DNA from: Prolixibacteraceae bacterium
Lineage (GTDB): Bacteria; Bacteroidota; Bacteroidia; Bacteroidales; Prolixibacteraceae
Assembly (NCBI GenBank): GCA_947475715.1
Contig: CANJNY010000030.1
Span: 1 to 43,903, forward strand
Direction of reading: 5' to 3'
DNA length: 43,903 bases
Below the pieces are notes generated by a model. That model did no database searches and was not told the DNA's origin. It saw only the letters and a program-made list of their open reading frames with translations. A program made the translations under genes and the position numbers. How positions within the stretch are numbered: position 1 is the stretch's first letter; each line of letters starts with the position of its first letter. This document shows, piece by piece, positions 1-43,903 of this stretch.

Positions 1-3000
1 ATTGGCTCGGCACTAACGTCGGGAAATATCCTCGTGGGAAGCAGTACCAATGTCGCTGCTGCAGTTGTTCCAACAGGCGATGTAACGATCACCAATACCG
101 GAGTCACCGCTATCGGTGCCGGAAAGGTCACCAATGCCCAGCTTGCAGGCTCGATCGACCTGACATCGAAAGTAACCGGTATCTTACCCGTCCTTAAAGG
201 AGGAACAGGAACCACCACTTCAACCGGTACAGGCAATGTGGTTCTATCCACATCACCAACCCTGGTAAACCCACTCCTGGGTACACCGACTTCCGGAGTA
301 GCCACCAACCTTACCGGATTGCCCCTTACCACTGGGGTCACCGGAACATTACCCATTGCCAATGGCGGGACAGGTGCGACAACAAAAACAGCTGCTTTTA
401 ATGCCTTGTCACCGATGACTGCCTCAGGCGATATTATTTATGGCGGAACATCGGGAGCCGGTACGGCACTTCCTAAAGGAGCAGACGGGCAGGTGTTGAC
501 ACTGGCCAGCGGAGTGCCAACATGGGCAGCAGCACCATCGGGTGGCGGAGCAGCAGCAGCCGGAACATTAACCGGTGCAACACTGGCTTCCAATGTGCTT
601 AGTTCCAGTTTAACCAGCGTTGGAACCTTAGCCAACTTAACCGTTACCAATGCCATTAACGGAAGTGTAACTGGAAATGCCGCAACAGCGACAACTGCAA
701 CAACAGCTAGCACAGCAACTTCGGCGACAAACATTGCCGGTGGAGCCGCAGGTTCTATACCCTACCAAACCGCCGCCGGCGCCACTTCCCTATTGGCAGC
801 GGCCACCGATGGTCAGGTATTAACCCTGGCAAGCGGAGTCCCTTCGTGGGTCTCCCCTTCCTCACTTCCTTCAGGCACCAGCAATCAAACCCTTCGCTAT
901 GATGGAACGAACTGGGTGGCTGATGGCAATATCACAAATGACGGCACTAACGTTTCAATAGGTAGTGGAAGTAGTGCAACGAATGGTTCTGTTGCTATTG
1001 GCAATAGTACAACTGCATCTGCAATATTCGCTACTGCGATAGGTAAGAGTACAACTGCAAATGCTCAATCGTCTACTGCATTGGGCCAAAATACAACTGC
1101 ATCAGCAATGTTCGCTACTGCTATGGGTTATGGTACAACTGCATCTGCACAGTCAGCTATTGCGATGGGTAATAATTCAAGAGCATCAGGACAGAACGCT
1201 ACTGCTATGGGTGATGGTACAACTGCATCAGGCAACAACGCTACTGCTATGGGTGGCAATACAACTGCATCAGCACAGTACGCTACTGCCATGGGGAACT
1301 TTACAACTGCATCCGGAATTTTCTCTACTGCTATGGGGAAGAATGTTTCAACCAATGGGAAAATGGGTTCATTTATTTTAGGTGATATTTCAACGGGGAC
1401 TACAACCAACTCAAGTGCCGACAACTCTTTTACTACCCGTTTCAATGGGGGATATAGCTTTTTCTCAGATGCTGATATAACCACAGGCAATGGAATGTTC
1501 CTTGCCGGTGGCCAATTAGGAATAGGCACAGCTTCGCCTGCTGAAAAATTAGATGTTCAGGGTGGTAATATCCAAACAAGCGGCACTGTTAAAGCCGGTA
1601 CAGTAACCTATCCGAATGCACATAATTCATCAGCCGGAGAGGTATTAACCATCGATTCAGTCGGCGTAGCCTCATGGGCAGCAGCCGCTGCCGGCGGATC
1701 GGGCGTTCCCTATACCGGAGCTACCGGAGCCGTTGATTTGGGCGCTTATGACTTAACAGTTAATGGAATAACGGTTGGGTCAAAAGGTTATATAAGTGCC
1801 CAGTCTTCGATAATGCTGGGTAATGGTGCAATCGTTGGAGATGTTGATGAGGCGACAGCGATCGGATACAATGCCAGTGCAACTGGAGATGGTTCAATTG
1901 CCATAGGATCTTCTGCCTCTGCAAATCAAACTTCAGGGATGGCTATAGGAAATAGTGCTACAAATGGTGGCTCATACAGTATGGCTATTGGATTGCAAGC
2001 TCACATTGGTTCCGGCGGTAATTATTCCACTAGTATTGGGTATGATTCAAATGCAGATAATAGCTATTCGATGGCCTTGGGAAATGGAGCATCGGCTACC
2101 GGAGATAACTCTACAGCACTGGGAAATGGCGCAATTGTTTCTGCAGCTAATTCAATTCAGCTGGGAAATACAGCCGTTACCAATGTAGCAACCAGCGGAA
2201 CACTTACTGCAGGGGCGGTTACGTATCCGAATACTGATGGTACTGCAGGACAGGTGCTAACGGCCAATGCCAACGGAATACCCACCTGGCAGGCGGCAAG
2301 CGGCGGATCGGGTGGCGGCGGAGCCGCCGCAGCCGGAACATTAACCGGTGCTGCGCTGGCATCCAACGTGCTTAGTTCAAGTTTAACCACCGTTGGAGTG
2401 CTGACGAATGCCACGGTTCAGGGAAAAGTAGTTGTTGGTGCTGCTACCGAAACATCATCGTCTGCAGTGCTGGAGGCCACATCAACAACACAGGGATTTC
2501 TGCCTCCACGTATGTCCTATGATAATAAAATAGCAATTTTAGTGCCGGCTCAGGGGTTGATGATTTACTGCACCGACTGCGGCGCGAAAGGGGAACCCGA
2601 ATATTACAATGGCACAGAATGGGTAAATATGGTTGGAAGTCCGGCAGCAGCACAATCTCTAAAAATCGGATCTAGTTATCAGGGAGGTATAATTGCGTAC
2701 ATCTATCTGCCCGCAGATGGCGGATATGTTAATGGTGAAGTTCATGGAATAATCGCCGCACCTGTGGACCAAAGTACAGGTGCTATGTTAAGTGACGGTG
2801 ATAGTCCGTCAGGAGCCCCAGGATTTGCTATGGCAATAGCTGCTGATTATAGAGGTGGTGATTATACCGATTGGGGTGTACCCAATAAAGATCAGTTAAA
2901 TAAATTATATCTAAATAAAACGGCTATTGGTGTTTTTAGCACTAATGGCTATTGGACTAGAACCCCCAATGGAGATGGTTATGCCTGGTCCCAATCCTTC

Positions 3001-3069
3001 CTCGATGGTTCACAGAATGACACCTCGAACAATACTTTATTAAGCGTTCGTGCGGTCAGAACTTTTTAA
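1..3069 (+). CDS. Large YadA-head-like / fibre-like repeat protein with DUF1566-like C-terminus (5' end outside window)
   Basis: The frame is open to base 1, so the true start lies outside the window; the GTG at 34 is only an internal codon. The visible ~1,020 residues are very rich in Gly, Ala, Thr and Ser. The first third has glycine-rich segments like phage tail-fibre proteins (GGTGTTT, GQVLTLASGVPTW). Two clusters of 14-residue repeats of the type ATAMGxxTTASAxx (bases about 960-1340 and 1800-2190) match the left-handed beta-roll heads of YadA/Hep_Hag trimeric adhesins, and QLGNTAVTNV closes the second cluster. The last ~130 residues, with the pattern YWTRTPNGDG, WSQSFLDGS and VRAVRTF, resemble DUF1566, a domain seen at the end of many Bacteroidota surface proteins. 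No YadA membrane anchor is visible. Likely extracellular; ligand unknown. The small exported protein 24 bp downstream is probably co-transcribed. Confidence 0.8.
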   Translation: MGSALTSGNILVGSSTNVAAAVVPTGDVTITNTGVTAIGAGKVTNAQLAGSIDLTSKVTGILPVLKGGTGTTTSTGTGNVVLSTSPTLVNPLLGTPTSGVATNLTGLPLTTGVTGTLPIANGGTGATTKTAAFNALSPMTASGDIIYGGTSGAGTALPKGADGQVLTLASGVPTWAAAPSGGGAAAAGTLTGATLASNVLSSSLTSVGTLANLTVTNAINGSVTGNAATATTATTASTATSATNIAGGAAGSIPYQTAAGATSLLAAATDGQVLTLASGVPSWVSPSSLPSGTSNQTLRYDGTNWVADGNITNDGTNVSIGSGSSATNGSVAIGNSTTASAIFATAIGKSTTANAQSSTALGQNTTASAMFATAMGYGTTASAQSAIAMGNNSRASGQNATAMGDGTTASGNNATAMGGNTTASAQYATAMGNFTTASGIFSTAMGKNVSTNGKMGSFILGDISTGTTTNSSADNSFTTRFNGGYSFFSDADITTGNGMFLAGGQLGIGTASPAEKLDVQGGNIQTSGTVKAGTVTYPNAHNSSAGEVLTIDSVGVASWAAAAAGGSGVPYTGATGAVDLGAYDLTVNGITVGSKGYISAQSSIMLGNGAIVGDVDEATAIGYNASATGDGSIAIGSSASANQTSGMAIGNSATNGGSYSMAIGLQAHIGSGGNYSTSIGYDSNADNSYSMALGNGASATGDNSTALGNGAIVSAANSIQLGNTAVTNVATSGTLTAGAVTYPNTDGTAGQVLTANANGIPTWQAASGGSGGGGAAAAGTLTGAALASNVLSSSLTTVGVLTNATVQGKVVVGAATETSSSAVLEATSTTQGFLPPRMSYDNKIAILVPAQGLMIYCTDCGAKGEPEYYNGTEWVNMVGSPAAAQSLKIGSSYQGGIIAYIYLPADGGYVNGEVHGIIAAPVDQSTGAMLSDGDSPSGAPGFAMAIAADYRGGDYTDWGVPNKDQLNKLYLNKTAIGVFSTNGYWTRTPNGDGYAWSQSFLDGSQNDTSNNTLLSVRAVRTF
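541..628 (+). repeat. Intragenic direct repeat, copy 1
   Basis: This segment encodes a linker starting GGGAAAAGTLTGATLASN. It is repeated about 1.8 kb later in the same gene (2311-2400) with mostly synonymous changes. Both copies follow a segment of the type GQVLT and precede a new block, so the gene probably grew by duplication of a module. Confidence 0.75.
960..1340 (+). repeat. 42-bp coding tandem repeat (YadA-head-like)
   Basis: About nine diverged 42-bp units recur in frame, with the core ACAACTGCATC followed some 14 bases later by a CTACTGCTATGGG-type core. Each unit encodes 14 residues ending in ATAMG or a close variant. The 14-residue period is that of the trimeric autotransporter head beta-roll. 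Copy number could change by slippage. Confidence 0.75.
2311..2400 (+). repeat. Intragenic direct repeat, copy 2
   Basis: Second copy of the linker at 541-628, encoding GGGGAAAAGTLTGAALASN. It lies just before the C-terminal part of the protein. The sequence shared with copy 1 is long enough to be a recombination site within the gene. Confidence 0.75.
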
Positions 3070-3093
3070 TGCTAAAAAAATTAAAAAAACAAC

Positions 3094-3354
3094 ATGAAAA
3101 CAAAGATGATCATCATCGCCGCTGCCGGATTTGTGGCATTGGCATCGCTAACCACCGAGAAGGTTTACACGCTTAAGTTCCCCGAAGCAGATCTGAACCT
3201 GCATTACAAAAACTTAACCATCATCCGGGATATCGCCTCGAAAAGTAACCTTCCGCATCAGGAAGTGCTCTTTATCACCACCAGCATCGACAGCCTGCAG
3301 AGGGATATATCCACACAGGTGAAGGGGCAGCTTGAGCCACCGGCTAAGAAGTAA
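3094..3354 (+). CDS. Small exported hypothetical protein (86 aa)
   Basis: The protein starts MKTKMIIIAAAGFVALASLT, a clear N-terminal signal or anchor segment, and ends in a short charged tail (PPAKK). No known domain is recognised. Residues 25-80 look mixed alpha/beta with amphipathic stretches. It lies 24 bp after the large fibre-like gene on the same strand with no terminator between, so the two are probably one transcript; a role in export or assembly of the large protein is only a guess. The stop is followed by a strong hairpin (3376-3420) that may end the transcript. Confidence 0.65.
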   Translation: MKTKMIIIAAAGFVALASLTTEKVYTLKFPEADLNLHYKNLTIIRDIASKSNLPHQEVLFITTSIDSLQRDISTQVKGQLEPPAKK

Positions 3355-3375
3355 ATTAAGTAACCGGGTGAATTG

Positions 3376-3420
3376 AGTGACCGGGAGAATGTTCGTGATT
3401 TGAACATTCACCCGGTCACT
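3376..3420 (+). terminator. Strong hairpin after the fibre operon (terminator-like, no U tract)
   Basis: The arms AGTGACCGGGAGAATGTTC and GAACATTCACCCGGTCACT pair over 19 positions with one mismatch around a 7-nt loop. It begins 22 bp after the stop of the small exported gene. Neither side carries a run of T, so it may stabilise the 3' end of the mRNA or be a mobile palindromic repeat rather than a classical intrinsic terminator. Confidence 0.5.
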
Positions 3421-3451
3421 GCTTTGAAACGAGTTGATTTGTCGTTGTTCT

Positions 3452-3650
3452 AATGGAGCTAAATCTGAATCAAAGATCAGCGAAGCTAATAACCTCCGGT
3501 GTATCTTGTGGAACCGGAGGATGAAAGAGCCCCGAAGGGGTTCCATCCTTGCAGGACTGTGTTTTTATCAGTTTTATTTAAGTGGTTTTGCAACCGGTGA
3601 CCATGCCTGACTGAGTGTTCAACCACTATGTGGATGAGGCAAAAACGGCG
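3452..3650 (+). repeat. Intergenic repeat, copy A
   Basis: Shared landmarks with copy B, in order, are GAGCTAAATCNGAAT, GCCCCNAAGGGGTTC, a CTTATC/TTTATC-NGTTTT stretch, CGGTGACCATG, GAGTGTTCAACCAC and a purine-rich AAAANCGGC segment. It contains the small palindrome CCACTATGTGG at 3623-3633. The copies are clearly related but decayed, as expected for a dispersed non-coding repeat. Confidence 0.65.
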
Positions 3651-3718
3651 AAGTACTCCCACCATTACCCTCTGCAAGATATGTGGGACCCCGGTAGCGA
3701 AAAGTCCTTTCGATTATA

Positions 3719-4123
3719 CTAGGCAAATGAAATATTCCTTAATTCTTCCGCATACTTTTTTAAACCCGATTCAATCCGTTCAGTCACCTTTCGGCTTGGT
3801 TTTTTAATTCCTGCAACATATTGCCTCATAAGGCTTTGGTTGATTCCAGAAATCCTCGCAAGACTTGTTTGATTAATTAGTCCATTATAACCTTCAAGTA
3901 GTGTAGGGATATCCTGAAAAACATAGTAAAAATCATATGGCTCATTCATCCATTCAGCACGTTCCTCCTCATACAACCCATTAATGTGAAAGGTAATACC
4001 AACTTGTAAATCACGTTTAAGCTTCCCGATTGAATCACGAGCTATAACATATCCATCAACTTCGGGCAAATGAGCTGACACTCCAATGCCTGCCTTACTT
4101 ACTATTACCTTTAGTATTTTCAT
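3719..4123 (-). CDS. Orphan HicB-like antitoxin with C-terminal helix-turn-helix
   Basis: The 134-aa protein has a HicB-like N-terminal half starting MKILKVIVSKAGIGVSAHLP, a partial RNase-H-like fold that in HicB proteins binds the HicA toxin. An XRE-type helix-turn-helix follows at about residues 85-125 (LARISGINQSLMRQYVAGIK). This arrangement is common in Bacteroidota, where the protein would repress its own promoter. No HicA-like frame of ~60 residues is visible on either side, so it appears to be an orphan. It is isolated and flanked on both sides by repeat copies, which suggests an unstable or acquired spot. The family assignment is fairly firm; present function is not. Confidence 0.75.
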   Translation of the reverse strand: MKILKVIVSKAGIGVSAHLPEVDGYVIARDSIGKLKRDLQVGITFHINGLYEEERAEWMNEPYDFYYVFQDIPTLLEGYNGLINQTSLARISGINQSLMRQYVAGIKKPSRKVTERIESGLKKYAEELRNISFA

Positions 4124-4365
4124 TTTTAAAAAATATTTCGTGTCATATCAATATTCATTCTGCAAAATCCTTAAATCTTAATAACCTCCTTTACTTTAAA
4201 TACTCTTTTCATGGAAAAGATATTACCTGAACAAAAGTAACTAATTTTGCTACTAACTGCAAGTCCAGATTAAGAAAAATAAAAAATGCAACAAACGCTC
4301 CAAGATAACATGGAGGACTAAAACTAAAATGCTTAACGAGCTATTTTCCCTATGCACTGAAAGAG

Positions 4366-4720
4366 CTAAATCGGAATAAGAGGCTGTCTAAAAACTCTGT
4401 GACGCCCGGTGAATCCGCTGTTTAACTAATTATATTACATAGCCAACAGTGCAGGCACAGTGTCACACAGAGCTAGAAAGCTGTTTTTTAGGCTTTTTAG
4501 ACACCCACATGAAAAGGCAAATGCAAGTGCCCCAAAGGGGTTCAAACCTGGAAGGGCACTGTTCTTATCCGTTTTCTTTTCATGGGTTGGCATCCACGGT
4601 GACCATGTGTGGCAGAGAGTGTTCAACCACTTCGTGGCTGGGGAAAAAGCGGCAATGCATTCCATACCCCCGGTTACGCAAGCTTCACCGGGGGTTATTG
4701 AGATTTGGCCACTTCGTGGC
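4366..4720 (+). repeat. Intergenic repeat, copy B (interrupted)
   Basis: This copy matches copy A at GAGCTAAATC, GCCCCAAAGGGGTTC, CGGTGACCATG and GAGTGTTCAACCAC. It carries two compact palindromes, CCACTTCGTGG at 4627-4637 and GCCACTTCGTGGC at 4708-4720, and a hairpin of ACCCCCGGT and ACCGGGGGT (4666-4674 and 4687-4695). The palindromes have the same layout, a short stem with 3-nt loop, as the REP copies beside the transposase gene at 38168. Confidence 0.6.
4383..4503. mobile_element. MITE-like or decayed IS remnant, about 120 bp
   Basis: Perfect 10-bp inverted ends TGTCTAAAAA (4385-4394) and TTTTTAGACA (4494-4503) are followed inward by a second pairing block, CTCTGTGAC (4395-4403) with GTCACACAGAG (4462-4472). 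The left end GAGGCTGTCTAAAAA resembles IS ends common in Bacteroidota. No transposase is encoded. The segment sits inside repeat copy B where copy A has different sequence, so it looks like an insertion. Confidence 0.5.
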
Positions 4721-4787
4721 GAAGAAATAGGTTGGAATATCGCCTAACACGTAGACCATATGATATCGCTTACCATCAACCAAACTT

Positions 4788-4830
4788 TTCGTGCCTTTTT
4801 GGTGCCTTGGTGTTTTGGTGGCAGAAAAGA
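4788..4830 (-). repeat. Dispersed GTGCC/TTGGTGGC repeat, copy 1
   Basis: The core GTGCCTTTTTGGTGCCTTGG followed by TTTTGGTGGC is repeated at 7557-7600 with a few changes. Both copies lie just past the 3' end of a minus-strand gene in the same orientation, so they would be in the 3' untranslated part of those transcripts. Confidence 0.5.
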
Positions 4831-4833
4831 ATT

Positions 4834-6579
4834 TTACTTAAGTTTGAATTGTATCGGTATCGTATAAGCCACATCAACCGCCTTACCCTGTTGTTTGCCG
4901 GGCTGCCAATCGGGCATCAGTCCAACTACCCGAAGCGCCTCAGCATCCATATCCGCCTCAACCCCCTTGACAACTTTTGATTCCTCAACTTTTCCTGTAC
5001 TTTTGATGATAAAGCTAACAACCACGGTTCCCTGAACATTGGAAATTCTTGCCTGAGCGGGATACTTAATATTCTCGCCCAGAAATTTCATAAGAGCGTT
5101 AAACCCTCCAATGTATTGGGGCATTTCCTCAACCACAACAAAGGGCTCATTTGACTTTTTCAGATGATCTTCAACCTCCTTTTTCAAGGTTAGCTCTATT
5201 ACACCATATTTCCCTTTTTCTCCATATTTATCAATTGCGGTCTGATCCTTTAAAACATTAATCGACTCGATTGTTTCAGGATTTAACCTATCCATCTTCA
5301 CTTTGTCGATAATAACGCCATCAAGGACTATTAACGGAGGATACTTTGAATCAAAAGATTTATGATTTTCACTATTGGCTAACTGAGATGATGGTAAATT
5401 CTCAGAAGCTCCATTACCAACAACCATCACTTTTTCAATCCCTATTGATGCCCGCTCCAACTTAATCATCATGGGATTTTCTCTGTCAGCTTTGGAAAGA
5501 ACAGTTTCATATCCAATGTATGAAAAAACCAGTTCGCCGTTCTGAGGGACATCTGTTAATTTGAATTTTCCATTTTCGTCGGTAGTAGTTCCCATAGTCG
5601 AACCTCTCAAGATTACGGAGGTCCCTGCCAAAGGTTTTCCATCCGGATTGACAACGGTACCTGTAGCGGTAACTTTGCTTTCCTGACTATTATTCATCAG
5701 ATTCGTGAAATCAGATTTTGCGTCAGGCGCGGAGATGTATTCAGGTTTCGCAAAGGCATAGAATACCAATGCCATAAGTGGCACGATAAGCAGCAGCCGA
5801 AGTTTTCTTAATGGGGAATGTATGTGATTTTTCATCATCTTAAATCTTTTTTTATTCAGTGAATAATTAAATGAATTAGCCAGGCTGATAACCGGTGCCC
5901 CAAGAAGCTGGTTCAGCAGTGTCGCCCGGTAAATTGCCGGATCGGAAGTGTTTTGCAGCGCCTTCTCATCGGCCAGGTATTCATGGTTTTGCCTGATCAG
6001 GTGGGCGTATACCCACACGAAAGGATTAAACCACTGCACCATACAGAGGAGCTCCGCAAGTAATAAATCGAACCAGTGCCTTTGCCGGATATGTTCCAGC
6101 TCATGATTCACAATCTCCCTCGTTTCAACATCAGACGTTGAAGGATTGACAAAAACGTAGGAGAAAAATGAAAACGAGGCAGCATAAGCGGTCGTGCGAA
6201 CAAGTTTTACAGCACCGGTAACCTCATAACCGGCTTTTCGCAGTTTCAGGATAACTTTTAAATTTTGCCAAAAAAGCCTGAATGCCAGCCAGCCGATTCC
6301 AACAACGTATAACCAATAATAGATAGGAATTACCGGGGCCGGAGTTTCAATAACCTTTGCCGACAAACCCGAAATTGCAATGGTTCCGGTTGTTGAAGGA
6401 ATGATAACAGCATAATGCCAGGTAAACAATGGGAAAACAAGCGAGGCAACAATCCCCGAAAGAAGGTAAATCCGATTCAATTGAAAATACCGTTCATTAC
6501 GTAAAACAGCCAGAAAAACAAGGGTAAAACCTGTCAGCCAGACGGCCGATTTTAAAAGGTAGAAGCCAAAAGTTTCCAT
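4834..6579 (-). CDS. BlaR1-like M56 membrane metalloprotease with carboxypeptidase-regulatory, plug-like and TonB_C domains
   Basis: The 581-aa protein has hydrophobic segments near residues 5-25, 38-58 and 86-105 and another at 262-278. Between the third and fourth is the zinc-protease motif HELEH (159-163) with a downstream ADE motif near 203-205, both typical of M56 sensors. A CarboxypepD_reg-like domain follows (about 303-375), then a stretch like a TonB-receptor plug (PLIVLDGV to KYGVIEL, 415-463), then a TonB C-terminal domain (488-580). The partner blaI gene ends 1 bp before this start. In the family, the sensor detects an envelope signal and its protease triggers loss of the BlaI repressor. 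The signal here is unknown; no beta-lactamase gene is in the window. The extra domains are a Bacteroidota form of the family and suggest an added envelope role. Confidence 0.85.
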   Translation of the reverse strand: METFGFYLLKSAVWLTGFTLVFLAVLRNERYFQLNRIYLLSGIVASLVFPLFTWHYAVIIPSTTGTIAISGLSAKVIETPAPVIPIYYWLYVVGIGWLAFRLFWQNLKVILKLRKAGYEVTGAVKLVRTTAYAASFSFFSYVFVNPSTSDVETREIVNHELEHIRQRHWFDLLLAELLCMVQWFNPFVWVYAHLIRQNHEYLADEKALQNTSDPAIYRATLLNQLLGAPVISLANSFNYSLNKKRFKMMKNHIHSPLRKLRLLLIVPLMALVFYAFAKPEYISAPDAKSDFTNLMNNSQESKVTATGTVVNPDGKPLAGTSVILRGSTMGTTTDENGKFKLTDVPQNGELVFSYIGYETVLSKADRENPMMIKLERASIGIEKVMVVGNGASENLPSSQLANSENHKSFDSKYPPLIVLDGVIIDKVKMDRLNPETIESINVLKDQTAIDKYGEKGKYGVIELTLKKEVEDHLKKSNEPFVVVEEMPQYIGGFNALMKFLGENIKYPAQARISNVQGTVVVSFIIKSTGKVEESKVVKGVEADMDAEALRVVGLMPDWQPGKQQGKAVDVAYTIPIQFKLK

Positions 6580-6580
6580 A

Positions 6581-6958
6581 TTATTCTGTTTTTTTTCGTT
6601 TCGCTAATTCCATCTTTGTATCCTCAAGCAGTTGTTCAAGATCTTTGATCGACAGGTCCTTTTCGCGGGCAAAGTAGGATGCCATGGCGGGAAATGAATT
6701 ATTGAAATAATCGTGAAGCAACCCGAAAAGCTGCTTGCCTGAATATTCATTTTTCATCACCAGCGGGTAGTAAACAAATACTTTTCCATAATCTTTGTGT
6801 CCGACAAAACCTTTTTTCTCAAGTATCCTGATCACAGTAGATACCGTATTCCGTGCAGGCTTTGGTTCATCAAACCGGTCGCGAACCTCCTTGACCAATC
6901 CCTCTCCCATCTCCCACAGGATCTGCATCACCTGTTCTTCTGCTTTTGTTAATTGCAT
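6581..6958 (-). CDS. BlaI/MecI-family transcriptional repressor
   Basis: At 125 residues this is the normal length for BlaI/MecI/CopY repressors. The winged helix-turn-helix spans about residues 3-72, with LTKAEEQVMQILWEMGEG at the start and RNTVSTVIRILEKKGFVGH as recognition region. The C-terminal part should form the dimer and hold the site cleaved or released after sensor activation. It precedes the BlaR1-like gene by 1 bp in the same direction, so both are one operon. Two matching inverted repeats of the type ACTAT-N4-ATAGT lie upstream (7001-7014, 7041-7054), the first inside the predicted promoter, which predicts autorepression. Confidence 0.9.
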   Translation of the reverse strand: MQLTKAEEQVMQILWEMGEGLVKEVRDRFDEPKPARNTVSTVIRILEKKGFVGHKDYGKVFVYYPLVMKNEYSGKQLFGLLHDYFNNSFPAMASYFAREKDLSIKDLEQLLEDTKMELAKRKKTE

Positions 6959-6990
6959 TGCCTTAATTTTTAATTGTCAATCCTTCAGTG

Positions 6991-7021
6991 CAAACATACA
7001 ACTATATTTATAGTCATACAA
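6991..7021 (-). promoter_or_regulatory. Bacteroidota-type promoter of the blaI-blaR operon
   Basis: Read on the minus strand, a TTG (7021-7019) is followed after 20 bp by TATGTTTG (6998-6991), a full match to the Bacteroidota -7 box TAnnTTTG. The predicted start would be near 6985, leaving a short leader before the blaI start codon at 6958. The spacer contains the first operator. Confidence 0.65.
7001..7014. promoter_or_regulatory. Candidate BlaI operator 1
   Basis: ACTATATTTATAGT is a perfect inverted repeat (ACTATA/TATAGT) lying between the -33 and -7 elements of the promoter. Bound repressor would block RNA polymerase directly. It shares 13 of 14 bases with the second site. Confidence 0.6.
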
Positions 7022-7040
7022 GTGTTTTGGGGATTATTTG

Positions 7041-7054
7041 ACTATCTTTATAGT
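7041..7054. promoter_or_regulatory. Candidate BlaI operator 2
   Basis: ACTATCTTTATAGT differs from operator 1 by one base. The centres are exactly 40 bp apart, close to four helical turns, so two repressor dimers would lie on the same face of the DNA. It is upstream of the promoter rather than inside it. Confidence 0.5.
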
Positions 7055-7141
7055 TAAAAATAAATTACAGGTTTCGAATGCATGAATAGTCCTGTAAAAT
7101 ACTTATCCAAACTTCGTATTTAAAGGTTTAGCCAGGATTCT

Positions 7142-7169
7142 GTAGAGACGCACAGCTGTGCATCTCTAC
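7142..7169 (-). repeat. 28-bp palindromic repeat
   Basis: The arms GTAGAGACGCACAG and CTGTGCATCTCTAC pair over 14 positions with one C/A mismatch, which becomes a G-U pair if transcribed from the minus strand. Similar GTAGAGACGCAC palindromes are, from general knowledge, dispersed in many genomes; only one copy is present here. Confidence 0.55.
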
Positions 7170-7346
7170 CCGCCATAACAAACTCTCTATCCTCCATAAC
7201 AAACCCTCAACCCTCATAAACAAACTCTCTATCCTCCATAACAAACCCTCAACCCTTCAAAACAAACCCTCAACCCTTCAAAACAAACCCTCAACCCTTC
7301 AAAACAAACCCTCTCCACTTCAAAACAAACTCTCTACCCTTCAAAA
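7170..7346. repeat. 21-bp tandem repeat array, about 9 units
   Basis: Units of 20-22 bp built on AACAAACCCTCAACCCTTCA run head to tail. The four central units are near identical; the left ones read CTCCATAACAAAC and the right ones vary in the CTCTCCAC part. One strand is almost free of G. There is no open frame that would make this a coding array. The homogeneous centre suggests recent slippage or unequal crossing-over. Confidence 0.85.
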
Positions 7347-7556
7347 TATCTTTGCAATCCTTTCAAACAACTTTAATAAACCTGGAAATCATTTGTAAAA
7401 CAATCCCAACACAGCTAAAAATCCGGTGACCTCACCCCTGTCCTCCACAAAAGAGAGGATGACTAAAACATGAGTAATCATAGATCAATACAAAATAATG
7501 CCCACAAGGCACCAAATCACAATCCACCAAACGCTTTATCAAAACCATGACAATTA

Positions 7557-7600
7557 TTTAGTGCCTTTTTAGTGACTTGATGGCTTGGTGGCGAAAAATA
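7557..7600 (-). repeat. Dispersed GTGCC/TTGGTGGC repeat, copy 2
   Basis: The sequence has TAGTGCCTTTTTAGTGACTT then GGCTTGGTGGCGAAAA. It matches copy 1 at 4788-4830 over most of its length and lies on the 3' side of the lipoprotein gene at 7756. Confidence 0.5.
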
Positions 7601-7755
7601 TTTTCATATTTTTGTCAGTAGAAAGGGTTGAAATCAAAAGCGCTTTGGACGTATTTAATGCCGGGCTTTACAGGTAATAGTTGATCAGACCCTTCTTTCA
7701 GGCAATATATTTGGTATTGCCTTTTATATATCGCTGCCAAATGGTGAGGGTGCCT

Positions 7756-8727
7756 TCAATAGGAAGTGTAATCAGCCTTTTGGCGGCATTTTTTTACTGG
7801 CAATTTCCATATCAGGTTAAGTGAAATGTAATGCTGATAATTAAAAGCAGGGTGAGATATATTTATAAAGCTTGGCTGATATAGGACACCAAGTCTAAAA
7901 TACTTTCCAATACGGTATGCTCCACTGAAACTTAAGCCAGCTGCATTTGTAACAATCGAATTGTTCACGCTGATAGTGTCACCAAAGGTCTGATAATTCC
8001 ATGAAAGCTGTGAAAGATTGATTCCGTAACCCAGATCGACACTTCCTATTATCCTATTATTTCTTAAACTGGTGTATACAGCGCTCCCTGATTCGATATG
8101 ACCATTTCCCAAATGTTCCGCAAACCGACCCATTCCTGCCATTCCCCCTCCAACGGAAAACGAAAGATAACCATTGTCCCTGTAGAAATATTCCAGTCCG
8201 GGTTCGATTCCGAATATTCCGCCTGCCTTGTACTGTTTCTCATTCGTGGTGATCCGAACCATCGTGGTGAAAGGAATAGCTAAAGTGAGGTTAATTGTCC
8301 CTTTTCGAACAGGAGCAAATCTCTGGAATTTTAATGATTCGTCATCACCTGAAATATAATTTCTTGCAGGATAGCCGTATCTCTTAAAATTATCCCGGTC
8401 AACCAACATTCCAATTCCGTAATTACTAAAAATATTATACCAATAGGCTACCGAATTCCGGGGTGCCAACCATACTAATGTTTTAGCGCTATCCCTTTGA
8501 ATTTGAATCGAAAGAGACTTTTTGCCACGGGGAACATAATATCCGATGGATCCATCTAAATCGCTTAGTGAAGAATCTATTAATGCGACATTATCCACAG
8601 AAATCACTTTAATATTCTTGTCTGATGACAAATAGATCTTTTGGACAGGACTATTTAAAATAGTTGCGCATGATGACCCCAGAATTAATAATACGATTAC
8701 CGGATACAAGATAAATTGTCTATTCAT
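7756..8727 (-). CDS. Lipoprotein of unknown function with beta-rich C-terminal half
   Basis: The N-terminus MNRQFILYPVIVLLILGSSC is a lipoprotein signal with a lipobox ending at Cys20. Residues 25-110 resemble the PEGA-like beta domains of small Bacteroidota lipoproteins (IYLSSDKNIKVISVDN). From about residue 140 the pattern of alternating hydrophobic and polar residues with many Gly and aromatic residues (YLSFSVGGGMAGMG, GLSFSGAYRIG) suggests an outer-membrane barrel-like or beta-sandwich region. No catalytic motif is seen. The gene is divergent from the GH92 gene, with about 100 bp between their starts. The last ~10 residues are basic and may be a late extension. Function is unknown. Confidence 0.7.
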   Translation of the reverse strand: MNRQFILYPVIVLLILGSSCATILNSPVQKIYLSSDKNIKVISVDNVALIDSSLSDLDGSIGYYVPRGKKSLSIQIQRDSAKTLVWLAPRNSVAYWYNIFSNYGIGMLVDRDNFKRYGYPARNYISGDDESLKFQRFAPVRKGTINLTLAIPFTTMVRITTNEKQYKAGGIFGIEPGLEYFYRDNGYLSFSVGGGMAGMGRFAEHLGNGHIESGSAVYTSLRNNRIIGSVDLGYGINLSQLSWNYQTFGDTISVNNSIVTNAAGLSFSGAYRIGKYFRLGVLYQPSFINISHPAFNYQHYISLNLIWKLPVKKCRQKADYTSY

Positions 8728-8828
8728 GGCGGGCAGAGTGAATTAACGTTTTAAATAAATCATATATTTGACGATTATAAACAAATGGGACTGCTGGCTA
8801 AAAATAACATAATTTTAAAAACCTGACT

Positions 8829-11126
8829 ATGAGAAATCTCTTTATATACCTTACATTATTTCTGTCATTAAATGCGCGGGCACAGATAAAAACTCCGGCA
8901 GATTATGTGAACCCGTTTATTGGCGCCAGCACCAATGTAGAAAAAGCCGGAGCTCTTCATGGTCTTGGCAAAACATTTCCGGGTGCGACTACCCCTTTCG
9001 GCATGGTTCAGGTAAGTCCGAACACCATTACGGGAGGTGATAACGGACCGGGTTACAGCTATGAACACACTACCATTGAAGGATTTGCATTTACACAAAT
9101 GAGCGGGATCGGCTGGTATGGTGACCTGGGAAATTTCCTGGTTATGCCCACTACCGGAGCATTGAAAACTTCTTCAGGGCGAGCCGACCACCCCGGTGAA
9201 GGTTACCGTTCACGGTATTCCAAGGAGGACGAAGTTGCGAAAGCGGGTTATTATGCAGCCACATTGACCGATTATAAAATCAGGGCAGAGGCCACGGCAG
9301 CACCTCACAGCGGGATGCTTCGTTTTACGTTCCCGAAGAACGACCATTCGCGGATCCAGATTGATCTGGCACGCAGGGTTGGGGGCACCTCGACCGAACA
9401 GTATATTCAGGTGATTGATGATCATACAATCCAGGGGTGGATGAAATGCACTGCTGAAGGTGGCGGTTGGGGAAACGGAGCAGGCAAGCCGAACTACACG
9501 GTACACTTTTATGCAAGCTTCAGCAAGCCCATTGCATCTTTTGGTGTATGGAGTGCGGCGATCTCTGAAAACCAAAAACTAAAACGTGAAAACATCGAAA
9601 GCGACAGCTTCCGGGAACTCATCGCAAAATCCTCCGTAGAAAAAGGTTGTCGGGAGAAGAGAGGGAAGCATCTTGGTTTCTATACGGATTTTATAACAAC
9701 GCAGGATGAACAGGTTGTTATGAAAGCTGGTATCTCATTCGTAAGTATGGAAGGGGCCAAAAACAATCTCAATTCAGAGATCGAGGATTTTGATTTTGAT
9801 CGCATTAAGGAAAACAGTAAAAAATTATGGAATAATGCCTTAAGCAAAATTACTGTTTCTGATCGTAATGAGGAAAACAAAACGATCTTTTATACTGCCC
9901 TTTACCACACCATGATCGACCCACGGTGTTTTACCGATATTGATGGAAGCTACCCGGGTGGCGATGGGAAAATCCATAAGACCGACAAATTCGTTAAACG
10001 GACCATATTCAGCGGATGGGATGTCTTCCGTAGTCAGTTTCCGTTACAAACGATCATAAATCCGAAAGTTGTAAGCGATATGATTAACTCGCTTATTGAA
10101 CTAGCAGACGAGAGTGGACAGAAATATCTCGAGCGGTGGGAATTTCTCAATGCCTATAGCGGTTGCATGATTGGAAATCCAGCCGTTGCCGTAATGGTCG
10201 ATGCCTATAACAAAGGGATTCGAACCTTTGATGTAACGAAGGGTTATGAATATTCAAAAAACAGTTGCGAAAGATTTGGAAATGGTGAACGCGGATACTC
10301 CAGTTCGATTTCTGAAACACTGGAATATTCTTATTTTGACTGGTGTTTATCGATTTTTGCTGATAGTCTGAATAAAAGTGAAGATGCTTTAAAATATTTT
10401 AAACGCTCCAAAAACTATACAACCATATTTGATCCAACAGTAAAATGGTTTCGCCCCAGGAATGAAGATGGCAGCTGGCAAAAATGGCCGGAAGAGGGGA
10501 GATTAAAACAAGACTATGGTTGTGTGGAGAGCAATCCGTACCAGCAGGGGTGGTTTGTGCCGCAGGATATATCTGGCTTGTGTGAATTACTTGGGGGTAA
10601 ATCGAAAGCGCTGGCTGATCTGACTGAACTTTTCAGTAAGGTTCCCGATAACATGATGTGGAATAACTATTATAATCAGGCCAATGAACCGGTACATCAC
10701 ATTCCGTTTTTGTTTAATCGTTTAGGAGCGCCGTGGCAGACGCAATACTGGAGCCGCCAAATCTGCAGGCGAGCTTACCACAATACCGTTGAAGGGTTGG
10801 TTGGGAATGAGGATGTAGGGCAGATGTCGGCGTGGTATGTTCTTGCCTCAAGCGGATTGCATCCGGTATGTCCTGGTGATACCCGTTATGAAATTACAAG
10901 TCCAGTATTCGAACGTATTGAATTTAAACTTGATCAAGGCTACACTAAGGGAAAATTATTTACAATTATTGCTAAAAATAATTCGTCAGAAAATATCTAT
11001 ATCCAGTCGGCCACGCTTAACGACAAACCCTACAGGAATTGTTGGGTTGATCATCAGACGATTGCCAACGGTGGAACTTTAGAATTGCTAATGGGTGATA
11101 AGCCAAATAAAAACTGGGGAATCTAA
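8829..11126 (+). CDS. GH92 family alpha-mannosidase-like glycoside hydrolase
   Basis: The start MRNLFIYLTLFLSLNARAQ is a signal peptide ending near residue 19. The N-terminal beta-sandwich domain has the family signature (DYVNPFIGAST, TFPGATTPFGMVQVSPNT, GYSYEHTTIEGFAFTQMSG). The (alpha/alpha)6 domain follows, with the VESNPYQQGWFVPQD segment (Glu567, at the position of the usual acid in EGNxWQY) and GNEDVGQMSAWYV (659-671), which carries the base-side acidic pair. GH92 enzymes are calcium-dependent, inverting exo-alpha-mannosidases acting in the periplasm or at the surface, mostly alpha-1,2. Length, 765 residues, is normal. The Glu is kept, which argues against the mannosyl-phosphate subgroup reported to have Gln there. 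It is a separate transcription unit upstream of the main locus. Confidence 0.9.
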   Translation: MRNLFIYLTLFLSLNARAQIKTPADYVNPFIGASTNVEKAGALHGLGKTFPGATTPFGMVQVSPNTITGGDNGPGYSYEHTTIEGFAFTQMSGIGWYGDLGNFLVMPTTGALKTSSGRADHPGEGYRSRYSKEDEVAKAGYYAATLTDYKIRAEATAAPHSGMLRFTFPKNDHSRIQIDLARRVGGTSTEQYIQVIDDHTIQGWMKCTAEGGGWGNGAGKPNYTVHFYASFSKPIASFGVWSAAISENQKLKRENIESDSFRELIAKSSVEKGCREKRGKHLGFYTDFITTQDEQVVMKAGISFVSMEGAKNNLNSEIEDFDFDRIKENSKKLWNNALSKITVSDRNEENKTIFYTALYHTMIDPRCFTDIDGSYPGGDGKIHKTDKFVKRTIFSGWDVFRSQFPLQTIINPKVVSDMINSLIELADESGQKYLERWEFLNAYSGCMIGNPAVAVMVDAYNKGIRTFDVTKGYEYSKNSCERFGNGERGYSSSISETLEYSYFDWCLSIFADSLNKSEDALKYFKRSKNYTTIFDPTVKWFRPRNEDGSWQKWPEEGRLKQDYGCVESNPYQQGWFVPQDISGLCELLGGKSKALADLTELFSKVPDNMMWNNYYNQANEPVHHIPFLFNRLGAPWQTQYWSRQICRRAYHNTVEGLVGNEDVGQMSAWYVLASSGLHPVCPGDTRYEITSPVFERIEFKLDQGYTKGKLFTIIAKNNSSENIYIQSATLNDKPYRNCWVDHQTIANGGTLELLMGDKPNKNWGI

Positions 11127-11476
11127 AGTTAAGTTAAAGAATAAATCCTGATGAGCAAAAGTTCGTCCATGAAGATGATTTGGAAGATATTTTCCGCTAT
11201 TAAACCTTTGAGAATTCCAAACAAAGAGGTTTGAAATTCCGGATTTTTAATTCATCTTTTCATCTGTTTTTAATACCGGACTTCAGGATATTTGAAGAGT
11301 TATTAAAAATTTAAACACCTGGCTTAAATTTTTAATAATTTGCATCAAAAGTGAAAGAGATCATATTCAATATTGCTATTTCTACCTCTTAATTTTAGGC
11401 GAAATTTGTAGAATTAAAAGACAAAAGAACTTCTCTTTATGTAAGTTGATTCAGCAGAGTACGAACCTTAAAAAAA
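11127..11476. other. Gene-free stretch with two inverted repeats
   Basis: No gene is supported; a 27-codon frame at the left is probably chance. A hairpin AAACCTTTG/CAAAGAGGTTT lies near 11202-11232, about 75 bp after the GH92 stop. An AT-rich perfect inverted repeat lies at 11300-11338. Confidence 0.55.
11300..11338. repeat. AT-rich perfect 15-bp inverted repeat
   Basis: TTATTAAAAATTTAA and TTAAATTTTTAATAA flank the 9-nt loop ACACCTGGC. The stem has no GC pair, so it could be a weak two-way terminator or a protein-binding site between the GH92 gene and the next gene. Confidence 0.45.
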
Positions 11477-12214
11477 ATGAGTATGAAAAGAACAATTGTA
11501 TTTCTAATGTGTATGATAGCAACTATCCTCACATTCGGGCAAAACCGGACCCAGAATTTGCTGCAGGAGATTCAATGTACTCCTCCGCAATTTACCGGAA
11601 TTAATAATGCCGTACCTATTCTTGTAGAGAACAAATTCCCTTCCATTGAGCAATACCTTATAGATAAAGTTGGCTATCCGGAAGAAGATGTCAGGTTACT
11701 TACTCAGGGAACAGAAGTTGTTTCGTTTACTGTAACACCTACAGGGAATCTGGCAGACATTACAATCATTAACAGTGTATCAAATAGTATTGATCTTGCC
11801 GTAATCAATGCTCTTAAACAAACCAATGGGATGTGGAAACCTGGCTTTAATGATGACAAACCTTCTGCAATGGAGAAAGAGATCTCCATGGTATTTAAAA
11901 TTGAGGATCTGGCTAACAACGATTTCAGGGATATAGCCAAGCATTTTTATGCCGATGGTTCAAGGGCGTTGTTCAATAAATCGAACCCAAAGAAAGCGTT
12001 AAGATCATTTGATAACGGGATGGTTTACTTACCAAATGATAAGGCGCTTTTAGTCTTGAGGGGATTGACCCGGTTTGAACTTGGAAATAAGGAGGGTGCA
12101 TTAAGAGATTGGACCAGAGTCAAAACCTTGGGAGGAATGGAAAGCAAGGAATATCTGGAAAACTTTAATAGCATGAAGGGTTATGCCGAAATGATTAACG
12201 TTATAGAGAAATAG
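11477..12214 (+). CDS. Exported TonB_C-domain protein with TPR-like tail
   Basis: The likely start is the second ATG (11483, MKRTIVFLMCMIATILTFGQ), which gives a normal signal peptide; the first adds only MS. Residues about 45-130 match a TonB C-terminal fold (VSFTVTPTGNLADITIINSV, then a hydrophobic DLAVINALKQTNGMWKPG). Residues 150-205 resemble a TPR pair (NPKKALRSFDNGMVYLPNDK, LVLRGLTRFELGNKEGALRD). There is no proline-rich linker or transmembrane anchor as in true TonB. In Bacteroidota such free TonB_C/TPR proteins are common and poorly understood. It is followed by an intrinsic terminator. Confidence 0.7.
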   Translation: MSMKRTIVFLMCMIATILTFGQNRTQNLLQEIQCTPPQFTGINNAVPILVENKFPSIEQYLIDKVGYPEEDVRLLTQGTEVVSFTVTPTGNLADITIINSVSNSIDLAVINALKQTNGMWKPGFNDDKPSAMEKEISMVFKIEDLANNDFRDIAKHFYADGSRALFNKSNPKKALRSFDNGMVYLPNDKALLVLRGLTRFELGNKEGALRDWTRVKTLGGMESKEYLENFNSMKGYAEMINVIEK

Positions 12215-12280
12215 CTAACTAAAGTTTATCTGGAATAATTAGTTAATCCGAAAAAACTGAATTGTTTTTAGGGATGTTGG

Positions 12281-12330
12281 ATGAAACTATCTCAAGGTAA
12301 TGTTACTTTTGAGATAGTTTCATATTTTTT
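12281..12330 (+). terminator. Intrinsic terminator after the TonB_C protein gene
   Basis: ATGAAACTATCTCAA (12281-12295) pairs perfectly with TTGAGATAGTTTCAT (12309-12323) and is followed by A and then six T (12325-12330). It lies 67 bp after the stop codon and ends this unit before the DUF4197 gene. Confidence 0.85.
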
Positions 12331-12417
12331 ATTGTACTGAATTCGATTTTTTCCACGCTGCATAACTCTAAATTCAATGGTCGTATTACTTTTGCTTACT
12401 ATCTTTATCAAAATCGG

Positions 12418-13179
12418 ATGTTTAAAATAAAATACCTTGGATTCGTTCTGGCAATGTTTTCCTTAAACGCTTGTGCCGAACTTACTCAGGTTGCTAAAAC
12501 GGTAGCCAGCCAGAATATGCCCCTTTCCAATACCGATATAATTAATGGACTTAAGGAGGCGTTGCTGGTAGGAACAGACAGTACTGTAACCCATTTATCA
12601 GCTGTAGACGGATACCTTAAAGATTTAACAATTAAAATCCTACTTCCTCAGGAGGCTAAAACAATCACCGATAACCTATCAAAGCTTCCTGGTGGTTCTA
12701 AATTAGTTAATGATGTAATAATTCGGATAAATCGCGCAGCTGAAGATGCTGCCAAAGGGGCAGAACCGATTTTTATCAGCTCTATCAGGGAGATGAGCTT
12801 TACGGATGCGCTTCAGATTCTGCGAGGTCCTGACGATGGTGCCACAAAATATTTTGAACAAAAAACGACTCTTCCACTAAGCGAACTTTACCGTCCCATG
12901 ATCAGAGAATCGCTCAATAAAGGTCTGGTTGCAGGAATCTCAACCCAACAATCGTGGAATGAATTAACCAAAGACTGGAATAAATTAGCAGGATCATCAT
13001 TAGGACAAATCACAGGGATGAAAGTGGTTGAAGTAAAACTCGAAGAATATATCGTGCAACAAGCCCTAAAAGGTCTGTTTTTGAAAATTGCAGAACGTGA
13101 AAAAGATATCCGCAATAATGCCAGTTCCCGCGTAACAACAATTTTAAAACGGGTTTTTGGGTCTGAAAAATCGAATTAA
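12418..13179 (+). CDS. DUF4197 family lipoprotein
   Basis: The N-terminus MFKIKYLGFVLAMFSLNACAE is a lipoprotein signal with lipobox LNAC. The body matches DUF4197: a helical protein with LSNTDIINGLKEALLVGTDS, a LPQEAKTITDNLSKLPGG segment, AAEDAAKGAEPIF and the late KLEEYIVQQALKGLFLKIAE. Members are about 220-250 residues and are found across Bacteroidota and Proteobacteria; no biochemical role is established. The gene lies 18 bp before the glutaminase-like gene and may be co-transcribed with it, although its family is not tied to glycan use. Confidence 0.85.
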   Translation: MFKIKYLGFVLAMFSLNACAELTQVAKTVASQNMPLSNTDIINGLKEALLVGTDSTVTHLSAVDGYLKDLTIKILLPQEAKTITDNLSKLPGGSKLVNDVIIRINRAAEDAAKGAEPIFISSIREMSFTDALQILRGPDDGATKYFEQKTTLPLSELYRPMIRESLNKGLVAGISTQQSWNELTKDWNKLAGSSLGQITGMKVVEVKLEEYIVQQALKGLFLKIAEREKDIRNNASSRVTTILKRVFGSEKSN

Positions 13180-13197
13180 ATAACTAAACTAAAAAAA

Positions 13198-15753
13198 ATG
13201 AAAACATCCATTCTTCTGACCAGGGCAAGAGCCACCCGAATCTGGGTCATTCCTGCGCTCCTTATTTTGCTTTATACGGCATGCCAGGAGGCCAAAATCG
13301 CCCCACCGGTTACTGTAACAAAAAACCTGCGAGCTCCGGCATATCCGTTGATCACTATTGATCCCTATACCAGTGCCTGGTCCGAAACAGATAATTTATA
13401 TGATGATGTGGTTCGACACTGGACCGGGAAACGTTTTGGATTGATAGGTGCCCTGCGTGTGGATGGCAAGGTATTCCGTTTTATGGGAAAGGAAGAGATT
13501 CCCAAAAAAGCGATCCTTCCAATGGCCGATCATGGCCCCTGGGATTGTAGCTATCAATTAAAAGATCCGGGGAAAGGATGGGAACAACCCGCATTTAATG
13601 ACTCCAAATGGATCGCCGGAAAGGGAGCGTTCGGAACACCCGAAATGCCGGCACTGGCCACCCTGTGGCAAACCAGGGATATCTGGGTTCGAAGGGAATT
13701 CTCAATGAATTCTAATCTTTCTGATTCACCAGCCTACCTGATTTATTCACACGACGACGATTTTGTCCTTTACCTGAATGGCCAAAAGATCGCAGATACA
13801 GGTTACGCCTGGAAAAACAATGTCGTTGTTCCATTAACCGGAGAATTGCGTAAGTTGCTTCATGCCGACGGAAAAAATGTGATTGCTGCCCACTGCAAAA
13901 ACCGTATCGGCGGAGGATATGTCGATTTCGGTATTTATCAGGATAGCAATCAAACGGCTATTTTTAATCAAACAGCTACGCAGAAATCGGTAGCTCTATC
14001 TGCAACTCAAACTCACTACCGTTTTTCGTGCGGCCCGGTAGACCTTAAACTAACTTTTTTATCTCCTCTTCTGCCGATGAACCCCGACATCCTTTCACGT
14101 CCGGTCAATTATATTAGTTATGAAACGCTGGCCTCCGACGGAAAACAACACGAAGTAGAGATCTATTTCGAAGCCACTCCCGAATGGGCAGTAGACCATA
14201 TTTCGCAGGAAGTATCTCTGGAACAGGGTAAAACCGACGGGCTGACCTACTTTAAAACCGGGACAACGGAGCAATCCATTTTGGCCAAACAGGGTGACGA
14301 CCTTCGTATTGACTGGGGCTATTTCTACCTATGCGGGACCGATGCTCCGGAGATAAGCTCTGCAATGGGAAATTACAACACGATTAAGCAGGATTTTGCA
14401 ACAAATGGCAAACTGAAGTCCGGAACTGAATCTAAACAGATCGCCCATATGGCAGAGGCCATGCCTGTCATGGCGTTTGTTCATCAACTTGGGAAAGTGG
14501 AAACAAAACCGGTATGTGGGAAGATCATGCTGGGATATGATGATTTATATGCAATTCAATACTACGGCGAAAACAGAATGGCATGGTGGAAAAAAGAGGG
14601 TAAAGTAACGATGGACGATGCACTGAAAGCTGCTTCTGCCGAATTTGAACAATTACGCGACAGCTGTTCCTTATTCGACAATGAACTTTGGAAAGACGCC
14701 GTTAAAGCAGGGGGCGAAAACTATGCTGAATTGTGTGTTCTGGCATTCCGCCAGTCAATTGCAGCACATAAACTAATTAAGGACAAAGAGGGAAATACCA
14801 TATTCCTTTCGAAAGAAAACTTCAGTAACGGATCAATCGGAACGGTCGATGTCACCTATCCTTCGGCACCACTGTTTTTATTGTACAATCCTGATCTTCT
14901 CAAAGGGATGCTCACCCCGATTTTCTATTTTTCGGAAAGCGGGAAATGGACAAAACCTTTTGCAGCACATGATGCAGGAACTTATCCCCGAGCTAACGGA
15001 CAAACCTATGGTGGAGATATGCCTGTTGAAGAGAGTGGAAATATGTTGATTCTCACAACGGCTATCGCTCAGGCAGAGGGGAACGCGTTATATGCTGAAA
15101 AACACTGGAAAACTCTTACAATCTGGGCAGATTACCTGCTTCAAAACGGCCTAAATCCTGAAAACCAATTGTGTACTGACGATTTCGCAGGGCACTTTGC
15201 ACACAATACCAATCTATCGATCAAAGCCATCATGGGAATTGCCGGATATGGAAAACTTGCTGCAATGCTTGGAAAAAATGAGATCGCCGAAAAATATGGA
15301 AGCCAAGCCAAAGAGATGGCGACTAAATGGATTGAAATGGCCAACGATGGTGATCATTTCAGATTGACATTTGACCAACCCGGAACATGGAGTCAAAAAT
15401 ACAACCTGGTGTGGGACAAAGTGCTCAACTTAAATATTTTCCCGAAAGAGGTGGCTGCAAAAGAGATTGCATACTACCTTACCAAACAAAACACCTACGG
15501 ATTGCCTCTTGACAACCGACGCACCTACACCAAGTCAGACTGGATTATCTGGACCGCAACACTAGCACAGGATATGACAACCTTTCAGAAATTCATCGAC
15601 CCTGAGCATAAATTTGTTAATGAGACACCAAACAGGGTGCCAATGACCGACTGGTACGAAACACCCGATGCCCGTCAGGTTGGATTTCAGGCACGATCAG
15701 TGGTTGGCGGATATTTCATCAAAATATTGGAACAAAAAACAAGTAAGCAATGA
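13198..15753 (+). CDS. Glutaminase-A-like lipoprotein (DUF4964-DUF5127-DUF4965-DUF1793)
   Basis: A lipoprotein-type signal ends at the Cys of LLYTACQE. Domain order follows the GtaA-like family: DUF4964 (about 40-100, RAPAYPLITIDPYTSAWSE), a jelly-roll-like insert (105-255, WEQPAFNDSKWIAG and DDDFVLYLNG), DUF5127 (about 275-480), DUF4965 (about 500-670, FRQSIAAHKLI) and DUF1793 (670-850, ending GYFIKIL). The second half is an (alpha/alpha)6 barrel. The name comes from fungal glutaminase A, but Bacteroidota members sit in glycan loci and probably act on a glycan; the reaction is not known to me. It overlaps the next gene by 4 bp, so both are translated from one message. Confidence 0.8.
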   Translation: MKTSILLTRARATRIWVIPALLILLYTACQEAKIAPPVTVTKNLRAPAYPLITIDPYTSAWSETDNLYDDVVRHWTGKRFGLIGALRVDGKVFRFMGKEEIPKKAILPMADHGPWDCSYQLKDPGKGWEQPAFNDSKWIAGKGAFGTPEMPALATLWQTRDIWVRREFSMNSNLSDSPAYLIYSHDDDFVLYLNGQKIADTGYAWKNNVVVPLTGELRKLLHADGKNVIAAHCKNRIGGGYVDFGIYQDSNQTAIFNQTATQKSVALSATQTHYRFSCGPVDLKLTFLSPLLPMNPDILSRPVNYISYETLASDGKQHEVEIYFEATPEWAVDHISQEVSLEQGKTDGLTYFKTGTTEQSILAKQGDDLRIDWGYFYLCGTDAPEISSAMGNYNTIKQDFATNGKLKSGTESKQIAHMAEAMPVMAFVHQLGKVETKPVCGKIMLGYDDLYAIQYYGENRMAWWKKEGKVTMDDALKAASAEFEQLRDSCSLFDNELWKDAVKAGGENYAELCVLAFRQSIAAHKLIKDKEGNTIFLSKENFSNGSIGTVDVTYPSAPLFLLYNPDLLKGMLTPIFYFSESGKWTKPFAAHDAGTYPRANGQTYGGDMPVEESGNMLILTTAIAQAEGNALYAEKHWKTLTIWADYLLQNGLNPENQLCTDDFAGHFAHNTNLSIKAIMGIAGYGKLAAMLGKNEIAEKYGSQAKEMATKWIEMANDGDHFRLTFDQPGTWSQKYNLVWDKVLNLNIFPKEVAAKEIAYYLTKQNTYGLPLDNRRTYTKSDWIIWTATLAQDMTTFQKFIDPEHKFVNETPNRVPMTDWYETPDARQVGFQARSVVGGYFIKILEQKTSKQ

Positions 15754-17093
15754 AAACAATCCTAATAACCTGCCTTCTTTCATTTTTAATACTAGTGGTG
15801 CATTCTTCCACCCCTAAAAGTCTGGAGCCTAAAATGCTGATCGGGCACCGGTTTCTAACATTTAACACGGTGATCCGCGTTAATCAGATTGAAGTTGCAA
15901 GAGATAAGAATGTTGGCCAGGACGAACGAAAAGATCATACTCCGGCAAGGGTAATTAAATTCAGAAACGCCATTGAGCAAGGATTTCCCGGGGCCCGAAT
16001 TACCTGGGCATTCAGCTGGCTGGCCTTGCACGACACGTCGGCCAATTATACCAAAATCAGGGAGCTCGTCGTAGGTTATCATGAAAAATACGGAGACGAG
16101 ATCACCTTTATTCCGGGAGCTTATTTTGCCAATGCCTATAACTCTACCGAACAGGTAAATAAAGATTTACACGAAGGGCTTGCTAAAGTATCTGAAATTA
16201 CAGGCAAAGGTTACCGTCCCAACAGTGTAGTTGCCGGCTTTCTATCGGCTCCAAATCTCGAATTCCTGTCCACAAATGAGGGAATACATGTCTGCCAGGG
16301 GAATATCTGGAGCCAGTATGCCATTGACAATCAGGATGGAGACGGATCTGTTTGCTACCCCTATTATCCATCTAAGGAACATTTTTGTAAACCATCACAA
16401 GGGACTAATGATTTTATTGATTGTGTAAACCTCGATGGCTGGACCTGTGATTTTTTAGCCGCCCGCAGAGCAGGTGGTGCCGGAGGGTTTAACAGCCGGA
16501 TGGGTGTGGGTCCCATTGAAACACTATATAAATACGGAGAGGAGATTGGTATAAAAGAGATGATCCATTCAACGGCCATCCACTTTGACCGTGGATTTGA
16601 GTTGAATGGTTTTGCCTGGGTTACCAATTGCTGGGAGTTATCATTACCAATCGAGGTCTCCGGATTAACAAAATGGCTCAGCGAGATTAAAAAACGGTGG
16701 CCTGATACAGAATTAATTACACAGGGAGAATTTGGACTTATCTGGCGGGATCATTATAAAACCAACAATTTTAATTACCGGTTTGAGGAAATTGGTTCCG
16801 GAATCGGAGGGTCTGATGCCGGGATGAAAATAGAGTGGCTGATGAATAAAACATTCAGGCTGGCCCTTTTCTCTAAAGCAAAAAGTTTCCCTGAGCAACT
16901 GGTTATTGACTTTACCCGTTACGATTTAAAGGCTGTAGAACCGGTTTCTGCCAGCACACGCAATTGGAGTCTGATGGGAGAAATCAATCAGAAACAAACA
17001 CGTCCTCAGGACAATCCTATTCCCTTGAAAAATCTTGGGAAAGATTCAAAGGCTGTTATTCAAAAAGTCTATCCGGTACTTTTGAATAAATAA
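15750..17093 (+). CDS. DUF3863/DUF3864-like exported protein
   Basis: A signal peptide (MKTILITCLLSFLILVVHSS) starts the 447-aa protein, whose ATG overlaps the previous stop (ATGA). The sequence matches, as far as I can recall, the Bacteroidota-specific DUF3863 and DUF3864 pair. The N-terminal half looks like a polysaccharide-deacetylase or GH57-like barrel (GARITWAFSWLALHD, YHEKYGDEITFIPGAYF, GYRPNSVVAGFLSAPNLE). Conserved-looking segments are CVNLDGWTCDFLAARR and MIHSTAIHFDRGFELNG. No catalytic assignment is possible. Coupling to the glutaminase-like gene suggests that both act on the same substrate. Confidence 0.65.
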   Translation: MKTILITCLLSFLILVVHSSTPKSLEPKMLIGHRFLTFNTVIRVNQIEVARDKNVGQDERKDHTPARVIKFRNAIEQGFPGARITWAFSWLALHDTSANYTKIRELVVGYHEKYGDEITFIPGAYFANAYNSTEQVNKDLHEGLAKVSEITGKGYRPNSVVAGFLSAPNLEFLSTNEGIHVCQGNIWSQYAIDNQDGDGSVCYPYYPSKEHFCKPSQGTNDFIDCVNLDGWTCDFLAARRAGGAGGFNSRMGVGPIETLYKYGEEIGIKEMIHSTAIHFDRGFELNGFAWVTNCWELSLPIEVSGLTKWLSEIKKRWPDTELITQGEFGLIWRDHYKTNNFNYRFEEIGSGIGGSDAGMKIEWLMNKTFRLALFSKAKSFPEQLVIDFTRYDLKAVEPVSASTRNWSLMGEINQKQTRPQDNPIPLKNLGKDSKAVIQKVYPVLLNK

Positions 17094-17153
17094 TACGACA
17101 TCTTTTTATTCTTATTCCTTAATTCCTGGTATTCCATTCTTAAAATTAGAGTT

Positions 17154-18269
17154 ATGAACAAACTTTACTCACTCGCATTTCTTTTTATTTTATTTGCTTG
17201 TACAACCCAACATGAGCCCAAGGTTCCTTGTTATGTTTGGACAGGAGGACCTGAAAAATCGACAGATGCTGAATTAAAGGCAAAATTTGCAGATCTCAAG
17301 AATAAGGGTGTTGACGGTCTGATGTATTCTGCCGGTCAGGAGCCTGAAAATTACATCCGGGTTGGAAAAATTGCCAAAGAGGCCGGATTAAAGTTTTATA
17401 CCTGGATTCCAACAATGATTCAGGGAGTGAATCCGAAACTCAAGGTGGAATGGTATGCGATCAATGGACGGGGAGAATCGGCTTTTGACAAACCTGCTTA
17501 TGGAGCTCATTACAAGTTTTTGTGTCCAAACCGCGAAGAGGTGTATCAATTTCTGGCAGATATGTATGGCAGGGTTGCCGACATTCCGGAAGTTGATGGG
17601 ATTCATCTCGATTTTATCCGGTTTCCCGATGTTATACTTGCAAAAGGATTATGGAAAAAATATGGCCTGGTGATGGACCGGGAATTCCCACAGTTTGATT
17701 ATTGTTACTGTGACAAATGTGTAGCGGATTTCAAGGCTAAGACAGGGATCGATATCAAATTGGAGAAGGATCCTTCACATGTAGAAGCCTGGAAACAATT
17801 CAGGTATGACCTGATTACAAATATGGTGAACAGGCTGGCAGCTATGGTTCATTCCAAACACAAAGAGATAAATGCGGCTGTATTCCCAGGCCCTGGCTCA
17901 GAGGCCAAAAAATTAGTTCGCCAGGAGTGGAACAAATGGGATCTTGATGCATTCTTTCCGATGAATTACAACGATTTTTACCTCGAAGGGACTCCCTGGA
18001 TTGGAAGGATGTGTAAGGAAGGGGTATCAGCCCTTGGAAATAAGAAGCCTCTTTACAGCGGATTATTCATCTGCCCCGCTCCTGAAAAGAAAATTAATGA
18101 ACCTGATCCTGAGAATCATGGATTATTACCCGAAGAGCTGGAGGATGCAATCAGGGAATCTGTTGAAAATGGCGCAGCAGGAATATGTCTGTTTACCCCT
18201 GAACGAATGACTGCCAGAGACTGGATAATTTTTGATAAGGCTATTCACACCAGATTTGCTAAGAAATAA
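17154..18269 (+). CDS. GHL10-like (family 10-type glycosylhydrolase-like) lipoprotein
   Basis: A lipoprotein signal ends at Cys16 (LFILFAC). The 371-aa protein is a TIM-barrel of the GHL10-like group: DLKNKGVDGLMYSA near the start, AGLKFYTWIPTM as strand 3 and the hallmark DGIHLDFIRFPD (148-159), in which Asp153 is the likely catalytic residue. A Cys cluster CYCDKC (184-189) follows, as in other members, perhaps structural. The late part EEAIRESVENGAAGICLFTP-like region (DAIRESVENGAAGICLF) closes the barrel. Substrates of this group are mostly unknown. It lies 60 bp after the DUF3863-like gene and ends the first enzyme run. Confidence 0.75.
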   Translation: MNKLYSLAFLFILFACTTQHEPKVPCYVWTGGPEKSTDAELKAKFADLKNKGVDGLMYSAGQEPENYIRVGKIAKEAGLKFYTWIPTMIQGVNPKLKVEWYAINGRGESAFDKPAYGAHYKFLCPNREEVYQFLADMYGRVADIPEVDGIHLDFIRFPDVILAKGLWKKYGLVMDREFPQFDYCYCDKCVADFKAKTGIDIKLEKDPSHVEAWKQFRYDLITNMVNRLAAMVHSKHKEINAAVFPGPGSEAKKLVRQEWNKWDLDAFFPMNYNDFYLEGTPWIGRMCKEGVSALGNKKPLYSGLFICPAPEKKINEPDPENHGLLPEELEDAIRESVENGAAGICLFTPERMTARDWIIFDKAIHTRFAKK

Positions 18270-18393
18270 AAAAAGATATTAGAGCAGCTTAATTTATAAG
18301 ACTGAATTTATCCTATATATTATCCTTAATTACTTATAAAGCCTCGCAACGGAATTTCCGGTGTTAAAATTCTATGTGCATAAGACAAATTTT

Positions 18394-18416
18394 GATGTAA
18401 ATTAGCGATGTAAATT
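18394..18416 (+). promoter_or_regulatory. Direct repeat upstream of the sigma gene
   Basis: GATGTAAATT occurs at 18394-18403 and again at 18407-18416, 13 bp from start to start. It lies about 120 bp before the sigma factor start and just upstream of a possible -7 box (TATTTTTG, 18441-18448) that lacks a good -33 partner. It could be a regulator site. Confidence 0.3.
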
Positions 18417-18533
18417 TTCAATTTTTAATAACTTAATAATTATTTTTGAAAATACGGAATAAGAAGAACAACTAAACAATCGCGATGGGTATTGTTGCGA
18501 TAACGACCAACTAAATACGCAAAATCAATTTTC

Positions 18534-19100
18534 ATGGCAGAAGACCTGACATTATGGAGAAAAATCCAAAATGGGGACACCGTTGCATTGAAGGAATTGC
18601 ACAACCGGTATTATTATCAAATGATAATTCAGGTTAGAAGGATGCACTTAAATCATATTGGTTCGGACGAAGTTGTATCTGATTGCTTCATTAAACTGTG
18701 GACCAAACGGAATGAAATTCTGATTGAGCGATCCGTAAGGTCTTATCTGTTTTTGATGCTGCGCAATACATTAATAGACCATTCGCGAAAGAAAAAACAA
18801 TTTATCCATGTTGATTCAGAATCGACTCCCGAGGCTTATGAAGAGATGGACACTGAGGAGCTGGATGATTACGCCAAACTGTATAATGCGCTGGAAAGGC
18901 TTCCTGATCAGCGACGCCGTATTCTGGAATTGGCAGTTTTTGATTCGTGCAGTTATGCACAAATAGCCGAAAAGCTTCAGATCTCAGTTAACACCGTTAA
19001 GACTCAGATGGGAAGAGCCTACCGCTTTCTCAAGGAGGAGCTTGATCCTAAAAGCATTAAGGTATTTTTCATGATCCACTCCAGAAGATTAATGAATTAG
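18534..19100 (+). CDS. FecI-type ECF sigma factor
   Basis: The 188-aa protein has the two ECF regions: region 2 (about 10-85, LKELHNRYYYQMIIQVRRMH, CFIKLWTKRNE, RSYLFLMLRNTLIDHSRKKK) and region 4 (about 125-178, LPDQRRRILELAVFD, SYAQIAEKLQISVNTVKTQM). These bind the -10 and -35 promoter parts. It is the standard length for Bacteroidota PUL sigma factors and has a FecR-type anti-sigma gene 174 bp downstream, then SusC/SusD. The STN domain on this SusC is what allows signalling through FecR to this sigma factor. Confidence 0.93.
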   Translation: MAEDLTLWRKIQNGDTVALKELHNRYYYQMIIQVRRMHLNHIGSDEVVSDCFIKLWTKRNEILIERSVRSYLFLMLRNTLIDHSRKKKQFIHVDSESTPEAYEEMDTEELDDYAKLYNALERLPDQRRRILELAVFDSCSYAQIAEKLQISVNTVKTQMGRAYRFLKEELDPKSIKVFFMIHSRRLMN

Positions 19101-19223
19101 ACCCTTTAGGTAGATTACCGACTACCACAGGTTAATAAATACATGGTACCGGAATTTCTTTCTACTGGTTGGAATCATTTACAAAAATCAATTTATTTTT
19201 TATTCATAATTCACATCGCAGCT

Positions 19224-19254
19224 GTCACCCTAAATGCGTACTAATTCGTCATAT
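19224..19254 (+). promoter_or_regulatory. Candidate ECF-type promoter of the anti-sigma gene
   Basis: GTCACCC (19224-19230) and CGTCATAT (19247-19254) are spaced by 16 bp, the geometry of ECF promoters, whose -10 part often contains CGTC. It ends about 20 bp before the FecR-type start codon. The pairing with the adjacent sigma factor is an inference. Confidence 0.4.
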
Positions 19255-19274
19255 ACCAAAACCCCATTGTATCC

Positions 19275-20273
19275 ATGACCGAAGAACAAGATTTCCATTG
19301 GGAAGAAATAGCCGGCAAACTTCACCGGGAACTAAATATTGACGAAGAGGGAGAATTCATCCGGGAGATGGATGATCGCGCGCGTCAGGTGGAATTTGAA
19401 AAGGCACAGGTGATACACGACCAGCTTGCTGAAATTGGATTGATTACAGTTGAGGCAAGAGATCATTCATGGGAAAGAGTAGAAAACGGGATTAAACCAG
19501 ATCGGTTGAATTGGCTTAAGGTTTTCGTAAAATACGCGGCTATAATTATTGCAGCCTTTTTTTCAGGCAGCATGATTAAATCTTTTACCACGGCAGACAA
19601 AGAGGTCTTGTATTCGGAGATCAGAGCTCCCCACGGCCAGATGAGCAAGGTTGTCCTGCCTGATGGAACTAAAATATGGTTAAATTCCGGAACTACAATA
19701 AAATATCCTGACCGTTTTACAGAGGAGAAACGAGAAGTTACAATTAGTGGTGAAGCATACTTCGAAGTGGCCAAGATGGATCATAAACCATTTCTGGTAA
19801 CTACCAAAGATCTGGTGGTCGAAGTATTTGGAACCTCATTTAATGTCTCAGCCTATATTGATGATGACGCGACTTCTGTTACACTTGTCGAAGGGAAGGT
19901 TGAGATTATAGGCACTGATGGTAAAACCAGTGCCCGGCTTAATCCAGGACAATTGGCTGTAAAGAATAAAAAAGAGAGCACTATTTCAATCCATAATGTT
20001 GAAACCAGTTTTTATAAAGCATGGATTGAAGGGAGGATATATTTTGATGATCAACCTTTAAATCAGATTGCAATTAAATTGGAACGATGGTTTAATGTGA
20101 ATATCGAATTTGCAAATGACAATCTTAAATCCTATAAATTTACGGGAACTATCCTGAAGAATAAGCCTTTGGACCAAATCATGCAGGCGCTGGAGTTGCT
20201 GGCCCCCATAAGATTTAAACACCAGGTTAATACAACCGGGAAAGATAAAATAACAATCTACAAACGAACTTAA
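19275..20273 (+). CDS. FecR-type anti-sigma factor
   Basis: Residues 1-80 are the cytoplasmic part that holds the sigma factor. One transmembrane segment follows (about 84-102, VKYAAIIIAAFFSGSM). The periplasmic FecR domain (about 115-215) carries the signatures RAPHGQMSKVVLPDGTKIWL, ISGEAYFEVAKMDHKPF and VFGTSFNVSAY. The C-terminal DUF4974 domain (about 255-325, IYFDDQPLNQIAIKLERWFN, FTGTILKNKPLDQIMQAL) is an STN-like fold and probably meets the SusC N-terminal domain. Order sigma, anti-sigma, SusC, SusD is typical for glycan loci. Confidence 0.93.
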   Translation: MTEEQDFHWEEIAGKLHRELNIDEEGEFIREMDDRARQVEFEKAQVIHDQLAEIGLITVEARDHSWERVENGIKPDRLNWLKVFVKYAAIIIAAFFSGSMIKSFTTADKEVLYSEIRAPHGQMSKVVLPDGTKIWLNSGTTIKYPDRFTEEKREVTISGEAYFEVAKMDHKPFLVTTKDLVVEVFGTSFNVSAYIDDDATSVTLVEGKVEIIGTDGKTSARLNPGQLAVKNKKESTISIHNVETSFYKAWIEGRIYFDDQPLNQIAIKLERWFNVNIEFANDNLKSYKFTGTILKNKPLDQIMQALELLAPIRFKHQVNTTGKDKITIYKRT

Positions 20274-20301
20274 AGAAGAATGCCTATGAAGTATTGTAGT
20301 T

Positions 20302-20339
20302 AAAAAAAGCGGTGAAGATGTTCGTACCATCCTCACCGC
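20302..20339 (-). terminator. Minus-strand intrinsic terminator ahead of susC
   Basis: Read on the minus strand, GCGGTGAGGATG (20339-20328), a 7-nt loop and CATCTTCACCGC (20320-20309) form a 12-bp stem including one G-U pair, followed by seven U (20308-20302). In plus-strand RNA the same position is an A-C mismatch and no U tract follows, so the minus strand is the better functional reading. No minus-strand gene is present to be terminated. Confidence 0.7.
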
Positions 20340-20349
20340 ACCAATTGAT
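20302..20349 (-). ncRNA. Candidate short antisense-side RNA at the susC leader
   Basis: The promoter at 20355-20387 and terminator at 20302-20339 together predict an RNA of about 48 nt, opposite the leader of susC and 42 bp before its start codon. If transcription begins further inside susC, the RNA would overlap the start codon. Bacteroides loci with small RNAs opposite the susC 5' region are known (DonS-type); whether this is one of them is inferred from position only. Confidence 0.4.
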
Positions 20350-20354
20350 TCAAA

Positions 20355-20387
20355 CAAACCTATATTGTCAAATTTAAATCATCCAAA
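20355..20387 (-). promoter_or_regulatory. Minus-strand Bacteroidota promoter ahead of susC
   Basis: On the minus strand TTTG (20387-20384) and TAGGTTTG (20362-20355) are separated by 21 bp and match both consensus elements. Transcription would start near 20349, only about ten bases before the terminator stem. Confidence 0.5.
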
Positions 20388-20390
20388 TTT

Positions 20391-23300
20391 ATGAAAATGT
20401 ATCGACTTATCCATGGTGGCGAACGACCATGGACAAAACCTCTTCGCATTATGAAACTAACTGTTATTCTGATATTTGCGAGCATGGTTGCGATGAGCGC
20501 CTCCTCCTATTCCCAGAACACAAAACTCAATTTATCGGCAAAGAACACCTCTTTGATCGATATTTTCAGATTAATTGAAGATCAAAGTGAATTTTATTTT
20601 TACTTTAATAAAGAAGAAGTAAAAGCCAAGGAATCAGTTTCCGTTGATGCCAAGGATGCCATTGTTACCGAAATCCTGGATCAGGTATTATCAAAAACCG
20701 GATTGGAATACCGGGTAATCGACCGCTATATTGTGGTCAAGCAGAAAGGGAGTGCAGATCCGGAGCTGACCATGCAGCCCGAGCGCAAGGTCACCGGCCA
20801 GGTATCCGATCAAAGTGGCATTTCATTGCCCGGTGTATCTGTTTTCATCAGCGGGACAACAATGGGGACCATTACCGATAATGACGGAAAATTCCAGTTA
20901 AATATTCCTCCTGATGCAAAAACAATTGTTTTCTCATTCATAGGAATGGAGACTCAGGAAATTGCAATTGCAGGCAAAACAAATTTCGCGGTTGTACTTG
21001 CTCAGTCCAGTATCGCAATCTCCGATGTGGTGGTTACCGCGTTGGGGATTAAACGGGAGAAAAAGGCACTGGGATACTCTGTTGGAGAGGTGAAATCAGA
21101 TATGATGGAACGTGTACCTCAGAAAGACCTTCTAGGTGCATTGGCCGGAAAAATGTCAGGGGTAAAGATTACCAATACCTCGAATGATGTCAACGCAGAA
21201 ACCTATGTCAATATCCGTGGCATTACTTCCCTTGCAGGAAACAATGCCCCACTGGTCATTGTGGACGGAGTCCCTACCGGCGATCCAAAGGTGATGAAAG
21301 ACATTAATCCTGATGATATTGAAAGTGTTACTGTATTAAAGGGGCCAAGTGCTGCAGCTCTTTACGGATCCAGAGCCGGAAACGGTGTGATCCTTATTAA
21401 CAGCAAAACTGGCAAACAGGTTAAAAACGGGATCGGTGTCGATCTTAGTGTTGGAACAACCTACTCCGTTCCTTATAAATTCATCAAACTCCAAAACCGT
21501 TTCACCACAGGTATTAGCGGGGTTCTGAATGAAAACTCCTACCAGCAATGGAATGGTCCTGAGGAGGGTACTTCAGCCATTCAGTGGAATACCAAAGGGG
21601 AAGCCAAACCTCTTAAATTTTACAATAATGCCCTTAGGGATTACTTTCAAACCGGATTGGAAACGGTTTACGATGCAAGCGTTAATGGTTCATACGATCG
21701 CGGAAGTTACCGCCTGTCAGTTTCCCATTTAGGGGCAACAGGGGTTTATCCAGGGGTCGAATTGCAACGCAACGGAGTGAATATGTCGGTTACTTATGAC
21801 ATCACCAAGAAGGTGAAGCTCTCTACCAATATTGATATCTCAAACCCTTATTCGGACAACTATCCGGTAAAAAACGGAGGTGACACACAATATATGGCAG
21901 TCTATCAGACTCCTCCTCATGTTAACATCAATGATCTTAAAGATTATTGGACAACCCCTAACGTACTTCAAAAGGGGACCAATAAAGCGCACGATAATCC
22001 CTGGTTTGCGGCCTATGAACTGAAGGATGCCTTCTCCCGGGTCAGAGGTTACGGAAATATGAAACTTGATTACCAGATTCTTCCTGATTTAAAGTTGATG
22101 GGGCGCTATGCTTTAAACAGCAATAATGAAAAAAGGGTATACCGTCAGCCATGGTCTAGCTATGGTGGTGATGGAGGCGGAAACAATAAGCCTCAGGGAA
22201 CTTACAATCAGACTATCAATAATATGAGAGAGATGAATACCGATTTCCTGCTCTCATACAAGAAGAAAATTGGAAAATTTGAGATTGACCCTTCGGTAGG
22301 AGGTAACCTGATGACTCAACGCAGTTACAGCGCCTATGCCGGTGGAGATCCACTTGTACTGGCAGGTCTATACACCCTCTCCAATGTAAACAGGAATGGT
22401 CTGACTTATTATGATTATACCTACAAAAAGAACATTTATAGTGTATATGGTCTGGCGAATATAAGTTATAACAACATGATCTTTTTAGATGCAACCGCAA
22501 GAAACGACTGGTCAAGTACATTACCGGAAGCCAACAGGTCATATTTCTATCCATCCGCTTCATTAAGCGTGCTTATAAACGAGATGGTTACTCTTCCTTC
22601 ATGGGTCTCTTTACTGAAAGTTCGTTCAGGATTGTCTCAGGTAGGTAAGGATACGAATCCGTATGTAATTGCGACTGTTCTAAACCAGGGAACCTGGGGT
22701 GCGAATACCGCCTATTCAGTACCAGGAAGTTTACCGAATATCAATCTGAAGCCCGAGATTGCAAAATCATTTGAAATTGGTACAGATGTCTCCTTTTTCG
22801 GTAACAGACTAGGCTTTGACTTTACTTATTACAAAGTTCAGAATACAAACCAGATTCTGAATGCCGCCACCTCTTCCATGTCGGGATTTACCTCTGCAAC
22901 AATCAATGCAGGTAATGTTGAAAATAAGGGGATAGAAATTGGAATAAACGCTATTCCGATAAAAACAAGGGATCTTACCTGGGATTTAACGGCAAATTTC
23001 ACCCGTGAAAGAAGTCAGTTAAAAGAGCTTACACCAGGTATCAATCAGTTCCAGTTCTGGGAAAGCACCTCAGTGTATGCATGGACTCGCGTAGGTGACT
23101 ATGTGGGTGATATTTATGCCAGAGACATGGTCCGTGTAAAAGAAGGCCCTTATAAAGGCTGGGCATTGCTCGATGCAAATGGTAAAATGCAGACGAATAA
23201 TTCAGATGTTGTGAAAGTTGGCAACTATATGCACGACTTTATGGTGGGTATGCAAACGAGCTTATCTTATAAAATGTTCACTCTCTCTCTTAGTTTTGAT

Positions 23301-23960
23301 TGGAGACAAGGGGGCAAGTATTATGATCAGACAATGATGCGTTTGTCCAGAGCAGGAAAAGTGGAGAAATTCCATGACGATGCCAATTCCAGTACCTTTA
23401 CAGGTCTATTGAGCAACAATTCCTTTAATGGTGATGTAAATGCACTTGCCGGTGAGATCAAGGCTCATCCCGAGATTTACCAGAATGATACCTGGATCGG
23501 TGGACGGACACAGGACCTTGGTGGTTTCCTATACACAAACGGAGTCTACGAAGGGAGTTTCTTTCCGGGTGTGAGATCTGACGGAGCAGGCGGATATGTA
23601 GAGAATTTTGGTGCCGCAGGAACCAAACTTGTTAAGGCATACGATATCTTCCAGCCTTCTGGAGGTTATTGGAATACCGCTACCAGAAATAAATGGATCT
23701 ATGATGCTTCATTCATAAAGCTCAGAGAGATCGCTATTTCATATACACTTCCAAAATCAATTTCGGGAAAATTACATACTCAGAAAATCATCCTATCGGC
23801 TTTCATGAAGAATATCGTCCTTTGGGCAGCAAACAAGACCAATCAGGATCCTGAATCGATCTACAATCAAAATGGTGGCGATACACGTCAGGGATTGAGT
23901 CTTTGGAATGCTTCTCCGATTATTATGCCTACCGGTTTTAAACTCAATGTCACCTTCTAA
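20391..23960 (+). CDS. susC: SusC-family TonB-dependent outer-membrane transporter with STN domain
   Basis: The 1,189-aa protein has a long leader with the signal core near residues 20-42 (MKLTVILIFASMVAMSASSY). Next are an STN domain (about 46-117, LSAKNTSLIDIFRLIEDQSE), a CarboxypepD_reg-like domain (132-205, GTTMGTITDNDGKFQLN), the SusC-type VVVTALGIKREKKALGYS entry to the plug (to about 340, IVDGVPTG, NPDDIESVTVLKGPSAAALY, SRAGNGVILI) and a 22-strand barrel to the end. It imports glycan fragments across the outer membrane with TonB energy. The STN domain fits signalling to the adjacent FecR protein. The SusD gene starts 11 bp after the stop. N-terminal form starting at Met21 would also give a signal peptide. 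Confidence 0.95.
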   Translation: MKMYRLIHGGERPWTKPLRIMKLTVILIFASMVAMSASSYSQNTKLNLSAKNTSLIDIFRLIEDQSEFYFYFNKEEVKAKESVSVDAKDAIVTEILDQVLSKTGLEYRVIDRYIVVKQKGSADPELTMQPERKVTGQVSDQSGISLPGVSVFISGTTMGTITDNDGKFQLNIPPDAKTIVFSFIGMETQEIAIAGKTNFAVVLAQSSIAISDVVVTALGIKREKKALGYSVGEVKSDMMERVPQKDLLGALAGKMSGVKITNTSNDVNAETYVNIRGITSLAGNNAPLVIVDGVPTGDPKVMKDINPDDIESVTVLKGPSAAALYGSRAGNGVILINSKTGKQVKNGIGVDLSVGTTYSVPYKFIKLQNRFTTGISGVLNENSYQQWNGPEEGTSAIQWNTKGEAKPLKFYNNALRDYFQTGLETVYDASVNGSYDRGSYRLSVSHLGATGVYPGVELQRNGVNMSVTYDITKKVKLSTNIDISNPYSDNYPVKNGGDTQYMAVYQTPPHVNINDLKDYWTTPNVLQKGTNKAHDNPWFAAYELKDAFSRVRGYGNMKLDYQILPDLKLMGRYALNSNNEKRVYRQPWSSYGGDGGGNNKPQGTYNQTINNMREMNTDFLLSYKKKIGKFEIDPSVGGNLMTQRSYSAYAGGDPLVLAGLYTLSNVNRNGLTYYDYTYKKNIYSVYGLANISYNNMIFLDATARNDWSSTLPEANRSYFYPSASLSVLINEMVTLPSWVSLLKVRSGLSQVGKDTNPYVIATVLNQGTWGANTAYSVPGSLPNINLKPEIAKSFEIGTDVSFFGNRLGFDFTYYKVQNTNQILNAATSSMSGFTSATINAGNVENKGIEIGINAIPIKTRDLTWDLTANFTRERSQLKELTPGINQFQFWESTSVYAWTRVGDYVGDIYARDMVRVKEGPYKGWALLDANGKMQTNNSDVVKVGNYMHDFMVGMQTSLSYKMFTLSLSFDWRQGGKYYDQTMMRLSRAGKVEKFHDDANSSTFTGLLSNNSFNGDVNALAGEIKAHPEIYQNDTWIGGRTQDLGGFLYTNGVYEGSFFPGVRSDGAGGYVENFGAAGTKLVKAYDIFQPSGGYWNTATRNKWIYDASFIKLREIAISYTLPKSISGKLHTQKIILSAFMKNIVLWAANKTNQDPESIYNQNGGDTRQGLSLWNASPIIMPTGFKLNVTF

Positions 23961-23961
23961 A

Positions 23962-24016
23962 ATCGAAAGAGATGAAAAAAATTCAATTTATATCGAAAGA
24001 GATGAAAAAAATTCAA
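23962..24016 (+). repeat. 30-bp duplication of the susD start region
   Basis: ATCGAAAGAGATGAAAAAAA plus TTCAA occurs at 23962-23986 and again at 23992-24016, exactly 30 bp apart and in frame. Each copy holds an upstream purine stretch and an ATG, giving two start sites encoding MKKIQ. Confidence 0.9.
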
Positions 24017-25762
24017 ACTAAATCTTTCAGCATTATAACTGTTGTTATGTTGCTGCTGACAATATCATGTCAGGATCTAACAGAGATCAATAAGAGCCCT
24101 AATCAACTTAATGCCAGTGATATAAACGTTAAGTATGTATTAACATCTGTGCTTTCGTCTTCGTCATCCAACTATATTCGTGCACAGGTTTACGGAGGTG
24201 GAGTTGGTATTACTGAAGCTATGCAATACCTGCAGAGAGACTATATCGACTTTCAGGGTCCAAACACGATGCTATGGAGTCCAGCCCCTTTTTCGAGTTT
24301 CTACTCTTCGTTAAAGAACAGTCAGTATATTTATGAGAATGCTAAATTCGAGATACTGGAAGGGAACCAAAAGTTCTACCAAGGCGTTGGATTAATTATG
24401 CGTAGCTTCTGGTTCGGTTTCTTTACTTCAGCCTATGGCGATATTCCGTATTCTGAAGCGATGAAAGCACAGGAGGGGAACTTTACCCCGGTTTACGACA
24501 AGCAGAAAGATGTATTCGTTGGGATATTGAAAGATCTGAAAGATGCCAATGATATTTTAGCGACTGTAACTTCTGTAGATGGGGCTGCCACGGCAGACCT
24601 TATGTATCAGGGCGATGTCACAAAATGGAGAAAATTCGCCAACTCATTACGATTAAGGTACTTAATCAGACTTTCTGAAAAATTATCCGATATGACCGCT
24701 GCAGGTGTCGATGTTAAAGCAGAGGTAAATTCAATGGTGGGCAATTCCGCAACCTATCCGATCTTTACTTCAAGCAGCGACAATGCCTCAATTGCCTATC
24801 CCGGAACTGATGCCTCCAATGGATGGTATGGTGGACCGCTTGGCTGGACCAACAGATCAGAATTTTATCGCCGCAAACCTTGTGCAACGTTAGTCAATGA
24901 GTTAAGGGGCAATATGGATCCTCGCTTAACCGTTTTCATCCGCCCTGTCGATACCCAATTGCATGTAAACCCTAATGCCACCGGTTATGTTAAACTTTCG
25001 GATGGACAAATTATCCGCAATATCTCTCCGTCAACCTCCGGTGTTGCGACTCTTGATACCGCAAGATATGTGGGATTACCTCCGGCACTTGGAGATCCCA
25101 ACCTTTATAATCTTTATACAGGAACAGACTTTAATGCGATTAAGGCACTTAACCCCGGCATTTACACTGACCTGGCAGCCAATCCCAATGTCTCGTATCT
25201 TGCCGACAAGTATGCTCAGGACAAAAATGATGTGGTAAGAGCTGTTTATATGAGCTACGCCGAACTTAGTTTTACCCTGGCTGAAGCGCGTTTAAAAGGA
25301 TGGATTTCCAGTAGTACCGCAGCCGATTATTATCAGGCAGGTGTTACCGGCAGCTTAAGGCAATATAATGTCGCCAATGGTAGTATGACCGTTTACAATC
25401 CTCAAAATCATGCCTTGGTTCCCTTTTCTGAAAGTACATTTCTAAGTGACCTTACATCCAAATTTAACAATGCAGACAATGACGATGCTCGTCTAAATCT
25501 GCTGATGACCCAAAAATGGCTGGCAGATTTTATGACTCCGGAATTTTGGTTTGACTGGCGCAGGACAGGTTTGCCAAACTTTGGAGCAAAATTAGTTTCA
25601 GGAAGTAATGGGAAAAAAATCCCGGTAAGATATATTTACGGTGACGATGAAAAAATACTTAATAAACCAAATGTTACAGCAGCAATTGGAACATTATCGC
25701 CTGTTGAAGATACACAATGGAGTAAAATGTGGCTATTACAGGGATCAAGCAAACCATGGTAA
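23972..25762 (+). CDS. susD: SusD/RagB-like surface glycan-binding lipoprotein
   Basis: Lipoprotein signal with the Cys of LLTISCQD as anchor. The start is ambiguous: ATG 23972 gives a 33-residue signal; the duplicated ATG 24002 gives the more usual 23. The mature part follows the SusD-like type with EINKSPNQL, FWFGFFTSAYGDIPYSEAM (TPR helices), VTKWRKFANSLRLRYLIRLS, MSYAELSFTLAEARLKGW and the C-terminal FDWRRTGLP. SusD proteins form a lid on SusC and bind glycan at the cell surface. At 596 residues it fits the SusD-like_2 group. The gene follows susC by 11 bp and is ended by the terminator at 25853-25889. Confidence 0.92.
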   Translation: MKKIQFISKEMKKIQTKSFSIITVVMLLLTISCQDLTEINKSPNQLNASDINVKYVLTSVLSSSSSNYIRAQVYGGGVGITEAMQYLQRDYIDFQGPNTMLWSPAPFSSFYSSLKNSQYIYENAKFEILEGNQKFYQGVGLIMRSFWFGFFTSAYGDIPYSEAMKAQEGNFTPVYDKQKDVFVGILKDLKDANDILATVTSVDGAATADLMYQGDVTKWRKFANSLRLRYLIRLSEKLSDMTAAGVDVKAEVNSMVGNSATYPIFTSSSDNASIAYPGTDASNGWYGGPLGWTNRSEFYRRKPCATLVNELRGNMDPRLTVFIRPVDTQLHVNPNATGYVKLSDGQIIRNISPSTSGVATLDTARYVGLPPALGDPNLYNLYTGTDFNAIKALNPGIYTDLAANPNVSYLADKYAQDKNDVVRAVYMSYAELSFTLAEARLKGWISSSTAADYYQAGVTGSLRQYNVANGSMTVYNPQNHALVPFSESTFLSDLTSKFNNADNDDARLNLLMTQKWLADFMTPEFWFDWRRTGLPNFGAKLVSGSNGKKIPVRYIYGDDEKILNKPNVTAAIGTLSPVEDTQWSKMWLLQGSSKPW

Positions 25763-25852
25763 TCCGACTAAATCAAATAGACTAATCGCAAATTTTCGCG
25801 CTCCTTAATTTGGATTAAGTACCATCAATATTTTTTTCGCGGAAATTCGCTT

Positions 25853-25889
25853 AACCGGGATAGTTTCATAGTGCTATCCCGGTTTTTTT
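25853..25889 (+). terminator. Intrinsic terminator after susCD
   Basis: AACCGGGATAG and CTATCCCGGTT form a perfect 11-bp GC-rich stem with a 10-nt loop and a T tract (25883-25889). A weaker imperfect inverted repeat (GCAAATTTTCGCG with CGCGGAAATTCGC) lies just before it. It separates the susCD unit from the next transcription unit. Confidence 0.88.
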
Positions 25890-25890
25890 A

Positions 25891-25920
25891 TTGATAATTT
25901 GTAACATTCTGCTATCTTTG
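25891..25920 (+). promoter_or_regulatory. Bacteroidota promoter of the downstream enzyme operon
   Basis: TTG (25891-25893) and TATCTTTG (25913-25920), a full TAnnTTTG match, are separated by 19 bp. The promoter begins directly behind the terminator of susCD and lies about 92 bp before the DUF6807 gene, so the second gene run has its own start. Confidence 0.65.
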
Positions 25921-26012
25921 AATATATTTTAAAAAATGCCACTAATTCTTATGCGGGTCGGGAGATCAACCCGCGCTGCTGGATAACCTAATTTTTATAA
26001 ATATTCTTACTA

Positions 26013-27026
26013 ATGGGAAAAGCTGTCTCTATACTGTTACTTACGGGAGTGCTTGCAATTACATCCTGCGTTTCAACAATGTCTGTTAAAGATAAAAACG
26101 GTCAGTTGATTATTTCTGATGCCGGAAAACCTGTTCTTCAATACAATTACAAGACGGTATATGAAAAAGAGGCTATTGATACCCTGGCTGCCAATCATTA
26201 TGTCCGTGAAAAAAATGACACCTTTATGGCAAACCCAAGCATATATGCGGTGCCACGAAGTAATTATATCCATCCGATATATGGCGTAAAGGGTGAACTA
26301 CTAACGCGTGACTGGTCGAAGGATCACCCACACCATCGCGGAATTTACTGGGCCTGGCCTGAAGTTGATTTTGGATCAAAACGTGGAGACCTTCATGCAC
26401 TGCAAATTGTTTTTGCAAGGCCAACGGGAAAAATAAAGCAACAAAATGGACCGTCATTTGCCCAAATCGAAGCGGAAAATGTTTGGATGTGGAGAGACAG
26501 TATTCCAATTGTGCGCGAAGTGGCGGTAATCCGTGCGTACAGGGAAATCGCCCAGGGGCGGATAATCGATCTGGCGTTCCGGTTTGTAGCCCTTAAGGAT
26601 AGCATTACTATTGCCCGGAGGGGTACAGAACACTACGGTGGACTGAATGTAAGAATGCAAACTCCAAAACAACAAAAAATTACCGTTTACACAGATACTT
26701 CAATCGTGATCCCAAGACGCGCATGGTCTGACCTGAGCGGAATATTTACCGGAAATACCAGTTCTTCAGGGATTATGGTCATACAACATCAAAAAAATCC
26801 TGATTATCCCGGAGACTGGGTCCAATATCCTGATCTGTCATGGTGTCAGCCAACATTTCCGGCATCAGGAACCCGCTTCCCATTGAAGAAAGGTAAATCC
26901 CTGATTCTTCGGTTCAGGCTATTTATCCATTCAGGCACTTTACCCGACCGGAAATTAACAGATTCACTTTGGGATAGCTTTAATGCAAATGATAAGGCTG
27001 AGCCAACATTCTCATTTCCTGAATAA
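26013..27026 (+). CDS. DUF6807 (PmoA-like) family lipoprotein
   Basis: A lipoprotein signal ends at Cys19 (LAITSC). The 337-aa protein has the family signature DHPHHRGIYW (104-113) preceded by YIHPIYGVKGELLTRDW, and later GLNVRMQ and a C-terminal beta-rich part (SLILRFRLFIHSG). The family is labelled methane oxygenase PmoA in databases, but this soluble beta-sandwich has no clear link to methane oxidation and is common in glycan loci of Bacteroidota and Planctomycetes. The His cluster suggests metal or sugar binding. It leads the second gene run and is followed 91 bp on by an oxidoreductase. Confidence 0.8.
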   Translation: MGKAVSILLLTGVLAITSCVSTMSVKDKNGQLIISDAGKPVLQYNYKTVYEKEAIDTLAANHYVREKNDTFMANPSIYAVPRSNYIHPIYGVKGELLTRDWSKDHPHHRGIYWAWPEVDFGSKRGDLHALQIVFARPTGKIKQQNGPSFAQIEAENVWMWRDSIPIVREVAVIRAYREIAQGRIIDLAFRFVALKDSITIARRGTEHYGGLNVRMQTPKQQKITVYTDTSIVIPRRAWSDLSGIFTGNTSSSGIMVIQHQKNPDYPGDWVQYPDLSWCQPTFPASGTRFPLKKGKSLILRFRLFIHSGTLPDRKLTDSLWDSFNANDKAEPTFSFPE

Positions 27027-27117
27027 GATAAAAATCATTGAACTAACAGCCCTTATAAAAGCTTGAATTAGTATTATTGAACTAATTTAATTAATTGTTC
27101 TCAATCCATCAAATCCT

Positions 27118-28467
27118 ATGAAAACAAAGATTACCGTTTCGAATGTTTCGCGCCGTCAGTTTATCAAAACCACAGGTGCTGCTGCAATTGCAGTACCCAT
27201 GATCGTTCAATCTTCTGCACTTTCGGGAAAAGGGATGGCTCCCGGTGACCGGATTAATCTTGGAATCATTGGGTGCGGGGGACTGGGTAAAGAGAATCTC
27301 CGAGCCTGTACTTCTCAACCTAATGTAGTGGTAGTTGCAGCGTGTGACGTATGGAAAGATCGGTTAGATCCTGTGGTTGAAAAATTTAAGGGAACCTGCA
27401 CCGGATATACCGACTTCAGAGAACTGCTTAAACATAAAGATCTCGATGCCGTTATCATTGCCACTCCGGCCCACTGGCATGCCATAATTGCAATAGCAGC
27501 AGCCGAAGCGGGTAAAGATATCTACCTTCAGAAACCAATGACCATGCATATCGGCGAAAGTTTTGCAGTCCGTAATGCGGTCAGAAAACATAAGGTCATC
27601 TGCCAGATTGGAACACAAATTCATGCCAGTGAAAACTACCGTCGGGTAGTCGAATTAATCCGATCGGGGAATCTGGGGGAGATTTCTACCGTACGCACTT
27701 TTTTCGTAATGAACGAGGCTCCCAACGGTATAGGATTAGGAAATAACACCTCAAATGTGCCCAAAGGATTGGATTGGGATATGTGGGTAGGACCGGCCCG
27801 AATGCAGCCTTTCAATCCAAATCTGGTTAAAGATGCCTTTTATCACTGCTTCTGGATGGACTTTAGCGGTGGCTGGACTCCGGGTATGGCTCCACATATC
27901 CTCGACTTACCGATCTGGGCCCTCGATCTTGGCTTCCCCACAGAGGTGAGTGCATCGGGTGGAAGATTCGTTATTAAGGATGATAGTGATGCCTACGATA
28001 ACCATGAGGTACTGATTAAATATCCAAACCTCACCATCTCGTGGATGAACTCTTCAACTAACAGTTATGGTTTCGATTTTGCAAAGGAACAAAAGAGTCA
28101 GCGCAGATTAGGGATCTATTTTCATGGCGTGAATGGCACCTTGCAAACAGACTACGATGATCACTTGATTTATCCCGAAGGAAACCGTATGGATGGGAAG
28201 ATTACACCTCCGGCGACTATCGCTCCTTCGCCCGGTCACGAAATCGAATGGCTTGAATGTATCAAATCACGCAAACAACCTTCCTGTAATCCGGATTATC
28301 ATGCCCGTGTCGATGTTCCCATTCAACTAAGTACACTTGCGCTGAAACTCGGCCGATCGATTCGCTTTGATCCCCTAACGGAAAAAATAGTTGGAGATAA
28401 GGAAGCCGAAAAACTGGCTATCCCCGAATACAGAGCGCCATGGAAATTTCCAAAAGAATACTTGTAA
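27118..28467 (+). CDS. Tat-exported Gfo/Idh/MocA family oxidoreductase
   Basis: The N-terminus has a twin-arginine motif (SRRQFIKT, 11-18) and a hydrophobic stretch AAAIAVPMIV, so it is exported folded with its cofactor. The Rossmann fold begins at LGIIGCGGLG (49-57), with the strand VVAACD after it and LQKPMTMH (138-144) in place of the usual EKP motif. The C-terminal domain contains GMAPHILDLPIWALDL, with the likely catalytic His. Members oxidise or reduce sugar hydroxyls using tightly bound NAD. In glycan loci, such periplasmic enzymes can make 3-keto sugars for non-classical bond cleavage. That role is possible here, but no DUF1080-type partner is in the window. Confidence 0.88.
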   Translation: MKTKITVSNVSRRQFIKTTGAAAIAVPMIVQSSALSGKGMAPGDRINLGIIGCGGLGKENLRACTSQPNVVVVAACDVWKDRLDPVVEKFKGTCTGYTDFRELLKHKDLDAVIIATPAHWHAIIAIAAAEAGKDIYLQKPMTMHIGESFAVRNAVRKHKVICQIGTQIHASENYRRVVELIRSGNLGEISTVRTFFVMNEAPNGIGLGNNTSNVPKGLDWDMWVGPARMQPFNPNLVKDAFYHCFWMDFSGGWTPGMAPHILDLPIWALDLGFPTEVSASGGRFVIKDDSDAYDNHEVLIKYPNLTISWMNSSTNSYGFDFAKEQKSQRRLGIYFHGVNGTLQTDYDDHLIYPEGNRMDGKITPPATIAPSPGHEIEWLECIKSRKQPSCNPDYHARVDVPIQLSTLALKLGRSIRFDPLTEKIVGDKEAEKLAIPEYRAPWKFPKEYL

Positions 28468-28520
28468 TCTGAAAATTGAAATCATACTAACCATATTAAA
28501 ACAGCATAAAAAAAAGCAGT

Positions 28521-29642
28521 ATGGAGAAACCGGCACGTTTAATGTCTCTCGATGCCTTGAGGGGATTTGATATGTTATGGATTATCGGAGGGGAGCATGT
28601 AATCCGGAACCTTGCCAAAGCGAGTGACAATACATTGTTGAATGTCGTTTCCAATCAAATGGAACATGTCGATTGGATCGGATTCCATTTCTACGATCTG
28701 ATAATGCCCCTCTTCCTGTTTATGGTTGGTATGTCAATCCCTTTTTCTGTAAGTAAAAGACTGTCGTTGGGTGATTCGAAAAATAAGATTTACAGACATG
28801 CTATTAAACGGTCGGCTATCCTTTTTATCCTTGGGATGGTCTCCCAATGTAACCTGCTCGCATTCAATATTGATAAGCTGTTTATAATTCACGACACGTT
28901 ACAGGCGATAGCAATCGGTTATTTCATTAGTATTGTGATCTATACCCAACTCGGACTGAGAAAGCAAATCGCAATTGCCGCAGGACTTTTATTTTTCTAT
29001 TGGATAATTCTCACCTTTATTCCCGCTCCCGGACACCCGGCAGGCCTAATGGAACCTCAGGCAAACATAGCAAAATATGTAGAACAACTGCTTTTCGGAA
29101 GGTTTGATGATGGTCCGGCACCATACGCATGGGTGCTTGCTTCACTTGGTTTTATTGTGACAGTGATGTCCGGTATTTTTGCCAGTACAATCATTCGCAG
29201 AGATCAACGTCTTTCGTTTGTGAAATCTTCCAATATCCAGATCCACAAAACGCTACTATTGGCCATTACCGGATTTGCTTTGGTTCTTACAGCAATGGTC
29301 CTGAACATTTGGTTTCCTGTGATCAAAAATATCTGGAATCCAACATATACTTTTCTAACCTCAGGGATAAGTTTCATGCTATTTGCTCTTTTTTACTTTG
29401 TTATTGATGTAAAAGGATATCAGCGATGGGCCTTCTGGCTGAAAGTAATCGGAATGAACAGCATTGCCGTATATATCGGTACTGACCTGATCGATTTTGA
29501 AGGTATTGCAAAAAATCTGGTTTTCGGGTTAAAGCAATTCAGCGAACCGTTCTACCCCGTAATCGTATCGGTTACCGGTTTATTAATTATTTATGGAATA
29601 ATGTATTACATGTATAAAAAAGGGACTTTTGTGAAAATCTGA
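28521..29642 (+). CDS. HGSNAT-like (DUF5009) inner-membrane acyltransferase
   Basis: The 373-aa protein is almost wholly membrane-embedded, with about ten hydrophobic helices. Typical signatures are RLMSLDALRGFDMLWIIGG at the start, IGFHFYDLIMPLFLFMVG with the DLI(M/F)P core, and late NSIAVYIGTDLI. The family is related to heparan-alpha-glucosaminide N-acetyltransferase, which carries acetyl groups from cytosolic acetyl-CoA to a sugar amine on the far side of a membrane. In Bacteroidota PULs its substrate is usually unknown. It is 53 bp after the oxidoreductase and 65 bp before the RhaT-like gene, so it is in the same operon. Confidence 0.85.
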   Translation: MEKPARLMSLDALRGFDMLWIIGGEHVIRNLAKASDNTLLNVVSNQMEHVDWIGFHFYDLIMPLFLFMVGMSIPFSVSKRLSLGDSKNKIYRHAIKRSAILFILGMVSQCNLLAFNIDKLFIIHDTLQAIAIGYFISIVIYTQLGLRKQIAIAAGLLFFYWIILTFIPAPGHPAGLMEPQANIAKYVEQLLFGRFDDGPAPYAWVLASLGFIVTVMSGIFASTIIRRDQRLSFVKSSNIQIHKTLLLAITGFALVLTAMVLNIWFPVIKNIWNPTYTFLTSGISFMLFALFYFVIDVKGYQRWAFWLKVIGMNSIAVYIGTDLIDFEGIAKNLVFGLKQFSEPFYPVIVSVTGLLIIYGIMYYMYKKGTFVKI

Positions 29643-29707
29643 GGCATTCAGCAATATCCCGGATAACTGAGCATGACAAAGCCCTGAACCAACTAATCCA
29701 GTAAAAA

Positions 29708-30778
29708 ATGATCCTATCCAATCCTCTCCTTGGAACCGGGCTTCATGCAATTGGCGGAGCATCTGCATCAAGCTGTTATTTACCAAATACCCAAACCCGC
29801 AATTGGTCGTGGGGAACATTCTGGTTGGTCCAATCACTCTTTGCCTGGATAATCATGCCTATATTGGTCGGTTGGCTTACTGTTCCCGATTTCTTTACGA
29901 TTCTTGCGGAAGCCCCATCCAAACCTTTCCGAATGGCATTCCTCCTTGGTTGTGCCTACGGTTTTGGAGGGATGTCGTTTGGGAAAGCGATTAAACATAT
30001 CGGATATTCCTTAACCTATACACTTGCCATTGGCATTTCAGCCGTATTAGGCACGATCTTTCCGCTGATCATCTTTGGTGGCTTAGGAAGTTTCTTTACC
30101 AAACCGGGTGGTGAAATTGTTTTATCAGGGATGATCCTCTCAGTCATAGGTGTACTATTTTGCGGTTGGGCCGGATTTAGAAAGGAGAAGGACCTGAATT
30201 CGCTTGACACAGGAAAACCGGGTTTTAATATGACTATCGGTTTATTTCTTACCATTGTTGCCGGAGTGCTATCCGGTGTATTCAATCTTTCGCTGGAATA
30301 CGGGCAGCCGATTGCAGATATTGCGGCGAAACATGGTGCAGGCAATTTCGAAGGAAATGCCAAAATGATTATCTCCACAGCCGGTTGTTTTTCCGTAAAT
30401 TTCATCTGGTTTATAGTCGCAGGAATCAGGCAGGGAACTCTTGGTGAGTTCTTGCCTGGCAATGGAATACCCGGTAAAATGATGGTCATGAATTGGATCT
30501 GGTCGGCCCTGGCAGGAACACTCTGGTGCTCCCAGTTTTTCTTTTACGGACTTGGGCATGTTCAGATGGGCAACTTCCAGTTTGCCAGTTGGGTACTTCA
30601 CATGTCAATGCTGATATTTTTCAGCTTTATCATTGGCGTATTGATGAAAGAGTGGAAGGTGGTTAAACCTAAAACCTATCTGGTACTGCTAATTGGATTG
30701 CTGACGCTGGTAACCTCCTTTTGCATTACCAGTTATGGAAGCTATATCGGGGAGCAGATTATAAATAACAAGCATTAA
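29708..30778 (+). CDS. rhaT: L-rhamnose/H+ symporter-like protein (RhaT family)
   Basis: The 356-aa membrane protein has about ten helices of the drug/metabolite transporter fold. RhaT signatures are GTGLHAIGGASASSCYLP, WSWGTFWLVQSLFAWII, FLLGCAYGFGGMSFGKAIKH and SLTYTLAIGISAVLGTIFP. RhaT brings L-rhamnose or similar 6-deoxyhexoses into the cytoplasm with a proton. Its presence says that the operon releases a deoxysugar in the periplasm, which fits a fucosidase-like GH95 enzyme downstream. No rhamnose or fucose isomerase/kinase genes are in this window, so the catabolic steps must be elsewhere. The next gene starts 27 bp after the stop. Confidence 0.85.
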   Translation: MILSNPLLGTGLHAIGGASASSCYLPNTQTRNWSWGTFWLVQSLFAWIIMPILVGWLTVPDFFTILAEAPSKPFRMAFLLGCAYGFGGMSFGKAIKHIGYSLTYTLAIGISAVLGTIFPLIIFGGLGSFFTKPGGEIVLSGMILSVIGVLFCGWAGFRKEKDLNSLDTGKPGFNMTIGLFLTIVAGVLSGVFNLSLEYGQPIADIAAKHGAGNFEGNAKMIISTAGCFSVNFIWFIVAGIRQGTLGEFLPGNGIPGKMMVMNWIWSALAGTLWCSQFFFYGLGHVQMGNFQFASWVLHMSMLIFFSFIIGVLMKEWKVVKPKTYLVLLIGLLTLVTSFCITSYGSYIGEQIINNKH

Positions 30779-30805
30779 TAATTAATAGAGCTTACTTCTT
30801 GAATA

Positions 30806-32287
30806 ATGAAAATACGTTTAATCGTAATCGTAGCTTTTATAATATTTCCTAACCTTAATTTATGGTCCGAAGAAAAAATTAATTTTCCGGTTGAAAATTC
30901 AGATACCACGAAAATCGATCAAAAGCTCCCTATCGAATTTAAGATTCCCCAAAAACACCAATACCATCAAACCCTCACGATGAAACTGTTCCTGTCGCAG
31001 GCGCTGTTTGACGGGAAACATAAACGCAGGGACAACGGGAAATCCGAAGTTTTCCTCAACTATGAGCAGGCGCTAGAGGTGATTCGAAAGATTGACAATC
31101 TCACCTTAGGTATTCCAAAAATCATCTACCTGGTTGGTTGGCAATACAATGGTCACGATTCAAAATACCCCGCCTGGTTTGAGGGGAATGAGCGGTTAAA
31201 ACGCTCGGGAGATAAAAACTCCTTTGAAAGTTTGAAATGGCTGATGACGGAGGCCGAAAAGTATCACACCACGGTAAGCCTTCATATCAATATGTTGGAT
31301 GCATACGAAGATAGCCCGCTTTGGGAAGAGTATCTGAAAAATGAGATCATAGCAAAAAACAGTGATGGATCGCTTAGAGCCTGTGAGTGGGGTCATCCCA
31401 TCAGTTACGCTCAGGAGTGGAAGAGCGGATATGCTCAAAAACGTATTGACCGGATTTGTGAATTGTTGCCACTTGCCAAAGCCGGAACCATTCATATTGA
31501 TGCCTTTCACTCCTGGCCTCCGGTACCGGTTGTCGATAAAAATGGCACTGATCGTATCGATTTCACAAAGGGTCCAATTAGCCCATATCTGAAATTCACA
31601 GTTCAGGATGAAACCGATGCCCAACGAAAGATTTTCAGTTACTGGGCCTCCAAGGGGATTGATGTTACATCTGAGAGTGTCGATTTTTTGCGCGAATCGG
31701 CTTTTGAGGGTTACCAGCCTATGGCATGGCATTTCGGAGGTCTTGAAAATTATATCAAATGGCCTGCATCCTATTATTGTGGTGGCAAGGATGACGGTGA
31801 ATGGGGGAAATTATTCGGCTCCAGTATGCACGGTGAAGATATAATCAAAAATGATTCCCGGACTTTAGCAGGTTTTAAAGAACAATTCTGTCTTAAAACA
31901 GTGGTCTGGTATTACCTGAACAGGTTAAATCGCTTGTATCTGGTGAATAGCAACGAAAATAAAAGGGTGAAATTCTCCGGTCAGGTCTCCACAATTCTTT
32001 CAAATAAGAATTATTACGTCATGAAAGAGAAAAACATAATAGTCGAAAACGATAACCTGCTTATTCCTGCGTTATGGATAGGCGACCATGTTATGATTGC
32101 CTATAGTAAGAAAGGATATAAAAACAGATTGTGGGAACTTCCCCTGAGTTGGGAAGGGTCAGGCAAATTAAGAATCAGTCGCATTACCACTGAAGGAAAG
32201 ACATTTCTGGAATTCTCCAAATTAGACCAGTTAAAATTATCATTATCCTTAGCAGAAGATGAGATGGTACTGATTGAAAAGCTTTAA
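30806..32287 (+). CDS. GH101/GH129-like exported glycoside hydrolase
   Basis: A signal peptide (MKIRLIVIVAFIIFPNLNLW) precedes a TIM-barrel. Strand motifs are IPKIIYLVGWQYNGHDSKYP, VSLHINMLDAYEDSP, AGTIHIDAFHSWPPVP (Asp232, likely nucleophile) and GIDVTSESVDFLRE (Glu290, likely acid). This arrangement recalls endo-alpha-N-acetylgalactosaminidases (GH101) and GH129. The 493-aa protein is much shorter than GH101 proteins and has only a small beta domain after the barrel (residues about 390-490). It is probably a family member of unclear substrate, such as an exo-acting alpha-hexosaminidase or alpha-galactosidase. The family call is from pattern memory and only fairly sure. Confidence 0.65.
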   Translation: MKIRLIVIVAFIIFPNLNLWSEEKINFPVENSDTTKIDQKLPIEFKIPQKHQYHQTLTMKLFLSQALFDGKHKRRDNGKSEVFLNYEQALEVIRKIDNLTLGIPKIIYLVGWQYNGHDSKYPAWFEGNERLKRSGDKNSFESLKWLMTEAEKYHTTVSLHINMLDAYEDSPLWEEYLKNEIIAKNSDGSLRACEWGHPISYAQEWKSGYAQKRIDRICELLPLAKAGTIHIDAFHSWPPVPVVDKNGTDRIDFTKGPISPYLKFTVQDETDAQRKIFSYWASKGIDVTSESVDFLRESAFEGYQPMAWHFGGLENYIKWPASYYCGGKDDGEWGKLFGSSMHGEDIIKNDSRTLAGFKEQFCLKTVVWYYLNRLNRLYLVNSNENKRVKFSGQVSTILSNKNYYVMKEKNIIVENDNLLIPALWIGDHVMIAYSKKGYKNRLWELPLSWEGSGKLRISRITTEGKTFLEFSKLDQLKLSLSLAEDEMVLIEKL

Positions 32288-32366
32288 GTATAGTTTGAAA
32301 TTCATATTAATAATTCCGATCAACTAAAAACACACGATAAGAATAATATGATGATTATTTTAATCT

Positions 32367-32404
32367 TTTGGTAAACCAATGAAAGGTTGAATATCGTATC
32401 TTCG
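32367..32404 (+). promoter_or_regulatory. Possible internal promoter before the DUF5107 gene
   Basis: TATCTTCG (32397-32404) is one base from the TAnnTTTG box. The nearest TTTG (32367-32370) is 26 bp away, longer than usual. The gap to the previous gene (144 bp) is the largest in this run, so an internal start is plausible but weakly supported. Confidence 0.3.
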
Positions 32405-32431
32405 TGAAAAATCAAAGTAAACTAAAGCCCA

Positions 32432-35400
32432 ATGAAAAAACTAATCTCATGGCTGACTGCCATTTTCTTTGTACTGAATTTGAATTCATCATTCGGTCAA
32501 AAGGCTCAAATCTCTGAAAAACAGGTTCCCCTTGTGACCTACCCGTATTCAGATCCTGATCCGATTCCAAACTTAAGCAAATTCTATCCGTACTCCCGTT
32601 TTGAGGGATACTCAGATAAAGGGTCGGAGCAGAAATGGAAAATGGTAGAGCTTGAAAATGACTATATCAAACTCTGGATTACCCCCGAAATTGGCGGAAA
32701 GATCTGGGGCGCGGTTGAGAAAGCCACTGGAAAAGAGTTTATTTATTACAACCATACCGTTAAATTCCGCGATGTGGCGATGCGTGGCCCCTGGACTTCA
32801 GGGGGAATCGAACATAACTTCGGGGTAATTGGACATGCACCAACAACTTCATCACCCATTGACTACCTGGTTCGCGAAAACGAAGACGGCAGCGTGAGTT
32901 GCTTCGTTGGAGCAATCGATCTCCCTTCACGTACAAGATGGAGTGTGGAAATTAATCTTCAAAAAGACAAGGCATACTTTACTACCCGCTCGGTATGGGA
33001 CAATCCCACCAAAGTTGAACAGTCGTATTATAATTGGATGAATCTCGGAATTAAGACTGCCGGCAATCTTGAATATTCATTTCCCGGAAATTACTTCCTC
33101 GGACATGATGGGAAACCTTCACCATGGCCAAACGATAAGACCGGCAGAAAGCTTAATTTTTACGAGAATAATAATTTTGGGGAATATAAATCTTATCATG
33201 TTTTTGGAGAAGCCACCGGCTTTTACGGTGCTTACTGGCATGACGACGATTTTGGATTTGTCCATTATGCAGACTACGATGACAAACCAGGAAAAAAAGT
33301 TTGGATCTGGGGATTGGCTGACCAGGGAATGATCTGGGAAAAATTGCTGACTGACAAGGACGGACAATACACTGAAATACAGTCAGGACGACTTTTTAAC
33401 CAGGCGGCAGGAGAGAGTAGTAAAACCCCTTTCAAAAACAGAGGATTTGCTCCCGGATCGACAGACGAATGGACTGAATACTGGTTTCCTGTTAAGGGAA
33501 CGAAAGGGCTGCAATATGCCGAGCCTTCAGGATCTGTGAATCTTAAGCAAGAGGGGAATTCGGTTACATTAGGCTTTTGTCCAAATGAGAAAACGGATGG
33601 AATACTGGAAGTACGCAATGGAAGTGCAATTGTTTTCACAAAGGAAATTCATGCTAATCCATTACAAGTGACCAATGAAATAATTAAATACAATGGAGAT
33701 TATAAAACGCTAAGTGTTTGGTTGGGAAATAAACTTCTTTTTGAGACTAACCGCGATAAATATTTAGTCAAACGTCCTGTGCTTTCGCCAACGGCATTCA
33801 ATTGGGAAACAGCATACGGTTATTATATCAAGGGAAAAGAGCTCGAACGGCAACGTGAATACAAACTTGCAGCAGATGAATACAAGAAATCAATGGAGGT
33901 CGAACCATTCTATGTTCCGACCCTTATCGGGATGGCAAATCTCGCCTATCGCAAGACAGATTACAAGGCTTCAATCGATTATGCGTTAAAAGCCCTTTCA
34001 GTGGATACTTACGATCCGGAAGCTAATATGGCATATGCACTTGCAGGTTTGGCTTTGGGAGATACGACCTCTGCAATTGACGGCTTTTCGATGGCATCGG
34101 CAAGTGTTTCACAACGAAGCGCGGCTTTTAGTGGTCTGGGATCAATTGCAATGCAACAAGGTAATTATAGCAAGGCACTGGCTTACGCACACAAAAGTCT
34201 TCAATCAAACCAGATGAGTTCAGACAATAGCCAACTCAAAATTCTGGCACTTCGGAAGCTTGGGAACAAGGAGCAATCCATTCAGGAACTTTTACAACTC
34301 GAAAAGAAAGATCCGTTGAACCACTTTATCCGTTTTGAAAAATATCTTACTGATCCCTCAACAGAAAACAAAGCAAAGGTTCAGAGTCATATCACCGGTG
34401 AGATGCCTCACGAAACCTACCTGGAATATGCCTTATGGTACCTGCGCAATGGACAAATGGCAGATGTTTTAAAGGTTCTTGATCTGGCACCGCAGGATCA
34501 TCCGATTGTTTTGCTTTGGGAGGGATTTCTGAATCACCAAACCGGCAAAGAACAAGAAGCAATGGCATTGGTTGCAAAAGCGCTTGAATTCAGTCCGAAA
34601 TTCATTTTTCCCTCGCGTGAAGAAACACTTAACCCACTGGAATGGGCCAGGTCTAAAACTGACAACTGGAAAATTAAATATTATACCGGCCTGGTTTATC
34701 TCAATGCCGGAGCAGTAGACAAGGCGAAAGGATTATGGAACAGTTGTGCTGAGACACCCGATTTCTACCCATTCTATATTGGACGTTCACGGCTTTCGGA
34801 ACCGGGCAGTGATCAGGCACAGGCGGATATTGAAAAAGCACTATCCCTTGCAGGAGATGACTGGCGGGCAGGGATGATTGCCTCTAAATTCTATATGGAA
34901 AAAGGAGATAATCTAAAGGCAGAGGAACTGGCTAAAACTTTCTATACAAAAAATCCGAAAAGCTATTACCTGGGTCTCCAATATGCCAAAATGCTGGAGT
35001 TAAATAAAAAGTATCAGGCTTGCATCAACCTGCTGCAAAAGTTACAGGTGCTGCCCAATGAGGGGGCGACAGATGGCCGAATAGTTTGGAAAAATGCAAA
35101 CATTGGAAATGCCCTCGACCTGATAAAAACGAAAAATTATAACAAAGCACTGGAAAGTATTACCCGCTCAAAACAATGGCTGCCAAATCTTGGTGTTGGA
35201 AAACCTTATGATGTAGATGAACGGATGGAAGATTTCATCGCGATGCAATGTTATCAAAAACTAAAAGACAAAAAAATGGCTGATCAAACCAGAGAAAAAA
35301 TCTCAGGAAAAAAAGCGCTTCAAAACTTATCATCCGGAGCAAACGATTTTCTTACAGCATGGCTATTGAAAGATGCCGGAGATAAAACAGAGGGGGATCG

Positions 35401-35593
35401 GATTATGAAAGAATTATCTGACAAAAATCCGGATGCAAAAAATATTCAGTGGAGCGTAGCCGTATATACCAGCAGCCTCGAACGGGCTAAAACCCTGTCA
35501 AAAGAGCTTGGAAAAAAAGATGAGCAGACACTCTTAATGGAACGGGTTATAGATGAGTTGCTCCAGCTGGGATCGTATTGTTGCCAACCATAA
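32432..35593 (+). CDS. DUF5107-TPR exported protein
   Basis: A signal peptide ends near residue 22 (LNLNSSFGQ). Residues about 40-330 match DUF5107, a beta-sandwich like aldose-epimerase or GH-associated folds: LENDYIKLWITPEIGGKIWG, MRGPWTSGGIEHNFGVIGHAP, and ARDTRW-like segments replaced here by PSRTRWSVEINL. From about 465 to 1,040 is an array of TPR-like helix pairs (AADEYKKSMEVEPFYVPTLI, KASIDYALKALSVDTYDPEA). At 1,053 residues it is normal for the family. In Bacteroidota it is regularly found in glycan loci; the His/Glu-rich beta domain may act on or bind sugar, while the TPR part would hold partners. Reaction unknown. Confidence 0.8.
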   Translation: MKKLISWLTAIFFVLNLNSSFGQKAQISEKQVPLVTYPYSDPDPIPNLSKFYPYSRFEGYSDKGSEQKWKMVELENDYIKLWITPEIGGKIWGAVEKATGKEFIYYNHTVKFRDVAMRGPWTSGGIEHNFGVIGHAPTTSSPIDYLVRENEDGSVSCFVGAIDLPSRTRWSVEINLQKDKAYFTTRSVWDNPTKVEQSYYNWMNLGIKTAGNLEYSFPGNYFLGHDGKPSPWPNDKTGRKLNFYENNNFGEYKSYHVFGEATGFYGAYWHDDDFGFVHYADYDDKPGKKVWIWGLADQGMIWEKLLTDKDGQYTEIQSGRLFNQAAGESSKTPFKNRGFAPGSTDEWTEYWFPVKGTKGLQYAEPSGSVNLKQEGNSVTLGFCPNEKTDGILEVRNGSAIVFTKEIHANPLQVTNEIIKYNGDYKTLSVWLGNKLLFETNRDKYLVKRPVLSPTAFNWETAYGYYIKGKELERQREYKLAADEYKKSMEVEPFYVPTLIGMANLAYRKTDYKASIDYALKALSVDTYDPEANMAYALAGLALGDTTSAIDGFSMASASVSQRSAAFSGLGSIAMQQGNYSKALAYAHKSLQSNQMSSDNSQLKILALRKLGNKEQSIQELLQLEKKDPLNHFIRFEKYLTDPSTENKAKVQSHITGEMPHETYLEYALWYLRNGQMADVLKVLDLAPQDHPIVLLWEGFLNHQTGKEQEAMALVAKALEFSPKFIFPSREETLNPLEWARSKTDNWKIKYYTGLVYLNAGAVDKAKGLWNSCAETPDFYPFYIGRSRLSEPGSDQAQADIEKALSLAGDDWRAGMIASKFYMEKGDNLKAEELAKTFYTKNPKSYYLGLQYAKMLELNKKYQACINLLQKLQVLPNEGATDGRIVWKNANIGNALDLIKTKNYNKALESITRSKQWLPNLGVGKPYDVDERMEDFIAMQCYQKLKDKKMADQTREKISGKKALQNLSSGANDFLTAWLLKDAGDKTEGDRIMKELSDKNPDAKNIQWSVAVYTSSLERAKTLSKELGKKDEQTLLMERVIDELLQLGSYCCQP

Positions 35594-35682
35594 TTAAATT
35601 TTAAAAACCTGTTGTTTCGCTATTCAGAACCGGTGTTTACTAAAGTATACAAATGCTTACATCTATGATACAATAAATTAGA

Positions 35683-37980
35683 ATGAGAAATATTCATCTG
35701 GTATTTTTGACAATCCTACTGATTGGAAACTCTTTTCAGGTTCAATCAGCAACCAAAACACCAAAATACAACCTTGAATTTCCCACCCTTGCCACCACCT
35801 GGGACGAAGGGATCCCATTGGGAAACGGAATGCTTGGTGCGCTTATCTGGCAAAAGGAGGATCATTTACGCTTCTCACTTGATCGCGCAGATTTATGGGA
35901 TTTACGGCCGATGGAGAATCTTTCGAAACCTGAATTCAATTTCAAATGGGTTCAGCAGCAAGTTAGAGATAGCAACTATAAGGTGGTTCAGAATATGTTT
36001 GACGTCCCTTATGACGCACTCCCGGCCCCTTCTAAAATCCCGGGTGCAGCCCTGGAGTTTGACACCAAAAGTCTGGGAGAGGTTAGTCAGGTTAAACTGA
36101 CCACCGAAAATGGAGTTTGTGAAACCAATTGGAAAAACGGGGCCCGACTTCGAACATTTGTTCAGGCAGACAAACCTTTTGGGTGGTTCCGATTCGAAAA
36201 TGTGTCAAAAGATTTTTGCCCGATACTGGTTCCTCCACAATACCGAAAAGCGGGCACAAGCAATGCTGACGATCCCGTGTCCGGTCAGGATTTACAGCGA
36301 CTGGGATATGAGCAAGGCAGTGTGGTCGGGAATCACAACAAACTTGTCTATAAACAAAAAGGGTGGAATGGATTTGAATACGAAGTAGCTGTTGCCTGGC
36401 ATACTTCCGGAAAGATCCTCACCGGAACCTGGACGATCACCTCTGATCCGACAGGAAAAAGCGGAGGACAAACTGCAGGAAATCTTGTATCGGCAAAACT
36501 TACCAACCTGAATTTTAAGCGGGCGCTAAAATCTCAGTCCCAATGGTGGAAAAATTTCTGGAGCAAGTCAGCTATCAATCTACCTGACACCATACTTCAA
36601 AAACAATGGATTCTTGAACAGTATAAGTTTGGATCTGCGGCCCGGGCCGATGCACCACCCATTTCACTTCAGGCAGTGTGGACAGCCGATAACGGAAAAT
36701 TACCACCGTGGAAAGGTGATCTCCACCATGACCTTAACACCCAGTTAAGTTACTGGCCCGCCTATTCTGCCAATCACCTTGATCTGGAGGAGGGGTATCT
36801 GAACTGGTTGTGGAAATATCGGGAGTCCTTTAAGCGCTATACTAAAACCTACTTTGGAACTTCAGGGATGAATGTCCCCGGAGTAACCACGCTAAATGGT
36901 GAACCAATGGGTGGCTGGATTCAGTATTCGTTTGGCCCTACTGTGGGATGCTGGCTTTCGCAACATTTCTACCTCCACTGGATCTATTCGAAAGACGAAA
37001 ATTTCCTGCGTGAAAAAGCTTATCCGTGGATTAGTGATGTTGCCACATACCTGGATGAAATTTCGGTTAAGGATGAAAAGGGGTTACGAAAGCTTCCGAT
37101 CAGTGCAAGTCCTGAAATTCATGACAACTCGTTAAAAGCCTGGTTTACTCAAACCACGAACTATGATCTGGGTTTTATACGCTGGACCTTTGAGAAAGCG
37201 GAAGAGCTCTCCAGAGAGTTAGGCAAAAAGGAGGAAGCCGACAAATGGCAACGGATTTTAAATGAGTGGCCAACATTTGCACTTGATGATCAGGGAGGAA
37301 TGGCCTTTGCTCCGGGCCATCCGTATGTAGAATCACACCGCCATTTTTCACATCTTGTTGCCTGGCATCCGCTGGGTGTTATCGACTGGTCGAACGGAGA
37401 GAAGGAGCAGGCTATCATCAAATCGACGCTTGAAAATCTTGAAAAGAGAGGTCCGGACTGGTGGTGTGGATACTCCTGGAGCTGGCTTGGGAACCTGTAT
37501 GCCCGCGCATTCATGGGAGATAAAGCCGCTGAAGCTTTGCGGATTTTCTCTGAAAACTTCTGTCTTACCAATAGTTTTCATGCCAATGGAGAACAGCATG
37601 ACAAAGGATATTCAAAGATGAAATACCGTCCATTCACGCTTGAGGGGAACTTTGCATTTGCGGCGGGAGTTCAGGAGATGCTGATCCAAAGTCATACCGG
37701 AATAATACATATTTTTCCGGCAATCCCTTCAAAATGGAAGGATGTGTCATTTTCGACACTGCGAACATCAGGCGCCTTTCTGGTATCGGCTGAGCAAAAA
37801 GAGGGAATGGTAGAAAAGGTGGAAATAACTTCAGAACAAGGGGGCGTGTGTAAATTAAAGAATCCATTCCAGACCGCTTCATGTCAAATAAAATACAGTT
37901 GGAAGGGGAGCCAAAAAACAGATAATGAAATTATAACGATTGATTTCCCGAAAGATGGACGGGTTATTTTAACGAATTAG
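35683..37980 (+). CDS. Divergent GH95-like exported glycoside hydrolase
   Basis: A signal peptide is followed by the GH95-like order: an N-terminal beta domain (GIPLGNGMLGALIWQKEDHL), a linker and an (alpha/alpha)6 barrel (about 290-690), then a small C-terminal beta domain. Barrel landmarks are LQAVWTADNGKLPPWKGDLH, HHDLNTQLSYWPA (348-360), ISASPEIHDN (Glu478, position of the usual acid) and LEGNFAFAAGVQEMLIQSH (Glu654). In characterised GH95 alpha-L-fucosidases the water-holding pair is N-x-N and the base is the Asp of DGNFG; here these read D350-x-N352 and Glu654. It may thus act on a different linkage or sugar (alpha-L-galactose has been reported in GH95). Last gene of the run, 89 bp after the DUF5107 gene. 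Confidence 0.75.
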   Translation: MRNIHLVFLTILLIGNSFQVQSATKTPKYNLEFPTLATTWDEGIPLGNGMLGALIWQKEDHLRFSLDRADLWDLRPMENLSKPEFNFKWVQQQVRDSNYKVVQNMFDVPYDALPAPSKIPGAALEFDTKSLGEVSQVKLTTENGVCETNWKNGARLRTFVQADKPFGWFRFENVSKDFCPILVPPQYRKAGTSNADDPVSGQDLQRLGYEQGSVVGNHNKLVYKQKGWNGFEYEVAVAWHTSGKILTGTWTITSDPTGKSGGQTAGNLVSAKLTNLNFKRALKSQSQWWKNFWSKSAINLPDTILQKQWILEQYKFGSAARADAPPISLQAVWTADNGKLPPWKGDLHHDLNTQLSYWPAYSANHLDLEEGYLNWLWKYRESFKRYTKTYFGTSGMNVPGVTTLNGEPMGGWIQYSFGPTVGCWLSQHFYLHWIYSKDENFLREKAYPWISDVATYLDEISVKDEKGLRKLPISASPEIHDNSLKAWFTQTTNYDLGFIRWTFEKAEELSRELGKKEEADKWQRILNEWPTFALDDQGGMAFAPGHPYVESHRHFSHLVAWHPLGVIDWSNGEKEQAIIKSTLENLEKRGPDWWCGYSWSWLGNLYARAFMGDKAAEALRIFSENFCLTNSFHANGEQHDKGYSKMKYRPFTLEGNFAFAAGVQEMLIQSHTGIIHIFPAIPSKWKDVSFSTLRTSGAFLVSAEQKEGMVEKVEITSEQGGVCKLKNPFQTASCQIKYSWKGSQKTDNEIITIDFPKDGRVILTN

Positions 37981-38030
37981 CCCATGCATCAAATCCTCAT
38001 TTTAAAAATCGATTAATATGCATTTCTTTC

Positions 38031-38150
38031 GCCGCTATGCGGCTGAAAACAATATTGATTCGAATTATTTGCCAACAAAATAACGCCGCTATGCGGCTGG
38101 TATAAACGGAACCATCATTTAAAAAAAACATACCCCAAAGCCGCGTAGCG
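38031..38150. repeat. REP-like palindromes (two direct, one inverted)
   Basis: GCCGCTATGCGGC occurs at 38031-38043 and 38085-38097; each is a 5-bp stem with a 3-nt loop and is flanked by a similar TTC/AAC and TGA/TGG context. A third, diverged copy lies in the opposite orientation at 38140-38150 (GCCGCGTAGCG). All are next to the 3' end of the RAYT gene, the usual setting of REP elements moved by such enzymes. Confidence 0.75.
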
Positions 38151-38167
38151 TAAACATTATGGTTGAA

Positions 38168-38629
38168 TCAATCATAAAATTCAAATAAATATTGGTCTTT
38201 AAATTCAATTTCATAGTTTCTAAGAATCGCCATATATTCATCCCGAAATGTTTTTGCCCGATGATGTTCTACCTGTTTCATAATATATCGGATAACATTG
38301 TTTCGCTGGCTACGTGAATAGCTAAATCCACCATAACCGCGCTGCCATTCAAAATGGCCGATGATAAATTTATTTTGATTAATCCATTTTGACGAGTTTG
38401 CTTTCACCTTTTCCATAATGTCAGACAGCGCGACATTGGGACTTTGCTCGAAGAAAACGTGAATATGATTTTTGTAACCACCTACTGCCAAAGGAAATTG
38501 GGTTAAATTAGTCAATATCCCGCTAATGTATGCACAAAGTTGAGGCATGAGATACTGATCCAGGAAATTCTTCTGCCCTTTTACTGCGAAAACGGTATGA
38601 ATATTAATTTGGGTATAGGTATTTACCAT
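38168..38629 (-). CDS. IS200-like REP-associated tyrosine transposase (RAYT)
   Basis: The 153-aa protein belongs to the Y1/HUH family. The HUH motif is NHIHVFF (54-60, His55 and His57) and the likely nucleophile is Tyr115 in VIRYIMKQVEHH (112-123). The end, KTFRDEYMAILRNYEIEFKD, is the usual RAYT tail. Such enzymes cut single-stranded DNA at REP hairpins through a 5'-phosphotyrosine. There is no tnpB, and the only structured DNA beside it is the REP-like set at 38031-38150, which supports the RAYT rather than the IS200/IS605 reading. The length is normal and the motifs are intact, so it may be active. It sits between the glycan run and the regulator gene. Confidence 0.9.
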   Translation of the reverse strand: MVNTYTQINIHTVFAVKGQKNFLDQYLMPQLCAYISGILTNLTQFPLAVGGYKNHIHVFFEQSPNVALSDIMEKVKANSSKWINQNKFIIGHFEWQRGYGGFSYSRSQRNNVIRYIMKQVEHHRAKTFRDEYMAILRNYEIEFKDQYLFEFYD

Positions 38630-38679
38630 ATCTCTGATTCCATCAGTATATGAATGTTACCTATCAAATATAATGAATT

Positions 38680-40557
38680 TTACGAAATCTCCATCAAGAT
38701 ATTTTCGAGTGAATTATTGGGTGTTATTTTCATTTTCTCCATCAAGCGAGATCTCTTTTTATAAAGACTGGCTAATTCGACATTCAAAATCTGAGCAATA
38801 TTCTTATTACTCAGGTTTAATCGGATTAATGCGCAATACTGAAGATCGGAAGTGGATAACTCAGAATACTGTTCAAGTAACCGGGAGGTAAAATCGGGAA
38901 AGATGATGTTAAATTTAGCGATAAAATGTTTTCTGTTCTCTTTCCCATCTTTAATATTGTCCAATTGATTAAAAAGCAATTTCAACAACCGCTCTTTTTT
39001 TTCACTCTTTATCTCCTTCTGTTCATTCCTGAGTTTCTCAACCTCATCATTATGCGACATGATGCTGACCATTTGCTGGTCTATTATGGCATCCTTAATT
39101 TTACCCCTATCTAATTCGAGATTGACTTTTTCAGAGAGCTTTTTATTGCGATTTTTATGAATTTCCAAATCTTCCCAATGCCTGTAGGCACGCAGATAGA
39201 AACGATAACCCATATAAGAAATTAGTATAATCACGAAAAGAGCGCATATAATCCACAGATAATATTTACCTTTTAAAACTTTATTACGCTTATCCAACTG
39301 CAAATAATCAGCCACTAATTGTTTATTTTGTCGTTCGGTCTCCTCGATCCGATATTTAGCCTGCATTTCGAGGGTGGTCCGGTCATTCTGCTCCTGGTCC
39401 AGTTGTTCGGACAGCTTAATAATCGCTTGCTGTTCAGCAATCAATCGCTCTGATTTATTCTGGTATTTGAGAAATGGCAGAGCGGCTTTTTTGAATTCCA
39501 GTTTAATCTTTACAGACGATTGCTGCAGTAAATCGGATAATTCCTTGTTTGCAAGGATTGCCAAACCGACATCAAACTTTTTCTCTTTTTCAAGACAATT
39601 TAAATAATAGACTGCACATTCAGCTAAACGGTAAGAGTGGACCTGGTGAAGCAAAGAATAAGCCTTACCAAGGAGACCAAGACTTTTTAAAAGATAACCT
39701 TGCTTATAACTGTTCAGACCGAGGCTAAAAGTAATATATCCTACCATTTCGAGGTTGCCGGTTTTTTCAAAGTACGACAAAGCCTCATTAAAATAGGGAT
39801 ATGCCTCCTGATATTTCGCGGTATTGATCAGGATATGACCTATTGAAACAGAGGTTGTATAGAATCTCAAAGGATTATTAACCTTTTCTGAATCAGACTG
39901 AACCGCTTTAAACTCCCGAAGTGCAAAATCATTATTGCCCATATTAAGCTCAAAATTGGCCATCTTTATTCGCATCAGAAGAAGATGTTTTTTGCCCGAT
40001 TCTCCATTTTTCTGATCAATTGAAATCGCCTCCAATGCTAATCTTGTGGCATCTTCAAAATTGTATTGCATTCCTTGCAAGGTGGCCAGTTCTCCTATTA
40101 TTATAGCTTTTGAACTTTGATTCCCGATTTTATCCGCCATTGAAAGTGCTTTCCGATAAGTTGAATCTGCCTTGCCCCAGGCACCTATTTGGGCATAGCA
40201 ATTCCCCATATTTTTAATTGCCCGCACCTTTCGGTCATTTTCAGGAAGCAGCGGAATACCCATCTTTAGATAATAAATAGCGGAATCGGCCTGGTTGTTC
40301 ATACCGTAGCCGATGGCAAGGGTAGTTAAGGCAACTCCCTTTAACGAGTCTGCCATACCAGGGTTGCTATAAAGAATCTCCTTTAATTCTTTTTGTGATC
40401 CCGGCCGATCCTGAAATATCCCGCTACGCCCAATCACATTGAGCTTATCAAAGATATCCTTAGGGGGTGATTGCGCATTTACACCCAACTCGATAAGCAA
40501 AAACAGGATAAGAAATGGCACTAAACACTTCATTACAACACTAAAATTACTGGACAA
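38680..40557 (-). CDS. SgaR-like membrane TPR regulator with C-terminal helix-turn-helix
   Basis: The likely start is Met9 (40533), giving the signal MKCLVPFLILFLLIELGVNA; the frame begins 8 codons earlier. Residues about 40-370 are TPR repeats (KADSTYRKALSMADKIG, AYPYFNEALSYFEKTG) in the periplasm. One transmembrane helix lies near 430-452 (LWIICALFVIILISYMGY). A coiled-coil linker follows, then the cytoplasmic DNA-binding end (about 560-625: FPDFTSRLLEQYSELSTSDL, CALIRLNLSNKNIAQILNVE, LYKKRSRLMEKM), a LuxR-like helix-turn-helix typical of Bacteroidota. This layout couples an envelope signal to transcription. Target genes are unknown; the divergent large surface-protein gene at 40993 is a natural candidate. 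Confidence 0.85.
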   Translation of the reverse strand: MSSNFSVVMKCLVPFLILFLLIELGVNAQSPPKDIFDKLNVIGRSGIFQDRPGSQKELKEILYSNPGMADSLKGVALTTLAIGYGMNNQADSAIYYLKMGIPLLPENDRKVRAIKNMGNCYAQIGAWGKADSTYRKALSMADKIGNQSSKAIIIGELATLQGMQYNFEDATRLALEAISIDQKNGESGKKHLLLMRIKMANFELNMGNNDFALREFKAVQSDSEKVNNPLRFYTTSVSIGHILINTAKYQEAYPYFNEALSYFEKTGNLEMVGYITFSLGLNSYKQGYLLKSLGLLGKAYSLLHQVHSYRLAECAVYYLNCLEKEKKFDVGLAILANKELSDLLQQSSVKIKLEFKKAALPFLKYQNKSERLIAEQQAIIKLSEQLDQEQNDRTTLEMQAKYRIEETERQNKQLVADYLQLDKRNKVLKGKYYLWIICALFVIILISYMGYRFYLRAYRHWEDLEIHKNRNKKLSEKVNLELDRGKIKDAIIDQQMVSIMSHNDEVEKLRNEQKEIKSEKKERLLKLLFNQLDNIKDGKENRKHFIAKFNIIFPDFTSRLLEQYSELSTSDLQYCALIRLNLSNKNIAQILNVELASLYKKRSRLMEKMKITPNNSLENILMEIS

Positions 40558-40992
40558 ATATCAGACAAAATAAATAAATAATAAACTTAAGATACTCTAT
40601 ATAAACACACTTAAAAATATTTTACACTTTTTAACAGATCCATAGAGCTCAATTTTTTGGCATCTTCGCCGTTTATTTTAATCCTTATTTAGATTCAATA
40701 TTAACAATATTATTTTAAATCAGAACAAAAATTTAAGGGAATATGAAAACAAAAATATCTGATATTGATTCAAAGTATGTTTAAATAGCTCCCTGATACA
40801 CCAAAAAATCCAAAGTAATCCTTGTTGATAAACGGCAAAAATGGGGGAAATATTGTAGAAATCAAAAGTACAATCACCAGTTTAGTTTTAAAATATTACA
40901 TCATATAAATTTATATCCTCACAAAAAATCAATTCAATTTGTACCGAAATTGAATTGATTTTTTGTGATAATTGAATCATTTCAAAAAAATT
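40558..40992. other. Divergent intergenic region with a 21-bp perfect hairpin
   Basis: This AT-rich stretch of 435 bp separates the SgaR-like gene (minus) from the large surface-protein gene (plus). It contains no supported gene; a 14-codon frame near 40743 is probably chance. The main structure is the inverted repeat at 40920-40967. Confidence 0.6.
40920..40967. terminator. Perfect 21-bp inverted repeat in the surface-protein leader
   Basis: The arms at 40920-40940 and 40947-40967 pair perfectly over 21 bp around the loop GTACCG. Each arm includes a run of six A or T, so the structure could terminate transcripts from either side. It ends 25 bp before the start codon of the large exported protein, so a leader-control role is also possible. 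Confidence 0.5.
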
Positions 40993-43903
40993 ATGAAAAA
41001 GATCCTATTCGCATTAATAATCCTTTTTTCAGGATTATTATCACTCCATTCCCAGGTTTTATATAGTACAACGCCTAAAGGCGGTCCTGATTTTGGAGGT
41101 ACAATTGGTCGATATAATTTGTCTACTCAAACTTTCAAGGTTGTACAATCTTTTCAAAGTGGTTCTTCTAATGGATATATGCCAACAGGCAGATTACTTC
41201 ATGCCTTGGACGGAAAACTCTATGGCATGACCATTTATGGCGGAGCAAATGGTACAGGGGTCATTTACTCCTTTGATCCTTCAACACTAAATTTCAGCAA
41301 ATTATTTGATTTTAGCGATAGTGATGGAGCAAATCCACTTGGTTCCCTGATTCAAGGAAGTGATGGCTTGTTGTATGGGATGTGCGAAAATGGGGGAGTT
41401 TTAGATGGTTTGGGAGTTTTATTCTCTTTTGATACTACGAATAACAACTATTCGATCGTCCATCAATTTTCGGCTGCCACAGGATCAAACCCAGTCGGAG
41501 GCCTTATACAATCGGTTAATAATAGCCCGGTGATGTATGGAATGACCAAAAATGGTGGCGATTATGGATATGGAACTATTTTTTCATTTGATCCATCGGA
41601 TGGCACTTATTCCGACATTAAAAATTTTACAAATTATGATGTAGCATCAGTCCCCACGGGAGATCTATTAGAGGCGACAGATGGCTTATTATATGGGATG
41701 ACCGCATCATTGGACGGAACATCCGAACTTTTCTCAATTAATATGTTTACAAAGGCCTATACAACCCTGAGGAGTTTTGATCAGGGCGATGGTAATAATC
41801 CCAGAGGAAGTTTAATTCAGGCAAGGGATGGCTTACTCTATGGTATGGCATACGGAGGTGCGAGTAATAATAATGGAGTAATCTTCTCTATGGACCCCAA
41901 TACTGAGGAGTATAAAGTTGTATATAATCTTGATGATTCTCAGGGGGATGGTTACCATCCATTTGGTAGCCTTTTGCAGGGCGAGGCAGGTGATGATAAA
42001 TTATATGGGGTAACACACCGTGGGGGGGCGAACAATAATGGAACTATCTTCTCGATTGATCCCGCTAATTCCAGCTTTACGAAACTGGCAGATTACACCG
42101 GGCTCAATGGATCAAGACCACAGTGGGGTTCGCAGTTTACATTCGTTGGTGGCCCGACCCCTGAGCCTCCTGCACCAACATCTTCAAATACAACAATTTG
42201 CAGCGGCTCAACCGCAAATCTTTCAGCAACAGGTACAGGAACTTTATTATGGTACGATGCTGCCGTAGATGGCAACTTCCTCCAAAGTGGAAACTCTTTC
42301 ACTACACCTGTGTTAACCAGTACTACAACCTATTACGTCGAGAATTACACAACCTTATCCAGTGAAACCCGTACTGCGGTAGTGGTAACGGTAAATAATC
42401 CAATAATAATTGGTCCATCTGTCATAAATATTGGATATGCGACTACGCTAACGGGTTCCGGTAGTCCGGCCTCTGCGAATCCGTGGACATCGTCGGATAG
42501 TAATACAATAAGCGTAAATAGTGCAGGATTGATCACCGGTATTGCAACAGGTTCTGCAACGATTACCTATACCGACTCGATCGGATGTCAGACAACTTCA
42601 TTGATTAATGTCGCTCAGTTTAGCCTGGGCAATTACACGAATGCAAGTATTACCAATCCGGGTGGGAATACTACGGTGATCCCCGATGCATCTCCGACCG
42701 GAACAATGGGAATAACAGCAACCACATCAGCTAATTTTCACGGATTATTTACGGTTGATCATACCACCGGCATCATTAATATTACAAACGCTTATCCTGC
42801 AGGATCCTATACAGTTACAGTAAATGCAGGAAGTGATGTAATCAAAACCTTCACACTAACGGTTGGCAATGCTCCTTGCAGCCAGGGGAAGTTTTATTCA
42901 CCCAATACACCGGAGATACCCTCCGGAAATGGTTCGCAGCAAGTAGCAATCGCTGATTTCAATGGTGACGGAAAAACTGATATTGTCTCTTTTAATAGCT
43001 GGGTTAACACAATTACAATTCATCTTGGTGATGGGAATGGTGGATTTACCAACTCTGAAGTACCGATTAATTCCCATTCCGAAACATTTGCTCTTGCCGA
43101 TTTTAATGGTGACGGCAGATCCGATCTGGCTGTTGTAGGAGGTGCTGGAATAATCGACAACAAATTATTAATTTTACTGGGAGACGGAACGGGCGGATTT
43201 ACAACAGGATCAAATATCTCGTTTGGGAATCTTGCAAAGATCGTTGCATCTGCCGACTTTAACGGAGATGGACATCCCGATCTGGCAATTACCCAAGGGA
43301 ATAGTATTTTCATCCGCCTGGGAGACGGAACAGGTAATTTTTTCGGCACAACCGAAATAGCCACTTCAACCCCTTCTTCATTGGCCTTTGGTGATTTTAA
43401 CCAGGATGGGAAAATTGATATGGCAGTCGCCAACACTTTAGATGACGTTGTGCCGGGATCCGTTACAATTTTCAGAGGTGATGGATCTGGTGGTTTTACA
43501 GGGTCTACCCCTATTCCAACAGGTGTAAGTCCGGTGGGATTAGTGATCGCAGACTTTAATAAGGATGGAATTCCCGATCTGGCTACAGCAAATGGCGGAA
43601 GCAACGACATATCCATACTTATCGGTGATGGGTCAGGTAGCTTTACTCCGGCTTCTGCAATTTCTGTTGGGGCCTCTCCCTCCGGCTTATCGACCGGCGA
43701 TTTTAACGGAGATGGAAAGATTGATATTATTGAAGTAAACTCAGGTGCAGGCAATGCCACGATCCATTTTGGAGATGGATCAGGTGGATTTACAGACAAT
43801 GGAGAGGTGGCCGCCGGATCTAACGCTATGTCCATAGCAAATGGTGATTTTAACGGTGACGGAAGACTTGATCTGGCAATAAGCAGTATATCAACCGCCT
43901 ACG
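40993..43903 (+). CDS. Large exported GloVer-repeat / Ig-like / FG-GAP protein (3' end outside window)
   Basis: From ATG 40993 the frame stays open to the window edge, at least 970 residues. It begins with a signal peptide (MKKILFALIILFSGLLSLHS). Residues about 20-385 are seven or so GloVer-type repeats with the core DGLLYGM, GTIFSFD and NPxGSLIQ. An Ig-like domain with SNTTICSGSTANLSATG follows (390-467), then a BIG2-like segment (467-543, TSSDSNTISVNSAGLITGIA), a third beta domain (to about 630) and at least five FG-GAP/VCBS repeats with calcium-type loops DFNGDGKTDI, DFNGDGRSDL and DFNQDGKIDM. The C-terminus, perhaps a type IX secretion signal, is not in view. Likely a secreted or surface adhesion-type protein. 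The divergent SgaR-like regulator may control it. Confidence 0.88.
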   Translation, partial: MKKILFALIILFSGLLSLHSQVLYSTTPKGGPDFGGTIGRYNLSTQTFKVVQSFQSGSSNGYMPTGRLLHALDGKLYGMTIYGGANGTGVIYSFDPSTLNFSKLFDFSDSDGANPLGSLIQGSDGLLYGMCENGGVLDGLGVLFSFDTTNNNYSIVHQFSAATGSNPVGGLIQSVNNSPVMYGMTKNGGDYGYGTIFSFDPSDGTYSDIKNFTNYDVASVPTGDLLEATDGLLYGMTASLDGTSELFSINMFTKAYTTLRSFDQGDGNNPRGSLIQARDGLLYGMAYGGASNNNGVIFSMDPNTEEYKVVYNLDDSQGDGYHPFGSLLQGEAGDDKLYGVTHRGGANNNGTIFSIDPANSSFTKLADYTGLNGSRPQWGSQFTFVGGPTPEPPAPTSSNTTICSGSTANLSATGTGTLLWYDAAVDGNFLQSGNSFTTPVLTSTTTYYVENYTTLSSETRTAVVVTVNNPIIIGPSVINIGYATTLTGSGSPASANPWTSSDSNTISVNSAGLITGIATGSATITYTDSIGCQTTSLINVAQFSLGNYTNASITNPGGNTTVIPDASPTGTMGITATTSANFHGLFTVDHTTGIINITNAYPAGSYTVTVNAGSDVIKTFTLTVGNAPCSQGKFYSPNTPEIPSGNGSQQVAIADFNGDGKTDIVSFNSWVNTITIHLGDGNGGFTNSEVPINSHSETFALADFNGDGRSDLAVVGGAGIIDNKLLILLGDGTGGFTTGSNISFGNLAKIVASADFNGDGHPDLAITQGNSIFIRLGDGTGNFFGTTEIATSTPSSLAFGDFNQDGKIDMAVANTLDDVVPGSVTIFRGDGSGGFTGSTPIPTGVSPVGLVIADFNKDGIPDLATANGGSNDISILIGDGSGSFTPASAISVGASPSGLSTGDFNGDGKIDIIEVNSGAGNATIHFGDGSGGFTDNGEVAAGSNAMSIANGDFNGDGRLDLAISSISTAY

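Follow-up and report, generated by a model that had tools for sequence, protein, structure and literature searches.

The stretch of DNA analysed here (43,903 nucleotides, hereafter the window) belongs to a Bacteroidales genome of 315 contigs, in which 25 FecR_C matches were found; the named genomes closest to it are MAGs of unclassified Bacteroidia, with names that suggest lakes. In the window, an ECF sigma factor gene, a fecR anti-sigma gene, a susC homologue and a susD follow each other in this order (Table 1), and a gap of 117 bp separates the fecR stop, which ends at 20273, from the susC ATG at 20391. This gap, opposite the 5' region of the susC homologue of a PUL, appears to hold an antisense unit, composed of a promoter box and an intrinsic terminator that are both predicted on the minus strand.

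Table 1. Annotated genes and predicted elements around the fecR-susC gap
Feature	Position	Strand	Remarks
ECF sigma factor gene	18534..19100	+	Pfam
fecR anti-sigma gene, FecR and FecR_C domains	19275..20273	+	Pfam; stop ends at 20273
GCCTATG element, candidate -10 region of the susC (ECF-sigma) promoter	20282..20288	+	48/143 contexts; 8/8 rows at the locus
U tract of the terminator (U7)	20302..20308	-	
Antisense intrinsic terminator hairpin	20309..20339	-	12 bp, 7-nt loop GTACGAA
Predicted antisense RNA, about 78 nt, putative ends	20302..20379	-	box to U tract
-7 box TAGGTTTG of the preliminary description, possible secondary start (~49-nt RNA)	20355..20362	-	exact in the window and L032
Predicted antisense -7 box TAAATTTG (TAnnTTTG)	20384..20391	-	overlaps the first base of the susC start codon
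susC with STN domain (TonB-dependent), presumed target	20391..23960	+	Pfam; TIGR04056 above cut-off
susD	23972-25762		directly after susC in gene order

The surroundings of the gap deserve a few words of their own. SusC opens with about 20 residues (20391-20453) before a further in-frame Met (e.g., IMKLT), and many fecR-linked SusC relatives share this front part; the true start may lie elsewhere, or the signal peptide may have an unusually long front part. Genes for a RhaT-like symporter, a GH101-like protein, a GH95 catalytic domain and a DUF5107/TPR protein adjoin the locus (29708-37980) and hint at a deoxysugar- or mucin-like substrate. On the minus strand, at 4834-6579, a 581-aa protein combines a BlaR1-type M56 peptidase with a carboxypeptidase-regulatory-like domain and a TonB C-terminal domain. 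The ORF at 32432-35593, considered as a SusC, is not one.

A preliminary description of the gap had placed on the minus strand a promoter (TTTG at 20387-20384, 21 bp, then TAGGTTTG at 20362-20355) facing a terminator (hairpin at 20339-20309, U7 at 20308-20302), and these letters and coordinates are correct. As minus-strand RNA, the hairpin folds with an energy of -21.8 kcal/mol (z -5.4, with none of 200 shuffles as good); the plus-strand fold of the same site reaches -16.7 kcal/mol, has one A.C mismatch and lacks a U tract. The earlier statements that the stem pairs fully only as minus-strand RNA, and that only this strand carries the U tract, thus agree with the sequence. The GC-rich stem, with the U tract immediately after it, is what is expected of a rho-independent terminator, and the element would act as minus- rather than plus-strand RNA.

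Does one such hairpin mean much? Not in terms of local numbers: a scan of 4 kb returned five terminator-like sites for 3.5 expected (sd 2.2), which is not above chance, and the window hairpin is the sole one of 12 pairs, the other four having 5-7. The terminator is considered more than a chance occurrence because it recurs in paralogues and relatives. With a threshold of -7 kcal/mol or better, 73 of 86 fecR-susC gaps have a terminator on the minus strand and nine on the plus strand; these gaps come from the window's own genome (20), from its orthologues (7) and from relatives (59), leaving out L018, which has no gap, and one of 60 relative regions (L089), which was dropped at a contig end. Dinucleotide-shuffled versions of the gaps gave 212/860 on the minus and 16/860 on the plus strand, so that a T-rich minus strand alone explains about a quarter. 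When the tail is not required and the best hairpin is taken from either strand, a hairpin occurs in 78 of 83 gaps, and it is more stable as minus RNA in 73 and as plus RNA in four, with one tie; a U tract accompanies these 78 on the minus side in 65 cases and on the plus side in 14. A second set of named loci, partly from the same species as the first, gave 67 to 5 with one tie (76 of 80 loci usable, 73 with a hairpin), and it includes Pedobacter, Mucilaginibacter, Sphingobacterium, Dyadobacter and many Bacteroidales. Many of these gaps are related by descent, and the counts are not independent events.

Within the window's own genome, comparable hairpins with a minus-side T tract were recognized by eye in 17 of 21 gaps between fecR and the next gene, once second matches at loci already counted (L021, L022, L024 and L025) had been dropped. 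A comparison of 17 hairpins of this genome gave 17 different loop-plus-neck sequences.

The locus itself is kept in seven same-genus orthologues (L027-L033), which together with the window form eight rows. The preliminary description had looked to close relatives for a possible loss of the stem and U tract: six of the seven keep the stem and a U-rich tract, and L033 is the exception, with neither the start-codon box nor most of the stem. The entire antisense unit may have been lost there by natural change. L033 keeps the core of the loop, without the lower stem and the box, and a T-rich stretch remains. Over the eight rows, and counting on ungapped hairpins and on orthologues rather than with a covariance model, the stem cells comprise 77 Watson-Crick, 15 G.U and 4 unpaired as minus RNA, and 77 Watson-Crick, 0 G.U and 19 unpaired as plus RNA; the 15 G.U cells of the minus strand are A.C mismatches on the plus strand, which repeats among the orthologues what was seen in the window. 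Mean pairwise identity is 0.89 in the loop, 0.82-0.83 in the stem arms, 0.74 in the spacer and 0.49 upstream of the A run. Two labels of this comparison need care: the identity block called GCCTATGA covers 20281-20288, and the one named after the earlier -7 box covers 20354-20361 instead of 20355-20362; the value of the latter was not used.

Another question is where an RNA ending at this terminator would begin. The TTTG that had been read as a -33 element is the last four letters, i.e., the 3' half, of another box, TAAATTTG (CAAANNTA on the plus strand), which fits TAnnTTTG, the -7 consensus of the primary sigma factor in Bacteroidota (PMC7366714, PMC9723704; the literature is cited here from excerpts of the papers). 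With the transcription start placed so that the box spans -12 to -5 (PMC9723704), the predicted RNA is 78 nt long at this locus; from TAGGTTTG it would be 49 nt. One reading, quite unlikely in our judgement, keeps the latter start: the RNA would begin at TTTG-21-TAGGTTTG, be about 49 nt long and consist almost entirely of terminator, and the start-codon box would be inactive or serve as its -33. This promoter does match the B. fragilis consensus perfectly, 10/10 with its -33, at a frequency of 0.6 expected by chance and three found in 143 regions, and the start-codon boxes have no enriched -33 of their own. However, it is exact in two of the eight rows (the window and L032), as against seven of eight, window included, for the start-codon box, which also recurs in paralogues (14 of 20 contexts of the same genome). 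The promoter proposed earlier is present to the letter and is a rare match, but it is probably not the main one, and as the main start it was rejected for its lack of conservation in orthologues. Likewise, the unusual shortness suggested for the RNA (45-60 nt) is probably wrong, given the length of about 78 nt predicted from the start-codon box. Across 97 contexts with both box and terminator, the predicted lengths have a median of 88 (range 57-145), which fits the 78-128 nt of the DonS RNAs discussed below; the 78 nt predicted for the window locus are at the bottom of that range.

The start-codon box was followed through a collection of 162 gaps, of which 149 are distinct (identical ones and those of <40 or >500 nt were dropped) and 143 have a minus-strand hairpin of -9 kcal/mol or better; gaps of at least 45 nt make up a set of 148 contexts. 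Once these are aligned on the susC start codon, CAAANNT stands immediately before the ATG in 103 of the 148, and when read on the minus strand it becomes TAnnTTTG, with the two free positions correctly placed. Twelve more contexts have the octamer shifted by 4 nt in the 3' direction, so that it encloses the ATG; 11 of these are from Pedobacter, Mucilaginibacter, Sphingobacterium or another Sphingobacteriaceae, and one is from Flavobacteriaceae. The two registers together give a start-codon box in 115 of 148 fecR-linked contexts (own genome 14/20, orthologues 6/7, relatives 45/54, named loci 50/67). Box and terminator tend to occur together: 88 contexts have both, 29 the terminator only, 15 the box only and 16 neither (Fisher p 0.007). 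Labilibaculum manganireducens, a culturable relative, carries the box as well as the hairpin.

The box is almost confined to this class of genes. In the named loci it was found at one of 218 other ORFs, these controls being mechanical ORFs of at least 150 aa and not checked genes; only two fecR-linked susC genes were complete in that scan, neither with the box. Among the 20 ORFs of at least 240 aa in the window, only this susC has it. In the window's genome, 13 of 15 fecR-linked SusC genes have the box versus 0 of 13 other SusC genes, and a minus-strand terminator lies upstream of 11/15 and 3/13, respectively; 28 of 30 genes could be scored, two having open starts, with linkage judged by contig and the window's susC lying outside the 30. 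No enrichment of a -33 TTTG at 19-21 nt from the start-codon box was seen in the 115 contexts, so that a -33 element for this box was rejected; in F. johnsoniae, according to an excerpt, no -33 motif was identified (PMC7366714). AGGAGG, the second enriched word upstream of the hairpins, was dropped, as 22 of its 24 occurrences are inside the end of fecR.

A motif placed at a start codon can also be read on the coding strand. CAAANNTATG might be a plus-strand signal special to fecR-linked susC genes, related to translation, to a trans-acting sRNA or to a protein, with the hairpin as a structure of the leader; its location at the start codon suits this idea, as does the pairing of B. thetaiotaomicron FopS sRNAs near a susC start codon (PMC11697453). 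Still, the free positions of CAAANNTATG match TAnnTTTG exactly, the 4-nt shift relative to the ATG in 12 contexts makes a translation signal unlikely, and in most cases the minus-strand RNA forms the better hairpin and carries the U tract; we regard a plus-strand signal as distinctly improbable. Taken as a whole, the sequence comparison supports the terminator, its strand, the predicted antisense box and the near-restriction of this box to fecR-linked susC genes.

On the sense strand, upstream of the hairpin by 11-54 nt, GCCTATG occurs in 48 of 143 fecR-susC contexts against 0.3 expected, and at the window locus it is present in all eight rows. From this we infer that it is part of the ECF-dependent promoter of susC. 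As an observation in its own right, GCCTATG is a candidate ECF-sigma promoter element for susC genes in this phylum.

How far does the antisense unit extend? A later sample from the whole order Bacteroidales gave the box in 20/25, the terminator in 19/25 and both in 17/25, with the hairpin more stable as minus RNA by 20 to 4; 25 of its 30 loci were usable, three being from genomes already used and two having short gaps, and it includes G018, G034 and G199, from the window's family or previously searched. In a phylum-wide sample (25 of 29 usable, four short gaps dropped), the exact box is present in 5/25, the terminator in 12/25 and both in 3/25, and hairpin stability is 14 for minus to 9 for plus; the exact boxes are 5/15 inside the class and 0/10 outside it. 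Universality over the phylum, which was tested on this sample, is not supported (box 5/25). A third sample comes from the family that bears FopS (f60, perhaps Bacteroidaceae, after an excerpt of PMC11697453): from 30 loci, L314 and L318 were left out as matches inside SusC and 11 of the remaining 28 were excluded, giving 17 usable, one of which (L312) is the same locus as L237 of the order-wide sample. Here the box is found in 3/17, the terminator in 13/17 and both in 3/17, with 10 to 6 in favour of the minus strand; nearly matching boxes and displaced ones are also seen around the start codon. The predicted terminator is widespread. The box is strong among those Bacteroidales to which the window belongs and, in its shifted form, in the sampled Sphingobacteriaceae, and it is weaker elsewhere.

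The FopS-bearing family, where terminators are kept and the exact box is mostly absent, lends something to a simpler proposal, i.e., that the terminator is an insulator only, which shields fecR and the susC promoter from stray antisense transcripts coming out of susC, and that the short RNA has no regulatory role. We think this unlikely: a promoter box nearly restricted to fecR-linked susC genes is hard to explain under it, and antisense RNAs located in the same position in B. fragilis are reported to repress their target (PMC7366714, PMC11697453). The RNA opposite the susC leader that the preliminary description had proposed is well supported by the comparison, and the decoy it offered as the other choice is unneeded.

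DonS and the cis-antisense RNAs that accompany Bacteroides PULs are reportedly the subject of work by Cao et al. in 2016. The small RNAs opposite susC 5' regions that the preliminary description had named as known in Bacteroides indeed exist: the RNAs of the DonS family are 78-128 nt long and have a negative effect on susC homologues (PMC7366714); an excerpt of PMC11697453 calls the mechanism of DonS unknown. More generally, PUL antisense RNAs have been described from B. fragilis and B. thetaiotaomicron (PMC7366714, PMC10994844, PMC11697453, PMC9723704, as excerpted). The predicted RNA resembles the DonS kind in position, opposite a susC 5' region, and in the length of about 78 nt that the start-codon box would give it, and may be a variant of it; it differs in that the DonS RNAs belong to Bacteroides, whereas the window's bacterium is of another family and its RNA is a prediction from sequence. 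FopS and GibS are also short RNAs with a 3' terminator, and FopS act at the susC start region; however, FopS share a 5' seed and act in trans (PMC11697453), while the predicted RNA is encoded in cis. The 27-nt core of the FopS R1' seed has no match with up to one mismatch in the window's genome (G000), and FopS was rejected as the identity of this RNA; exact seed cores do occur in genomes of the FopS-bearing family and in some other families. The start-codon-embedded box, common in the window's relatives, is mostly inexact in that family (3/17). At the gathering cut-off, no Rfam family was found in the window or in 20 of the 80 named loci. The Bacteroides sRNA BTnc201 (RF04177) scored 17.9 bits against a gathering value of 105, with E 0.5 in 171 bases, and is not a match; its weak full-length alignment (20394-20300, minus) may reflect a shared terminator shape only. 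ColE1 RNAI and CopA, two cis-antisense RNAs, make contact with their targets by way of hairpin loops. As in these systems, both strands of the window locus can form a hairpin, with loops that differ among paralogues and are mostly kept in orthologues; loop-loop pairing at this locus is a guess.

In our preferred reading, which we consider probable, the locus carries the gene of a DonS-like cis-antisense RNA, about 78 nt long, that restrains susC. RNA polymerase with the primary sigma factor would start on the minus strand at the TAnnTTTG box lying across the susC start codon, copy the susC leader backwards and stop at the hairpin and U7. This stop point would fall shortly downstream of the presumed 5' end of the susC message, and the antisense RNA would then be complementary to nearly the entire untranslated leader, from the susC start site to the start codon. 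Pairing along this stretch would hold susC down, either by blocking the entry of the ribosome or by marking the message for decay; transcriptional interference could be an alternative or an addition to this pairing. The brake would last until sense transcription, driven by the ECF sigma factor, is strong enough, and the terminator would keep the antisense polymerase from running into fecR and the susC promoter. What we infer here is the transcript with its two ends, the role of GCCTATG as promoter of susC, and the repression of susC. A point that counts against repression comes from B. thetaiotaomicron, where PUL antisense RNAs and their susC are positively correlated in some pairs and anti-correlated in others (PMC10994844). 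The recurrence of the stop and start signals at many related genes of Bacteroidota suggests a widespread brake on these genes.

In the literature surveyed, mostly without subscription papers and represented by excerpts (including PMC7366714, PMC11697453, PMC10994844, PMC9723704, PMC5635687 and PMC5723603), we found no description of an antisense box embedded in a start codon, nor of a conservation of PUL antisense RNAs beyond Bacteroides and its near kin. A broader proposal, which in our opinion could go either way, is that the module of ECF sigma factor, anti-sigma factor and SusC includes a fourth component that annotations miss, namely a gene for an antisense RNA. Its -7 box would interlock with the start codon of susC and its terminator would lie just inside the presumed sense start, the sense and antisense RNAs overlapping in the leader alone. 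Such a gene would be present in many Bacteroidales and Sphingobacteriales and in some other Bacteroidia.

If this is true, loops that differ among paralogues and are mostly kept in orthologues would allow a dozen or more brakes to work in one cell without cross-talk. Finally, the signature of start-codon box and terminator would make PUL antisense RNAs predictable from genomes, and it would extend them to Bacteroidota living outside the gut, as far as habitats can be judged from the names of the organisms.
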